Shown here: piece by piece, positions 1-46,613 of the stretch
Position numbering within the stretch: position 1 is the stretch's first letter
Layout: every line of letters begins with the position of its first letter
Source: Acidimicrobiales bacterium
Lineage (GTDB): Bacteria; Actinomycetota; Acidimicrobiia; Acidimicrobiales; MedAcidi-G1
Direction: 5' to 3'
DNA: 46,613 nucleotides
Assembly (NCBI GenBank): GCA_029242745.1
Contig: JAQWTI010000055.1
Coordinates: 1-46,613 of the forward strand
Notes under the pieces: model-generated
Told to the model about the DNA's origin: nothing
The model's input: the letters and a program-made list of their open reading frames with translations, nothing else
Databases searched by the model: none
Position numbers and translations under genes: made by a program

Positions 1-334
1 CGACCGTTCCCGAGATCGTGGCTCAATGGCTGCCACCTCGCCGGGTCAAGAGGACCACAGGGGTCCCGCCACAGAGTCTTTCCTCCAGGTCAGCGGTCTT
101 TCACGCCGTCAGCGGTCTGTCCCGGCTGTCTCCACCGCTTCTGTTGCCGGGTTGCGGTGGACTGACCCCGCGTGCCGTTACCGGTCGCGATGACTCTCGG
201 TCACCTGACTAGGTCAGGCGGCGAGAGCGAGATCGTCCGTTTTGGCGTCTCTTTTGGTGCCCCGTTTAAGGAGTCTGGGCCACTCCGGTCGCACGTCACG
301 ACCACTGCAATCGGCGTCGAAACCGATCAGCCCC
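1..334 (-). ncRNA. ssrA: tmRNA (5' portion, cut by window edge)
   Basis: Read on the minus strand, the RNA begins GGGGCUGAUCGGUUUCGACG, the near-universal 5' end of tmRNA that forms half of the tRNA-like domain. About 75-120 nt later comes a short reading frame ending in DDLALAA and a UGA stop at 216-214. This matches actinobacterial proteolysis tags, which end in ALAA. The resume codon is not certain. If it is the Gly codon at 261-259 the tag has 15 residues, rich in Lys and Asp. The rest of the window to base 1 is GC-rich sequence suited to the pseudoknots. The 3' half of the acceptor stem and the T arm lie beyond the edge. The partner protein SmpB is encoded just upstream on the same strand, a common arrangement. 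The product rescues stalled ribosomes by trans-translation. Confidence 0.93.
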
Positions 335-556
335 GTGGTCTATGGCCCGCAGGCCACTAGGTGCAGATTTCAGATTCTCGATTGTCAAGTGACTCGAGAT
401 CCTGTTGGAGGCGGGATCCCTATCCGCTTGACAAGGGTACCCCCGGGCTATGACACCACGTTCAGGCGATACTGCTGGGGAATTTTTTCAACTGCTGTGC
501 AGTGAGTAGGGGAGGCAGAAACGCTCTTAGAGGCGGCTCTTCGTCAGTTCAGAGGA
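335..556. other. spacer between smpB and ssrA
   Basis: No credible coding sequence. On the minus strand a TTGACA hexamer (388-383) lies about 50 bases before the tmRNA 5' end and could be the -35 box of ssrA, but I cannot find a convincing -10 box at the usual distance. On the plus strand TTGACA (428-433) and TATGAC (449-454) are separated by only 15 bases. Near the smpB stop, two overlapping inverted repeats (TTCGTC/GACGAA and CAGTTC/GAACTG, about 540-572) could fold after smpB, but there is no T tract. Confidence 0.4.
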
Positions 557-1030
557 CTAGCGCCGACGAACTGCGCCCATGGCCCGGTCGGCCTCTCGAT
601 CGGCCTCCTTACTGGCTAAGGACTGCCGCTTATCGTGCAATTTTCGGCCCCGGGCAAGGGCTATTTCAACCTTGGCATTACCGTCCTTGAAGTAGAGCTT
701 TAAAGGAACCAGCGTGAGGCCTTCAAGGTTCATGCGTTCGATGATGCGGCGGATCTCGGCGCGGTGAAGCAAAAATTTGCGAGGCCGATCCGGTTCATGG
801 CCCATAGTCTCTCCGCCGCTCATGGCGTAAGGCGGGACATGCATACCGACGAGCCACAACTCACCGTTTGTTTCACGGCCGAATGCCTCGGAGATCTGAA
901 CTTTGGCATCGCGAATCGATTTGACTTCGCTACCGCGCAACACGAGGCCGGCTTCCCATGTGTCAAGGAGGTCATATTCGTGCCTGGCTCGACGGTTGGT
1001 GGCAACTGTCCGATCGTTTGTCTCGCCCAC
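557..1030 (-). CDS. smpB: SsrA-binding protein SmpB
   Basis: A 157-residue OB-fold RNA-binding protein that delivers tmRNA to stalled ribosomes. Recognised by the N-terminal NRRARHEYDLL segment, the GSEVKSIRDAK loop, the FLLHRAEI segment and the core GLTLVPLKLYFKDGNAKVE followed by ALARGRKLHDKR, all hallmarks of SmpB. The basic C-terminal tail (READRAMGAVRRR) is the part that enters the mRNA channel. Length is typical (about 150-160 residues). The start is a GTG; no in-frame ATG lies upstream, and the tryptic-looking MGETNDRT leader is short, as expected. It is followed on the same strand by ssrA, so the two trans-translation components are adjacent. Confidence 0.97.
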   Translation of the reverse strand: MGETNDRTVATNRRARHEYDLLDTWEAGLVLRGSEVKSIRDAKVQISEAFGRETNGELWLVGMHVPPYAMSGGETMGHEPDRPRKFLLHRAEIRRIIERMNLEGLTLVPLKLYFKDGNAKVEIALARGRKLHDKRQSLASKEADREADRAMGAVRRR

Positions 1031-1041
1031 AACTCAATCGT

Positions 1042-1091
1042 ACCGGCACCATCTGACCGGTTTGGGACCGGCACCCGCTGACGGGTTTGGG
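1042..1091. repeat. tandem 25-bp direct repeat in the smpB/mec divergent region
   Basis: Two head-to-tail copies of a 25-base unit (1042-1066 and 1067-1091), each beginning ACCGGCACC and ending GGTTTGGG, differ at only three positions. They lie between the smpB start and the mec start. They may be regulatory half-sites or a simple tandem duplication; I cannot tell which. Confidence 0.75.
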
Positions 1092-1145
1092 TTGGGGGGC
1101 GTGTTAGAGGTAAAGCGGTTGTGGTGGCACCGTTAGCCTTAGGTC

Positions 1146-1619
1146 ATGGGCGCCGACCAACATGAGGTCATTTTTCTGACAGGTGAGGTATATGCAGCGA
1201 TGATTGAGCGCGCCCTGACACAAGCCCCTCAAGAAGCATGCGGATTGTTCACCGGAGCACCCGGAACGCTCTACGTCGACGACTACCACCCAATGGCCAA
1301 TGCAGCAGAGCCAGACAAGGCCTGGAAACAGTACAAGCTGGATAGTCAGGAGCAGCTGGCCATAGAGGGAGCGGCCGACACGGCCGGTCGGGCCGTGCTG
1401 GGTGTGATGCACAGTCATACCCACACCACTGCCTACCCGTCTCCTACCGATGTTGAAGATGCCTCCGACGCCGACCCATTTGGGGTTTGGATATTCGTGA
1501 TCGTTTCACTCAAGCATCCTGATCCAGTCCTACGGGCCTACCGAATCATGGATAATCAAATAACTGAAGTACCAGTTGAGGTACGTGTTCAAACACCGGT
1601 CGTCGAGGGAAACGACTAG
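1146..1619 (+). CDS. mec: JAMM/M67 zinc metallopeptidase, Mec-like
   Basis: A 157-residue JAB1/MPN protein. The complete JAMM zinc site is visible: Glu30 in QEACG, then His89-x-His91, Ser99 and Asp102 with the canonical spacing (HxH, seven residues, S, two residues, D). In Mycobacterium tuberculosis the homologue Mec (Rv1334) removes newly made cysteine from the C-terminus of the ubiquitin-like sulfur carrier CysO, and its gene sits beside cysO and cysM. Here cysM follows after 85 bases, but no cysO is found between them. The function is inferred from family and neighbour. The 85-base gap is AT-rich for this genome and holds no ORF. Generic JAMM peptidase activity on another ubiquitin-like substrate is the alternative. 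Confidence 0.87.
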   Translation: MGADQHEVIFLTGEVYAAMIERALTQAPQEACGLFTGAPGTLYVDDYHPMANAAEPDKAWKQYKLDSQEQLAIEGAADTAGRAVLGVMHSHTHTTAYPSPTDVEDASDADPFGVWIFVIVSLKHPDPVLRAYRIMDNQITEVPVEVRVQTPVVEGND

Positions 1620-1704
1620 AATTCCAAGTGGATAAATCGGATTTAGTTTTCTTTCTTAGAACTGGCTTCGAGCAACTAGAACTTCCTCAAAAGTCCCAAA
1701 AAAC

Positions 1705-2676
1705 ATGTCAGTCCACTCTTCCGTCCTCGACCTAATTGGTGATACGCCAATCGTTGATGTCAGTGTTCTCAGCCCGAATCCATCGGTACGACTTTTGGCC
1801 AAACTGGAGAGCCAGAATCCAGCTGGATCAGTCAAGGACCGCATCGCATGGGCCATGGTTGAAGAGGCTGAGGCGGCTGGAACGCTTACCCCGGGTCGAA
1901 CGATCATTGAACCGTCCTCCGGTAACACTGGGATCGGATTAGCCATGATCGCCCGCATTCGTGGCTATCCGATAAAGATCGTCCTACCAAAAAACGTGTC
2001 TATTGAGCGACGGCAGGCCCTCGAAGTCTTTGGTGCTGAAATAATTTGGTCGCCCGCCGAGCAGGGCTCAAATGGTGCGATCTATATGGCACGAGAGTTG
2101 GCCAACGAGAATCCTGACTGGGTATTTCTCTACCAGTACGCCAATGAAGCCAATCCCCGGGCCCACTACAAGACCACCGGCCCGGAGATTCTCAGAGATG
2201 TACCTGAAATCACCCACTTTGTGGCCGGCCTAGGTACCAGTGGGACACTCATGGGAGTTGGGACCTATCTCAAAGAAAACAAGCCCGGAGTAAAGGTGCT
2301 GGCTGTCGAACCACCTTCTGGTGAGCAAGTCCAAGGCCTCCGCAGTCTAGATGACGGCTATATCCCACCAGTCTTCGAAAGGTGGGCCGGCTACGAACTA
2401 TTAGACGGAAAGCGCATTGTGCGGCCCCGAGAGTCCATTGAGCACACCCGCCGTCTGGCAGACCAGTGCGGTATCTTCGCGGGACCATCAGCCGGAGCCG
2501 CTTTGGCTGGCGCCGTGCGGGTTGCGGAGCAGATTGGACGCAGACCGGATGGCGAGATCGCAGCCACTATCGTGTTTATTGTGTGCGACGGTGGTTGGAA
2601 ATATCTCTCGACCGGAGCATGGACTGGCGACCTTGATGAGGTGGCCGCCGAAATCGAAGGACTGATCGTCTTCTAG
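1705..2676 (+). CDS. cysM: O-phosphoserine-type cysteine synthase CysM (PLP)
   Basis: A 323-residue fold-type II PLP enzyme. The PLP lysine is Lys44 in NPAGSVKDR. The phosphate-binding SSGNTG loop, the GLGTSGTLMGVG glycine loop and the C-terminal WKYLSTGAWTGDLDE are all present. The segments VFLYQYANEANP and the WKYLSTGA end closely resemble mycobacterial CysM (Rv1336), which uses O-phosphoserine and thiocarboxylated CysO, rather than the O-acetylserine enzyme CysK. It lies after mec and before rph and rdgB, a shortened version of the mycobacterial gene order. No clear Shine-Dalgarno precedes the ATG. Substrate assignment is inference from similarity, since CysO is not seen. Confidence 0.9.
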   Translation: MSVHSSVLDLIGDTPIVDVSVLSPNPSVRLLAKLESQNPAGSVKDRIAWAMVEEAEAAGTLTPGRTIIEPSSGNTGIGLAMIARIRGYPIKIVLPKNVSIERRQALEVFGAEIIWSPAEQGSNGAIYMARELANENPDWVFLYQYANEANPRAHYKTTGPEILRDVPEITHFVAGLGTSGTLMGVGTYLKENKPGVKVLAVEPPSGEQVQGLRSLDDGYIPPVFERWAGYELLDGKRIVRPRESIEHTRRLADQCGIFAGPSAGAALAGAVRVAEQIGRRPDGEIAATIVFIVCDGGWKYLSTGAWTGDLDEVAAEIEGLIVF

Positions 2677-2727
2677 TAGCTCGTCTTCTAGGTTTCTGAC
2701 GGCCCTAACTCACTGCCTGGAGGCATC

Positions 2728-3462
2728 ATGTCTGAACTCAGTCCCCGACTTGACGGTCGTGCCAACGATCAGTTGCGTCCCCTTTCCTTTCAGCGGGACT
2801 TCACTGCGATGGCTGCGGGCTCGTGCTTGGTGACTTTCGGTCGAACCCAAGTGCTCTGCACCGCCTCGATAGGCGACGGCGTGCCTTCATGGCTGAGAAA
2901 CACCGGACGGGGATGGGTAACCGCGGAGTACTCGATGCTTCCCGGCTCAAGTCCCGAACGGGTCCGCCGCCGAACATCTGGGCGGGATCAAGAGATCCAA
3001 CGCCTCATAGCGCGTTCTCTGCGGGCAGTCGTCAATCTGGAGGCCATGCCTGAGCTGGAGGTCACGGTGGACTGCGATGTACTCCAAGCTGACGGGGGCA
3101 CTCGTACGGCTTCGATCTGTGGTGGCTTCGTAGCCCTGCATGATGCATTCACCCGTATGGCGAACGCTGGCGATTTACTGGCCTCACCAATCATTGACGA
3201 ACTTGCTGCTATCTCAGTTGGGATCGTGGATGGTGTCGCCCGCCTTGACCTTCCTTATGTAGAGGACTCCACCGCCGAGGTCGATTTCAATGTAGTGATG
3301 ACTGGATCTGGTCAGTTCGTCGAGGTGCAGGGCACCGCAGAGGGTCAGGCCTTCGAGCGTTCCCAACTTGATGCGTTGATAGACCTAGCGACCGTTGGCA
3401 TCGCCGACATCGTGTCCGCTCAAAGGGCTATCTTGGCGACACCTCCTGCTGATCGTCCCTGA
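2728..3462 (+). CDS. rph: ribonuclease PH
   Basis: A 244-residue phosphorolytic 3'-5' exoribonuclease that trims tRNA 3' ends. Diagnostic segments are [17 protein letters not shown], the arginine-rich [22 protein letters not shown] and [19 protein letters not shown], followed by the second-half core [22 protein letters not shown]. Length is normal for RNase PH. A good ribosome-binding site (GGAGG) lies about eight bases before the ATG. The rph-rdgB pair is conserved in actinobacteria. Confidence 0.97.
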
Positions 3463-3485
3463 CTGCCTGTCGAAGGGGGCTTCGT

Positions 3486-4103
3486 ATGATGAGGCCAGAA
3501 TTGCTACCCCGCCTAGTTATGGCGAGCGCCAACCCTCACAAGGTAGAAGAGATTACTTTGGTGCTTGAGGGTTTAGTGAGTTTGAAAGCCCGTCCGACTG
3601 ATGTGCCTGATGTGGTTGAGGACGGTGACACCTTGGAGGATAATGCACGATTAAAGGCCGTTGCTATCTGCGAGGCCACAGGGTCTTCGGCAGTGGCTGA
3701 TGACACTGGCCTAGAGGTTGACGCGCTGAGCGGCGCTCCCGGAGTGCATTCGGCTCGGTATGCATTCGCTGAAGGCATGGGAGCCGGCGAGGGAGATTCA
3801 GTAGCCAATATTGAACGTCTGCTCCGCGAATTGGCTGGGGTGGCCCCCAGTCGTCGCACGGCAAGGTTCCGCACCGTTGCCCTAGTAAGGCATCCCGATG
3901 GCAGCGAGATAATTGCCACGGGAACCGTTGAAGGCCGGATCGCTGAGCAGCCGCTTGGAGATAGAGGCTTCGGCTATGACTCGGTGTTCATGCCTGTTGA
4001 GGGAAACGGCAAAACTTTCGCTGAGATGGGCGACGAAAAGCACAGTATCTCGCACCGTGGGCGGGCCTTTCGAGACTTAGCCAGACGTCTCAACTGCTCT
4101 TAA
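3486..4103 (+). CDS. rdgB: XTP/dITP diphosphatase (RdgB/HAM1 family)
   Basis: A 205-residue house-cleaning nucleotide pyrophosphatase that hydrolyses dITP, XTP and related non-canonical nucleotides to the monophosphate. Family signatures are the N-terminal SANPHKVEE, the metal and base site ADDTGLEVDALSGAPGVHSARYA, and the C-terminal DRGFGYDSVFMP with EKHSISHRGRAF. Two adjacent ATG codons start the frame; GAAGGGGGC upstream is a plausible ribosome-binding site. It follows rph by 23 bases and is probably in the same operon. It ends convergently with the GGDEF-EAL gene, with four bases between the two stops. Confidence 0.95.
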   Translation: MMRPELLPRLVMASANPHKVEEITLVLEGLVSLKARPTDVPDVVEDGDTLEDNARLKAVAICEATGSSAVADDTGLEVDALSGAPGVHSARYAFAEGMGAGEGDSVANIERLLRELAGVAPSRRTARFRTVALVRHPDGSEIIATGTVEGRIAEQPLGDRGFGYDSVFMPVEGNGKTFAEMGDEKHSISHRGRAFRDLARRLNCS

Positions 4104-4107
4104 ATCC

Positions 4108-6657
4108 TTAGTTCTGAGACATGCTTGAGTCGCTTAGGCCCGGGCCCAAGAAGCGATCAAACTCGGCATCGGTGACCGGTTCGGAGAAGTAGAACCCCTG
4201 GGCCTGATCACAGCGCAGATGGCGAAGAATCCTGAGTTGTTCTTCAGTCTCAACGCCTTCGGCCACCACCCGAAGACCCAGGCTGTGCGCTAAGGCGATA
4301 GTGCCAGTGACGATGGCCGTGTCGTCTCCATCTCGATCGCCTGCTGGTAACGGATCGCGAGCTTCGTCCTCGCGCAAGCCGGCTACGAAGGAACGGTCGA
4401 TCTTGAGGAAGTCAATAGGAAAGCGCTTTAGGTAGGCCAGTGAAGAAAATCCGGTGCCGAAATCATCTAGCCCCATGCGTACTCCTAGAGCGGTCAATTC
4501 TCCGAGTACCGAGCCGGTTACTGGATTGGCGGCGATTAGGGCACTCTCGGTAAACTCCAGGGCCAGTTGAGTTGGATCGATCCCGTTAGCGACCACGGTT
4601 GAGGCCACCAGGCGGGGAAACATCGGATCTGCTAGTTGCCGAGCCGACACGTTTACAGCAATTGAGAGAGATTCCCCAGTCAATCGGGCCGAGTCCCGGA
4701 TTTGCCAAGCGGCGAGCCGACTGACGGCGATAGTCAGAACCCGGGCCCCTAAGTCGGCAATTAATCCCGTATCTTCCGCAATGTCGATGAACTGGCTCGG
4801 TTGTAGCAGTTCACCGCCCGACCCCCGGATACGGGCTAAGGCCTCTGCGCCGACGACTGTGGCGTCGGTTAATCGAATCACCGGCTGGAAGTGAACCTCG
4901 ATACGTTCTTCATCGAGCGCTGAACGAAGTTCCTGTTCAACTGAGTGACGACGCACCGCTTGAGCGCGCAGATGGGCACCGAACATGACTGCCCGATCAC
5001 GTCCAGCCTCCTTGGCCCGGTACATGGCTGTATCGGCATCTCGAAGTAGATCGGCTGGCGTCTCCACCCCTCGAGCGATTGCTATGCCAACGCTGGCCGA
5101 CATGACGGTGGTATCGGTACCGAACTCGACCGGTCGGGCCAAGGCAGTCCGGACCCGCTCAGCGGCGGCCAAGGCATCGGTAGCCCGGACCATGTCGGAA
5201 ATAACTACGACGAACTCGTCACCGCCAAGGCGGGCAACTAGGTCTCCAGGTCTGATGGTGCGTTCAAGGCGCTGAGCCGCCTCCCTGAGGAGATCGTCAC
5301 CTACCCCGTGGCCCAAGGAGTCGTTGACCACCTTGAATCGGTCAAGATCCAAGAACAGCACTCCAACCATCCGGTCGTGGCGAGCCGCCCGATGCAGGGC
5401 ATCTTGGAGTCGGTCCAGCAGAAGGGCTCGATTGGGGAGTCCAGTCAACTCGTCATGGTAGGCCCTTTCCTCAAGTTGTGCGGCTACCTCGACCCGTTCG
5501 GTGACGTCACGAGCGTTGACGACCACTCCTGCAACAGCCGGATTTCCAAGCAGATTGGTGGCCACAATCTCCATGTGACGCCACCCACCCTCTCCGTGCG
5601 CCACCCGAGCTTCGACCGCAGGTGACATGCCGGGTTGAGCCACCACTTCAGCGGCCCGAGCAGCCAACTCCTTTAGGTCGTCGGGGTGCACCAGTTCGGT
5701 TACATCAATCCCTTCCAACTCGTGGGCTTCGCGCCCGAGGATGTGAGCCACAGCGGGACTTGCGTAGATAATCCGTGCATTGTCGCCAATTACGCAGACC
5801 AGATCTGAGGCATGTTCAACCAGCGCAGCCAATCGAATCTCTGAAGCCTCGACACGTTCTTGGGCGGCGTGAAGGTCGGTGAGGTCACGGCCCATTACTG
5901 AGATGGCGTCGACGGCCCCTTCTTCGTCGCTGTGGGTAACTAGTACCGCCGAAATGGGCACGGTGCCACTGTTACTTAAGAGCCGCAGTTCACCGCGCCA
6001 GATCCCCTCGGATCGCACGGTTGGAAGTGCAGCGGTGGCGTACTGGGCTTGGGACCAGCCGTCCAGAAGATCAAGGATCCGGACTGGTTCACCGGGGAGG
6101 GCTGGTGTTATGGCGCTATTGCGCTGCAAGGCGTCGTTGGCCCAAACCACGTACTCGCCAGATGGGTCCAGCACAGCCACCGGATCGGGTGTGGCCTCCA
6201 ACACGCGAGTCAACTCGTGCGCTCTTCGGGCCTCGTCCATCTCGTCGGACACGTTCACGACGGTGAGCAGGGCACCACTGTTCGGTTTACCAGCGGGAGC
6301 GAGAGGGGTGATGGTCAGGTCCATCCACCGGGTAGTTCCATCGACTGTCAGGAATCGAAGTCGGCCTCGGAGTCCCTTGCTGTCGCCCAGCGATCGAGTT
6401 AAAGCCGTCAGAAACTCAGCCCGCCCGTCAGGGTCTATGTCGGTGGTCCACCCCCCGCCCAGTGCGTCGCCTGCGGGTTGACCAGTGGTTACCTCCCAGC
6501 GGCCGTTTACTTGGACGGCGCTGCCTTGGCTGTCGAGATGGGCTGCACCGGTTGGTGCAGCGTCAACCAGACTTTTCAGTAAATCTTGGTTCAGATGATC
6601 TGCTGAAAAGTTGGTCCCGCCACTAGACGGGTCGTTGGAAACAGGTATGTCGGTCAC
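4108..6657 (-). CDS. PAS-PAS-PAS-GGDEF-EAL cyclic-di-GMP signalling protein
   Basis: About 849 residues from the GTG at 6657. Three PAS-like sensor segments (about 25-140, 150-270 and 275-390) precede a GGDEF diguanylate cyclase domain (active motif GGDEF at about 478-482) and an EAL phosphodiesterase domain (EAL at 605-607, then DDFGTGFSS, KIDRSFV and AEGVET). Both catalytic motifs are intact, so it may make and break c-di-GMP. No signal peptide or membrane helix is visible, suggesting a cytosolic sensor. The frame is open for ten codons further upstream, but those encode the antisense-free copy of the tRNA-Leu 3' end. I chose GTG 6657 because it lies just past the tRNA; no Shine-Dalgarno is available there. 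Confidence 0.9.
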   Translation of the reverse strand: MTDIPVSNDPSSGGTNFSADHLNQDLLKSLVDAAPTGAAHLDSQGSAVQVNGRWEVTTGQPAGDALGGGWTTDIDPDGRAEFLTALTRSLGDSKGLRGRLRFLTVDGTTRWMDLTITPLAPAGKPNSGALLTVVNVSDEMDEARRAHELTRVLEATPDPVAVLDPSGEYVVWANDALQRNSAITPALPGEPVRILDLLDGWSQAQYATAALPTVRSEGIWRGELRLLSNSGTVPISAVLVTHSDEEGAVDAISVMGRDLTDLHAAQERVEASEIRLAALVEHASDLVCVIGDNARIIYASPAVAHILGREAHELEGIDVTELVHPDDLKELAARAAEVVAQPGMSPAVEARVAHGEGGWRHMEIVATNLLGNPAVAGVVVNARDVTERVEVAAQLEERAYHDELTGLPNRALLLDRLQDALHRAARHDRMVGVLFLDLDRFKVVNDSLGHGVGDDLLREAAQRLERTIRPGDLVARLGGDEFVVVISDMVRATDALAAAERVRTALARPVEFGTDTTVMSASVGIAIARGVETPADLLRDADTAMYRAKEAGRDRAVMFGAHLRAQAVRRHSVEQELRSALDEERIEVHFQPVIRLTDATVVGAEALARIRGSGGELLQPSQFIDIAEDTGLIADLGARVLTIAVSRLAAWQIRDSARLTGESLSIAVNVSARQLADPMFPRLVASTVVANGIDPTQLALEFTESALIAANPVTGSVLGELTALGVRMGLDDFGTGFSSLAYLKRFPIDFLKIDRSFVAGLREDEARDPLPAGDRDGDDTAIVTGTIALAHSLGLRVVAEGVETEEQLRILRHLRCDQAQGFYFSEPVTDAEFDRFLGPGLSDSSMSQN

Positions 6658-6658
6658 G

Positions 6659-6740
6659 TGCGGACGGGGGGACTCGAACCCCCACACCTTTCGGCGCCGG
6701 CACCTAAAGCCGGTGCGTCTACCAATTCCGCCACGTCCGC
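6659..6740 (-). tRNA. tRNA-Leu (anticodon UAG)
   Basis: An 82-base tRNA with acceptor stem GCGGACG/CGTCCGC, the D-arm segment GGCGGAATTGGTAGACGC typical of tRNA-Leu, an anticodon stem CCGGC/GCCGG around TTTAGGT (anticodon TAG), a long variable arm and the T arm GGGGGTTCGAGTCCCCC. The discriminator is A, as in other tRNA-Leu genes. CCA is not encoded. It lies between clpP and the GGDEF-EAL gene on the same strand. Confidence 0.97.
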
Positions 6741-6803
6741 GTGGCCGAGCCTATGAGGCCCGTCTTGTGGACCTGGATCATCGAGCGGGACTAAAGGTCC
6801 AGA

Positions 6804-7451
6804 TCAGTGCATTTCTCCTCGGCTTACGATCACCTTGTCGATTATCCCGTAGTCACGTGCTTCATCGGCAGTAAACCAGCGGTCGCGGTCGCTATCAGAC
6901 TCGATGGTCTCAACCGATTGGCCGGTATGTCCGGCGATTCGTTCTTGCAACATTTTCTTGGTGTAGGCCATTTGTTCAGCCTGGATGGCGATATCAGATG
7001 CTTGCCCGCGTACGCCACCGAGGGGCTGGTGCATCATGATCCGGGCATGCGGGAGCGCATATCTCTTTCCCTGTGCGCCGGCACAGAGGAGGAACTGACC
7101 CATTGAGGCACCGAGGCCCATGCAGATAGTTCCCACTTCAGGTCCCACGAACTGCATGGTGTCGTAGATGGCCATGCCTGCCGTAACTGATCCGCCCGGC
7201 GAGTTGATGTACATCCAGATCGGCTTCTCAGGATCTTGAGCCTCAAGGAAGAGCATCTGGGCGATGATGAAATTCGCCATATCGTCGTTTACGTCAGTCC
7301 CGAGAAAGACAATGCGGTCCTTCAGGAGACGGGTGTAGACGTCAAAGCGGCCGTGTTCTAGGGCATCGGTGTCCGATGCCGCAGGGACGGGTACGTGGTT
7401 TGGCACAGTCATGGTCAAATCAGAATCAGACGAAGTGAAGAGGGTGTTCAT
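6804..7451 (-). CDS. clpP: ATP-dependent Clp protease proteolytic subunit
   Basis: A 215-residue ClpP serine peptidase that forms the tetradecameric chamber with Clp ATPases in the cytosol. The triad is visible: Ser116 in [11 protein letters not shown], His141 in [11 protein letters not shown] and Asp190 in [12 protein letters not shown]. The [19 protein letters not shown] segment is characteristic. The usual serine motif is G(Q/L)AASMG; here it is GLGASMG, a modest variation. The N-terminus is slightly long, and Met14 is a possible alternative start; neither start has a clear ribosome-binding site. Actinobacteria often have paired clpP genes; only one is here. Confidence 0.95.
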
Positions 7452-7478
7452 GGAGGCGCAGGGTAGCGGCGCGACTGC

Positions 7479-8147
7479 TCAGGGCTGCGCCGCGGCGGCT
7501 CGAGTTCGCAGATCGGAGACAGCATGTTGGAGACCCTCAGGGTCCCGGAACAGGGCGCTACCCGACACCAGTTGGCTGGCCCCAGCAGTTACAACGCCGG
7601 CTACCGTCTCTGGACCTATCCCACCGTCCACCTCGACGATGCAGTCGTAGCCCTTTAACAGGCCAGCCACCTCGAGAATTTTTTCCTCAAGGGGGATATA
7701 TGCCTGTCCACCAAATCCTGGATTGACGGTCATGACGAGCACTACCCCGAGAAGATCACGTACGTGGCGGATCACGTCCACTGGGGTGTGTGGGTTCAGT
7801 GCCACTCCCGGTGTTGCGCCCAACTCCGCAATATGGCCCAATGTCCGGTGTAAGTGGTCGCAGGCCTCAGCATGGACCAGCACAGTCGAGCAGCCGGCAT
7901 CGATGTAGCGTTCAATTAAGTTGTCGGGTTCGACGACCATGAGGTGGGCCTCGAACTCTAAGTTCACCAGCGAACGGACCGATCCGATGATGTCGGGCCC
8001 GAACGTGAGGTTGGGTACGAACACGCCATCCATGACATCCCAGTGGATCAGATCCACGCCAGCCTTTTCGAGGGCCTGGCAACCTTCGCCTAGATTGGCA
8101 AAGTCGACCGGTAGAACCGAAGGGGCGATTCTTATAGGGCGTGCCAT
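7479..8147 (-). CDS. rpe: ribulose-phosphate 3-epimerase
   Basis: A 222-residue TIM-barrel epimerase that interconverts ribulose 5-phosphate and xylulose 5-phosphate in the pentose phosphate pathway. Seen: APSVLPVDFANL at the N-terminus, the metal and catalytic segment HWDVMDGVFVPNLTFGP, HLMV, MTVNPGFGGQAYIP and EVDGGIGPETV with the phosphate-binding VSGSALF. Length is normal. It follows aceK by nine bases and precedes clpP by 27, so all three may be cotranscribed. Confidence 0.96.
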   Translation of the reverse strand: MARPIRIAPSVLPVDFANLGEGCQALEKAGVDLIHWDVMDGVFVPNLTFGPDIIGSVRSLVNLEFEAHLMVVEPDNLIERYIDAGCSTVLVHAEACDHLHRTLGHIAELGATPGVALNPHTPVDVIRHVRDLLGVVLVMTVNPGFGGQAYIPLEEKILEVAGLLKGYDCIVEVDGGIGPETVAGVVTAGASQLVSGSALFRDPEGLQHAVSDLRTRAAAAQP

Positions 8148-8156
8148 CGACTGACC

Positions 8157-9938
8157 TTAACCCAGTGCTTTGGTCGGCTTGCGGCGAAATCGCAGGCGTT
8201 CGGAGTAAGGGTAGAACTCGGGTAGATCACGTCGAGCAAGCCGGTCTTTGACATCGTTCCAAAAATCTACGGAATACAAGTCGGAGTGCGCCTCGTCGAA
8301 ACGTTTCCGCACCTCAGAGGACACGTCGTTTGGGAATGCCATGAAGGTCGGAAATTGTTCGGGGAAGACGTCGCCGGGCTCAATGGAGAACCATGGTTGA
8401 GATCGCATTTCGTCGGCGGGATCGTCGGTCTGGGGAATACGCCGAAAGCGGCAGTCCTCAAGCAGCACTAACTCGTCGTAGTCGTAGAACACGACGCTGC
8501 CATGGCGAGTCACACCAAAGTTTTTGGTGAACAGGTCGCCGGGAAAAACATTTGCAGCTGCGAGGTCTTTGATAGCCCAGCCCCAGTCGATAGCCGCTGC
8601 AGCAGCTTTGTCCGTTGACATCTCGCGCAGATATAGATTCAGTGGGTACACCTGCCGCTCGGAGTAGACGTGGCGGATTACCACCTGATCGCCCACCAAC
8701 TGGACTGACTCGGCTGCTGTTGCCAGCAGTTCATCCAAGAGTTCCGGGTCAAATCGGTCCCTTTCGAATGACAGGTTCTCAAATTCCCAGGCCTCAACCA
8801 TGCGGCCTACTCGATCGTGGTTATAAACGAGGTCATAGCGACCTTTGACAGCAGTCCGGGTCGTGTTCTTCGGCGGGTCGAATCGGTCCTTGATAATTTT
8901 GAAGACCACATTGAACGATACGAGGGTGAAAACTGCCATAACCATTCCCGGAGTTCCCCGAGTGCGGACGAACTTGTCGTGAGAGTGGTTGAGGTGACGG
9001 TACAACGAACGGTAGAGGCTGGTTTTACCGTGCTGAGAAAAACCAATAGCCGTATAGAGCTCGGCGAGGGATTTCATGGGAAGGAGCGATTTAAGGAAGC
9101 CGACAACATCTGAGGGGTTTGGCCACTCCACGAAGAAGTGTGATCGGGTGAAACTCAGAAGGCGGCTGGCATGGGACTCGGTGACAAGCACCGTGTCCAC
9201 CTGAAGGCCATCGTCGCCGTGCACGACGGGGATGACTATTGGGGTTACACGGTTGAGTTGACGTAGTCGCCCAACGAGGTACGCCCCTTTGTTGCGGTAG
9301 AAAACAGGTCGAAGCATGTCTATGCCGTCAGCAGACAGGCTGTCCCATTCCTCCAGCAGGAAGGAGTCGATGCGGGCTGCTGCTCGTCGAGAATCGCCTT
9401 CGAGGTCGGCCCAAGGCGCCTCAAATGCTGCGGCGGAAAGGATTTCCCGAACCATCGCTGCAGTGTCGTTAACTCGGTTAGCCGTAGTGAAAAGTTTCGC
9501 CTGAACGTCACCACGAGCAATGGTGGTTGCGCCGAACCATCGAAGCTCAACGTCGTTGTCGACTCCGATAGTGGTGAAAACACGCCGTGTCACTGAATTG
9601 AAGAACGTCTCGGCTAGGCCAAAATCACCGCGATCTGCGATGCGTTCTTTGTAATGGCCTCGCGCTGCCCTCCAGATGCCGCGCCGGTCTGCCACCCCAT
9701 CGACAAGGGGCCGTACTCGGTCGACTGTGGCGACGACCTTGGCTCGATGCATAAGTAGCCGCTCATCGGCGTCGTCAGCTTGCGCCCCCCATTCCCGGTT
9801 GGCGAAGTGTGTGGCGGCGCGCCGAGAGACCTTCCGGAACCCGGCGATGTAGTCGACAAAGCCAGCAAGAATAGTGTCAGAAATCTGGTAGGAAACTTTT
9901 TCACCAGTCTCAAGGTTGACATCGTCCTGATTACTCAT
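8157..9938 (-). CDS. aceK: isocitrate dehydrogenase kinase/phosphatase AceK
   Basis: A 593-residue bifunctional kinase/phosphatase that in enterobacteria phosphorylates and dephosphorylates isocitrate dehydrogenase to divert carbon to the glyoxylate shunt. Strong family segments are FYRNKGAYLVGR, VFKIIKDRFDPPK, HDRVGRM, IRHVYSER, and the catalytic block AIKDLAAANVFPGDL with KNFGVTRHGSVVFYDYDE, which holds the two metal-binding Asp residues. The C-terminal PWFSIEPGDVFPEQF also matches. Length equals the proteobacterial protein. AceK is mostly known from Proteobacteria, so its presence here is notable. Its ATG overlaps the stop of the upstream NTF2-like gene (ATGA), implying translational coupling. 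Confidence 0.93.
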   Translation of the reverse strand: MSNQDDVNLETGEKVSYQISDTILAGFVDYIAGFRKVSRRAATHFANREWGAQADDADERLLMHRAKVVATVDRVRPLVDGVADRRGIWRAARGHYKERIADRGDFGLAETFFNSVTRRVFTTIGVDNDVELRWFGATTIARGDVQAKLFTTANRVNDTAAMVREILSAAAFEAPWADLEGDSRRAAARIDSFLLEEWDSLSADGIDMLRPVFYRNKGAYLVGRLRQLNRVTPIVIPVVHGDDGLQVDTVLVTESHASRLLSFTRSHFFVEWPNPSDVVGFLKSLLPMKSLAELYTAIGFSQHGKTSLYRSLYRHLNHSHDKFVRTRGTPGMVMAVFTLVSFNVVFKIIKDRFDPPKNTTRTAVKGRYDLVYNHDRVGRMVEAWEFENLSFERDRFDPELLDELLATAAESVQLVGDQVVIRHVYSERQVYPLNLYLREMSTDKAAAAAIDWGWAIKDLAAANVFPGDLFTKNFGVTRHGSVVFYDYDELVLLEDCRFRRIPQTDDPADEMRSQPWFSIEPGDVFPEQFPTFMAFPNDVSSEVRKRFDEAHSDLYSVDFWNDVKDRLARRDLPEFYPYSERLRFRRKPTKALG

Positions 9939-10498
9939 GGTCGTTGGTCCTTTGCAGGATCATTGTTCCGTTGGCTTTGGAACGTTTGCCAAGTTGAGTC
10001 AGATTCGGGCAGTGTTCCCCATCCGTGGTGGTTGCTGGGCCAGTCGGCTGGCGGCAAGGTCAACGGGTTAGTCCCCACTTCGGCTCCGTAAAAGAGCTGG
10101 TGATGCCGCCCAATGAAAAGCCAACAGCCATCAACTCGTCCATAGCGGTCGTCATAACGGATGGACTGGTGAATCCACCGATCGCCGTCTTGGACTTCAG
10201 CCCGGCAGTAGACGTGACCGGTGGCCTCATCTGGACTGTGCAAGTCGATTTGGTGAGTGCCCACGTGGAGGATGGTTACGCCGACGGCTCCGAGCTGGTG
10301 GGCAAGGTTCTCCCGGAGGGCCGAACGGCCAGTCACCGGGACCCCTGAGGCGTCACGGCCCACTTGGACGTCGGGAACGAAAAGGGCCACTAAGGCATCA
10401 AGGTCTCGTTGATCAGTGGCGACTGCGTAACGCGCCACCAACTGTCGGATGTCGGCTTCTGCTATCAACCGTTCCAAAGCGGTGCTGCTCTCAGTCAC
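9935..10498 (-). CDS. SnoaL/NTF2-like protein A
   Basis: A 187-residue protein with an NTF2-like alpha+beta cone fold of the SnoaL type: the N-terminal helix segment EADIRQLVARYAVATDQRDLD and LVALFVPDVQV, then TGRSALRENL, and a cone-lining block HVYCRAEVQ...RYDDRYGRVDGCWLF typical of the family. SnoaL-like proteins include polyketide cyclases, isomerases and dehydratases, and many are of unknown function. The GTG start overlaps the stop of the second NTF2-like gene, and its own stop overlaps the aceK start. The 45-residue tail after the fold is low in recognisable motifs. Role with AceK unknown. Confidence 0.8.
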   Translation of the reverse strand: MTESSTALERLIAEADIRQLVARYAVATDQRDLDALVALFVPDVQVGRDASGVPVTGRSALRENLAHQLGAVGVTILHVGTHQIDLHSPDEATGHVYCRAEVQDGDRWIHQSIRYDDRYGRVDGCWLFIGRHHQLFYGAEVGTNPLTLPPADWPSNHHGWGTLPESDSTWQTFQSQRNNDPAKDQRP

Positions 10499-10974
10499 AG
10501 TTCAGAACTACTGCGCAGACGCAGGTCAGCCCATCCACCGGGGGTGACCCCGTCGACTCGGACGCGCCGCGCTGTGAAGCGCCAAAGGCCGTCCACGGGC
10601 CGATAACTGTCCTGATAACGGCCCCAGTGGTCAACGCCACCGCTGCTCATGACCGTGAAGTAAGCCTGCCCGTCGGCTCTCCCGTTTGACAGATCGGATC
10701 CGTTGACTTTGATTGCGAGTGTCGCTGTGTGGTGCTGCAGAAACAGAGGAGAAGGTTTGTCGACTTGGCTGGCAGTGATCGAGTCGCGGGTTTTGGTAAA
10801 GATGGTCCGGATCTGCTCTACACCGGTGTAAATAAGCCCATCACCCACATCCATTACTGCTTCTTGGGCGAACAGGTCCATTACCTCATCGAATTTACCC
10901 TTGTCGCCCAACACGTTGTACGAGGCGACAAGATCGCGGATCTGTTCATGGGCTTCGAGTTCCCAAGCTTTCAC
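10495..10974 (-). CDS. SnoaL/NTF2-like protein B
   Basis: About 159 residues from GTG 10974, chosen because GGAAGGAG lies at the right distance upstream; the frame is open for 28 further codons but those lack a ribosome-binding site and would almost reach the divergent gene. The fold signature is like that of its neighbour: EAHEQIRDLVASYNVLGDKGKFDEVMDLF, TGVEQIRTIF, and the block RADGQAYFTVMSS with WGRYQDSYRPVDGLWRF. The two are diverged paralogues and may form a heterodimer. It is first in a coupled set with protein A and aceK. Enzymatic function not assigned. Confidence 0.8.
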   Translation of the reverse strand: MKAWELEAHEQIRDLVASYNVLGDKGKFDEVMDLFAQEAVMDVGDGLIYTGVEQIRTIFTKTRDSITASQVDKPSPLFLQHHTATLAIKVNGSDLSNGRADGQAYFTVMSSGGVDHWGRYQDSYRPVDGLWRFTARRVRVDGVTPGGWADLRLRSSSEL

Positions 10975-11017
10975 GCGGCTCCTTCCGGGTATCGGTACCC
11001 CACTAGCGTGCCCCAAC

Positions 11018-12202
11018 ATGGACGATCTACACGACATCCGCAACCGATTTCCTGGCATTAACGATCAGTGGGCACGATTCGACGGCCCTGCCGGTACCCA
11101 AGTAGTGGACGCGGCTATTGAGGCCGCTGCCGATTGGCAGCGCAGCGGTAGTAACGCCAACTCTCATGGTGCATTCGCTGCAGCTGGCGCATGCGATGCA
11201 CTTGTCGAGGAGACCAGCACGGTGATGGGGCGGCTGCTGGGTGCAGATCCGGCAGGAATGGTGTTTGGCCCCAGCACGACCGCCAACATGATGGCCCTCA
11301 CCCGGGCCATCGGCAGGGGCCTTGAGCCCGGGGACGAGATCATCTGTACCACGCTAGATCACGACTCAAATGTCTGGCCCTGGATGTTGATGGCCGCTGA
11401 TGCTGGGGCGATTGTTCGCATGGCCTCCTTTGATTCTGGGAATGCACGCCTGGAGGTCAGCGCCGTAACCTCGCTGATCGGACCAGCTACCCGCTGGGTT
11501 GCGGTGACTGGGGCGTCTAACGCTGTGGGAACCATCCCAGATGTAACCGCTATCACATCGGCAGCCCACGCAGCCGATGCCCGGGTGGTGGTCGACGGTG
11601 TTCATCTAACGCCACACCACGCTGTGGACGTGACGGCTATGGGTTGCGACGTTTACACGACGTCGTCGTATAAGTGGTATGGGCCACACGCCGGGATCAT
11701 GTGGGTGGAGCCTGGCTTACTTGATGCGCTAGAGCCCTACAACGTGCGCCCGGCACCAAACCATGGTCCAGGGCGTTTCCAGTACGGCACACCTTCTTGG
11801 GAGGCGCTTGTCGGAATCAGGGCGGCGGCCGACTTCCTGCTGGACGTGGGACTTGACGCCATTACGGCGTTCGAGGCTGACCGGTTCGCCCGGCTGTTAA
11901 ATGGGTTGCATGCCATTAAAGGAGTGCGAGTAGTCGGACCACAAGATCACGCCAACCGGGCACCGACCTTGATGTTCGAGGTAGCTGGATGTTCCCCGGC
12001 GCTAGTGGCGCAGCAATTAGCCGAATCCCACATCGCTGTATGGAATGGTCACAACTATGCCGTCGAAGCCATGGCACCCCTTGGTCTGGACATCGAGGCC
12101 GGCGCAGTCAGGGCTGGAATCAGCATGTACACCAGCGATGCTGATGTAGACCGTTTACTTGAGGCCGTAGCCGACCTCGTTGATTCGGCTTCTGCTTCGT
12201 GA
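11018..12202 (+). CDS. PLP aminotransferase class V, cysteine desulfurase-like (VC1184 family)
   Basis: 394 residues from ATG 11018. The N-terminus RFPGINDQWARFDGPAGTQVV, then NSHGAF, IICTTLDHDSNVWPW, the PLP-binding DGVHLTPHHAVDV and the lysine segment TSSYKWYGPHAGIMW mark the cysteine desulfurase-like family typified by VC1184. Members resemble NifS and isopenicillin-N epimerase, but the reaction of this subgroup is not established. A persulfide Cys is not obvious near the usual C-terminal position. The ORF extends 39 codons upstream, but that part overlaps the divergent gene and is not family-like. Its stop overlaps the SDR start (GTGA). Confidence 0.88.
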   Translation: MDDLHDIRNRFPGINDQWARFDGPAGTQVVDAAIEAAADWQRSGSNANSHGAFAAAGACDALVEETSTVMGRLLGADPAGMVFGPSTTANMMALTRAIGRGLEPGDEIICTTLDHDSNVWPWMLMAADAGAIVRMASFDSGNARLEVSAVTSLIGPATRWVAVTGASNAVGTIPDVTAITSAAHAADARVVVDGVHLTPHHAVDVTAMGCDVYTTSSYKWYGPHAGIMWVEPGLLDALEPYNVRPAPNHGPGRFQYGTPSWEALVGIRAAADFLLDVGLDAITAFEADRFARLLNGLHAIKGVRVVGPQDHANRAPTLMFEVAGCSPALVAQQLAESHIAVWNGHNYAVEAMAPLGLDIEAGAVRAGISMYTSDADVDRLLEAVADLVDSASAS

Positions 12203-13119
12203 CTTCCGGAAGCTCGGCACCACCTGATCGGTGGTCAGGCGAGAGTGCGAAAGTGTCAACTCAGGATCCGTCGCGCGTGCCTGCTATAGACGATTGGCAC
12301 CGTCTGCTAGATGGCCAAGTTGCTGTAGTAACTGGCGGCGGTTCAGGAATTGGGGGTGCTATCTCTCGACTTTTCGCTGAGCACGGAGCCCTTGTTGAGG
12401 TAGTCGAAATTGACTCTGAACGGGCTTCGCTAGTCGTAGGGGACATCAAGGCGAACGGCGGCACAGCTCGGGCTCACCTAGTAGATGTGCGATCTGACGC
12501 CGGAGTTGAGGATCTTCGTAGCGAGGTAATAGGCGAACACGGTCGGGTTGACGTGCTGGTCAACAACGTGGGAGATCACCGCCCTCTGGTCCGTTTTGAA
12601 GATTCAGATACAGAGTCGTGGCAAGCGATGTACAGCATCAACCTCGAGCATCTATTCAGGATCACGCGCATCTTCCTTGGCCCGATGATCGACAGTGGTG
12701 GTGGGTCGATTGTAAATGTGCATTCGGTGGAGGGAATGCGAGGCTTCCCTGGCGAGCCCGTCTATGCCGCTATGAAGGCCGCTGCAGCCCACTTCACGAC
12801 TTCATTGGCAGCCGGCTACGGGAGGAAGGGCGTCCGGGTGAACGGGATCGGCCCAGACCTAACCCAGACACCGCTTGTGGACTACCTGGCTCCTGGTGGG
12901 CCAGCCGACGCAGGGGACGAACTTTGGAAGTCCTGGGCGCCAGTCGGGCGCCTAGGTTGGCCCGCCGATCAGGCCCGGGTAGCCCTGTTTCTGGCGAGCG
13001 ACCTCTCGTCATTTGTCACTGGCCACAACGTTCCCGTCGACGGTGGCACGCTGGCTGGTGGTGGCTGGTTCTTCTCTCCTGGTGCTGGCCGATTCGTTAA
13101 CCGCCCGACCGGTCTGTGA
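12199..13119 (+). CDS. short-chain dehydrogenase/reductase
   Basis: A 306-residue classical SDR. Cofactor loop TGGGSGIGGAISRLF, structural VNNVG, catalytic Ser in VNVHSVEG and YxxxK in PVYAAMKAAAAHF are all present, then VRVNGIGPDLTQTP and the C-terminal VPVDGGTLAGGGW. An acidic residue ends the second strand (VEVVEID), which favours NAD(H). The substrate is unknown. The GTG start overlaps the previous stop; an in-frame GTG 19 codons later (before STQDPSR) has a slightly better purine-rich leader. The gene lies between a PLP enzyme and a CoA-transferase with GTGA junctions on both sides, so the three form one translationally coupled unit, probably catabolic. Confidence 0.9.
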   Translation: MTSGSSAPPDRWSGESAKVSTQDPSRVPAIDDWHRLLDGQVAVVTGGGSGIGGAISRLFAEHGALVEVVEIDSERASLVVGDIKANGGTARAHLVDVRSDAGVEDLRSEVIGEHGRVDVLVNNVGDHRPLVRFEDSDTESWQAMYSINLEHLFRITRIFLGPMIDSGGGSIVNVHSVEGMRGFPGEPVYAAMKAAAAHFTTSLAAGYGRKGVRVNGIGPDLTQTPLVDYLAPGGPADAGDELWKSWAPVGRLGWPADQARVALFLASDLSSFVTGHNVPVDGGTLAGGGWFFSPGAGRFVNRPTGL

Positions 13120-14363
13120 CCCTTACCGATATGGATGCGACGACAGAGAAAGTCCATCGCCCCTTAGATGGGGTGAGGATTCTGGCAGTTGAGCAGATGG
13201 CCGCCTTGCCATTTGCGACCCAGCTGATGGCTCGTCTAGGTGCGGACGTCGTCAAAATTGAGCACCCATCGATTGGTGAGAGTGGACGTGGGTCACTACC
13301 AGCCATAAGTGATCCCGACGGACGATCAGTGGGCGCCACCTTTCTGCGCAACAATCTCAACAAGCGCAGTGTGGGTATCGACCTCAAGCAGCCCGAAGGC
13401 GTGGAACTGGTACTGCGGATGGCATGCAACTTTGACGTTTTCGGCGAAAACTTCCGCGCCGGCACGGCTGACCGCCTCGGGATTGGCTATGACGCTATTT
13501 ATACGGTTCATCCCGCAGTTGTTTATCTATCGGTATCTGGCTTCGGGCAGGACCCCGCTTCGCCATACCGCGACATGGGTGCTTATGCCTCAGTTGTCGA
13601 AGCCATGTCAGGTATTTACGAGTTCAAGCGCGCTCCTGGTCGGGCACCCATCGCTAATCCGGTGGGTGCACTCGGTGACATCAGCTCAGCATTATTTGGA
13701 ACTGTTGGCGTACTCGCAGCGCTTCGCCAACGCGACCAAACTGGGGTCGGGCAGCACATAGACGTGGCCATGCTTGATGCCACGGTGGCCATGACTGACA
13801 TCGTGGCCAACTTTTATTCCATGGGTGTTGAACAGGAATGGGGGAGTGGGGTGGGCATTGTGGACACGTTTGCCGCTTCCGATGGCTATTTCGTGCTGCA
13901 GTGTGTACGTGAACACCACTTCGCCATATTGTGTGCTGAAATCGGCCACCCTGAACTGGTCGACGACCAGCGGTTAGCAACCCGGGCCGGCTGGCAAGAC
14001 CACCTCGAGGGTCTGCTGCGGCCAACGATCGAGAGATGGTCCGCTAGTCGGACGACTGGGGAAGTCGTGTCCGTGCTTTCTGCTGCAGGCTTGGCGTGTG
14101 GTCCGTCTTTGACTCCGGCCCAGGTGGTGTCAGATCCACACTTGGCGCTTCGCAACATGCTGATAGAGACGACGCCGGGTGACGCTGAAGCTCCCGTGTT
14201 GGTCCCCGGCAACCCGGTCAAACTATCTAGGGTCCCCCAAGTCGATGACAATCGAGTGCCGTGGTTGGGTGAGCACACCGAAGATGTGTTGGCCGTCGAA
14301 CTTGGGTTGGACAGCGACGAACTGGCGAAACTTCGTTCCCGTGGTGTTATTGGGCCGGCTTGA
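13116..14363 (+). CDS. CaiB/BaiF family CoA-transferase
   Basis: A 415-residue class III CoA-transferase that moves CoA between carboxylic acids. Family segments are LDGVRILAVEQMAALPFATQLMA, LGADVVKIEHP, NNLNKRSVGIDLK, NFRAGTADRLGIGYD and FGQDPASPYRDMGAY. The catalytic Asp is expected in GALGDISSALFG, matching the family's GD motif. The donor and acceptor cannot be read from sequence. The start (GTG, or ATG six codons in) overlaps the SDR stop. It ends 64 bases before selD. Confidence 0.92.
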   Translation: MTLTDMDATTEKVHRPLDGVRILAVEQMAALPFATQLMARLGADVVKIEHPSIGESGRGSLPAISDPDGRSVGATFLRNNLNKRSVGIDLKQPEGVELVLRMACNFDVFGENFRAGTADRLGIGYDAIYTVHPAVVYLSVSGFGQDPASPYRDMGAYASVVEAMSGIYEFKRAPGRAPIANPVGALGDISSALFGTVGVLAALRQRDQTGVGQHIDVAMLDATVAMTDIVANFYSMGVEQEWGSGVGIVDTFAASDGYFVLQCVREHHFAILCAEIGHPELVDDQRLATRAGWQDHLEGLLRPTIERWSASRTTGEVVSVLSAAGLACGPSLTPAQVVSDPHLALRNMLIETTPGDAEAPVLVPGNPVKLSRVPQVDDNRVPWLGEHTEDVLAVELGLDSDELAKLRSRGVIGPA

Positions 14364-14427
14364 GCGGACGTGGCGTACTGTGGGTGGGATGCTAACCATC
14401 CGATAACGAAGAGGAGGGGGTGATGAG

Positions 14428-15510
14428 ATGGTGGAGACTCGCCGGCTGACTCAGTTCAGTCACGGTGCTGGTTGAGGTTGCAAGCTCGCCGCTGGCGAGT
14501 TGGCGCACGTGGTGCGCCGCCTGGCTCCCGTGAACAATCCAGACCTGTTGGTCGGCTGTGGTACTGGTGACGACGCTGCAGTTTGGCGTCTTGATGATCA
14601 TCGTGCCCTGGTGGTGACGGCCGACTTCATCACCCCAGTTGTCGATGATGCCCGGATGTGGGGTCGCGTAGCGGCGGCCAACTCGGTGTCTGACGTGTAT
14701 GCCATGGGTGGCCGGCCGCTACTGGCTCTGAACCTTGTGGGTTGGAACAGTGCAGAGTTGTCGACCGACCTTCTGGCAGATGTCTTACTCGGAGCACAGG
14801 ACATCGCTGATGCAGGCGGTTTCGTCATTGCGGGAGGCCATACCGTTGACGACCCGGAACCTAAATTCGGACTTGCAGTGGTTGGAGAGGCTGATCCCAG
14901 CCGTCTCCTGACCAACGCTGGTTTCAGGGTCGGTGATGTGCTGGTGCTGACCAAGCCGCTAGGTGTAGGGGTAGTAACTACGGCTATAAAGCGAGGTGAC
15001 GCCCCCGTTGAGGTAGTAGAGGCCGCTCTGGCCTCAATGACGCAACTAAATGCTGAGGCGGCAATAATTGCTCTAGAAAGTGGCGCGTCTGGCGGTACCG
15101 ATGTCACTGGCTTTGGTCTGCTGGGCCACCTAGGCCGGGCGGCGGTTGAATCAGGCGTGGACGCCATTATCGAGGTGGCGGAGGTTCCCCTCCTGCCCGG
15201 GGCCCGCGTTCTAGCCGAGTCAGGTGCCGTGCCGGGAGGCAGTCGTCGCAACTTGGCGTGGGTCGAAGGGGGAACTAGGAAAAGTCTTAATCGCGGCTTA
15301 GACCGGGGCGGATTCGACGAATTGGATGTTTTGCTGATGGCTGACGCTCAGACCTCCGGTGGCCTCGTGTTTGGGGTCTCTCCAGAGCGGGTCGATGATG
15401 CGCTTGCTGCCTTGGCGTCCACGGGACATACCGCGGCAGCGGTTGGGTACGTGGTCGCCGGTCGAAATGTTGATGACAGTGGCGGTGCCAAGCGCCTCCA
15501 GCTGGTCTAG
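14428..15510 (+). CDS. selD: selenophosphate synthase SelD, itself a selenoprotein (in-frame UGA)
   Basis: 360 residues when the TGA at 14473-14475 is read as selenocysteine. Upstream of that codon the same frame gives MVETRRLTQFSHGAG, then Sec16, GCK and LAAGELAHVVRRL. This is the conserved SelD N-terminus, in which the Sec position is Cys17 of the E. coli enzyme and the following Lys is essential. The start ATG has a strong GAGGAGG ribosome-binding site. The remainder is typical: VGCGTGDDAAVW, NSVSDVYAMGGRPLLALN, AGGHTVDDPEPKFGLAVVGE, GTDVTGFGLLGHL and DAQTSGGLVFGV. The enzyme makes selenophosphate from selenide and ATP. A conventional ORF would start at TTG 14500 and lack the active site. 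Confidence 0.93.
14483..14501 (+). promoter_or_regulatory. bSECIS-like hairpin for Sec insertion in selD
   Basis: Starting seven bases after the in-frame TGA, an 8-bp stem (AGCTCGCC with GGCGAGTT, one G-U pair) closes a three-base loop GCT. The loop begins with G, 15 bases past the TGA. Bacterial SECIS elements bind SelB through an apical loop with a G in its first positions at about this distance. The fold is read by eye. Confidence 0.75.
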
Positions 15511-15527
15511 ATAAGGCTCGCCCGGTC

Positions 15528-16718
15528 GTGTTGAGTCGCCTGCCGATCGATATCCCGCAGACATCCAGTGAGATCACCGCCCATTGGCTCACTGATGTCG
15601 TGCAGTCCTCAGGAATGGTCACAGCGGCCCAAGTAGTTGGCTTCGAGGTGGGCAGTCCTGGCTCAGGGGTCGGCTTTACAGGTCAAACCTTGCGTGTTGG
15701 CCTTGAGTGGGATGTGGTTGAGGATGGTGCGCCAGTTGCAGTTCTGGTGAAGTTCCCTAGTGAGAACCTAGGTAATCGGGGCCTGTCTGAGGCCGAGGGT
15801 GGTTACGACAGGGAGTTCGACTTCTACGAGCGCTTCGCCCACCTAGTGCCCGTTCGGGTACCCCGCCTCATCCACGCCGTACGAGATCCTGGGCCGTCGG
15901 GAAAGTCTCGTAAGCGGCGTGAACGTTTGGTCGATGGGCTACCGGCACCAGTCGTGAAGTTCATTGGTCGTCACGCCAGAAAACTGATTCGGGCATCGCA
16001 CCGTCGTTACGCACTGGTCTTGGAATACGTCCCCGACGCACGGGTGACTACTGCGCAAACCCTTCCACCACCTGAGGACCTTGCTGCGATCCTCCAAACT
16101 TTGGCCCGTCTGCATTCCCACTTTTGGCGGCACCCAATGTTGAGCGATTCGGAGGTTGTCGAATGGTCGATGGTGACTCAGATGCCCAACGTCATGAATG
16201 GCCTATATCGCGCTTGGCGAGATGAGGTTGTGGCTCGTCGTCCCGACCTGTTCACGTCGCGTTTTATGTGCCATGCCGACTGGTTCAGCAACAATATTGA
16301 ACGGCTGGTGGCGCATCTCGACGAACCGCTGGCACTTCGTCACGGGGACAGTCGGACCGACAACATTCTTTTTACGGAAACAAGCATGGTCCTTATTGAC
16401 TTTGGAGTCTCGGGATCAGGTCGCCCAGCAGGCGATGTGGCTTACCTGCTGTCTGAAACCATTCCGCCAGGTCCCAACGCCCGTGAGATCTTTGAAAGGT
16501 CGTGTCGCGAGTACCACGCTGAACTATTGGCGGCCGGCGTGGAAGAACACTCTCTCGAATCTTTCCTTGTGGATTGTGAGGTGGTACTTGCCCTGCAGGC
16601 TTATCGGGCGGTTCTCATTGAGGCAACTTACGAGGCTGACTATGAGGGGGAGTCATTGGCTGAATTATGGGTCCCTCGGATCGAATCGCTTTTGACCGAC
16701 GAGTTGCCGGTGATCTGA
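15528..16718 (+). CDS. CHK/APH-like phosphotransferase
   Basis: A 396-residue kinase-fold protein. The Brenner-type catalytic segment is LALRHGDSRTDNILF and the metal-binding segment LIDFGVSGSGRPAGDVAYLL, typical of aminoglycoside phosphotransferase, choline and ecdysteroid-kinase-like (CHK) families. The N-terminal lobe includes VLVKFPSENLGNR, with the probable ATP Lys, and YDREFDFYERF. Substrate unknown; in actinobacteria such genes often lie among acyl-CoA and steroid or terpene catabolic genes, as here. The GTG start is 17 bases after the selD stop and has no clear ribosome-binding site. It probably is not a resistance gene. Confidence 0.85.
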   Translation: MLSRLPIDIPQTSSEITAHWLTDVVQSSGMVTAAQVVGFEVGSPGSGVGFTGQTLRVGLEWDVVEDGAPVAVLVKFPSENLGNRGLSEAEGGYDREFDFYERFAHLVPVRVPRLIHAVRDPGPSGKSRKRRERLVDGLPAPVVKFIGRHARKLIRASHRRYALVLEYVPDARVTTAQTLPPPEDLAAILQTLARLHSHFWRHPMLSDSEVVEWSMVTQMPNVMNGLYRAWRDEVVARRPDLFTSRFMCHADWFSNNIERLVAHLDEPLALRHGDSRTDNILFTETSMVLIDFGVSGSGRPAGDVAYLLSETIPPGPNAREIFERSCREYHAELLAAGVEEHSLESFLVDCEVVLALQAYRAVLIEATYEADYEGESLAELWVPRIESLLTDELPVI

Positions 16719-16735
16719 CCAGCAGGCTGTGTGGT

Positions 16736-17560
16736 CTAGCGAATTCGAGGCTCAGGGCGGCCATCGGAAGCGAAATCTTTGGCACCGTCAGCCAGCGCAG
16801 ATTTGTCCGTTGCGGCGCTCAGAATCGACGCCGCCATAGTTCTGCTACCGAGTTGGCCTAGGTCTCGGGCAGCCCAGATAGCCCGCAGCGTGCCCTGCAC
16901 GGCCCACGGTGGGTTGGACGCGATGGCCTGAGCCAGGCGGTCCGCAGCCTCGGCAAGTTCGACGCCCGGCACCACCTCAGAAACTAGGCCAATCTCTCGG
17001 GCAGTGGCGGCAGAGATCCGCTCGCTGTTGCCGGTCAGCGCCATCCGCATGACTTCTCCGAATGGCATTAGGCCTAACATTTTCATTGGTTCGTACACGG
17101 CGGGCATCCCATAGGTGACGTGGGGGTCAAAGAAGGTGGCGTGTTCGGCGGCCACCAATATGTCGCACTCGCCCAGTAGATAGAAGGCGCCGCCGCACGC
17201 CATACCGTTGACGGCCCCGATCATTGGCTTCCATAGATCGTTGGATTTAGGCCCTAGCCAATCGCCGGGGTCGTCGTACATGAAGTTGTTGGAGGTTCCA
17301 TAGAGCGCTGGAGAGTCATCAAGGGCGGTGAACGGTTCATTGCGGTCAATTCCGCTGCAGAAAGCTTTGTCTCCTGCTCCGGTTAGGACTACCACGCGGA
17401 CGTTGTCGTCGATTCGTAGTGCGTTCCACAACTCTCGACAGTCACGTTGCATGCCGGCAGTGAAGGCGTTATGGGCGGCTGGTCGGTTTAGAACCACGGT
17501 GGCTACGTGGTCGACGATGGTTACTAGAAGTGTGTCGAAGGTGTAGGACCCGTGGCTCAT
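16736..17560 (-). CDS. enoyl-CoA hydratase/isomerase family protein
   Basis: A 274-residue crotonase-fold protein. N-terminal VTIVDHVATVVLNRPAAHNAF, the CoA-binding and oxyanion segment VVVLTGAGDKAFCSGID, and the second oxyanion loop AVNGMACGGAFYLLGECDILVA are seen, followed by ATFFDPHVTYGMP. The usual catalytic Glu of hydratases is expected in the GGAFYLLGECD region. The function may be hydratase, isomerase or another crotonase reaction. It diverges from the amidohydrolase gene across 64 bases. Confidence 0.9.
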   Translation of the reverse strand: MSHGSYTFDTLLVTIVDHVATVVLNRPAAHNAFTAGMQRDCRELWNALRIDDNVRVVVLTGAGDKAFCSGIDRNEPFTALDDSPALYGTSNNFMYDDPGDWLGPKSNDLWKPMIGAVNGMACGGAFYLLGECDILVAAEHATFFDPHVTYGMPAVYEPMKMLGLMPFGEVMRMALTGNSERISAATAREIGLVSEVVPGVELAEAADRLAQAIASNPPWAVQGTLRAIWAARDLGQLGSRTMAASILSAATDKSALADGAKDFASDGRPEPRIR

Positions 17561-17624
17561 GCTTCGACACTAGTGCGGTGCCCCGTTCGGCCCTGCCCTT
17601 GGTCGGTCTGTATTCTCCAACTCC

Positions 17625-18830
17625 ATGAATGATGTTGACACCACGTCGGACTTCCGGCCGTTCGATTGTGACAATCACTACTACGAGTCTGGCGACGCTT
17701 TTATTCGCCACGTCCCGGATGCCATGAGACCTCGAGTCGTGGAGTGGTGTGAGATGGGTGGTCGCAGGTACCACGTCGTTGGTGGAAAGGTCTCCCACGC
17801 TGTGGTTAATCCCACCTGGAACCCGATTGCCCGACCTGGTGCGTTGCACGGATTCTTTCGGGGTAATCCGGAGGGTCGCAGCATGCTTGACTATCTGAAA
17901 GACCGAGAGCCGCTGCCTGAGGCGTACCAGAACCGTGAGGCGCGCCTAGCTGTAGTTGCCGAGCAAGGTCTGGAGGCCATCTGGCTGTTTCCAACGCTCG
18001 GCGTGCTCTACGAGGAGCTCTTGAAAAGTGACACTGAAGCAGTAGGGGCGCTGATGGTTGGATTCAACCGTTGGCTGCACGAGGACTGGGGTTTCGGTGC
18101 CGAGGGAACTATTTTTGGAGCCCCGTACTTTTCTCTTGCCGATGTGGATGTAGCGGTGGCAGAACTGGATTGGTGTCTCGCTAAGGGGGCTCGCTTGATA
18201 GTTATGAGACCTGCTCCAGTGTGGACAGCGGACGGTCCCCGCTCACCTGGAGATCCCATGTTCGATCCGTTTTGGGCCCGAGTGAATGAGGCTGGGATCA
18301 CCACTGTGGTGCACGCCGGCGACAGCGGCTACCAGACTCAGGGGTACGCAGATGATGGCTTCGTGTCGTTCGGTGTCGGGGCGGGTACCGGTCGCTATCG
18401 CCCATCAATTAAGGCGTTTAACATTGAACGCGCTGCGCACGACTGGCTCATAACGATGTCGTTGGAAAAGATGTTCACCCGGTTCCCGAACCTTCGGGTC
18501 GCCTCGGTGGAAAACGGGTCGGACTACCTCGCTCACTTGTTTCGCAAACTTGGTCAGCAGAGGGAGAAGACGCCCCGCTGGTTTGAACACGACCCGGTTC
18601 AGGTGTTTCGCGAGCATGTCTGGATGAACCCGTTTTGGGAAGATGATGTAGATGAACTGATTGATTTGATGGGCGCTGACCGAGTGATCTTCGGCTCTGA
18701 CTGGCCCCATGTGGAGGGAATGCCCACACCGTTGCACTACTTGGGCGAGGTTGAACACCTGTCTGAGGTCGATCGACGGCTTGTGCTGCGTGACAACACC
18801 CGGTCCCTTACTGAGCTGCGACCAGGTTAA
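17625..18830 (+). CDS. amidohydrolase family 2 (ACMSD-like TIM barrel)
   Basis: A 401-residue metal-dependent hydrolase or decarboxylase. The N-terminal metal motif is degenerate (FDCDNHYYE instead of D-x-H-x-H). A metal His in TTVVHAGDSGY and the catalytic Asp in VIFGSDWPHVEGMP match family 2. The LRVASVENGSDYL strand also fits. Homologues act on aromatic or cyclic carboxylates, but the substrate here is unknown. It starts at an ATG 64 bases from the divergent crotonase. It precedes the carboxyltransferase gene by 22 bases and may be cotranscribed with it. Confidence 0.88.
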   Translation: MNDVDTTSDFRPFDCDNHYYESGDAFIRHVPDAMRPRVVEWCEMGGRRYHVVGGKVSHAVVNPTWNPIARPGALHGFFRGNPEGRSMLDYLKDREPLPEAYQNREARLAVVAEQGLEAIWLFPTLGVLYEELLKSDTEAVGALMVGFNRWLHEDWGFGAEGTIFGAPYFSLADVDVAVAELDWCLAKGARLIVMRPAPVWTADGPRSPGDPMFDPFWARVNEAGITTVVHAGDSGYQTQGYADDGFVSFGVGAGTGRYRPSIKAFNIERAAHDWLITMSLEKMFTRFPNLRVASVENGSDYLAHLFRKLGQQREKTPRWFEHDPVQVFREHVWMNPFWEDDVDELIDLMGADRVIFGSDWPHVEGMPTPLHYLGEVEHLSEVDRRLVLRDNTRSLTELRPG

Positions 18831-18852
18831 CTGTCGGCCAGCGGGAGTGGAG

Positions 18853-20472
18853 ATGAGCAACGACGACCACGAAGACGGAGTCTGGAAGCAGGAACTTGAT
18901 GAGTTGCGTCGACGTGAGCAGTTGGCTGAGCAGATGGGTGGACCCGAAAAGGTGGCCCGTCAGCACAACCGGGGGAAACTTGATGTGCGACAGCGCATCG
19001 ACGCATTGGTTGACAACGGTTCGTTTCATGAGATTGGCAAAGTTGCCGGTAACGCCACCTACAACGCGGACGGTGAACTGGTCGACTTCCGGTCCTCTAA
19101 TTTTCTATTCGGGCGTGCCCGGCTGAACGATAAAACCGTTGTAGTGGCTGCTGACGACTTCACAGTGCGCGGTGGAGCGGCTGATGCGGCCATCATCGGC
19201 AAGCAGATTGCAGCCGAGAAGATGGCGGGTGAACTTCGCTTGCCCATTGTTCGACTCATTGACGGGACCGGTGGTGGTGGTTCAGTTCGGACGTTGGACA
19301 CAGACCCGTCCAAGAAAGTGTCAGAGGGTGACGGTGGCTACGGCCGCGGTGCTCGGACTTACGTTCCGATGAATCCAGGTTGGGAACACGTGGTGTCCAA
19401 CCTGGCGACCGTACCCACAGTTGCGTTGTGCCTCGGGTCGGTAGCCGGTCTTGGAGCGGCTCGGGCGGTGAGCAGCCATTACTCGCTGATGGTGAAGGAC
19501 ATGTCCCATTTGTTTGCAGCTGGCCCACCGGTGGTCAACAGGATGGGTGGTGAGCAGGTTGACAAGGAGGACCTCGGAGGTAGTCGGATTCACACCCGGA
19601 ACGGCGTCGTTGATGACGAGGTCCGGTCTGAGGCCGAGGCTTTCGAGCGAACTCGACAGTTTCTCTCGTATCTGCCGTCGTCGGTGTATGAATTGGCTGT
19701 TCGAGGTCAAGTTTCTGACGACCCGGGGCGTACCGACGATGCGCTTGCCGATGTCGTGCCCCGGGATCGTCGGCAGGTGTATCAGATGAGATCGGTTATT
19801 TCATCAGTGGTTGACGAGGCTTCGTTTTTTGAGATCGGTCGGGCTTTTGGTCGGTCAACCATCTGTGGTTTAGCCCGTTTCGATGGCTGGCCAGTCGCCT
19901 TGTTGGCTGGTGACCCGTATCACTACGGCGGTGGCTGGACAGCTGACTCATCCCAGAAGGTCACCCGGTTTCTGGACCTAGCCGAGACGTTCCATCTTCC
20001 GGTTGTGCATCTGGTTGACAACCCGGGTTTTGTGATCGGGACCGAAGCTGAGCAGCAGGCGACCATCCGCCATGGTTCACGGGCGCTGGCTGCGGTTTAT
20101 CAGACAACAGTGCCGTGGTGCTCAGTCCTGGTCCGCAAGGCGTTTGGTGTAGCTGGTGCGGCTCACTCGCCTGGTCATCGCTTTCAGTACCGGTACGCCT
20201 GGCCATCTGGCGACTGGGGATCACTCCCCGTCGAAGGTGGGGTGGAGGCAGCGTACCGGTCTGACTTGGAGGCGTCCGATTCTCCTGAGTTGCTGCTGGC
20301 TGAGATAACAGATCGGCTGAACAAGGTCAGATCCCCGCTACGGACTGCTGAGGCATTTCTGGTCGAGGAGATCATTGACCCGCGCGAAACCCGTCCGTTG
20401 CTATGCGAATTCGCCAATCTGGCTGCCCCATTGCGTACGCCTGGTCCTGCAAAATTTCCGTACCGGCCTTAG
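18853..20472 (+). CDS. acyl-CoA carboxylase carboxyltransferase (beta) subunit
   Basis: 539 residues from ATG 18853, chosen because GGGAGTGGAG precedes it and the family N-terminus begins there; 48 upstream codons in frame overlap the amidohydrolase gene and are not credible. It resembles PccB/MccB: the N-terminal HNRGKLDVRQRIDALVD, FTVRGGAADAAIIGKQ, and the two crotonase-like halves with the acyl-CoA oxyanion loops around GSVAGLGAA and VDNPGFVIGTEAEQ plus VRKAFGVAGAA. It transfers carboxyl from biotin to an acyl-CoA. The end shares four bases with the convergent biotin carrier. No biotin carboxylase gene is nearby. Confidence 0.92.
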   Translation: MSNDDHEDGVWKQELDELRRREQLAEQMGGPEKVARQHNRGKLDVRQRIDALVDNGSFHEIGKVAGNATYNADGELVDFRSSNFLFGRARLNDKTVVVAADDFTVRGGAADAAIIGKQIAAEKMAGELRLPIVRLIDGTGGGGSVRTLDTDPSKKVSEGDGGYGRGARTYVPMNPGWEHVVSNLATVPTVALCLGSVAGLGAARAVSSHYSLMVKDMSHLFAAGPPVVNRMGGEQVDKEDLGGSRIHTRNGVVDDEVRSEAEAFERTRQFLSYLPSSVYELAVRGQVSDDPGRTDDALADVVPRDRRQVYQMRSVISSVVDEASFFEIGRAFGRSTICGLARFDGWPVALLAGDPYHYGGGWTADSSQKVTRFLDLAETFHLPVVHLVDNPGFVIGTEAEQQATIRHGSRALAAVYQTTVPWCSVLVRKAFGVAGAAHSPGHRFQYRYAWPSGDWGSLPVEGGVEAAYRSDLEASDSPELLLAEITDRLNKVRSPLRTAEAFLVEEIIDPRETRPLLCEFANLAAPLRTPGPAKFPYRP

Positions 20473-20693
20473 ACGATCTCGATCACAGCGACAGGATCAT
20501 CCTCGGAGATATGGTCGCCTTCAGACACGAGAATCTTTGTGACTTTTCCGCCCGTGGTTGCCTCGACGGGAATCTCCATCTTCATGCATTCGACAAACAC
20601 CACTGGATCGCCAGCAGCGATAGTGGACCCTGGAACAGCGACCACTTTCCACACAACGCCGGTGACTGGCGATTCCAGTTCGATATAGATCAT
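20469..20693 (-). CDS. small biotin carboxyl carrier protein
   Basis: A 74-residue single biotinyl domain. The biotinylation motif is ECMKMEIPV with Lys38 as acceptor, flanked by the two half-repeats SPVTGVVWKVVAVPGSTIAAGDPV and TGGKVTKILVSEGDHISEDDPV. It lacks the Pro/Ala linker and N-terminal region of standard AccB, and is close in size and sequence to mycobacterial TB7.3 (71 residues). The gene is convergent with the carboxyltransferase gene with stops overlapping by four bases. I infer it serves that enzyme, but it could serve another carboxylase or a decarboxylase. Confidence 0.9.
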   Translation of the reverse strand: MIYIELESPVTGVVWKVVAVPGSTIAAGDPVVFVECMKMEIPVEATTGGKVTKILVSEGDHISEDDPVAVIEIV

Positions 20694-21162
20694 TAATCCA
20701 TTTCACCATTAGCGCAGCGTCGATGCCACGACGGGAATCGCTATCAGGGTGTTGTCGAAAGTGGGCAGGGTCGAGGTCTACGTTGATCTCAACCTGGAAT
20801 CTGTTTGTTGAGAGAGATATGCGGTGGGAATATCTCCTGATGAATCAGTCATTCTGCTGGTAATCCCAATCTGACTGGGGTTTGGTGATGTAACAGGTGG
20901 GGGCAGCGCAACTGTAGGAACGGGTTAGCAGACGGTTCAACGCTGCTGTTCGAAGGCTTCGTGGACCAGTCGGGCGGCTCAGGCCAAGGAGTCCAACTCC
21001 GCAGATTTGGATAACCCCTCGGAAACTTATTCGAGTGATTGTTGGAACTAGTCAAGGGCTGATAGCAAGCCGGGGATTACTGCTGTGGCGATAGGGTAAA
21101 TACGACCAATAGACCGACTGATCCACCCGCCACAATCGTTTACCCTCAGGGGTGATGGTTGT
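20694..21162. other. 469-bp non-coding region before the sufD unit
   Basis: No credible gene in any frame; only short shadow frames. The right-hand end holds the crossing complementary segments described separately and the sufD ribosome-binding site. I looked for sufB, a tRNA-Sec and a cloverleaf and found none. The left part must hold the promoter of the biotin-carrier gene (minus strand) and may hold the promoter of sufD. Confidence 0.6.
21084..21146 (+). promoter_or_regulatory. possible pseudoknot leader upstream of sufD
   Basis: Two perfect complementarities cross each other. TGTGGCG (21084-21090) pairs with CGCCACA (21128-21134), and AGGGTAAA (21093-21100) pairs with TTTACCCT (21139-21146). 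The order 5'-A-B-A'-B' is that of an H-type pseudoknot, with linkers of 2, 27 and 4 bases. The last strand ends one base before the CAGGGGTG ribosome-binding site of sufD. The segments might instead be protein-binding half-sites. No known riboswitch is matched. Confidence 0.4.
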
Positions 21163-22524
21163 TTGGACCGGCCACGAGGTAACGCTCTGAAAGCCTTCTC
21201 TGCCGATGTGTCGGCCGGCCTGCCCGGACCAGACTGGCTTGCTTCCATCCGTCGGTTAACCGTCGACGGCTTGGATGGTGTTGCTCATCCTGATACCGAT
21301 GAGGAAGTATGGCGCTACTCTCGGATCGGCGAGGTTGACCTTGACCAGTACTCGCCGCTGAAGCGGCAGCGGGGCAGTGACACTGTTGTCCAGCGAGACT
21401 TGTCCGCTTATGGAGAAATGGCAGGTGTAGTCGTTGTTCGTAACGGCTGGGTCACGGAAGTTACTTCCTCTTCTGACTCAGTAAAAGCTGGTGTGTACGT
21501 CGGTCCTGTAGGAAATACCTCGGATGGTGAAGCACTGTTTGGTGCCGCTGCCGAGGAGCCCGCTGACTTGTATGGCCACCTAAATCGAGCTTTTGGACCT
21601 GAGCCAGTGGCGGTGGTGGTGCCTGACGGGGTCCGCCTTGAAACGCCGATTGTGGTCGTTGTTCTCACCGATGCCGATCGTGCAGCGGTCTTCCCGAGGG
21701 TGTTGGTGCGGTGTGGGGAGGATGCTGCGGCCACTGTGGTTGAACTTCATACTTCCACTGAGGTTGACTCTCTCGTGGTCCCGGTATTGGAGGCCACTGT
21801 TGGGCGCGGTGGATACCTGCGTCACGGTTTGGTTCAGGAACTGGGTTCCAGGGTCTTCCAGTTGGGTCATCAGGCGTTTCGAGTTGACCAGGCTGGCCGC
21901 ATTGACGCTTTTGTTGCTGGTCTTGGTGGTGACTACGCGCGGACTCGCACCGATTGTCGCCTCGTGGGTCGTGGTGCCGAGGGTCGTTTAGCTGCGGCAT
22001 ACTTTGGTGAGCGTGCCCAGACGTTGGACTTTCGTACCTTCCAGGATCATGCGGCACCCGACACCAGGAGCGAGTTGCTCTTCAAGGGTGCACTGGATGG
22101 GGCTTCCCGGTCAATTTATACCGGGTTGATCCGAGTCCGTCCCGAGGCGGTACGAACCGTGGCCCATCAGACCAACCGCAATGTGAAGTTATCGCTTGAT
22201 GCGTGGGCGGAGAGCGTGCCCAACCTCGAGATCGAAACCGATGACGTTGTGTGCAGTCATGCCTCGACGGTTTCACCGGTTGATGAGGACCAGCGGTTCT
22301 TTCTGGAAAGTCGAGGTGTGCCGACGGTCGCCGCTGAACGACTTCTACTGGAAGGTTTTTTTGAGGATGTGGCGGCTGAAGCGCCCCATCCTGCGGTAGC
22401 GGATGCCCTTCGTCAGGCGCTGGCCGATCGACTCGATCGCCGTGACGTGGCCCATAGGGAAGTGGGCGCAGTTGCGCCTGAGGCCGAGTCAATTTCAGGT
22501 GCAGGCACTGAGGTGCCCTCATGA
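21163..22524 (+). CDS. sufD: Fe-S cluster assembly scaffold subunit SufD
   Basis: A 453-residue SufB/SufD-family beta-helix protein. The C-terminal half carries the family pattern: ARTRTDCRLVGRGAEG, FRTFQDHAAPDTRSELLFKG, IYTGLIRVRPEA, HQTNRNVKLSLDAWAESVPNLEIETDDVVCSHASTV is approximated by VPNLEIETDDVVCSHAST, and SRGVPTVAAERLLLEGFF. That C-terminus and the absence of SufB-specific N-terminal sequence point to SufD. The start is a TTG with AGGGGTG eight bases before it. It overlaps the Rieske gene by four bases (ATGA). SufD normally acts with SufB and SufC; sufB is not in the window. Confidence 0.9.
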   Translation: MDRPRGNALKAFSADVSAGLPGPDWLASIRRLTVDGLDGVAHPDTDEEVWRYSRIGEVDLDQYSPLKRQRGSDTVVQRDLSAYGEMAGVVVVRNGWVTEVTSSSDSVKAGVYVGPVGNTSDGEALFGAAAEEPADLYGHLNRAFGPEPVAVVVPDGVRLETPIVVVVLTDADRAAVFPRVLVRCGEDAAATVVELHTSTEVDSLVVPVLEATVGRGGYLRHGLVQELGSRVFQLGHQAFRVDQAGRIDAFVAGLGGDYARTRTDCRLVGRGAEGRLAAAYFGERAQTLDFRTFQDHAAPDTRSELLFKGALDGASRSIYTGLIRVRPEAVRTVAHQTNRNVKLSLDAWAESVPNLEIETDDVVCSHASTVSPVDEDQRFFLESRGVPTVAAERLLLEGFFEDVAAEAPHPAVADALRQALADRLDRRDVAHREVGAVAPEAESISGAGTEVPS

Positions 22525-22847
22525 GCGCTTTGCGGGCTTGTGCGCTTTCAGAGTTGGCTGATGGCGCCGCTTTGCGGGTAGTGCTCGACGGACACGCGGT
22601 GGCATTGGTCCGCTTGGGTGGTCAGGTGCATGCTGTCGACGATAGATGCAGTCACGCAGATGTATCACTTGCTGAAGGTGAGGTTGATGCTGGCGAGTGT
22701 GCACTGGAGTGCTGGAAGCACGGAAGCTTGTTTGACCTGCGGACGGGCGAAGCGCTCACCCTGCCGGCGGTAAAGCCAGTGGCTGTTCATATGACGATGA
22801 TCGATCAGGACGAGGTTTACGTGACTCTCCGACAGGAGGAGGCGTGA
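22521..22847 (+). CDS. Rieske [2Fe-2S] ferredoxin-like protein
   Basis: A 108-residue Rieske domain. Ligands: Cys43 and His45 in DRCSHADVSL, and Cys64 and His67 in ECWKHGSLFD. This is the soluble ferredoxin type (as in the ferredoxin subunit of ring hydroxylases), with no membrane anchor. A Rieske gene between sufD and sufC is a recurrent actinobacterial arrangement and suggests an electron-transfer role in cluster assembly. ATGA overlap with sufD and GTGA overlap with sufC imply tight coupling. Confidence 0.93.
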   Translation: MSALRACALSELADGAALRVVLDGHAVALVRLGGQVHAVDDRCSHADVSLAEGEVDAGECALECWKHGSLFDLRTGEALTLPAVKPVAVHMTMIDQDEVYVTLRQEEA

Positions 22848-23689
22848 AAACCGAACGCGTATTGCGGATCGAGGGTCTAACCGCCCGAGTGGGCGAGACT
22901 GACATCCTCCACGGTGTCGACCTTGAAGTTAGGCCAGGCGAGGTTCATGCCGTGATGGGACCAAATGGGTCAGGGAAGTCAACGCTTGCTCATGTGCTGA
23001 TGGGGCGCCCCGGATACGAAGTCACGGGTGGATCAGTAACTCTTGACGGGATTGATCTGCTGGCGATACCTACCTGGGAGAGAGCTCGAGCCGGATTGTT
23101 TCTAGCCCTTCAGCATCCAACCGAAGTGCCAGGGGTGAGTCTTGAGTCGGTAATCGCTGAGGCAGCCTTGGCTGTGGGCCGCTCTGATACAGGGTTCAGA
23201 GACATTCTGGTAGCTGAGGCGGCCCGCATTGGATTCGACGAAAAGTTTGTGTCCCGACCGTTAAACGTAGACCTGTCGGGAGGTGAGAAGAAGCGCAATG
23301 AGATGCTGATGATGGGCGCACTAAGGCCTCAGTATGCGGTTTTAGATGAGATTGATTCCGGACTCGACGTGGATGCCCTAGCTGCCGTGTCACTGCGCCT
23401 GCAGGAGGCCACCGAGGAAGATGGACTAGGTGTCTTGGCTATTACCCACTTCAGCCGTCTACTTGAGATACTCGAACCCGACCGGGTTCATGTTTTGGCT
23501 TCTGGACGGATTCAGGCTGAAGGCGGGTCAGAATTGGCGGAGCGTCTCGAGGCCGAGGGCTATGCGGGAGTGTTGGCCGAGGCTGGTGTGTCGGCGGGCC
23601 TTCAAGCCGAAGTAACACCTCCGGAGGTTCACGTTGCTGGTTTCGGTGATGATCCTTTTGCGGATCCTCTAGCCGATCCAGTGGGCTGA
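22844..23689 (+). CDS. sufC: Fe-S assembly ATPase SufC (copy 1)
   Basis: A 281-residue ABC-type ATPase. Walker A GPNGSGKST, Q-loop FLALQHPTEVPG, signature LSGGEKKRNE, Walker B VLDEIDSGLD and the switch His in AITHFSRLL are intact. The segment around IDSGLDVDAL is the SufC hallmark. It carries an unusual acidic C-terminal extension of about 30 residues ending DDPFADPLADPVG that the second SufC lacks. It is translationally coupled to the Rieske gene. A second, diverged sufC is in the convergent unit. Confidence 0.92.
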   Translation: MKTERVLRIEGLTARVGETDILHGVDLEVRPGEVHAVMGPNGSGKSTLAHVLMGRPGYEVTGGSVTLDGIDLLAIPTWERARAGLFLALQHPTEVPGVSLESVIAEAALAVGRSDTGFRDILVAEAARIGFDEKFVSRPLNVDLSGGEKKRNEMLMMGALRPQYAVLDEIDSGLDVDALAAVSLRLQEATEEDGLGVLAITHFSRLLEILEPDRVHVLASGRIQAEGGSELAERLEAEGYAGVLAEAGVSAGLQAEVTPPEVHVAGFGDDPFADPLADPVG

Positions 23690-23711
23690 TGATTTCGATA
23701 TCAGGGGAATC

Positions 23712-24002
23712 GTGGTGACTGATCGCACTCCTTTGACCAATGATGAACGGACTGGGCTAGGGCAGCAACTTCCCGACTGGCAGGTTGAAGGTCAAAAGAT
23801 CTCAAGGACGTTTCTTTTTGCCGATTTCGCTGAGGCATGGACTTTCATGAAACAGGTCGCTGTTAAGGCTGAGGACTTACAGCACCATCCCGACTGGTCC
23901 AACTCGTGGAATCAGGTGACCATAGAGGTGACCACCCACAGCGCCGGCAGCCTGACTCGGCTTGATGTTGCCTTCGCCGAGGCGGTAGAAGAACTTCTAT
24001 GA
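23712..24002 (+). CDS. pterin-4a-carbinolamine dehydratase
   Basis: A 96-residue PCD/DCoH-like protein. The catalytic signature EDLQHHPDWSNSWNQVTIEV with two adjacent histidines and the later THSAGSLTRLDVAFA segment match the family. In most organisms it recycles tetrahydrobiopterin cofactor, but bacterial members often lie far from pterin hydroxylases. It follows sufC by 22 bases, so a link to the SUF locus may be only transcriptional. It starts at one of two consecutive GTG codons after AGGGGAA. Confidence 0.9.
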   Translation: MVTDRTPLTNDERTGLGQQLPDWQVEGQKISRTFLFADFAEAWTFMKQVAVKAEDLQHHPDWSNSWNQVTIEVTTHSAGSLTRLDVAFAEAVEELL

Positions 24003-24020
24003 GTGTGAAATTCTAATTGC

Positions 24021-24034
24021 CCCCAACTTTGGGG
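24021..24034 (+). terminator. weak hairpin after the PCD gene
   Basis: CCCCAA pairs with TTGGGG around two bases, 18 bases past the PCD stop and between two convergent operons. There is only a short T-containing tail, so intrinsic termination is uncertain. Confidence 0.3.
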
Positions 24035-24147
24035 TTACTCCGGGCAGTAGTTCCATGGTTTCAAGGTGGGGTGTGCCAATGAGACAACTGCGACTGATTA
24101 GTCAATCCGTGACATTTAGTAGACGGAAAAACCCTTTGAATCGTCAG

Positions 24148-24627
24148 TTATTCCACCTCTAGGAGATCAAGGACCTGGTCGAGGGTGTTCCAGCCAAGGG
24201 TGGCGCACTTGATGCGGACGGGGAATTTAACTACACCTCGTAAGGCCTCAAGATCACCGAGACCCGACGCGCCTGGTCGGTCTGCTGTCTGCCCTGATGT
24301 GGCATCGCCGTCGAGACCATCTTCGTGGATGGACATCATCTTCTTGAAATCTCGCATGACATCTCGGGCTCCGTCAGTTGATTTTCCAATTACTGCAGTG
24401 GACATCATCGACGCAGAAGACTGGCTGATGGAACACCCCTGGCCGCCGAGCCGAACTTCAGAAATTATTCCTTGCCTGACTTCCACGTACACCTGAATCT
24501 CATCGCCACACAGTGGATTGAAGCCCTCAGCCATAGTGGCTGGTGGAACCTCCAACTCACCTCGGTTCCGGGGGTTTCGGTAATGGTCGAGGATGATCTC
24601 GCGGTACAGGTCCTCGAGTCCGGCCAT
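24148..24627 (-). CDS. sufU: SUF sulfur-transfer protein SufU
   Basis: A 159-residue IscU-like protein. Zn or sulfur ligands: Cys40 and Asp42 in NPLCGDE, Cys65 in GGQGCSISQSSASMM, and Cys141 in RIKCATLGW. The 20-residue insertion between the second and third cysteine regions is the mark of SufU as opposed to IscU. It accepts persulfide sulfur from SufS through a zinc-assisted exchange. It lies 44 bases after sufS on the same strand. Confidence 0.95.
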   Translation of the reverse strand: MAGLEDLYREIILDHYRNPRNRGELEVPPATMAEGFNPLCGDEIQVYVEVRQGIISEVRLGGQGCSISQSSASMMSTAVIGKSTDGARDVMRDFKKMMSIHEDGLDGDATSGQTADRPGASGLGDLEALRGVVKFPVRIKCATLGWNTLDQVLDLLEVE

Positions 24628-24671
24628 GGTCTTAATACTCCTGAGATGGGATTTGTTAGAAGATCAGTTGG

Positions 24672-25913
24672 TCAGAAAGCGAAGAACTCGCCGGCAGCGA
24701 ACAACGCGTCTGCCAGCGCATCTACATCCGCCTCGTCGTTGTACAAGTACAAGGAAGCGCGTGTGGTGGCGTTCACACCGAGCACCTTCATAAGTGGCTT
24801 TGTGCAATGGTGACCAGCGCGCACACACACGCCGTGTTGGTCAAGCACCTGACTGAGGTCGTGCGGATGGATGTCCCGATAAGCCAGAGACAATGTTCCG
24901 CCCCGATCCTCGACGCTGCTGGGACCGTGGATGGTTAGGTCATGGCCTAACCGCTCGGTGAGAGTACGAAGGGCGTAGGCCGTAAGGTCTCGCTCGTGGG
25001 CAGCGATTGCTTCCAGGCCCAGGCCTTCAAGAAAGGTGATCGCCGCGTGCCAGCCAATGATCTCCGCTAATGGTTGAGTGCCGGCCTCGAATCGGGTTGG
25101 GACCTCGGCTGGGGTAAAGCCATCGAAGGTCACGTTCTGGATCATCGATCCACCACCCAAGAACGGTGGCATTGCGTCCAACAGGTCGCGTCGGCCCCAA
25201 AGAGCACCAACTCCCGTTGGGCCACACATTTTGTGCGCGGTTAGTACCACAAAGTCGGCGTCCCAGGCTGCTACATCAGTTGGCCGGTGAGGGGACCATT
25301 GGCTGGCGTCTACCAAGATTTTTGCGCCTACAGCATGGACAGCATCAGCAAGATAGCGGAGTGGTGGCATTGCCCCGGTCACGTTTGAGGCTGCGGTGAC
25401 CGCTAACAGCCTGACGCCATCGAGCAAGGCGTCGAGGTCGGTCAAATCAAGACGCCCCTCGTTGGTTATGGGGATCCAGCGGATCTCTACACCCTGGTCA
25501 GCAGCCAGTTGCTGCCACGGAACTATGTTCGCGTGGTGCTCGAGCGTGCTCAAGAGGACCACATCACCTTCACGCAAATTGGTACGGCCCCAAGAATGGG
25601 CTACTAGGTTGACAGCTTCGGTGGCGTTCTTGGTGAACACAATTTCTTCGGCAACGGATGCACCGAGGAAGCGGGCTAGGGCTGCCCGTGAGTTTTCAAC
25701 AGCGGTAGTGGCCTGCTCAGCGATCAGATACGCACCACGGTGAATATTGGCGTTTATTTCCGCGTAGTACTGGTTCATGGCGTCCAGCACTGATTGAGGC
25801 TTCTGAGAGGTGGCACCTGAGTCCAGGTAGACGATTGGCTGGTCGTATACCTGCCGCTGAAGTAGCGGGAACTCGGCCTTAATGGCAGCCACATCGAGAG
25901 AGAGCGTGTTCAT
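24672..25913 (-). CDS. sufS: cysteine desulfurase SufS
   Basis: A 413-residue class V PLP enzyme. PLP Lys228 in LTAHKMCGPTGVGALWG; persulfide Cys370 in RAGHHCTKPLM; YLDSGATSQKP at the N-terminus and NIHRGAY are SufS-type, as is the short active-site loop of group II desulfurases. It takes sulfur from cysteine and passes it to SufU. It sits 14 bases after the second sufC and 44 before sufU. Confidence 0.96.
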   Translation of the reverse strand: MNTLSLDVAAIKAEFPLLQRQVYDQPIVYLDSGATSQKPQSVLDAMNQYYAEINANIHRGAYLIAEQATTAVENSRAALARFLGASVAEEIVFTKNATEAVNLVAHSWGRTNLREGDVVLLSTLEHHANIVPWQQLAADQGVEIRWIPITNEGRLDLTDLDALLDGVRLLAVTAASNVTGAMPPLRYLADAVHAVGAKILVDASQWSPHRPTDVAAWDADFVVLTAHKMCGPTGVGALWGRRDLLDAMPPFLGGGSMIQNVTFDGFTPAEVPTRFEAGTQPLAEIIGWHAAITFLEGLGLEAIAAHERDLTAYALRTLTERLGHDLTIHGPSSVEDRGGTLSLAYRDIHPHDLSQVLDQHGVCVRAGHHCTKPLMKVLGVNATTRASLYLYNDEADVDALADALFAAGEFFAF

Positions 25914-25927
25914 CGGCGGGTCCCTTC

Positions 25928-26683
25928 CTACCGGAAGGTCTCGTAGCCGTCGGCCTCAAGCCGTCCAGCCAGTTCTAAGCCGCCACTTTCGACAATCTTT
26001 CCTCCGATAAGAATGTGGACCACGTCAGGATGGAGGTGGTCGAGCAACCGCTGGTAATGGGTTATGGCCAGTACGCCCAGTTCCGGACGGTCGTTCTTAA
26101 CTTCGGATACACCGTTGGCAACGATTTTAAGGGCGTCGATATCCAAACCTGAGTCAGTTTCATCCAGCACGGCCATTTCGGGCTCAAGTATTGCCATCTG
26201 GAGAACCTCGTTCCGTTTCTTTTCTCCGCCCGAGAAGCCTTCGTTCACATATCGGTCTGCGAACGCTGGGTCCATGCCAAGCCGGTCCATCCAGTCCATG
26301 ATTGACAGGCGTAACTCCAGCACTGATAGGTCGATACCTTTGCGGGCTGACAGTGCTTGACGAAGAAAGTTGATGACCGACACGCCAGCAATTTCTAGCG
26401 GGTATTGGAACGCTAGAAAGAGGCCAGACTTGCCGCGTGCATCTGGTGCCCAATCGGTGATGTCGTCGCCTTGGAATCGGATCGAACCTTTAGTTACCAA
26501 GTATTCGGGACTGCCCAGAAGCACGGAGGCGAGTGTCGATTTACCGGATCCGTTTGGCCCCATAAGAGCGTGGGTCTCTCCATGCTGAATTACCAGATTG
26601 AGACCATGAAGGATCTCGATTCCGTCAGTGGTGGACGCGTGGAGATCCGTTATTTCAAATAGGGGCGACGGGTAATCGGCCAT
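25928..26683 (-). CDS. sufC: Fe-S assembly ATPase SufC (copy 2)
   Basis: A 251-residue SufC with canonical length. Walker A GPNGSGKST, Q-loop FLAFQYPLEIAGVS, signature FSGGEKKRNEV, Walker B VLDETDSGLDIDAL and switch His in AITHYQRLL. It is closer to typical SufC than copy 1 (for example ETDSGLDIDAL and no C-terminal extension). First gene of the sufC-sufS-sufU unit. The presence of two SufC with a single SufD and no SufB nearby is unusual. Confidence 0.94.
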   Translation of the reverse strand: MADYPSPLFEITDLHASTTDGIEILHGLNLVIQHGETHALMGPNGSGKSTLASVLLGSPEYLVTKGSIRFQGDDITDWAPDARGKSGLFLAFQYPLEIAGVSVINFLRQALSARKGIDLSVLELRLSIMDWMDRLGMDPAFADRYVNEGFSGGEKKRNEVLQMAILEPEMAVLDETDSGLDIDALKIVANGVSEVKNDRPELGVLAITHYQRLLDHLHPDVVHILIGGKIVESGGLELAGRLEADGYETFR

Positions 26684-26712
26684 GGTTCAAGTCTAAGGAA
26701 GGGTCGAGATTT

Positions 26713-26749
26713 CCACTATGGCGGTAGTGGTAATCCGACACCTTGTGTC
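26713..26749. promoter_or_regulatory. two adjacent inverted repeats upstream of sufC copy 2
   Basis: CCACTA and TAGTGG (26713-26718, 26725-26730) and GACAC and GTGTC (26737-26741, 26745-26749) form two short palindromes in the 70-base gap between the stop of the minus-strand hypothetical gene and the sufC start. They could be an operator pair for the SUF unit or the transcript end of the upstream gene. No T tract follows on the minus strand. Confidence 0.35.
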
Positions 26750-26753
26750 ATAA

Positions 26754-27194
26754 CTATTCAACGAGAAGGGTGCGTTTCCAATCACGAAATCGGTTGTACA
26801 CGATGCCGTCGGCGCCTGTGCCTGAACCAGTGCCGTCATGGTGTAGCCGAAAGGAGAGAGACTGGTCCAAATTGTGGGTATGAACAGCTACGTATCGTGC
26901 ATCCCCTCGGGCTGGGCCAGCCCGCCAAAGCAGCCACGGGCCAAGGCGCCGCTTGTAGGCGATCCGGATCGGACGGGAGTCGGTCGCCAGAATGTCCTTA
27001 CCGGCGGCGAGGAGGGCAGCGGGTGCTTCCACCCACGCCTCGGCTGGGATATTGCGGTCCCGGATCGGTGTAGCCGGGAGGTCCGCAGTGTGGACTGGTG
27101 AGTCGTCGAACGGCCGGTCGTCAGCCGGAAGCGGCGGGTTTGTCTCCGGGTCTTGAGGGGTCGGCCCAGGCCCCACCACTGGCTTTTTCGTCAC
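26754..27194 (-). CDS. hypothetical protein after an MBL hydrolase
   Basis: 146 residues from GTG 27194, which overlaps the upstream stop (GTGA), the pattern of this genome. The first half is proline-rich and probably disordered (PVVGPGPTPQDPETNPPLP). The second half is compact: RPIRIAYKRRLGPWLLWRAGPA, ARYVAVHTHNLDQSLSFRL and VYNRFRDWKRTLL. I do not recognise the family. Translational coupling suggests a shared role with the metallo-beta-lactamase protein. No membrane segment is seen. Confidence 0.75.
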   Translation of the reverse strand: MTKKPVVGPGPTPQDPETNPPLPADDRPFDDSPVHTADLPATPIRDRNIPAEAWVEAPAALLAAGKDILATDSRPIRIAYKRRLGPWLLWRAGPARGDARYVAVHTHNLDQSLSFRLHHDGTGSGTGADGIVYNRFRDWKRTLLVE

Positions 27195-27892
27195 CAACCC
27201 CGGGTCACCCACGCGTCGAGGTTGGGCATCTCAGTACCGATCGTTGTGTCGAGCCCGTGGCCTGGCATAACTATGGTTCCCGGGTCCAGTGAGGCGAACA
27301 AGCGTCTGTCGATGGAGTTGATGATGGTGGTGAAGTCACCACCATCGAAAGTTGTAGTGCCGGGTCCACCTGGAAAGAGTGTGTCACCGCTAAACAGGAT
27401 CGGCGAATCTTCCAAGCGGAAGCAAACGGATCCCGGGGTGTGGCCTGGAGTGCAGATGGCGTGCAGCCGCAACCGCCCGACATCTAGCACTGACTCATCC
27501 TCCAGAACGTCGTCGTAACTGGGCAGCATTGCCGCGTCTGGGGCTGTCACCGCGACCCGGTAGCCGGCCGCCCGGACAGCCGGTACGGCCTGTATATGGT
27601 CGAAGTGCCCGTGGGTCTCCAATACAGATTGAACGTTGAGGGTCCGACACAATTCCAAGAGCTTGTCGTGCTCATTTGCGGCGTCTATGAGGACCGATTG
27701 GCCGGTCTGGCGGCACCGTAGGACGAACACATTGTTTTCGTAGTCCCCAACCACTATTCGGTGGATCTCTGCCCTTTCGTCACACCAGTGGAGCGCTACT
27801 CCAGAAACGGTGGGTCGTGGATGGTCATGGTGGGTGCATGGTCCAGCATGTGGTGAGGTTGGATTGGGGTCTTCGGAGAAGGCAACATTCAT
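27191..27892 (-). CDS. metallo-beta-lactamase-fold hydrolase (glyoxalase II-like)
   Basis: A 233-residue binuclear zinc hydrolase. Motifs: THGHFDHIQAV (HxHxDH), CTPGHTPGSVCF, FSGDTLFPGGPG and MPGHGLDT. The pattern resembles small-thiol or glyoxalase II-type hydrolases rather than beta-lactamases. The N-terminal 25 residues contain a run of His and Pro (PTSPHAGPCTHHDHP) that may bind metal. It diverges from the acyl-CoA dehydrogenase gene. Confidence 0.9.
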   Translation of the reverse strand: MNVAFSEDPNPTSPHAGPCTHHDHPRPTVSGVALHWCDERAEIHRIVVGDYENNVFVLRCRQTGQSVLIDAANEHDKLLELCRTLNVQSVLETHGHFDHIQAVPAVRAAGYRVAVTAPDAAMLPSYDDVLEDESVLDVGRLRLHAICTPGHTPGSVCFRLEDSPILFSGDTLFPGGPGTTTFDGGDFTTIINSIDRRLFASLDPGTIVMPGHGLDTTIGTEMPNLDAWVTRGW

Positions 27893-27960
27893 GTCTTACA
27901 TCATGGCACCGGCTCCGATGTCGCCTAGACCCGGGCCGACTGGTAGAACCAGACCATCAA

Positions 27961-27979
27961 GGTGGCCCCCTGGGCCACC
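27961..27979. other. perfect 8-bp hairpin in the acyl-CoA dehydrogenase leader
   Basis: GGTGGCCC and GGGCCACC close a three-base CCT loop, 32 bases before the ATG at 28012. It might be an attenuator-type element or a bidirectional stop between the divergent genes. There is no T tract. Confidence 0.4.
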
Positions 27980-28011
27980 GGTACGTCACCCCATAGGCAG
28001 GGAGCATCCAC

Positions 28012-29127
28012 ATGAACTTCGCATTCAGCGAGGAGCAGGAACAGCTTAGAGAGTTTGTCCGCCAGTTTCTGGAGGCTTACTCACCAGAGAGCACCGTGCG
28101 GGAACTCATGGAGACCGAACTCGGCTACGACACCGAGACCTGGTCAAAGATGGCTGAGCAACTCGGGTTGCAGAGTCTCATTGTCCCCGAGGAGCATGGC
28201 GGGCAAGGCTTTGGTTACGTTGAACTCGTCGTTGTGCTCGAAGAGATGGGTCGGGCTCTGCTATGTGCACCGTTCTTTTCCACGGTTGTGCTCGCCGCTA
28301 ACACGCTGATTCATGCTGGTGACGAGACTGCAGCCGCTGCTCTGTTGCCCGGAATTGCCTCAGGAGAGACGATCGCCACACTGGCTTTCACCGAGGAGAG
28401 TGGCCGCTGGGACGAGGCGGGCATCGCCATGGAGGCGACGGCTGACGGCGACACTTGGACCCTCTCTGGTTCCAAGATGTACGTCCTAGATGGCCATATC
28501 GCAGACCTGATTTTGGTGGCGGCCCGAACAGAGGGCGGCGTTTCACTGTTCCACCTGCCGGGTGACGCTGCCGGTTTGAGTCGGATCCCATTAGCGACCA
28601 TGGATCTGACTCGCAAGCAGGCCCGCTTGGATTTCGACGCCGTATCAGCAACGCTGATTGGCACCGAGGGCAGCGGCTGGCCAGTGCTCGAATTGGTCCT
28701 AGACCTAGCGGCGGTAGCTTTGGCCGCCGAGCAGGTTGGGGGAGCGCAAATTTGTCTGGACACCGCCGTTCAATACGCCAAGGACCGTGTGCAGTTTGGT
28801 CGACCCATCGGATCCTTTCAGGCAATCAAGCACAAGTGCGCAGACATGCTGCTTGAAGTGGAGTCGGCCAAGTCTGCGGCCTACTACGCCGGCTGGTGTG
28901 CCGCTGAGCGCAACGATGAGTTGCCTTCGGTTGCCTCGCTCGCCAAGGCGTACTGCTCGGAAGCTTACTTCCATACGACGGCTGAGAACATCCAAATTCA
29001 CGGTGGCATCGGTTTTACTTGGGAACACTCAGCCCATCTCTACTTCAAGCGGGCCAAGAGTTCTGAGTTGTTGTTTGGCGACCCGACGTATCATCGGGAA
29101 TTGCTTGCACAACGCATAGGGATCTAG
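28012..29127 (+). CDS. acyl-CoA dehydrogenase
   Basis: A 371-residue flavoprotein of the ACAD fold: N-terminal helices with GLQSLIVPEEHGGQGFGYVELVVVLEEMGRAL, the middle beta domain LAFTEESG and DTWTLSGSKMYV, and C-terminal DRVQFGRPIGSFQAIKHKCADM and IQIHGGIGFTWEHSAHLYFKRAK. The GGIGFTWEH segment with a Glu is like the mycobacterial FadE proteins that act on steroid or branched substrates, often as heterotetramers; here only one subunit is present. The ATG has CAGGGAG upstream. Confidence 0.92.
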   Translation: MNFAFSEEQEQLREFVRQFLEAYSPESTVRELMETELGYDTETWSKMAEQLGLQSLIVPEEHGGQGFGYVELVVVLEEMGRALLCAPFFSTVVLAANTLIHAGDETAAAALLPGIASGETIATLAFTEESGRWDEAGIAMEATADGDTWTLSGSKMYVLDGHIADLILVAARTEGGVSLFHLPGDAAGLSRIPLATMDLTRKQARLDFDAVSATLIGTEGSGWPVLELVLDLAAVALAAEQVGGAQICLDTAVQYAKDRVQFGRPIGSFQAIKHKCADMLLEVESAKSAAYYAGWCAAERNDELPSVASLAKAYCSEAYFHTTAENIQIHGGIGFTWEHSAHLYFKRAKSSELLFGDPTYHRELLAQRIGI

Positions 29128-29171
29128 TCGCTAGCGACCAACTACACCAAGCATGATGGCGTGATCCGTTC

Positions 29172-29639
29172 GTGACCTGGCTCTTTCTCGCCCTTGGTTT
29201 ATTCCTTGTTGTCGCCATTGCACTGGTTGCTGTTGGTTCAGCGGTTAAGCGGCTGAGCGGGACCTTGCGGCCTGCCGTGCTAGAAGTCGATGACGCCGCT
29301 GACTGGATTGCTGAGCGGCTCCCCGCCGAAGCAGCAGGCCAGTTGAGCCTTGACGACGTGATATCGGTTGTGGGTTGGTACCTCGAGATATTCGAGGAGG
29401 CTGGCCTGGTTACTGAGCACGGCCAAGAGTTGGGTGACGCCGCCAACGGTGAAGGTAAGAGAGCAGCCGAGTTGGATGTTGTACTGGAACACGTGGTGAC
29501 CCGGGGGGTACAACGGACCGAACCGCTGGATTCTGGATCGGTCGCCATGGTGGCGGAACTGTTCGGGATCTACTTGGCAGAGGTTGGTGCTTTCGGGGTT
29601 CAGGCTGGACCTGCCGATGGAAGTAGAATCCGGGACTAG
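29172..29639 (+). CDS. hypothetical single-pass membrane protein
   Basis: A 155-residue protein with one N-terminal membrane helix (TWLFLALGLFLVVAIALVAVG, residues 2-22), followed by a soluble acidic domain of helices (DDVISVVGWYLEIFEEAGLV and VAMVAELFGIYLAEVGAF). The GTG start has no clear ribosome-binding site. Family not recognised. It lies between an acyl-CoA dehydrogenase (44 bases before) and a nucleotide-sugar enzyme (nine bases after), perhaps cotranscribed. Confidence 0.75.
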   Translation: MTWLFLALGLFLVVAIALVAVGSAVKRLSGTLRPAVLEVDDAADWIAERLPAEAAGQLSLDDVISVVGWYLEIFEEAGLVTEHGQELGDAANGEGKRAAELDVVLEHVVTRGVQRTEPLDSGSVAMVAELFGIYLAEVGAFGVQAGPADGSRIRD

Positions 29640-29648
29640 TTTCAAATC

Positions 29649-30599
29649 ATGATCAACCGATCAGCACCAGTATTCATAGCCGGGCATCGCGGTCTGGTCG
29701 GATCAGCATTGGTCCGTCGCCTCACGGCCGATGGGTTTACCGATGTGCAGACCGTTGGCCGCAAGGATCTTGATCTACGCGACCAGGCTGCCGTTGATGC
29801 CTGGTTTGAAGTTCAACAACCGCGGTATGTCTTTCTGGTGGCGGGAACAGTCGGTGGTGTGTACGCGAACAGCATTCGACCAGCGGAGTTCCTGTACGAC
29901 AACCTGATGATCCACGGGACGGTGGTGCAGGCCGCCCACCGTATCGGGGTCAAAAAGCTGCTGTACCTCGGAAGCTCATGTATTTATCCTCGCCATGCCG
30001 ATCAGCCGATCACTGAGGAGGCACTGCTCTCGGGGCCGCTCGAACCCACCAACGAGGGGTATGCCTTGGCCAAGATCGCCGGGATCAAGTTGTGCGAGAC
30101 CTACCGGCGACAGTACGGCGATGACTTTATCTCGGCTATGCCAACCAACCTGTACGGCCCCGGTGACAACTTCGACCTAGAGGGTGGCCATGTGGTACCG
30201 GCGCTGATGAGGCGATTCCATGAGGCGCGCCTGGCTGGCGAGGACTCAGTGGCGGTTTGGGGGACAGGTACGGCTCGCAGAGAATTCCTTCACGTAGATG
30301 ACTTGGCTGATGCATGCCTTCACCTCATGGACCACTATTCGGCAGCCGGCCACATCAACGTTGGGACAGGCATTGACCTGACTATTCGGGAACTAGCCGA
30401 AGCGATTCGAGATCTGGTGTATCCGGGTGTAAAACTAGAATTTGACTCATCCAAGCCAGACGGGATGCCCCGCAAGGTTCTCGACGTATCGCGCCTTTCC
30501 GAAATGGGCTGGTCAGCATCGACACCACTCGTCGAAGGACTAACCGCCACATATGACTGGTTCTTGGAAGCGGGGAGACGGGGAGACCTCCGCCTCTAG
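29649..30599 (+). CDS. GDP-L-fucose synthase-like epimerase/reductase
   Basis: A 316-residue extended SDR. NADPH loop GHRGLVGSALVRRL, catalytic LGSSCIYPRHADQPI (Ser), YALAK (Tyr, Lys) and PTNLYGPGDNFD match GDP-4-keto-6-deoxymannose epimerase/reductase (WcaG/Fcl). It would make GDP-L-fucose or a related sugar for surface polysaccharide. A GDP-mannose dehydratase partner is not present. The substrate is inferred from family. Confidence 0.9.
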   Translation: MINRSAPVFIAGHRGLVGSALVRRLTADGFTDVQTVGRKDLDLRDQAAVDAWFEVQQPRYVFLVAGTVGGVYANSIRPAEFLYDNLMIHGTVVQAAHRIGVKKLLYLGSSCIYPRHADQPITEEALLSGPLEPTNEGYALAKIAGIKLCETYRRQYGDDFISAMPTNLYGPGDNFDLEGGHVVPALMRRFHEARLAGEDSVAVWGTGTARREFLHVDDLADACLHLMDHYSAAGHINVGTGIDLTIRELAEAIRDLVYPGVKLEFDSSKPDGMPRKVLDVSRLSEMGWSASTPLVEGLTATYDWFLEAGRRGDLRL

Positions 30600-30632
30600 C
30601 GAAGGCAGGTGCCAGACCTCCTTGCTGCGCCC

Positions 30633-31217
30633 CTATTGCTGCTTGGTCTTTCCCGCAGCCTTCTGGGCCTTCTTCCAAATCCGTACTTCAGCCAGCGCCT
30701 CGGGGCCGTCGATATCGGCTACTGAGCGGGGAACGTCATCAGCGAACGGACCAGCTGCGGACGCCCACCCCTTGGGCCGGTACTCCAAGCGTTTGGCCAA
30801 GATGGCGATAAAGATCTTTGTCTTTTCGGCACCGTAACCCGGCAGTGCTCTGAGGCGGAGCGCCAACTCGGCGCCGTCGGCCGCACCGGTCCATACATCG
30901 GCTGCGTCGCCGTCGTGATGGTCAACCACATGTTGACACAGGCCCTGAATGCGTCCAGCCATGGACTTGGGAAACCGGTGGATAGCGGGCTTGGTGCTGC
31001 ATGCTTCCAGAAATGCTTCTGGGTCGGCATCAGCAATAGCTGCCGGGTCGAGGTGGCCAAGACGGTCCCGAAGGGTCGCTGGGCCCCGGAAGGCCCACTC
31101 CATAGGTACCTGCTGGTCTAGCAACATGCCGATCAGGAGGGCCAACGGGTCAGTATTGAGAAGTCGGTCTGCGGCGGCGTCACCTGTGATCGCTAGTGTC
31201 CCCACCATTTTGGTCAT
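30633..31217 (-). CDS. HhH-GPD family DNA repair protein (TIGR03252-like)
   Basis: About 194 residues from ATG 31217 (GGAAGG lies 12 bases before it); an in-frame extension to 31277 has no support. The pattern ADRLLNTDPLALLIGMLLDQQVPMEWAF is approximated by LLDQQVPMEWAF with PFADDVPRSVADIDGPEALAEVR; the helix-hairpin-helix ALPGYGAEKTKIFIAILAKR is clear. It matches an actinobacterial group of HhH-GPD base-excision proteins (annotated as TIGR03252), so glycosylase activity is likely but unproven. Confidence 0.85.
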   Translation of the reverse strand: MTKMVGTLAITGDAAADRLLNTDPLALLIGMLLDQQVPMEWAFRGPATLRDRLGHLDPAAIADADPEAFLEACSTKPAIHRFPKSMAGRIQGLCQHVVDHHDGDAADVWTGAADGAELALRLRALPGYGAEKTKIFIAILAKRLEYRPKGWASAAGPFADDVPRSVADIDGPEALAEVRIWKKAQKAAGKTKQQ

Positions 31218-31411
31218 GTCCGGAACATACCTTCCGAAGTTGTCGAAGTGGCCGCTGCTTGAAAAATCTGACTCCAACCCGTCTGACGGGCGAACTCGTC
31301 AAAGGACCTTAACGCCTGTGGACGGGGCAGCTTTGTTATCTGGTAGGTGCCGTGCAACTCATGAACCACGGTCGCAAGTTGTCGCTTGTGGTGTCGGTAG
31401 TGTCGCTGTCA

Positions 31412-31909
31412 GTGACTAGTCAAGATCAACTCTTCGATCTGCCCAAAGATGAAGTGCCAGTTCTCGAAAATCGCCCTCAGGTGATCGTCTACACCGATGG
31501 GGCGTGTGCTGGAAATCCTGGCCCCGGAGGCTGGGCCTGGGTGGTTCCAGATGGCTCGTACGCCGCCGGATTTGATCCTCAGACAACTAACCAACGCATG
31601 GAATTGATGGCGACGCTGAAGGCGGTACAAACCTTCGATAGTCCAATTCTCATTGTCAGTGACTCAACTTATGTCGTGCACTGCTTTCGAGACGGATGGT
31701 GGGAAAAGTGGTTGCGCAAGGGGTGGCTTAATTCCAAAAAAGAACCCGTAGCCAATCGTGATATCTGGGAGCCGCTGGTCGAACTCGTCCAGACCCGGGG
31801 GAATGTCGACTTTCAGTGGGTTAAGGGACATTCTGGGGACCGTTGGAATGACGAGGCTGATCGTCTGGCCGTCGAAGCTGGAGCACTCCAAGTGAATCTC
31901 GGCGGTTAG
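31412..31909 (+). CDS. rnhA: ribonuclease HI
   Basis: About 165 residues from GTG 31412 (the frame is open for 20 further codons to 31352, which I do not favour; neither start has a clear ribosome-binding site). Catalytic acids: Asp29 in YTDGACAGNPGPGGW, Glu in RMELMA, Asp in VSDSTYVVHCFRDGWWEKW and the last Asp in KGHSGDRWNDEADRLA. It removes RNA from RNA-DNA hybrids. The basic handle region is present (KWLRKGWLNSKKEP). It ends in GG, but this is not a CysO-type tail, as the protein is clearly RNase H. Confidence 0.94.
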   Translation: MTSQDQLFDLPKDEVPVLENRPQVIVYTDGACAGNPGPGGWAWVVPDGSYAAGFDPQTTNQRMELMATLKAVQTFDSPILIVSDSTYVVHCFRDGWWEKWLRKGWLNSKKEPVANRDIWEPLVELVQTRGNVDFQWVKGHSGDRWNDEADRLAVEAGALQVNLGG

Positions 31910-32105
31910 TGGCGAGTTCTTGGTTGCGGAGGCTGGGCTACTTGCAGTTTGTGCGACAGGAGGCCCTGTCGGAAGGCTTTGATCCCTCTCGGAGTCGAAA
32001 GTTCACTCAGCGGGTGGACGCAACTGTAAATACAGATTGGCAAGAACGGAATTCAGTGCACGGCTGCCCGCTAGGGCGTAGGTTTGGAACTACCGAAGAG
32101 AGGAG

Positions 32106-32291
32106 GTGGTTCAGATCAATAGTAGTTCTTCTAGTAAACGATGTGGGACTTCGGAGGTGGGCGGCCGCTGAGCGGCGCTGGACCTCGGTGAAATTTACAC
32201 CGACCCACCCTCGGGCCTTGACCGCCGACACTGGTCCCTGTTGGCATTGACGGTCACCCCGGGAATTCCAGTTATACCTGTAATGGAGTGA
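32106..32291 (+). other. possible small ORF with in-frame UGA
   Basis: From GTG 32106 the frame reads VVQINSSSSSKRCGTSEVGGR, meets TGA at 32169-32171, and continues through ALDLGEIYTDPPSGLDRRHW to a stop at 32289-32291, three bases before the first strong hairpin. The TGA sits in the loop of a perfect 5-bp hairpin (GCCGC-TGA-GCGGC). A second hairpin, TCGGTG/CACCGA, follows, but its loop lacks the leading G of bSECIS. As the genome encodes a Sec-type SelD, Sec is conceivable; chance is also plausible. Confidence 0.18.
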
Positions 32292-32294
32292 TTA

Positions 32295-32330
32295 GACGGT
32301 GGGCGTGTCGGTTAAGGCACGCCCACCGTC
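32295..32330. terminator. strong intergenic hairpin (13-bp stem)
   Basis: GACGGTGGGCGTG and CACGCCCACCGTC form a perfect 13-bp stem around the ten-base loop TCGGTTAAGG. No T tract follows on the plus strand, as is common for actinobacterial terminators. It could end transcription from rnhA or an RNA between. Confidence 0.75.
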
Positions 32331-32370
32331 GCTTCCAGTCTCGAAATTAGGTCACGAGACTCAAGGAAGC
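32331..32370. other. second hairpin abutting the first
   Basis: GCTTCC plus AGTCTCG pair with CGAGACT and GGAAGC (13 base pairs with a three-base CAA bulge) around an 11-base loop. It begins at the base next to the preceding stem-loop. The two may form a tandem terminator or part of a structured RNA. Confidence 0.6.
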
Positions 32371-32540
32371 CCCTAGTTGCTCGGTGCCTCTGGTTCCTCG
32401 TTGACTAGTTGAGATGCTTGCTGAGTGGTTCTTGCTTGCGGGTACAAGCGGGCCGCGGTGGTTGGTATCCAATGCTGTCGAAAGTTTGCGCATCTCAGCG
32501 TTTAGAGGAGCCCGCCCGGCGCCTGTGTCCTCCAGCTAGC

Positions 32541-32753
32541 GTGACAGTGATGGACCGACCGTCATCTTTTAGTCATCACCGCTTCATCGGCGACAAGCGC
32601 ACCCAGCAGGTCTATGACCTCGATCATGTGGCGGATGAGGAAGCCATGGTGGTGGTGCTCGATGAACTGATGGCCAGTGATGAATTTCTGTGCTTCGGTC
32701 CGGATTCGATTGCCGAAGCCCGCAACCGCGGCTATCGGCTGCAAAGTGTTTAA
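32541..32753 (+). CDS. small conserved-looking hypothetical protein
   Basis: 70 residues from GTG 32541, or 67 from ATG 32550; the open frame upstream is low-quality sequence. The body reads HHRFIGDKRTQQVYDLDHV, DEEAMVVVLDELMASDEF and LCFGPDSIAEARNRGYRLQ, a compact acidic protein with good codon structure. I do not know its function. It ends 62 bases before the cupin gene, so it may be cotranscribed with it. Confidence 0.65.
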   Translation: MTVMDRPSSFSHHRFIGDKRTQQVYDLDHVADEEAMVVVLDELMASDEFLCFGPDSIAEARNRGYRLQSV

Positions 32754-32815
32754 ACAACCCTCTGCTCCGCTCCCTCGGCGAATCTGCCGATTCACAGCGG
32801 GCTAAGAACCACTTC

Positions 32816-33496
32816 ATGATGTCGCCAGATTCTGCTACCCCGACGGATAGCCGGCTAAGCCTTGTGGCGGCATTAGCGGACTTCTATGTCGGACACCCTG
32901 ATGCGGATCGATTTCCGATGCTGGCGAAAGTTGGTGGCCATCTCACCGCAGCCTTGGCAAATGGAGGTCTGGATTTCCCCGAATCCCAGAAACTGCCGGT
33001 AGCTCGGCTGGTGAGCGGAACACGTGCAGAGATCAACTTAAAAAGCCACATCCCTGAAGTTGAAACAGTCTTGGAGACGTTCGCTGCGGCGACTCCAAGC
33101 CTCCGGTGGATCCAGACACCGGGCTATGCGGCGACACTTCCCCAGCACTACTTGGATAACTACGGCTACGTCCGCATCATTGGTCGTGGTGGCCTGGTGG
33201 AGTCATCAGTAGTCAGCTCTGGTTTAGGAGTTTGGGGTGCCGGGTTGCATTACCCGCAACATGAACACCCGGCGGAGGAGACATACCACGTCCTTCATGG
33301 ATCGGTGCACTTCCAACGAGCCGAAGGAGACTGGCATTTGAAGACTGTGGGCGAGTCGGTGCATCATCAGCCATGGGAACGCCACGCCCAGAAGTTTGGT
33401 GACAAAGCATGTGTCATGCTCTGGGCGTGGACAGGAGACGTCGGCGTTGACGCTCGCCTTACTGGCTCACAGTCGCAGGCCTCAGTAGGTAAATGA
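32816..33496 (+). CDS. cupin of the DMSP-lyase family (DddQ/DddL-like)
   Basis: 226 residues from the first of two ATG codons; the longer open frame (to 32690) overlaps the small gene upstream and is not family-like. The single cupin carries metal ligands in HYPQHEHPAEETYHVL (His149, His151, Glu155 and the nearby Tyr157) and His190 in HHQPWERHAQK. The preceding helical region with WIQTPGYAATLPQHYLDNYGYV matches DMSP lyases, which cleave dimethylsulfoniopropionate to dimethyl sulfide and acrylate. The reaction is inferred; related cupins of other function exist. Confidence 0.75.
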   Translation: MMSPDSATPTDSRLSLVAALADFYVGHPDADRFPMLAKVGGHLTAALANGGLDFPESQKLPVARLVSGTRAEINLKSHIPEVETVLETFAAATPSLRWIQTPGYAATLPQHYLDNYGYVRIIGRGGLVESSVVSSGLGVWGAGLHYPQHEHPAEETYHVLHGSVHFQRAEGDWHLKTVGESVHHQPWERHAQKFGDKACVMLWAWTGDVGVDARLTGSQSQASVGK

Positions 33497-33616
33497 ACGG
33501 TCTTTACGGCACAACTTTGTCGTACAGCAGCCATAGCACTCTGTAGTAGTGGCCGTGTAGAAAATTCGGCGATTCAGAAACGACGTTGTTGGCTCTTGAG
33601 AGTCGTGTTCGGTGAA

Positions 33617-35893
33617 TCAGCAACCAGAGCGGGCTCGGATTAGGTTCAGCGCACTGCCGGCCTTAAACCACTCGATCTGGTCGGCCGAGTAAGTGTGCTC
33701 GCACATGATCCGTGTTTCGGTTCCGTCCGGCGCAAGGGTCAACATGGTCACTGGCACGTTCGGAGTGAGTTCGGATAGTCCAATTACTGAAATGCGGTCT
33801 TCTGGCCCTATTTGGTCATAGTCGGCTGGGTCAGAAAATGTCAGGGGAAGCACACCCTGTTTTTTTAAATTTGTTTCATGGATTCGAGCAAACGAACGGG
33901 CAATAACAACTTTGGCTCCACGAAAACGTGGTTCCATCGCCGCGTGCTCACGTGAGGACCCTTCACCCATATTTTCATCACCGATCGCGACCCAGGCCAT
34001 GCCGGCTTCGTGGTAGCGGCGCGCAATTTCCGGAAAACTCCGGGTCTCGCCATCGGTAGCGTCCCAACCAGTTCCCACCTCACCTGTGAAGGCGTTTACC
34101 GCTCCCATGTAGACGTTGCCTGAGATATTCTCAAGATGACCCCGGTACTTCAACCATGGTCCAGCCATCGAAATGTGATCGGTGGTGCACTTGCCGCTCG
34201 CTTTGACCAGCACGGTCAGATCAGTGAGGTCCTCACCGTCCCATGCTGCGAATGGTGTCAGTAACTGCAAGCGGTCACTTTTTGGCGACACCGAGACTTC
34301 GATGTCGCAGCCGTTGGTTGGCGGGGCCACGAAAGTTGCCCTACCTGGGTCGAATCCCGCGGTGGGCAGTTCCTCGCCGGCGCCTACTTCCAGACGAACT
34401 TCTTCGCCAGCGTCGTTGATCAAGGTGTCGGTCGCCGGGTCAAAGTCGAGGCGACCTGCGATAGTCAACGCGATCACTGTTTCTGGCGAGGTGACGAAGG
34501 CGTGGGTAGTGGCGTAGCCATCATTTCGCTTCGGAAAGTTTCGGTTGTAACTCGTGACTATGGAGTTGGGAATGCCGTCTGGCAGATCCTGGCGGTCCCA
34601 TTGGCCAATACAAGGTCCACAGGCGTTCGCCAGTACCTGTGCACCGAGCGCCTCGAAGTCAGCCAGCAGGCCGTCGCGTTCGATGGTGGCTCGAACTTGC
34701 TCGGAACCGGGAGTCACTAGCAGTGGGGCCCTTGCGGTAAGGCCTTTAGCGACTGCGTCACGGGCAATGCTGGCCGCCCGAGTTATGTCCTCGTAGCTGG
34801 AATTAGTACACGAGCCGATGAGTCCAGCACTTACCGCTAGCGGCCAGCCCTCCGCTGCCGCTTCAGCGCCGAGGTCAGCCACAGGACGGGCCAGATCAGG
34901 GGTGTGGGGTCCGTTGATGTGCGGTGACAGCGTAGAAAGGTCAATCTCAATGACTCGGTCAAAATAGTTGGATGGATCAGTTTCCACCTCGGCATCAGCC
35001 CGCAGGTGGTGGGCCACGGTATCTGCTGCTTCGGCTACCGCCTGGCGGCCTGTTGACTTCAAGTAGCGGCTGATGGCGTCGTCGTAACCGAACAGCGACG
35101 TGGTGGCTCCAATCTCGGCTCCCATGTTGCAAATCGTGGCCTTGCCTGTGGCTGAGAGGCTGCGCGCACCTGAACCGAAGTATTCGATTATTGCTCCCGT
35201 GCCACCTTTCACAGTCAGGATGTCAGCCACTTTTAAGATCACGTCTTTGGGCGCCGCCCATCCGTTCAACTGACCACTTAGGTGCACCCCGATGAGCTTT
35301 GGCCAGCGAACGTTCCACGGGAACCCAGTCATTACGTCTACGGCGTCGGCCCCACCTACGCCCACGGCGACCATGCCCAAGCCGCCAGCATTGGGGGTGT
35401 GGCTGTCTGTGCCGATCATCATGCCTCCTGGGAAGGCGTACTGCTCGAGAACTACTTGATGGATAATTCCCGAGCCGGGCTCCCAGAAGCCGGCTCCGTA
35501 GCGAGCGCACACTGAAGCCAAGAAGTCATAGACCTCACGGTTCCCATCAACCGCCGCTGCCAAGTCCTTTTTGCCATCATCGCGGGCCTCGATTAGGTGG
35601 TCACAGTGGGTAGTGGTGGGAACCTGCACTTTGTCGAGGCCCGCGGTCATGAACTGCAACCAAGCCATTTGTGCTGTTGCATCCTGCATGGCTACTCGGT
35701 CAGGGCGGAAGTCGACGTAGGAAACACCGCGATCAAGACCAGCAGTGGCAGGGTCGTAGAGGTGATTGATGAGAATCTTTTCAGCAAGCGTCAGGGGACG
35801 GCTCAGGCGATTTCGGCCGGTCGCTAAATGTTCATCGAGGGTGCGGTAGACACCCTGAATTAGTTCGATCGGAGTGGATGCGGCGACTGTCAT
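33617..35893 (-). CDS. acn: aconitate hydratase, mitochondrial type
   Basis: A 758-residue [4Fe-4S] aconitase. Cluster ligands: [17 protein letters not shown] and [18 protein letters not shown]. Other core segments are [50 protein letters not shown] and [23 protein letters not shown]. These match the mitochondrial ACO2 branch nearly motif for motif ([15 protein letters not shown]), and the size (about 760) is of that branch and not the roughly 900-residue AcnA usual in actinobacteria. It interconverts citrate and isocitrate in the TCA cycle. A GGAGG lies about 12 bases before the ATG. Confidence 0.95.
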
Positions 35894-36054
35894 CGCTAAT
35901 GGATCCTCCAGTTCAGATTGGGAGCGCTACGCGTTCTGAGTGCAGCAGAGATTGGTGTTCGAATCTACGTGAAACACGCCATCCCAGACTTTCGCAGATG
36001 CACCAAGTTTACCGGTGAGCCATGTAGGCCATTTGGATCAGGGGCTGAAAGAAA

Positions 36055-36068
36055 CCCAAAAGTTTGGG
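36055..36068. terminator. short hairpin with T-rich flanks
   Basis: CCCAAA and TTTGGG pair closely, with TTTTTT (plus strand, 36075-36080) and TTTCTTTC (minus strand) on the two sides. It lies 38 bases past the PlsC stop and probably ends the four-gene lipid operon before the aconitase gene. Confidence 0.5.
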
Positions 36069-36105
36069 CTTGGCGTTTTTTGGAGGATTTTGGTTCTGGC
36101 GCGTT

Positions 36106-37035
36106 CTAGAGCGCTGGCCATCGACGGCGACGGCGACGTGACCCTCGATCTCGGTTACCGAGCGCCCAAGCCCGTCGCCAGGCTCCTACGTCCGGGCCGG
36201 TCAGGCCCGGTGAGGTACCTGCATGGGCCCGAATGCGGGCTGAGTACCAGTCTGAGGTTGATTCGTCTCCGAGAGCCGCTACTGCTGCCTGCAGGCGACG
36301 CGCAAAGGCCCGAGCATTCTCACGGTCCGTAGGCACCAACGGGTCACCGAAGGTGACAGTGGTACGTGAGGGCCGGGGGAGGTTTCGTCCCTTGCGGAGA
36401 ATTCGGCCAGTTCCTTGAACATGGATAGGTACCACAGGCACTCCACACTTAATGGCTAAGAAAGCGGCTCCACCCCGGAACTCCTGCCCCCAACCGTCGG
36501 GGCTCCGGCCGCCCTCCGGATAGAGAAGCATGGACCAGCCGTCTCCAATTAGGTCTCGGACCATGTCAGCGGACTTCCGGCCAACCTTTGTCCGCTCGAT
36601 GGGGACGGCACCGATAGTTAGAGCGGAAATGGCGCTAGCAATACGATTACCAAAGAAGTAGTCAGCCGCTGCTCCGACCATCACACGATGGCGCCAAGGC
36701 TCGGGAATGGACGTGAGCAGGAGTGGGGTATCGGCATGGCTGTGATGGTTGGCAACGAACACAACTGGCCCGTCGAGGTCGTCAAGCCTGTCGAGGCCAC
36801 GGCGGGCTGGTGAGGCTATGACGGCCATGGTCGGCCGCATGACTGATTCAATGATTGCTGCACGAGCGATACGTGCTGGGTAGCGGCGGGCCCATGAAGT
36901 GTCGTAGTCGGCGCCGAGACCTCTTACGGCGGGGACGGGGTCCGCACCCGTAGGCACGGGTGCTGGCCGCCACGGGAAGCTGAGGCCTCCGGCCAAGGAG
37001 CGGGCCATGGTTGCGGCGCGACGGACTGGGCTCAT
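36106..37035 (-). CDS. PlsC-like 1-acyl-glycerol-3-phosphate acyltransferase
   Basis: A 309-residue acyltransferase. The HX4D motif is NHHSHADTPLLL, and the second motif is LLYPEGGRSPDGWGQEFRGGAAFLAI; VPVVPIHVQGTGRIL follows. It transfers acyl groups to glycerophosphate or another alcohol. The basic C-terminal end (RDRGSRRRRRRW) may touch the membrane; no clear transmembrane span. It starts three bases after the LarA-like gene, completing the operon with the FAR-HAD fusion. Confidence 0.9.
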   Translation of the reverse strand: MSPVRRAATMARSLAGGLSFPWRPAPVPTGADPVPAVRGLGADYDTSWARRYPARIARAAIIESVMRPTMAVIASPARRGLDRLDDLDGPVVFVANHHSHADTPLLLTSIPEPWRHRVMVGAAADYFFGNRIASAISALTIGAVPIERTKVGRKSADMVRDLIGDGWSMLLYPEGGRSPDGWGQEFRGGAAFLAIKCGVPVVPIHVQGTGRILRKGRNLPRPSRTTVTFGDPLVPTDRENARAFARRLQAAVAALGDESTSDWYSARIRAHAGTSPGLTGPDVGAWRRAWALGNRDRGSRRRRRRWPAL

Positions 37036-37038
37036 GGT

Positions 37039-38649
37039 TCAGGTGACGTCGGCCATCAGGATGGGGGGATTTTTAATGTGTGTAATGGTTGGCTCGGGAC
37101 CGACGACGTCGGACGCCATCTCGAGTGCATCTTGGAGAGTGGAGGCCGACTGGAAACCCATGCGCCGGACCGCAGCCGGATTGCCACCAACGATAATTAC
37201 ACGTCCTAGATGCTCCAGAGCGTGGCTCCCCCAGTACCACATGTAGAACGGATGGACGCCGTGGTATGCGTAGGAGTTGCGGTACAGGTGGATGTACCAC
37301 TCGTCCTCGGCGAACTGTTTTTCGTACTTTCTTTCGATCTCGATCGGGTCGGTCGTGTCAGCTAGCACCTGTTCGAAGAAGTCGATGTAACTCGGGTGGT
37401 GGACCGGGTTGAACTCCCATGGAGTCGGGTGGCTCATAATGAGTACGCCACCTTCTCGTACCAATGGGCGCCCGCGATAGAGATTGAAGAAGTATCCAAG
37501 GCCCAGACACATGACCAGAATTGGGTTCATGATCGAGTTGACGTTATAGGGGCAGATATACGGCAATCCCATGGTCAAAACATCAGTCTGGCCTTCGACG
37601 GAAACTAGGTGTTGCTTGTAGACGTTGACTGTGGTGACTTCGTGGACAGCCTCTATCTCACCTGCTTGCACCGAAGTAAGGGCGTATGGCGCCTGCCACG
37701 AAGAAAAAATTTTACGCTTGGCGTTTGTCGGCATGACCTCTAGGCCGGACTTCATGCCGAGGAACTGCATGCGGTCCCGTGTGGACCACTCCCATTCACG
37801 CTTCTGCAGGAGAGCAAGGGGGCCGGAACGACCAAAGGTGTCGTTATTGACCGTCGTCTCGATCTGAAAGATTTTTACTCCGGCGTCCTGGATGACTTTG
37901 CCCATTCGCCAGTTGGAGGCGTGCAGAGCAGAGTTTTCTCGATCCATGAACGAACGAGAGTTGCGCATGGTGTGGACATTGTGGTGGTGGCGGAGGCCGG
38001 TGTACCCCGACAGGCCGGTAGCTGTGCTTTTGTGTCCACCATCCATAGCCACCAAGTTGATGTTGACGTAGACAACTAGGTCGCTTTCTGCGGCTCTGCG
38101 ACTGAACTGCACGTCTTCACCATGTGGGGTTTCGCCAAGTACAACCATGCCCTCAGGGTCTTCAGCATCGTGGTTGTAGAGACGGCCATCGGGGGCAAAG
38201 GCGTCGTACACCCGGTCTCCCACCGCATGGCGTAGTTCATCTTCGGTCATGCGGCGGTGAATGGCGAGTGCGGCAATGAGGTGGACATCATCTACACCGG
38301 CTTCAGCGGCCAGATCCAGCACGGCCTCGATGACCCTTTGACGGATATCGGGTCGGCGCATCGGGGGTAGGGGCAGCGAGATGTCGTCAAAGGCAATAGT
38401 GAGCTTCATCCCTGGGTTCAGCAGGGCGGGCAAGGGTTCTGAGTCGCCGATCGGGTGCAGCAGGGCGTGGCGGATTGCGCCATCGGGATCTGGAAGGCCT
38501 TCCAATGGTTCGGCTGGGTAGATAACCCGAGACCGGCCAGCCGGTAGTTTCTCTAGACGGAAGCCTTCACCGTGGTGAAACACGATGGGTGGACTATTGC
38601 GATCAACGTCAAGGACGAAGCCGGGGCGGGGGGCGAGGTGTCCGGTCAT
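37039..38649 (-). CDS. LarA-like (DUF2088) nickel-pincer-family protein
   Basis: A 536-residue protein whose N-terminal half matches the lactate racemase (LarA) N-domain: AFDDISLPLPPMRRPDIRQRVIE, LAIHRRMTEDELRHAVGDRVYDAF (LarA H-R and TEEEL-like segment) and VAMDGGHKSTATGLSGYTG (the lysine-bearing GG(H/R)KS motif that binds the nickel-pincer nucleotide). The usual SDxTRP and PHxFAG residues are altered, so the chemistry may differ from racemisation. The 250-residue C-terminal half is unlike LarA. The ATG overlaps the stop of the dehydrogenase gene (ATGA). Function unknown. Confidence 0.75.
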   Translation of the reverse strand: MTGHLAPRPGFVLDVDRNSPPIVFHHGEGFRLEKLPAGRSRVIYPAEPLEGLPDPDGAIRHALLHPIGDSEPLPALLNPGMKLTIAFDDISLPLPPMRRPDIRQRVIEAVLDLAAEAGVDDVHLIAALAIHRRMTEDELRHAVGDRVYDAFAPDGRLYNHDAEDPEGMVVLGETPHGEDVQFSRRAAESDLVVYVNINLVAMDGGHKSTATGLSGYTGLRHHHNVHTMRNSRSFMDRENSALHASNWRMGKVIQDAGVKIFQIETTVNNDTFGRSGPLALLQKREWEWSTRDRMQFLGMKSGLEVMPTNAKRKIFSSWQAPYALTSVQAGEIEAVHEVTTVNVYKQHLVSVEGQTDVLTMGLPYICPYNVNSIMNPILVMCLGLGYFFNLYRGRPLVREGGVLIMSHPTPWEFNPVHHPSYIDFFEQVLADTTDPIEIERKYEKQFAEDEWYIHLYRNSYAYHGVHPFYMWYWGSHALEHLGRVIIVGGNPAAVRRMGFQSASTLQDALEMASDVVGPEPTITHIKNPPILMADVT

Positions 38650-39869
38650 GAGATGCGTTCCTTCTCGTCGCGTAGATCAAACGCGATCTTGGTGGCGCCT
38701 CGTCGGCCAGCCGAGGCAGCGTGCTCCAGGGCTTCCCGATAGCGAGACAGGGGGTAGGTGGCTGATACGAGTGAGCCGAGTTTGGACTCGGCGACAAGTT
38801 CGGTGGCTAGATCGAAGGTTCGTCGTTCGGTGCCATCTGCAAGAACCTCAGTGCCGTAGGTGTATGCGCCGGTCAGAGTGATTTCCCGGTGCCACAATGG
38901 CGTGAGTTCAAGGGAGATTGTGTCGGGCATTCCCACGAGCACGATTCGACCCTTAGGGCGGACAACGGAAAGTGCATCGGTAAGACTGGCCGAAGATCCG
39001 ACGCAGTCGATGACAATGTCGGCGCCTCCAGTGAGTCGGTCTACAACCCCCTCAGTGGTCTTCTCGCCGAGGCCTGGCGCTCCAATAGCCCGACTTCCAG
39101 TGACACGGCGGATGGCTCGACGGATCTCAGTGGGGGTGACCACATAGTCGGCACCGAGTCGAGTGGCCAGGCGCCGTTGCTCGGGATAGCGGGCAGTGGC
39201 TACAACGGTTCTGGGTGAGGTGTAAGCCCTCAGGGCGGTAAGTGTGACAAGTCCGAGGGTTCCGGCACCCAGAATGGCAACTACACCGTTGTCCGGGACT
39301 TCGGCGGCCAGTGCTGCGTGTACGCCACACGCCGTTGGTTCGACCATGACTGCATCTTCGTCGTCGAGGGTGGCGGGAATCGAGTGCAGTTGTGTTGGGT
39401 GGGCACTGAACGCGGTAGCCCATCCACCACCTGTGTCATGACACGAGCCGGTTTGGATTCCCGGTTCGAGGTCGCCGAACGAAGTGTGCTCACAGTTTCC
39501 GAGGTGCCCGTCTGCGCATGGTTGACATGTCGGATCGAGGTTTCGGCTGACGCAACCGAGGACTGGTTCCAGTACCACACGTGTGTCATCGTCGAGGTCG
39601 CCTACAACTTCGTGACCGGGGACAAATGGGAAAGATACGAGTGGTTCGAAGTAGCGGGCCGAGCGGCCATCGATGGTGGCCAAGTCCGAACCACAGATAC
39701 CCGACAGGCGTGGGCGGACTCGAACCCAGTCGGCTCCGGGTGGTCTAGTCGGCTCTAGGTCAACGAGTTGGAGGGGTCCAGCGGCTGCGCCGCGTCCCGG
39801 CGTGAGGCTTCCAGCCAAGCGAGCTGCTGCATATCGGGGCAGGTGCCGACGGAACTGAAGAGCCTTCAT
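38646..39869 (-). CDS. zinc-type alcohol dehydrogenase (MDR family)
   Basis: A 407-residue medium-chain dehydrogenase. Catalytic and structural zinc motifs: SGICGSDLATIDG, VPGHEVVGDL and the cysteine block CQPCADGHLGNC. The Rossmann loop is VAILGAGTLGLVTLTALRAY; VIDCVGSSASLTDALSVVRPKGRIVLVGMP is typical. Substrate unknown; here it is coupled by ATGA overlaps to the FAR-HAD fusion before it and the LarA-like gene after it. Confidence 0.9.
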   Translation of the reverse strand: MKALQFRRHLPRYAAARLAGSLTPGRGAAAGPLQLVDLEPTRPPGADWVRVRPRLSGICGSDLATIDGRSARYFEPLVSFPFVPGHEVVGDLDDDTRVVLEPVLGCVSRNLDPTCQPCADGHLGNCEHTSFGDLEPGIQTGSCHDTGGGWATAFSAHPTQLHSIPATLDDEDAVMVEPTACGVHAALAAEVPDNGVVAILGAGTLGLVTLTALRAYTSPRTVVATARYPEQRRLATRLGADYVVTPTEIRRAIRRVTGSRAIGAPGLGEKTTEGVVDRLTGGADIVIDCVGSSASLTDALSVVRPKGRIVLVGMPDTISLELTPLWHREITLTGAYTYGTEVLADGTERRTFDLATELVAESKLGSLVSATYPLSRYREALEHAASAGRRGATKIAFDLRDEKERIS

Positions 39870-42199
39870 CGACTGGTACCTACAGTGCGCCTCGGTGCTA
39901 GTGGCAACGCACTGCGGTTCATTCCAGGCGATTTTTGGAAATCTTCAACTAGCCATCCTCGTTTACGGGCGATGCCGGCCAGCCGGGTCTCCGGGTTGAC
40001 CGCTACGGGAAAGCCCACGGCTTCAAGCATTGGAAGGTCGCTTGCCGAATCGGCGTAGGCCACCGATTCACGCAAGTCAAGTTCGTGGGCCTCGGCATGG
40101 TCGACCAGAGCCTGATATCTGGCTTCGCCGGTAGGTGGTACTGAAGTGAGTTGGCCGTCATAGGAGCCATCTACTACGCCCAACTCTGCACAAACGATGT
40201 CGTCAAATAAAGGGCGAAACGGTTCAACAACAAAGTCCAGAGCACCGGTGATCAGAAGCGTCCGGTGGCCGAGTTCCCGGTGCATACGCACTCGGCGGAT
40301 GGCGGCTGGGAAGGATTTGGCCAAAATCAGTTCACTGAACTTCTCCTTAGCGTCGGTGGTGATTTGATCCACGGAGGCTCCGTCGTAACGACGATAAAAG
40401 TGTCGCAGGAAGTCGCTGCGGTCTTTTCTATCTAGCGACAGAAGCGCTGGGGCCTCGGCCACTAGCCGTGCTACGAACCGGACTCGGTCGCGACCGCTTA
40501 GGTGACGGCTGCCGAGCCAGGCGTAACTAGCCACCACGTTGGAGGCGATCAGGGTATTTTCCAGATCGAACGCTGCCAGATGGCGCTCCGGGGCCAACAC
40601 CTGACGCCGGAGGCGGGCCGGACGGCTCTCGCCACCCCGAGCCGGTGGTTTCATCGGTACCCGACCAGCTTTGACTACTGATGGCAGGTGGATCTCTGGG
40701 GCGTAGATATCCCAGTCGATGATTCGTGGGTCGAAGCAGAAGGAATTCTGATCCTCGCTGCTTAGCGACTCCCACAGAGCCAGTAGCCGGTCCATCCCAT
40801 AGACGGCTTCGCATTCGGCGTAGGCGCCGTAAAGATCCACATAGCCCTCGGCTCGTTGGACCAGTTCGCGCTGCTCTTCAAGACGGGCTCCGACTTCGGC
40901 TTGGCGCCCCCTCACCGGCAGCACGTCGAAAACCTTTTGGGCGTACTCAAGCGTCGAACCAGCCCTTTGCAACTGCTTCTTGACCCGGCCGCGACCTGGA
41001 AACGACCACTGGGGAACTGGAATGGGTTGGCCGAGGTCGTCGTAGATGGGGTGCTCGGTGAACCACTCACGAACTAAATCAACGAGTTTGCCGTAACGCA
41101 GTGGGTTGACGGAGCTGGAGGCCACTTGGACGATGTCCGGTCCGTCGTCGGGCCTCAAGGGCCCGCGAGCAGCCACTGCACAGATTGCGGCTACAACCAA
41201 ATCCACGGGAATGACGTCGATGGTGCCCTCTGGGACGCCGGGGAATTCCTTTAGAAGTCCTCGAGCATAGGAAATGATGACAGGCTCAGCCATCCGAAAT
41301 CCTCGGATCCAGCCTGGAGAAGGTTCAGCGAGAGCAGATTCGATGATGGCCGGTCGAACCACGCTGACCGGCACGTCGCCCTTGGACTCGGCGGTGGCGA
41401 TTTCACCAAGGGCCTTGGTGTAGGCATACGCGTCTGGAAAGCCGAGTGAAGACGCCCGGGCCACACCGGATTCAGCCATACGGTCGTCGACCCAGCGGGA
41501 ACGGAGCTGCTCAGTTTTGGCAGCCAAACTTGGGGTTCCTGCAGCACCTAGTTCACGACGGGCGCCTGAGCGGAAACCGACCAAACGCTCCGGGGTGCGG
41601 CTCGCTGATTCAGTCTCTCGTCGGATACGTCGTGCAGCGTCGACTTCCGTACGCCAGTCGACGTCGACAAAGAACGGGCTGGAGTCCACTGGTTCTTCTG
41701 GAGCTGCTCCCCGCCGACTGCCGGCCACATAGCAGGTAGAGACGGCCACTAAGTGCGGCGCTACGCCAAGTTCTGCGAGAGTCTCCACGAGGCGCACTGG
41801 CCCTAGAAGATTGACTTCAACGGCTTGGTCTAGCGGGGAGTCAAAGCTGACTGCAGCAGCGGAGTGGATGACAGTGTCACAAGAGGCCAAGGCAGCGCGG
41901 CCTTCGGGATCGAGACCTAACCCATCGGTGGTCACGTCACCAGCCACAGCGGTAATCCGGCGGTTGGTCATCTCGGTGAAGCCGTCGGTACCGAGTTGGT
42001 CTCGCAGAGTATCGAAGGCGTCGTTGCGCAGGATGTCGCGTTCGACTCGTCGGGCGGCACCTCGTCGACCAGGTCGGACGATCAGGACTAGCTGGCAGTC
42101 TGGGGCTGAACGGAGGAGTCGTTCCACTAGCGCGGTGCCGAGAAATCCGGTGCTTCCGGTGATAGCGATGCGTCGACCGCTTAACGACTCTGAGATCAC
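39866..42199 (-). CDS. fatty acyl-CoA reductase-like SDR fused to a HAD-IB domain
   Basis: A 777-residue two-domain protein, GTG start. Residues 1 to about 480 are an extended SDR of the male-sterility/FAR type: NADP loop ITGSTGFLGTALV (13-25), SDR Tyr258 and Lys262 in FPDAYAYTKALGE, VVRPAIIESA and IDVIPVDLVV. Residues about 540-750 are a HAD-IB phosphatase domain with AYADSASDLPMLEAVGFPVAVN. HAD motif I is FDLENTL (Asp545, Glu547), where the usual second Asp is Glu. FAR proteins reduce acyl-CoA to aldehyde or alcohol. The operon context (PlsC, alcohol dehydrogenase) suits a lipid or wax pathway. Confidence 0.88.
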   Translation of the reverse strand: MISESLSGRRIAITGSTGFLGTALVERLLRSAPDCQLVLIVRPGRRGAARRVERDILRNDAFDTLRDQLGTDGFTEMTNRRITAVAGDVTTDGLGLDPEGRAALASCDTVIHSAAAVSFDSPLDQAVEVNLLGPVRLVETLAELGVAPHLVAVSTCYVAGSRRGAAPEEPVDSSPFFVDVDWRTEVDAARRIRRETESASRTPERLVGFRSGARRELGAAGTPSLAAKTEQLRSRWVDDRMAESGVARASSLGFPDAYAYTKALGEIATAESKGDVPVSVVRPAIIESALAEPSPGWIRGFRMAEPVIISYARGLLKEFPGVPEGTIDVIPVDLVVAAICAVAARGPLRPDDGPDIVQVASSSVNPLRYGKLVDLVREWFTEHPIYDDLGQPIPVPQWSFPGRGRVKKQLQRAGSTLEYAQKVFDVLPVRGRQAEVGARLEEQRELVQRAEGYVDLYGAYAECEAVYGMDRLLALWESLSSEDQNSFCFDPRIIDWDIYAPEIHLPSVVKAGRVPMKPPARGGESRPARLRRQVLAPERHLAAFDLENTLIASNVVASYAWLGSRHLSGRDRVRFVARLVAEAPALLSLDRKDRSDFLRHFYRRYDGASVDQITTDAKEKFSELILAKSFPAAIRRVRMHRELGHRTLLITGALDFVVEPFRPLFDDIVCAELGVVDGSYDGQLTSVPPTGEARYQALVDHAEAHELDLRESVAYADSASDLPMLEAVGFPVAVNPETRLAGIARKRGWLVEDFQKSPGMNRSALPLAPRRTVGTSR

Positions 42200-42209
42200 A
42201 GTTGTTTTC

Positions 42210-42241
42210 TACCAGATGGTCAGCCTCCTTACCAGATGGTA
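42210..42241. promoter_or_regulatory. tandem TACCAGATGGT operators between FAR-HAD and tetR
   Basis: Two copies of the palindrome-like TACCAGATGGTA (42210-42220, one base imperfect at the end, and 42230-42241) lie 20 bases apart centre to centre, on the same face of the helix, in the 65-base divergent gap. Arms TACCA/TGGTA flank GA. This is the expected form of a TetR binding site; the adjacent tetR is the likely regulator. Confidence 0.75.
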
Positions 42242-42264
42242 GAGAGTAGGGCTACTGTAGTGCC

Positions 42265-42891
42265 GTGGCTGCCACCGAAGCGCGAGGGAACACCAGGGAG
42301 CTGGTGTTGGACGCTGCGTTGGCTTCGTTTGGGACCGCCGGCTACGACGGGACTTCTCTTGATGACCTGGCCGCAGGACTAGGTATTCGAAAGCAGACGA
42401 TTCTGTATCACTTTGTTTCTAAGCGTCGACTTCTAGATGCGGTAGTTGATCGATGCGCCGGCGAATTGGTGGCGGCGTTGGAACGGGCACTGGCTCAGTC
42501 TCGGGCAGGTGACAGCGGCGACTGGGAGCGAGTCGAGGCAATGGTGCGGGAGGTGTTTCGACTGGCGTTGGATCAGCCGGTATTGCTCGGTCTGCTCCGT
42601 GAAGTCAGCCGACCCAATTCTCCCGGTGCCGTGCGCGTTCGGAGCCACCTTGAACCGCTAATGGCGAGAGCCCGCCGGTGGATGGAGGACGAGATGGCGG
42701 CGGGACGGATGCGACGCACCGATGCCCAGTTGTTACTGCTGAGTGCCTATTCGACAGTGGTGGGTGTCGCGACTGAGATCGAGGTTTTACGCGCCGCCGG
42801 GGTCGGGCCGACGCTACGGCCGGTGGTGCAAAGGCGGGGAGAGTTGCTCCGGTTCCTTCGCCGCTCACTTGACCCTGCCGCAAGAACCTAG
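42265..42891 (+). CDS. TetR-family transcriptional regulator
   Basis: A 208-residue regulator. The HTH region (about 10-55) reads ELVLDAALASFGTAGYDGTSLDDLAAGLGIRKQTILYHF is abbreviated by TSLDDLAAGLGIRKQTILYHF, typical TetR. The C-terminal ligand domain is all-helical. GTG start. It diverges from the four-gene operon and probably autoregulates and represses through the tandem operators; a fatty acyl-CoA or related lipid ligand is my inference. It ends convergently with ddl. Confidence 0.92.
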   Translation: MAATEARGNTRELVLDAALASFGTAGYDGTSLDDLAAGLGIRKQTILYHFVSKRRLLDAVVDRCAGELVAALERALAQSRAGDSGDWERVEAMVREVFRLALDQPVLLGLLREVSRPNSPGAVRVRSHLEPLMARARRWMEDEMAAGRMRRTDAQLLLLSAYSTVVGVATEIEVLRAAGVGPTLRPVVQRRGELLRFLRRSLDPAART

Positions 42892-42902
42892 GGCACAAGT
42901 GG

Positions 42903-43994
42903 TCACCGCATGGTATTGCGGCGCCTCCGAGCGTGGCGTTCGAAAGCCAGGTCGACCAGTCGGTCGATGAGTCCTGAATATGACAGACCAGCGGCCTCCC
43001 ACAGACGCGGATACATCGATATTGGGGTGAAGCCCGGGATTGTGTTGACCTCGTTTAGCAACATCCGTCCATCGTCGGCGAGGAAGAAGTCCACCCGAGC
43101 CATACCGGCGCATCGCAGGGCGAGAAAAGCCCGTGCAGCTATCTCTTGGAATCTCACCGCTATGTCGGGTGAGAGACTTGGCTCGATGATGAGTTGTGCG
43201 CCACCTGTTTCGTACTTATCGGAGTAGTCGTAGAAATCGGCACCAGGTTGGATCTCACCTGGTCCTGATACCTGTGGGGAATAGTTGCCCAGCACCGCAA
43301 ACTCCAACTCTCGGCCAGTGATGGCCTCCTCGACAACCACCCATTCGTCGTAATGAGCAGCTACTGCTAGGGCGTCCGTGAGCGTGGCTTCGTCGACGGC
43401 CCGGGACACGCCCACAGACGAGCCCATGTTGGCTGGTTTCACAAATACGGTCGGGCCGAGGTCGGCGAGGAGGTTGGCGACCAGAGAGCGGTGCCCATCA
43501 GAACCTGGGTTGCTGAAACGGTCGGCATGGACCGGGCGGTGTCGGACTTGGTCGATGTTGTGGTGAGTGAGGACTTCTTTGGCGGCCATTTTGTCCATGG
43601 CCAGAGACGACCCGAGTACACCTGAACCTATGTAGGGGGCGTCAGCCAACTCCAGTAGGCCCTGGAGGGTCCCGTCTTCTCCAAGAGGTCCGTGGACCAA
43701 GGGAAACACCACGGCTGGACCGCTCTCCCGGTTAGATCCGTATTCGGCGAGGCGGACAAGTGGATCCCAAGCTGGACCAGTCGGTTCCAGACGGTCAGGT
43801 AAATCACCTGCAGCGAGGGCAGCGCAAGCCGCTTCGGCCAGAGACCAGTGGCCGTCCCGGTCGATGCCGACGGGAAGGACTTCGTACCGAGTCAGGTCAG
43901 CGGCAGCTAGTACATGGCGGGCTGATATGCATGACACATCATGCTCCGCGCTGCGGCCTCCGAACAGAATGATGAGGCGGCGGCGATTGGACAC
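42903..43994 (-). CDS. ddl: D-alanine--D-alanine ligase
   Basis: A 363-residue ATP-grasp enzyme that makes D-Ala-D-Ala for peptidoglycan. Segments: LFGGRSAEHDVSCISARHVL, VFPLVHGPLGEDGTLQGLLE, GSGVLGSSLAMDKMAAKEVL, VKPANMGSSVGVSR, EEAITGRELEFAVLG and NEVNTIPGFTPISMYPRLWE, all typical of Ddl. The GTG start is 41 bases from the divergent murF, and the two adjacent wall-precursor genes act in successive steps (MurF adds the dipeptide that Ddl makes). Confidence 0.97.
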   Translation of the reverse strand: MSNRRRLIILFGGRSAEHDVSCISARHVLAAADLTRYEVLPVGIDRDGHWSLAEAACAALAAGDLPDRLEPTGPAWDPLVRLAEYGSNRESGPAVVFPLVHGPLGEDGTLQGLLELADAPYIGSGVLGSSLAMDKMAAKEVLTHHNIDQVRHRPVHADRFSNPGSDGHRSLVANLLADLGPTVFVKPANMGSSVGVSRAVDEATLTDALAVAAHYDEWVVVEEAITGRELEFAVLGNYSPQVSGPGEIQPGADFYDYSDKYETGGAQLIIEPSLSPDIAVRFQEIAARAFLALRCAGMARVDFFLADDGRMLLNEVNTIPGFTPISMYPRLWEAAGLSYSGLIDRLVDLAFERHARRRRNTMR

Positions 43995-44035
43995 CCCGGC
44001 ATCGTAGGGTCAGACACCGTGGAGTATCGGGCACC

Positions 44036-45364
44036 ATGAGGCTGTGGGCATCAGAAGTCGCTGTGGCGACTGGAGGAACGCTCATTGGTGACGACGTGCT
44101 CTTAGACGGAGCGACCCAAGACTCGCGAGCAGTGACTGCCGATTGCCTCTTTGTGCCGCTGGTGGCTGGTCGGGATGGGCATGACTTCGTTGCGGATGCC
44201 ATGGAAGCTGGAGCTGGAGCGTCTTTGTGGCAGAAGGGTCGTGATCCGGTTTCCCAGCCGGTGGTTCTGGTTGCTGATACTGGTGTAGCGCTGGGTGACC
44301 TTGGTCGTGCAGCACGACGGTCGGTGGGTGCTGCCGGTTCTCGGGTGGTGGGGATAACCGGAAGTGTGGGCAAAACATCGACCAAAGACTTGGTTGCCGC
44401 CGTATTGGCCCGGGGAGGTACCACCCACGCGAGCACGCGATCGTTCAACAACGAGATTGGCGTACCGTTGACTCTGCTGGGTTCACCCTCAGATGCCGAC
44501 TACCTGGTAGTTGAGATGGGGGCTAGGCGTGAAGGGGACATCACCGACTTGTCGGCTATGTCCCTTCCTGATGTTGGGGTGCTGACCACTGTGGCGTCAG
44601 CCCATACAGGGGTCTTCGGGTCCGTGGAGTCGGTAGCCCGAGCTAAAGGTGAAATTTTTGATCGACTGCCGCTTGATGGTTGTGCAGTTGTGCATGCCGA
44701 CGTTGAGGAGGCGCTAGCCCAGGCTGGCCGGGCTCGATGCCAAGTGGTTACCTTCGGCGACAGGGGAGAGGTGCGGGCCAGAAGTGTTCGGCTTGATGCC
44801 GATCTGCGGCCGACGTTTCAGATGGAGTCACCGTGGGGTCGCAGTGAAGTTTTGCTGGAGGCGCGGGGTGCCCAGATGGTGCCGAACGCGTTAGCCGCTG
44901 CCGCAGTGGGTCTAGTGGAGGGCTTGGCGCTCGAAGAAGTGGTTGTCGGATTGGCCGAAGCTCGCTTGTCGCCTTGGAGAATGGATGTAGCCACTGCCCG
45001 CTCGGGATGCACTGTTGTCAATGATGCCTACAACGCCAATCCGACTTCAACACTTGCTGCGCTCAACGCTCTAGTTGCTCTCCCAGGTACCGGACGTCGG
45101 ATTGCCGTGCTGGGGATGATGGCTGAACTTGGGGAGGAGAGTTCTGCAGCGCATACGGCGGTCGCCCGCCACGCCGAAAGCCTAGGAGTGGAGGTGTTCG
45201 CTGTGGAGACGGATCTCTATGGCCTAGTTGGGCTAGACGGAACAGAAACCGCCTTAGGTGCGCTGACCCGGCGGTCGTTGGGTACCGGTGACGCAGTTCT
45301 AATTAAGGGCAGTCGCGTGGCGGGCCTCGAGGTGTTAGCCGAGAGGTTGCTCAGCGGCGAGTAG
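44036..45364 (+). CDS. murF: UDP-N-acetylmuramoyl-tripeptide--D-alanyl-D-alanine ligase
   Basis: A 442-residue Mur ligase. N-terminal DSRAVTADCLFVPLVAGRDGHDF (UDP-substrate binding), P-loop GITGSVGKTSTKDLVAAVL, and NNEIGVPLTLL, VVEMGARREGDI, NDAYNANPTSTLAALNAL with LGMMAELGEES. Length is normal. It adds D-Ala-D-Ala to the UDP-MurNAc tripeptide in the cytosol. The ATG has GGAG about 12 bases upstream. Confidence 0.97.
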   Translation: MRLWASEVAVATGGTLIGDDVLLDGATQDSRAVTADCLFVPLVAGRDGHDFVADAMEAGAGASLWQKGRDPVSQPVVLVADTGVALGDLGRAARRSVGAAGSRVVGITGSVGKTSTKDLVAAVLARGGTTHASTRSFNNEIGVPLTLLGSPSDADYLVVEMGARREGDITDLSAMSLPDVGVLTTVASAHTGVFGSVESVARAKGEIFDRLPLDGCAVVHADVEEALAQAGRARCQVVTFGDRGEVRARSVRLDADLRPTFQMESPWGRSEVLLEARGAQMVPNALAAAAVGLVEGLALEEVVVGLAEARLSPWRMDVATARSGCTVVNDAYNANPTSTLAALNALVALPGTGRRIAVLGMMAELGEESSAAHTAVARHAESLGVEVFAVETDLYGLVGLDGTETALGALTRRSLGTGDAVLIKGSRVAGLEVLAERLLSGE

Positions 45365-45372
45365 CAGTCTGA

Positions 45373-45705
45373 TCAGTCGATGTCATGGGGAAGTTCTGCT
45401 GGGCGCAGCGGCGTGTTTGTCTGGTTCCAGTCAGCCAACCTCTCGGGATCGCAGATCGGACACAAATAGACGACACGCATCGATTGGATTGATAGTTGGG
45501 TTCCGCGGGACTTGTCGACGATGGACTGCAAAGCCGTTCGGACCTCGGTGCTGTCGCAAGTTGGACAAGCCGGTTTCAGGTCCCGAACCCATGAGAGGCC
45601 ACACAACCCACAGGTCACAGTGATTGTCTCACTTCCAGGCTCCCCGTCACGGTGGCCTGACAGGTCATTTTCTTCGCCACAGCCTGGGCAGGTCAGGTCT
45701 TTCAT
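45373..45705 (-). CDS. zinc-ribbon-rich hypothetical protein
   Basis: 110 residues from ATG 45705; the longer open frame to 45888 overlaps the divergent J-domain gene and has no zinc motifs. Eight cysteines form four CxxC pairs (TCPGCGEEN, CGLCGLSW, ACPTCDS, YLCPICDPER), suggesting two zinc ribbons. The family is unknown to me; zinc ribbons of this kind bind nucleic acid or protein. It is convergent with murF and divergent from the J-domain gene (56 bases). Confidence 0.75.
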   Translation of the reverse strand: MKDLTCPGCGEENDLSGHRDGEPGSETITVTCGLCGLSWVRDLKPACPTCDSTEVRTALQSIVDKSRGTQLSIQSMRVVYLCPICDPERLADWNQTNTPLRPAELPHDID

Positions 45706-45761
45706 AGCACCGACGTTATGCAGTTCGGCCCCCTGTGGAAAGCTGGCCGTAGGGTGTTGTC

Positions 45762-46385
45762 GTGACCGACCTCGTCGACCACTACCGCACGCTTGGAGTG
45801 CAGCCGGATGCATCGGCGGAGTTGGTGCGCGACCGATACCGGTCCTTAGCGCTCCAACTCCACCCGGATCGAGTAACTGATCCTTCAAAGCGGGTAGCTG
45901 CTGCCAAACGGATGGCTGAGGTTAATGAGGCGTGGAGGATTCTGGGAGATTCTGGACGTCGGACATCTTATGACTTGACACTTCGGCCTAGGTTGCGTGA
46001 CCAACCCCCAGTCCGTGCCCAACCCCCAGTAGATGAACGGTTGCATGGACGACAGGGTGATTCACTTAGTGGGGTAAAGGTCTCATCGACTGCTGGCTGC
46101 GCCTTGAGTGTTGTACCAGTAGTAGTGGCCCTGGTGATGTTCTTTGGAATGTTGATAGCCACTGCAGTACTTGGTGGTGGGGGCGAGGTGCCTGCACGCA
46201 TGGCAATAGGCCGGTGTGTGGACATTTCAGCAACTGTCCAAGTGGTGCCGTGCACTGTGAATACACCGGTAATCGTCAGTCGAGGTGTGGCTGGGACGAC
46301 ATGTCCAACGGCGGCAGTAGCAGTTGTGCTTCCATGGCGGACTGAGCAGATTTGCGTGGCATCATCAGGAAACCCCGCCCCCTGA
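45762..46385 (+). CDS. membrane-anchored J-domain protein with Cys-rich C-terminus
   Basis: A 207-residue protein. An N-terminal J domain (about 5-72) has the HPD motif at 34-36 (LHPDRV). A linker with a repeated QPPV follows, then one membrane helix (about 113-137, SVVPVVVALVMFFGMLIATAV) and a C-terminal domain with four cysteines (152, 164, 181, 198). The J domain would be cytosolic and the Cys domain outside, where disulfides are possible. It is likely an Hsp70 co-chaperone at the membrane. The GTG start follows AGGGTG by a good distance. Confidence 0.8.
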   Translation: MTDLVDHYRTLGVQPDASAELVRDRYRSLALQLHPDRVTDPSKRVAAAKRMAEVNEAWRILGDSGRRTSYDLTLRPRLRDQPPVRAQPPVDERLHGRQGDSLSGVKVSSTAGCALSVVPVVVALVMFFGMLIATAVLGGGGEVPARMAIGRCVDISATVQVVPCTVNTPVIVSRGVAGTTCPTAAVAVVLPWRTEQICVASSGNPAP

Positions 46386-46451
46386 CCTACCTGTGCGGTT
46401 TCATCATCATGCCGGGATAGGGGAACTGCGGCGGTATCCTCCTCGCCCAGC

Positions 46452-46525
46452 GGACCGTTAGCTCAGTTGGCTAGAGCGCTCGCCTCACACGCGAGAGGTC
46501 ACTGGTTCGAGTCCAGTACGGTCCA
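46452..46525 (+). tRNA. tRNA-Val (anticodon CAC)
   Basis: A 74-base tRNA: acceptor GGACCGT/ACGGTCC, D arm GCTCAGTTGGCTAGAGC, anticodon stem CTCGC/GCGAG around CTCACAC (anticodon CAC), T arm ACTGG-TTCGAGT-CCAGT, discriminator A. CCA is not encoded. Confidence 0.97.
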
Positions 46526-46527
46526 CG

Positions 46528-46570
46528 AAAAGGCCTGTTGATCTGCACTGTTGGTGCGGCCCTTTAGTTT
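46528..46570 (+). terminator. terminator-like hairpin after tRNA-Val
   Basis: AAAAGGCC pairs with GGCCCTTT around an inner GCAC/GTGC stem with loop TGTTG, and TTTAGTTT follows. It is placed directly after the tRNA, where transcript ends are expected. The outer stem has one unpaired C. Confidence 0.5.
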
Positions 46571-46613
46571 GGTGATGGCTTAGAGTCCCCAACCCACCAC
46601 CCACTTAGGGTGT

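Follow-up and report, generated by a model that had tools for sequence, protein, structure and literature searches.

This analysis indicates that the selD gene of the window (the whole stretch of 46,613 nucleotides of Acidimicrobiales DNA analysed here) very probably encodes a selenoprotein, with selenocysteine (Sec) at an in-frame UGA, and that the element which would recode this UGA is likely the second of two tandem hairpins found downstream of it. We are confident in the overall reading, built on comparative sequence data, in which catalytic Sec would be inserted at UGA 14473-14475 by SelB and Sec-tRNA-Sec, with SelB on the distal hairpin and the proximal hairpin acting as a spacer or pause element. 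The features concerned are as follows.

14411..14417, + strand: GAGGAGG, likely ribosome-binding site of selD, 10 nt 5' of the ATG (from the sequence).
14428..15510, + strand: selD, selenophosphate synthetase, 360 aa with Sec16, stop included (translation with TGA read as U, and TIGR00476).
14473..14475, + strand: in-frame TGA, very probably the Sec codon, at the position of E. coli SelD Cys17 (alignment and recurrence in relatives).
14483..14501, + strand: hairpin I, +8 to +26 after the UGA, 8 bp, loop GCU (fold and covariation).
14500..14502, + strand: TTG, first start codon past the TGA in the standard ORF list, spanning the boundary between hairpins I and II.
14502..14518, + strand: hairpin II, +27 to +43 after the UGA, 7 bp, loop GUG (+34 to +36), likely bSECIS (covariation and published model).

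The selD frame opens at ATG 14428 and its sole TGA is codon 16; read with TGA as U, the protein begins with MVETRRLTQFSHGAG-U-GCK... and its stop ends at 15510. This product matched the NCBIfam SelD equivalog TIGR00476 with 349.8 bits (cut-off 125), as well as 3u0o (selenide, water dikinase; E = 1.2e-70), which we take to be the SelD of E. coli. In this alignment, U16 fell on Cys17 and K19 on Lys20, thus providing the catalytic Cys/Sec and Lys. Indeed, the initial annotation of this DNA, made from the sequence alone, had placed a TGA at the E. coli Cys17 position, followed by GCK with its Lys, and a GAGGAGG before ATG 14428, all of which were found. It had also anticipated that standard annotation would truncate the active site, in line with the standard ORF list, where the selD frame starts from TTG 14500, with 336 aa and 24 residues lost, including the active site.

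Comparison of relatives indicates that the two tandem mRNA hairpins are under selection for pairing. The main alignment comprised 89 ungapped Sec segments starting from the UGA (74 in-order genomes and 15 named loci), 86 of which were distinct. Within hairpins I and II taken together, 90.1% of the cells were paired and 100 cells had changed on both sides, which none of 500 shuffles reached, and pairing fell to 31.6-41.6% when the partner strand was slid by 1-3 columns, the relatedness of the rows being incompletely corrected in both of these controls. The independent Cys-SelD control and the synonymous redraws pointed in the same direction, that of pairing selection. One of the five covariation measures, that of how many pairs contain a double change, was not clearly above the shuffles, since it was reached by 55/500 of them for hairpin I and by 241/500 for hairpin II. 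Among 5000 synonymous redraws that kept the protein, the fully paired fraction was 0.05 for hairpin I, 0.02 for hairpin II and 0.0002 for both, and the MFE of the 46-nt segment (-23.3, versus a redraw mean of -13.3, SD 2.8) was reached by a fraction of 0.001 of 1000 redraws. The comparative evidence is much stronger than that of the single-sequence fold: the 60 nt folded from the window were unexceptional with respect to dinucleotide shuffles (z = -0.66), 46 of 200 folding as well.

Hairpin II is the one that carries the conserved loop. Considered alone, it showed 93.7% of cells paired and 47 cells changed on both sides (0/500 shuffles for either measure). Positions G34, U35, C31, A32 and U38 were invariant in all 86 distinct Sec sequences, G39 was present in 85 of them, and positions +37 to +39 read NTG in 85/86. 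At least 6 of its 7 pairs were formed in 82 of the 86 distinct Sec rows and fewer in the other four, versus 3/37 in-order Cys rows and 3/65 other Cys rows; in 200 synonymous redraws, this number had a mean of 12.8 and a maximum of 21 of 86. The in-order Cys rows stem from 37 of the 47 genomes with no TGA in selD; among the other ten, G068 holds a fragment devoid of the catalytic region.

The published bSECIS model specifies a loop N1-G-[G/U]-N-N2, a stem of 4-16 bp and a spacing of 16-37 nt, in the part of the source that describes it (PMC13188914). We accordingly tested for a loop of 3-9 nt, a stem of 4-16 bp, a G within the first two loop positions, 16-37 nt and an MFE of at most -7.5. Hairpin II displayed a loop GUG, or CGUGG with an N1-N2 pair, a stem of 7-8 bp, 33 nt from UGA to loop and -11.4 kcal/mol for 17 nt; at +34, its loop thus approaches the upper limit of the 16-37 nt allowed. 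When the published constraints were applied to the window, hairpin II was the sole strong candidate (-12.3 kcal/mol), the next different hairpin reaching -2.7. It is likely the bSECIS that SelB binds, a binding inferred because the loop is invariant and the stem covaries. The codon at +34 encoded Val in 86/86 distinct Sec rows and in 2/37 in-order Cys rows, where Leu was the commonest (29/37), which suggests that RNA structure has shaped the protein sequence.

Hairpin I (AGCTCGCC-GCT-GGCGAGTT, -10.8 kcal/mol) also appears to be under selection, more weakly. Considered alone, it showed 86.9% of cells paired and 53 cells changed on both sides (0/500 shuffles for either measure), and it formed a mean of 6.95 of its 8 pairs in Sec rows, higher than in in-order Cys rows (5.62), other Cys rows (4.00) and synonymous redraws (5.46). 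Such conservation and covariation mean that it may play a direct role in recoding. Its stem is conserved and its loop is not, and it probably serves as a modulator or spacer, SelB more likely binding hairpin II.

Sec-SelDs elsewhere in the phylum help to place these two hairpins. selD was detected at E <= 1e-40 in 243 of 396 genomes of the phylum, with a TGA in many among the matches listed, best first; out of a larger number of TGA rows in this list, 60 further TGA-selD starts, one of them from the same order, were hand-picked and spread over families. To class a row, we required an uninterrupted stem at a threshold of -4 kcal/mol and, in the loop, a G with G or U as the next base. Outside the order, this gave 30 proximal rows, 21 distal rows, 4 rows carrying both elements and 4 carrying neither (L265, L267, L280, L299) out of 59; the 75 in-order rows comprised 65 distal, 8 both and 2 neither, and the 15 named rows 11 distal, 2 both and 2 neither. 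The "both" calls rested on a loop G at +14, nearer than the published spacing, in 6/8 in-order and 2/4 phylum cases, and at least two genes clearly had both elements (L251 and L301, the same genes as L328 and L324). In proximal rows, G18 was followed by G or U in 28/30, partly by construction. Hairpin II also has a CA..UG clamp, on which the classes did not depend; it was present in 2/30 proximal rows, and clamp and G-U occurred together in 73/73 distinct in-order rows of any class and in 25/25 distal or both rows elsewhere. Taken at the level of aligned sequences, the recoding signal thus appears to occupy two positions in one gene family, with an apical G at +18 or at +34.

The two classes also differ in stem register, the proximal hairpin pairing inwards from 12-26 and, in distal genes, hairpin I from 8-26, so that hairpin I is not simply the old proximal element. 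The proximal register, tried on the distal set, gave 48.8% of cells paired. In the 29 proximal rows aligned (all but L247, which is near L246), 90.8% of the proximal cells were paired versus 34.5% in the hairpin II register, with no sign of hairpin II; double changes in the proximal stem were thin, with 8 cells at one pair. Distal-type selD was also found in Chloroflexota and Gemmatimonadota MAGs (L070 and L065), where descent, transfer or binning error may each account for it.

A SelD tree was built from 103 of the 151 mapped loci (the 48 left out being Cys rows), with the hairpin-coding residues removed; it is a quick, unrooted tree with SH-aLRT support only, on which the direction of change is a matter of inference. 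The closest named relative by SelD identity was an Acidimicrobiales MAG (L061, 76%), and the marine actinobacterium MedAcidi-G2B (L049, 68% identity) clustered with it and with the window's family. Twelve of 14 proximal rows fell in one starred clade, together with one Cys row and one unclassified row. Distal versus all other labels required 14 changes, versus a shuffled mean of 34.7, and starred branches force at least 9; the distal label is thus clustered on this tree, but not of one plain origin. Part of these changes corresponds to Cys rows nested among distal rows. Separately, the Cys-SelDs L025, L029, L037, L058 and L059, two of them from Pseudonocardia, were located inside the in-order distal-type Sec-SelD clade, and such nesting makes a loss of Sec, with transfer, possible.

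The assignment of the SelB site to hairpin II has to be weighed against two other uses of the same RNA. Hairpins I and II may form one bipartite bSECIS, of which SelB would read the distal loop and hairpin I would be an essential part. Both stems covary in the same genes and abut with no spare base, hairpin I ending at 14501, one base short of the start of hairpin II, and both co-occur in distal-type genes elsewhere in the phylum, where 22/25 formed at least 6/8 hairpin I pairs. However, the TGA was kept in 9 of 73 distinct in-order rows with fewer than 6/8 hairpin I pairs, and the hairpin I loop has no conserved G, so that we regard an essential hairpin I as rather doubtful. It is improbable that, as the initial annotation would have it, hairpin I is itself the bSECIS, bound by SelB, in which case hairpin II would be otherwise used. 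Its description was accurate as regards the 8-bp stem, the loop GCT and the G lying 15 nt from the UGA; the stem covaries, and many other Sec-SelDs of the phylum have their hairpin in the proximal position. In epsilon-proteobacteria, too, a common 5/6-bp hairpin located a few nt after the TGA was reported for selenoprotein genes including SelD, in passages which sound like our proximal type (PMC4607533). The function assigned to hairpin I was not supported, however: its loop is CCN in 81/86 distinct Sec sequences and starts with G in 4/86, in the window C comes after its G, whereas the apical G should be conserved and most often precede G or U, its spacing is 1 nt short of the published 16 nt, and its register is unlike that of the proximal hairpin of other lineages. 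The invariant G-U is borne by hairpin II, which fits the published constraints; hairpin I was rejected as bSECIS on its loop and spacing, despite its conserved stem.

Decoding of the UGA as Sec requires a complete machinery, and this was found in the window's genome. The draft genome to which the window belongs, as contig 11, measures 2.44 Mb (55 contigs, 94.7% complete), and selA, selB, selC and selD were all detected in it. SelA scored 328.5 bits; SelB scored 265.1 bits over model positions 2-340 of 581 (cut-off 242.25), with SelB winged-helix and SelB beta-barrel domains further along the same protein; and selA adjoins selB on contig 46. The tRNA-Sec scored 67.5 bits (gathering 47). This model's cut-off was passed by 5/14 control genomes, while 2 of these 14 controls had SelA matches, so that the score alone is no proof; a second line of evidence came from ARAGORN, which called a SeC tRNA with anticodon UCA (tca). 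The only selD of the genome is that of the window, with 1 TGA. The initial annotation had inferred SelA, SelB and tRNA-Sec and had named their absence from a complete genome as an outcome that would speak against it; all three were present.

The TGA was also recurrent among relatives. The order was sampled with 198 genomes, 121 with selD over the cut-off, 74 of them with one TGA in the match and 47 with none. selA exceeded its cut-off in 71/74 genomes with TGA-selD, 42/47 of those lacking the TGA and 5/77 of those with no selD over the cut-off, G021 being scored positive on a 22-position match of 24 bits. The three TGA genomes devoid of selA (G050, G063, G125) hold a tRNA-Sec at 65.8-67.3 bits, and their missing selA is therefore probably due to incomplete assemblies. 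In tblastn searches of plasmids, 174 records were found, all below 60% identity. An in-frame UGA at the Cys of homologues, kept in relatives, is what is expected of a bacterial selenoprotein, in line with the proposal of the initial annotation, which we consider very probably correct in view of the machinery and the recurrence of the TGA in the order.

The residues around Sec varied among these proteins. The Cys of UGCK was replaced by Gly, Ala or Ser in 18/74 in-order Sec-SelDs (L030, L131, L136, L141-L143, L145, L151, L153, L159, L167, L169-L171, L173, L174, L176 and L177), and a Cys beside Sec is thus not required. Four in-order genomes (L207-L210) displayed long SelD frames (523-737 aa) with a CGGCGAK motif, perhaps of the Ndh-SelD fusion type with CxxC, which a passage of PMC2398784 describes from marine samples.

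These data bear on three further readings of the UGA. The residue being known from sequence alone, the UGA could in principle be read as another amino acid, by near-cognate readthrough or a changed code; this is very unlikely in view of the tRNA-Sec, SelA and SelB, of the restriction of UGA to the catalytic position and of the codon present there in the 191 mapped loci (TGA 89, TGC 62, TGT 40), and a changed code was rejected on these comparative grounds. Translation from TTG 14500 into a short SelD with no active-site loop corresponds to the mechanical ORF call, but a good ribosome-binding site and a conserved N-terminus lie upstream, this TTG straddles the hairpin boundary, and catalytic Sec16 and Lys19 would go, which makes it scarcely believable. 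A sequencing error, a risk raised in the initial annotation, or a dead gene, with TGA for TGC in one assembly, might be suspected in a draft of 55 contigs, but this is ruled out for practical purposes by the same TGA in 74 in-order genomes including the window's own, by the single-contig genomes G134 and G176, which combine Sec-SelD, selA and tRNA-Sec, and by the conserved RNA structure.

The possibility that SelD might be the only selenoprotein of this genome was not upheld, since a SelW-like gene (Rdx family, L244:1492-1764) also carries one in-frame TGA, in a CVPU motif, and is thus a second candidate. As in selD, a hairpin lies downstream of its TGA; the apical loop is CGUGA, and the uninterrupted stem is weak (-6.4 kcal/mol). 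Unlike that of selD, its apical G is at +19, with no intervening hairpin. It is presumably read by the same SelB. A standard call would split its frame at residue 13. A whole-genome search with a loop-motif pattern gave no enrichment (38 matches versus 42 in the reversed control); among the 30 matches taken as loci, L242 alone had a suitably spaced upstream TGA in a long frame, and it looked like chance. This search was a poor test, since the SelD and SelW of the genome fail the pattern themselves. Rfam at E <= 0.5 gave no SECIS family at the selD or SelW locus, and selenouridine synthase (TIGR03167) had no match in this 94.7% complete genome, E. coli being positive as a control.

Neither of the two Fe4S4-molybdopterin matches of the genome had a TGA within the match. 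This domain does not reach the Sec site of formate dehydrogenase. One of the frames concerned stays open for 948 aa and the other stops directly after the domain, and consequently no Sec formate dehydrogenase was seen in them. At L129:805-1665, NuoG/formate dehydrogenase-like N-terminal domains, named by eye, were noted in a frame that ends just past the Fe4S4 motif; next to it is a NuoF-like gene, and the frame is followed, on the opposite strand, by a methyltransferase-like one, both also named by eye.

Two genes upstream of selD, the window encodes a cysteine desulfurase-like class-V aminotransferase (10901-12202; TIGR01976, 358.3 bits, cut-off 352.35). In L032, L044, L048 and L049, a homologue was the first match met upstream of selD, and in L061 one lies in the window's gene order; tblastn at E 1e-6 found none in the other 38 of the 43 loci L019-L061, for which in-order flanks covered about 1.5 kb only. 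Such a gene was named near orphan selDs in a passage of PMC5029168, and a role as selenium donor for SelD is possible.

From a mechanistic point of view, SelB charged with Sec-tRNA-Sec would bind the G-U loop (+34/+35) of hairpin II and deliver Sec at the UGA, and hairpin I would have been retained because it slows the ribosome, or because it makes the 26 nt from the UGA to the SelB site shorter or more ordered. Because the apical G is at +19 in the SelW-like gene and at +34 in selD of the same genome, one SelB would have to serve both distances. The 15-nt difference is smaller than the 19 nt of hairpin I, which suggests that this hairpin may compact the spacer. A ribosome with the UGA in its A site would probably have the lower stem of hairpin I inside its mRNA channel and may melt it, which weakens the spacer idea. 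Production of SelD should vary with the selenium available, since the selenium donor from which its own Sec is built is the product of SelD itself. A tentative scenario, which we regard as possible without leaning towards it, is that the Sec signal has moved during evolution: the proximal hairpin would be read in some lineages and the distal one in others, hairpin I would be a new spacer in another register, genes with two signal hairpins look like intermediates, and one SelB would read both +19 and +34.

The occurrence of two signal positions in one family offers a natural experiment on the distance at which a SelB-binding hairpin may lie from the UGA and on what may intervene. It should be of use in bSECIS searches, by allowing several hairpins per gene and a G as far as +34, in the annotation of truncated selD genes and in the design of Sec-protein expression.

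Compared with known systems, the common hairpin II sequences (GCA-GGUCC-UGC) resemble the apical part of the E. coli fdhF SECIS (GCA-GGUC-UGC). The latter forms one hairpin only, the apical G of which is at about +19, whereas that of the window is at +34, behind hairpin I. Sec-SelD itself is well established (PMC1794560, PMC4561486, PMC13188914), and the statement of the initial annotation that it occurs in several lineages agrees with this literature, which extends to Actinobacteria: in parts of the 2006 study, SelD is listed among the selenoproteins of Symbiobacterium, and that of Rubrobacter appears as a selenoprotein in a table of losses in sister organisms (PMC1794560). A bSECIS of SelD is shown in a supplement to Mariotti et al. 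2015 (PMC4561486). Among the papers searched, none joining selenocysteine, SelD and Acidimicrob was found, and the titles, abstract openings or passages on bacterial SECIS position and tandem stem-loops described no shift of the element within SelD. The window shares with known Sec-SelDs the UGA at the catalytic Cys17 position, the conserved Lys and the full Sec machinery. Its hairpin II agrees with the published bSECIS consensus in loop, stem and spacing, and differs from it by an apical G close to the upper limit and by a separate covarying hairpin in between; a subset of genes is stated, in the part of that source concerned, to have elements outside the model (PMC13188914). Sec at the SelD UGA being already known, what seems new is the location of the likely recoding hairpin, which fits the bSECIS model: many relatives have theirs one hairpin closer to the UGA, whereas here another conserved hairpin comes first and the apical G is at +34 instead of the +18 of many other Sec-SelDs of the phylum.
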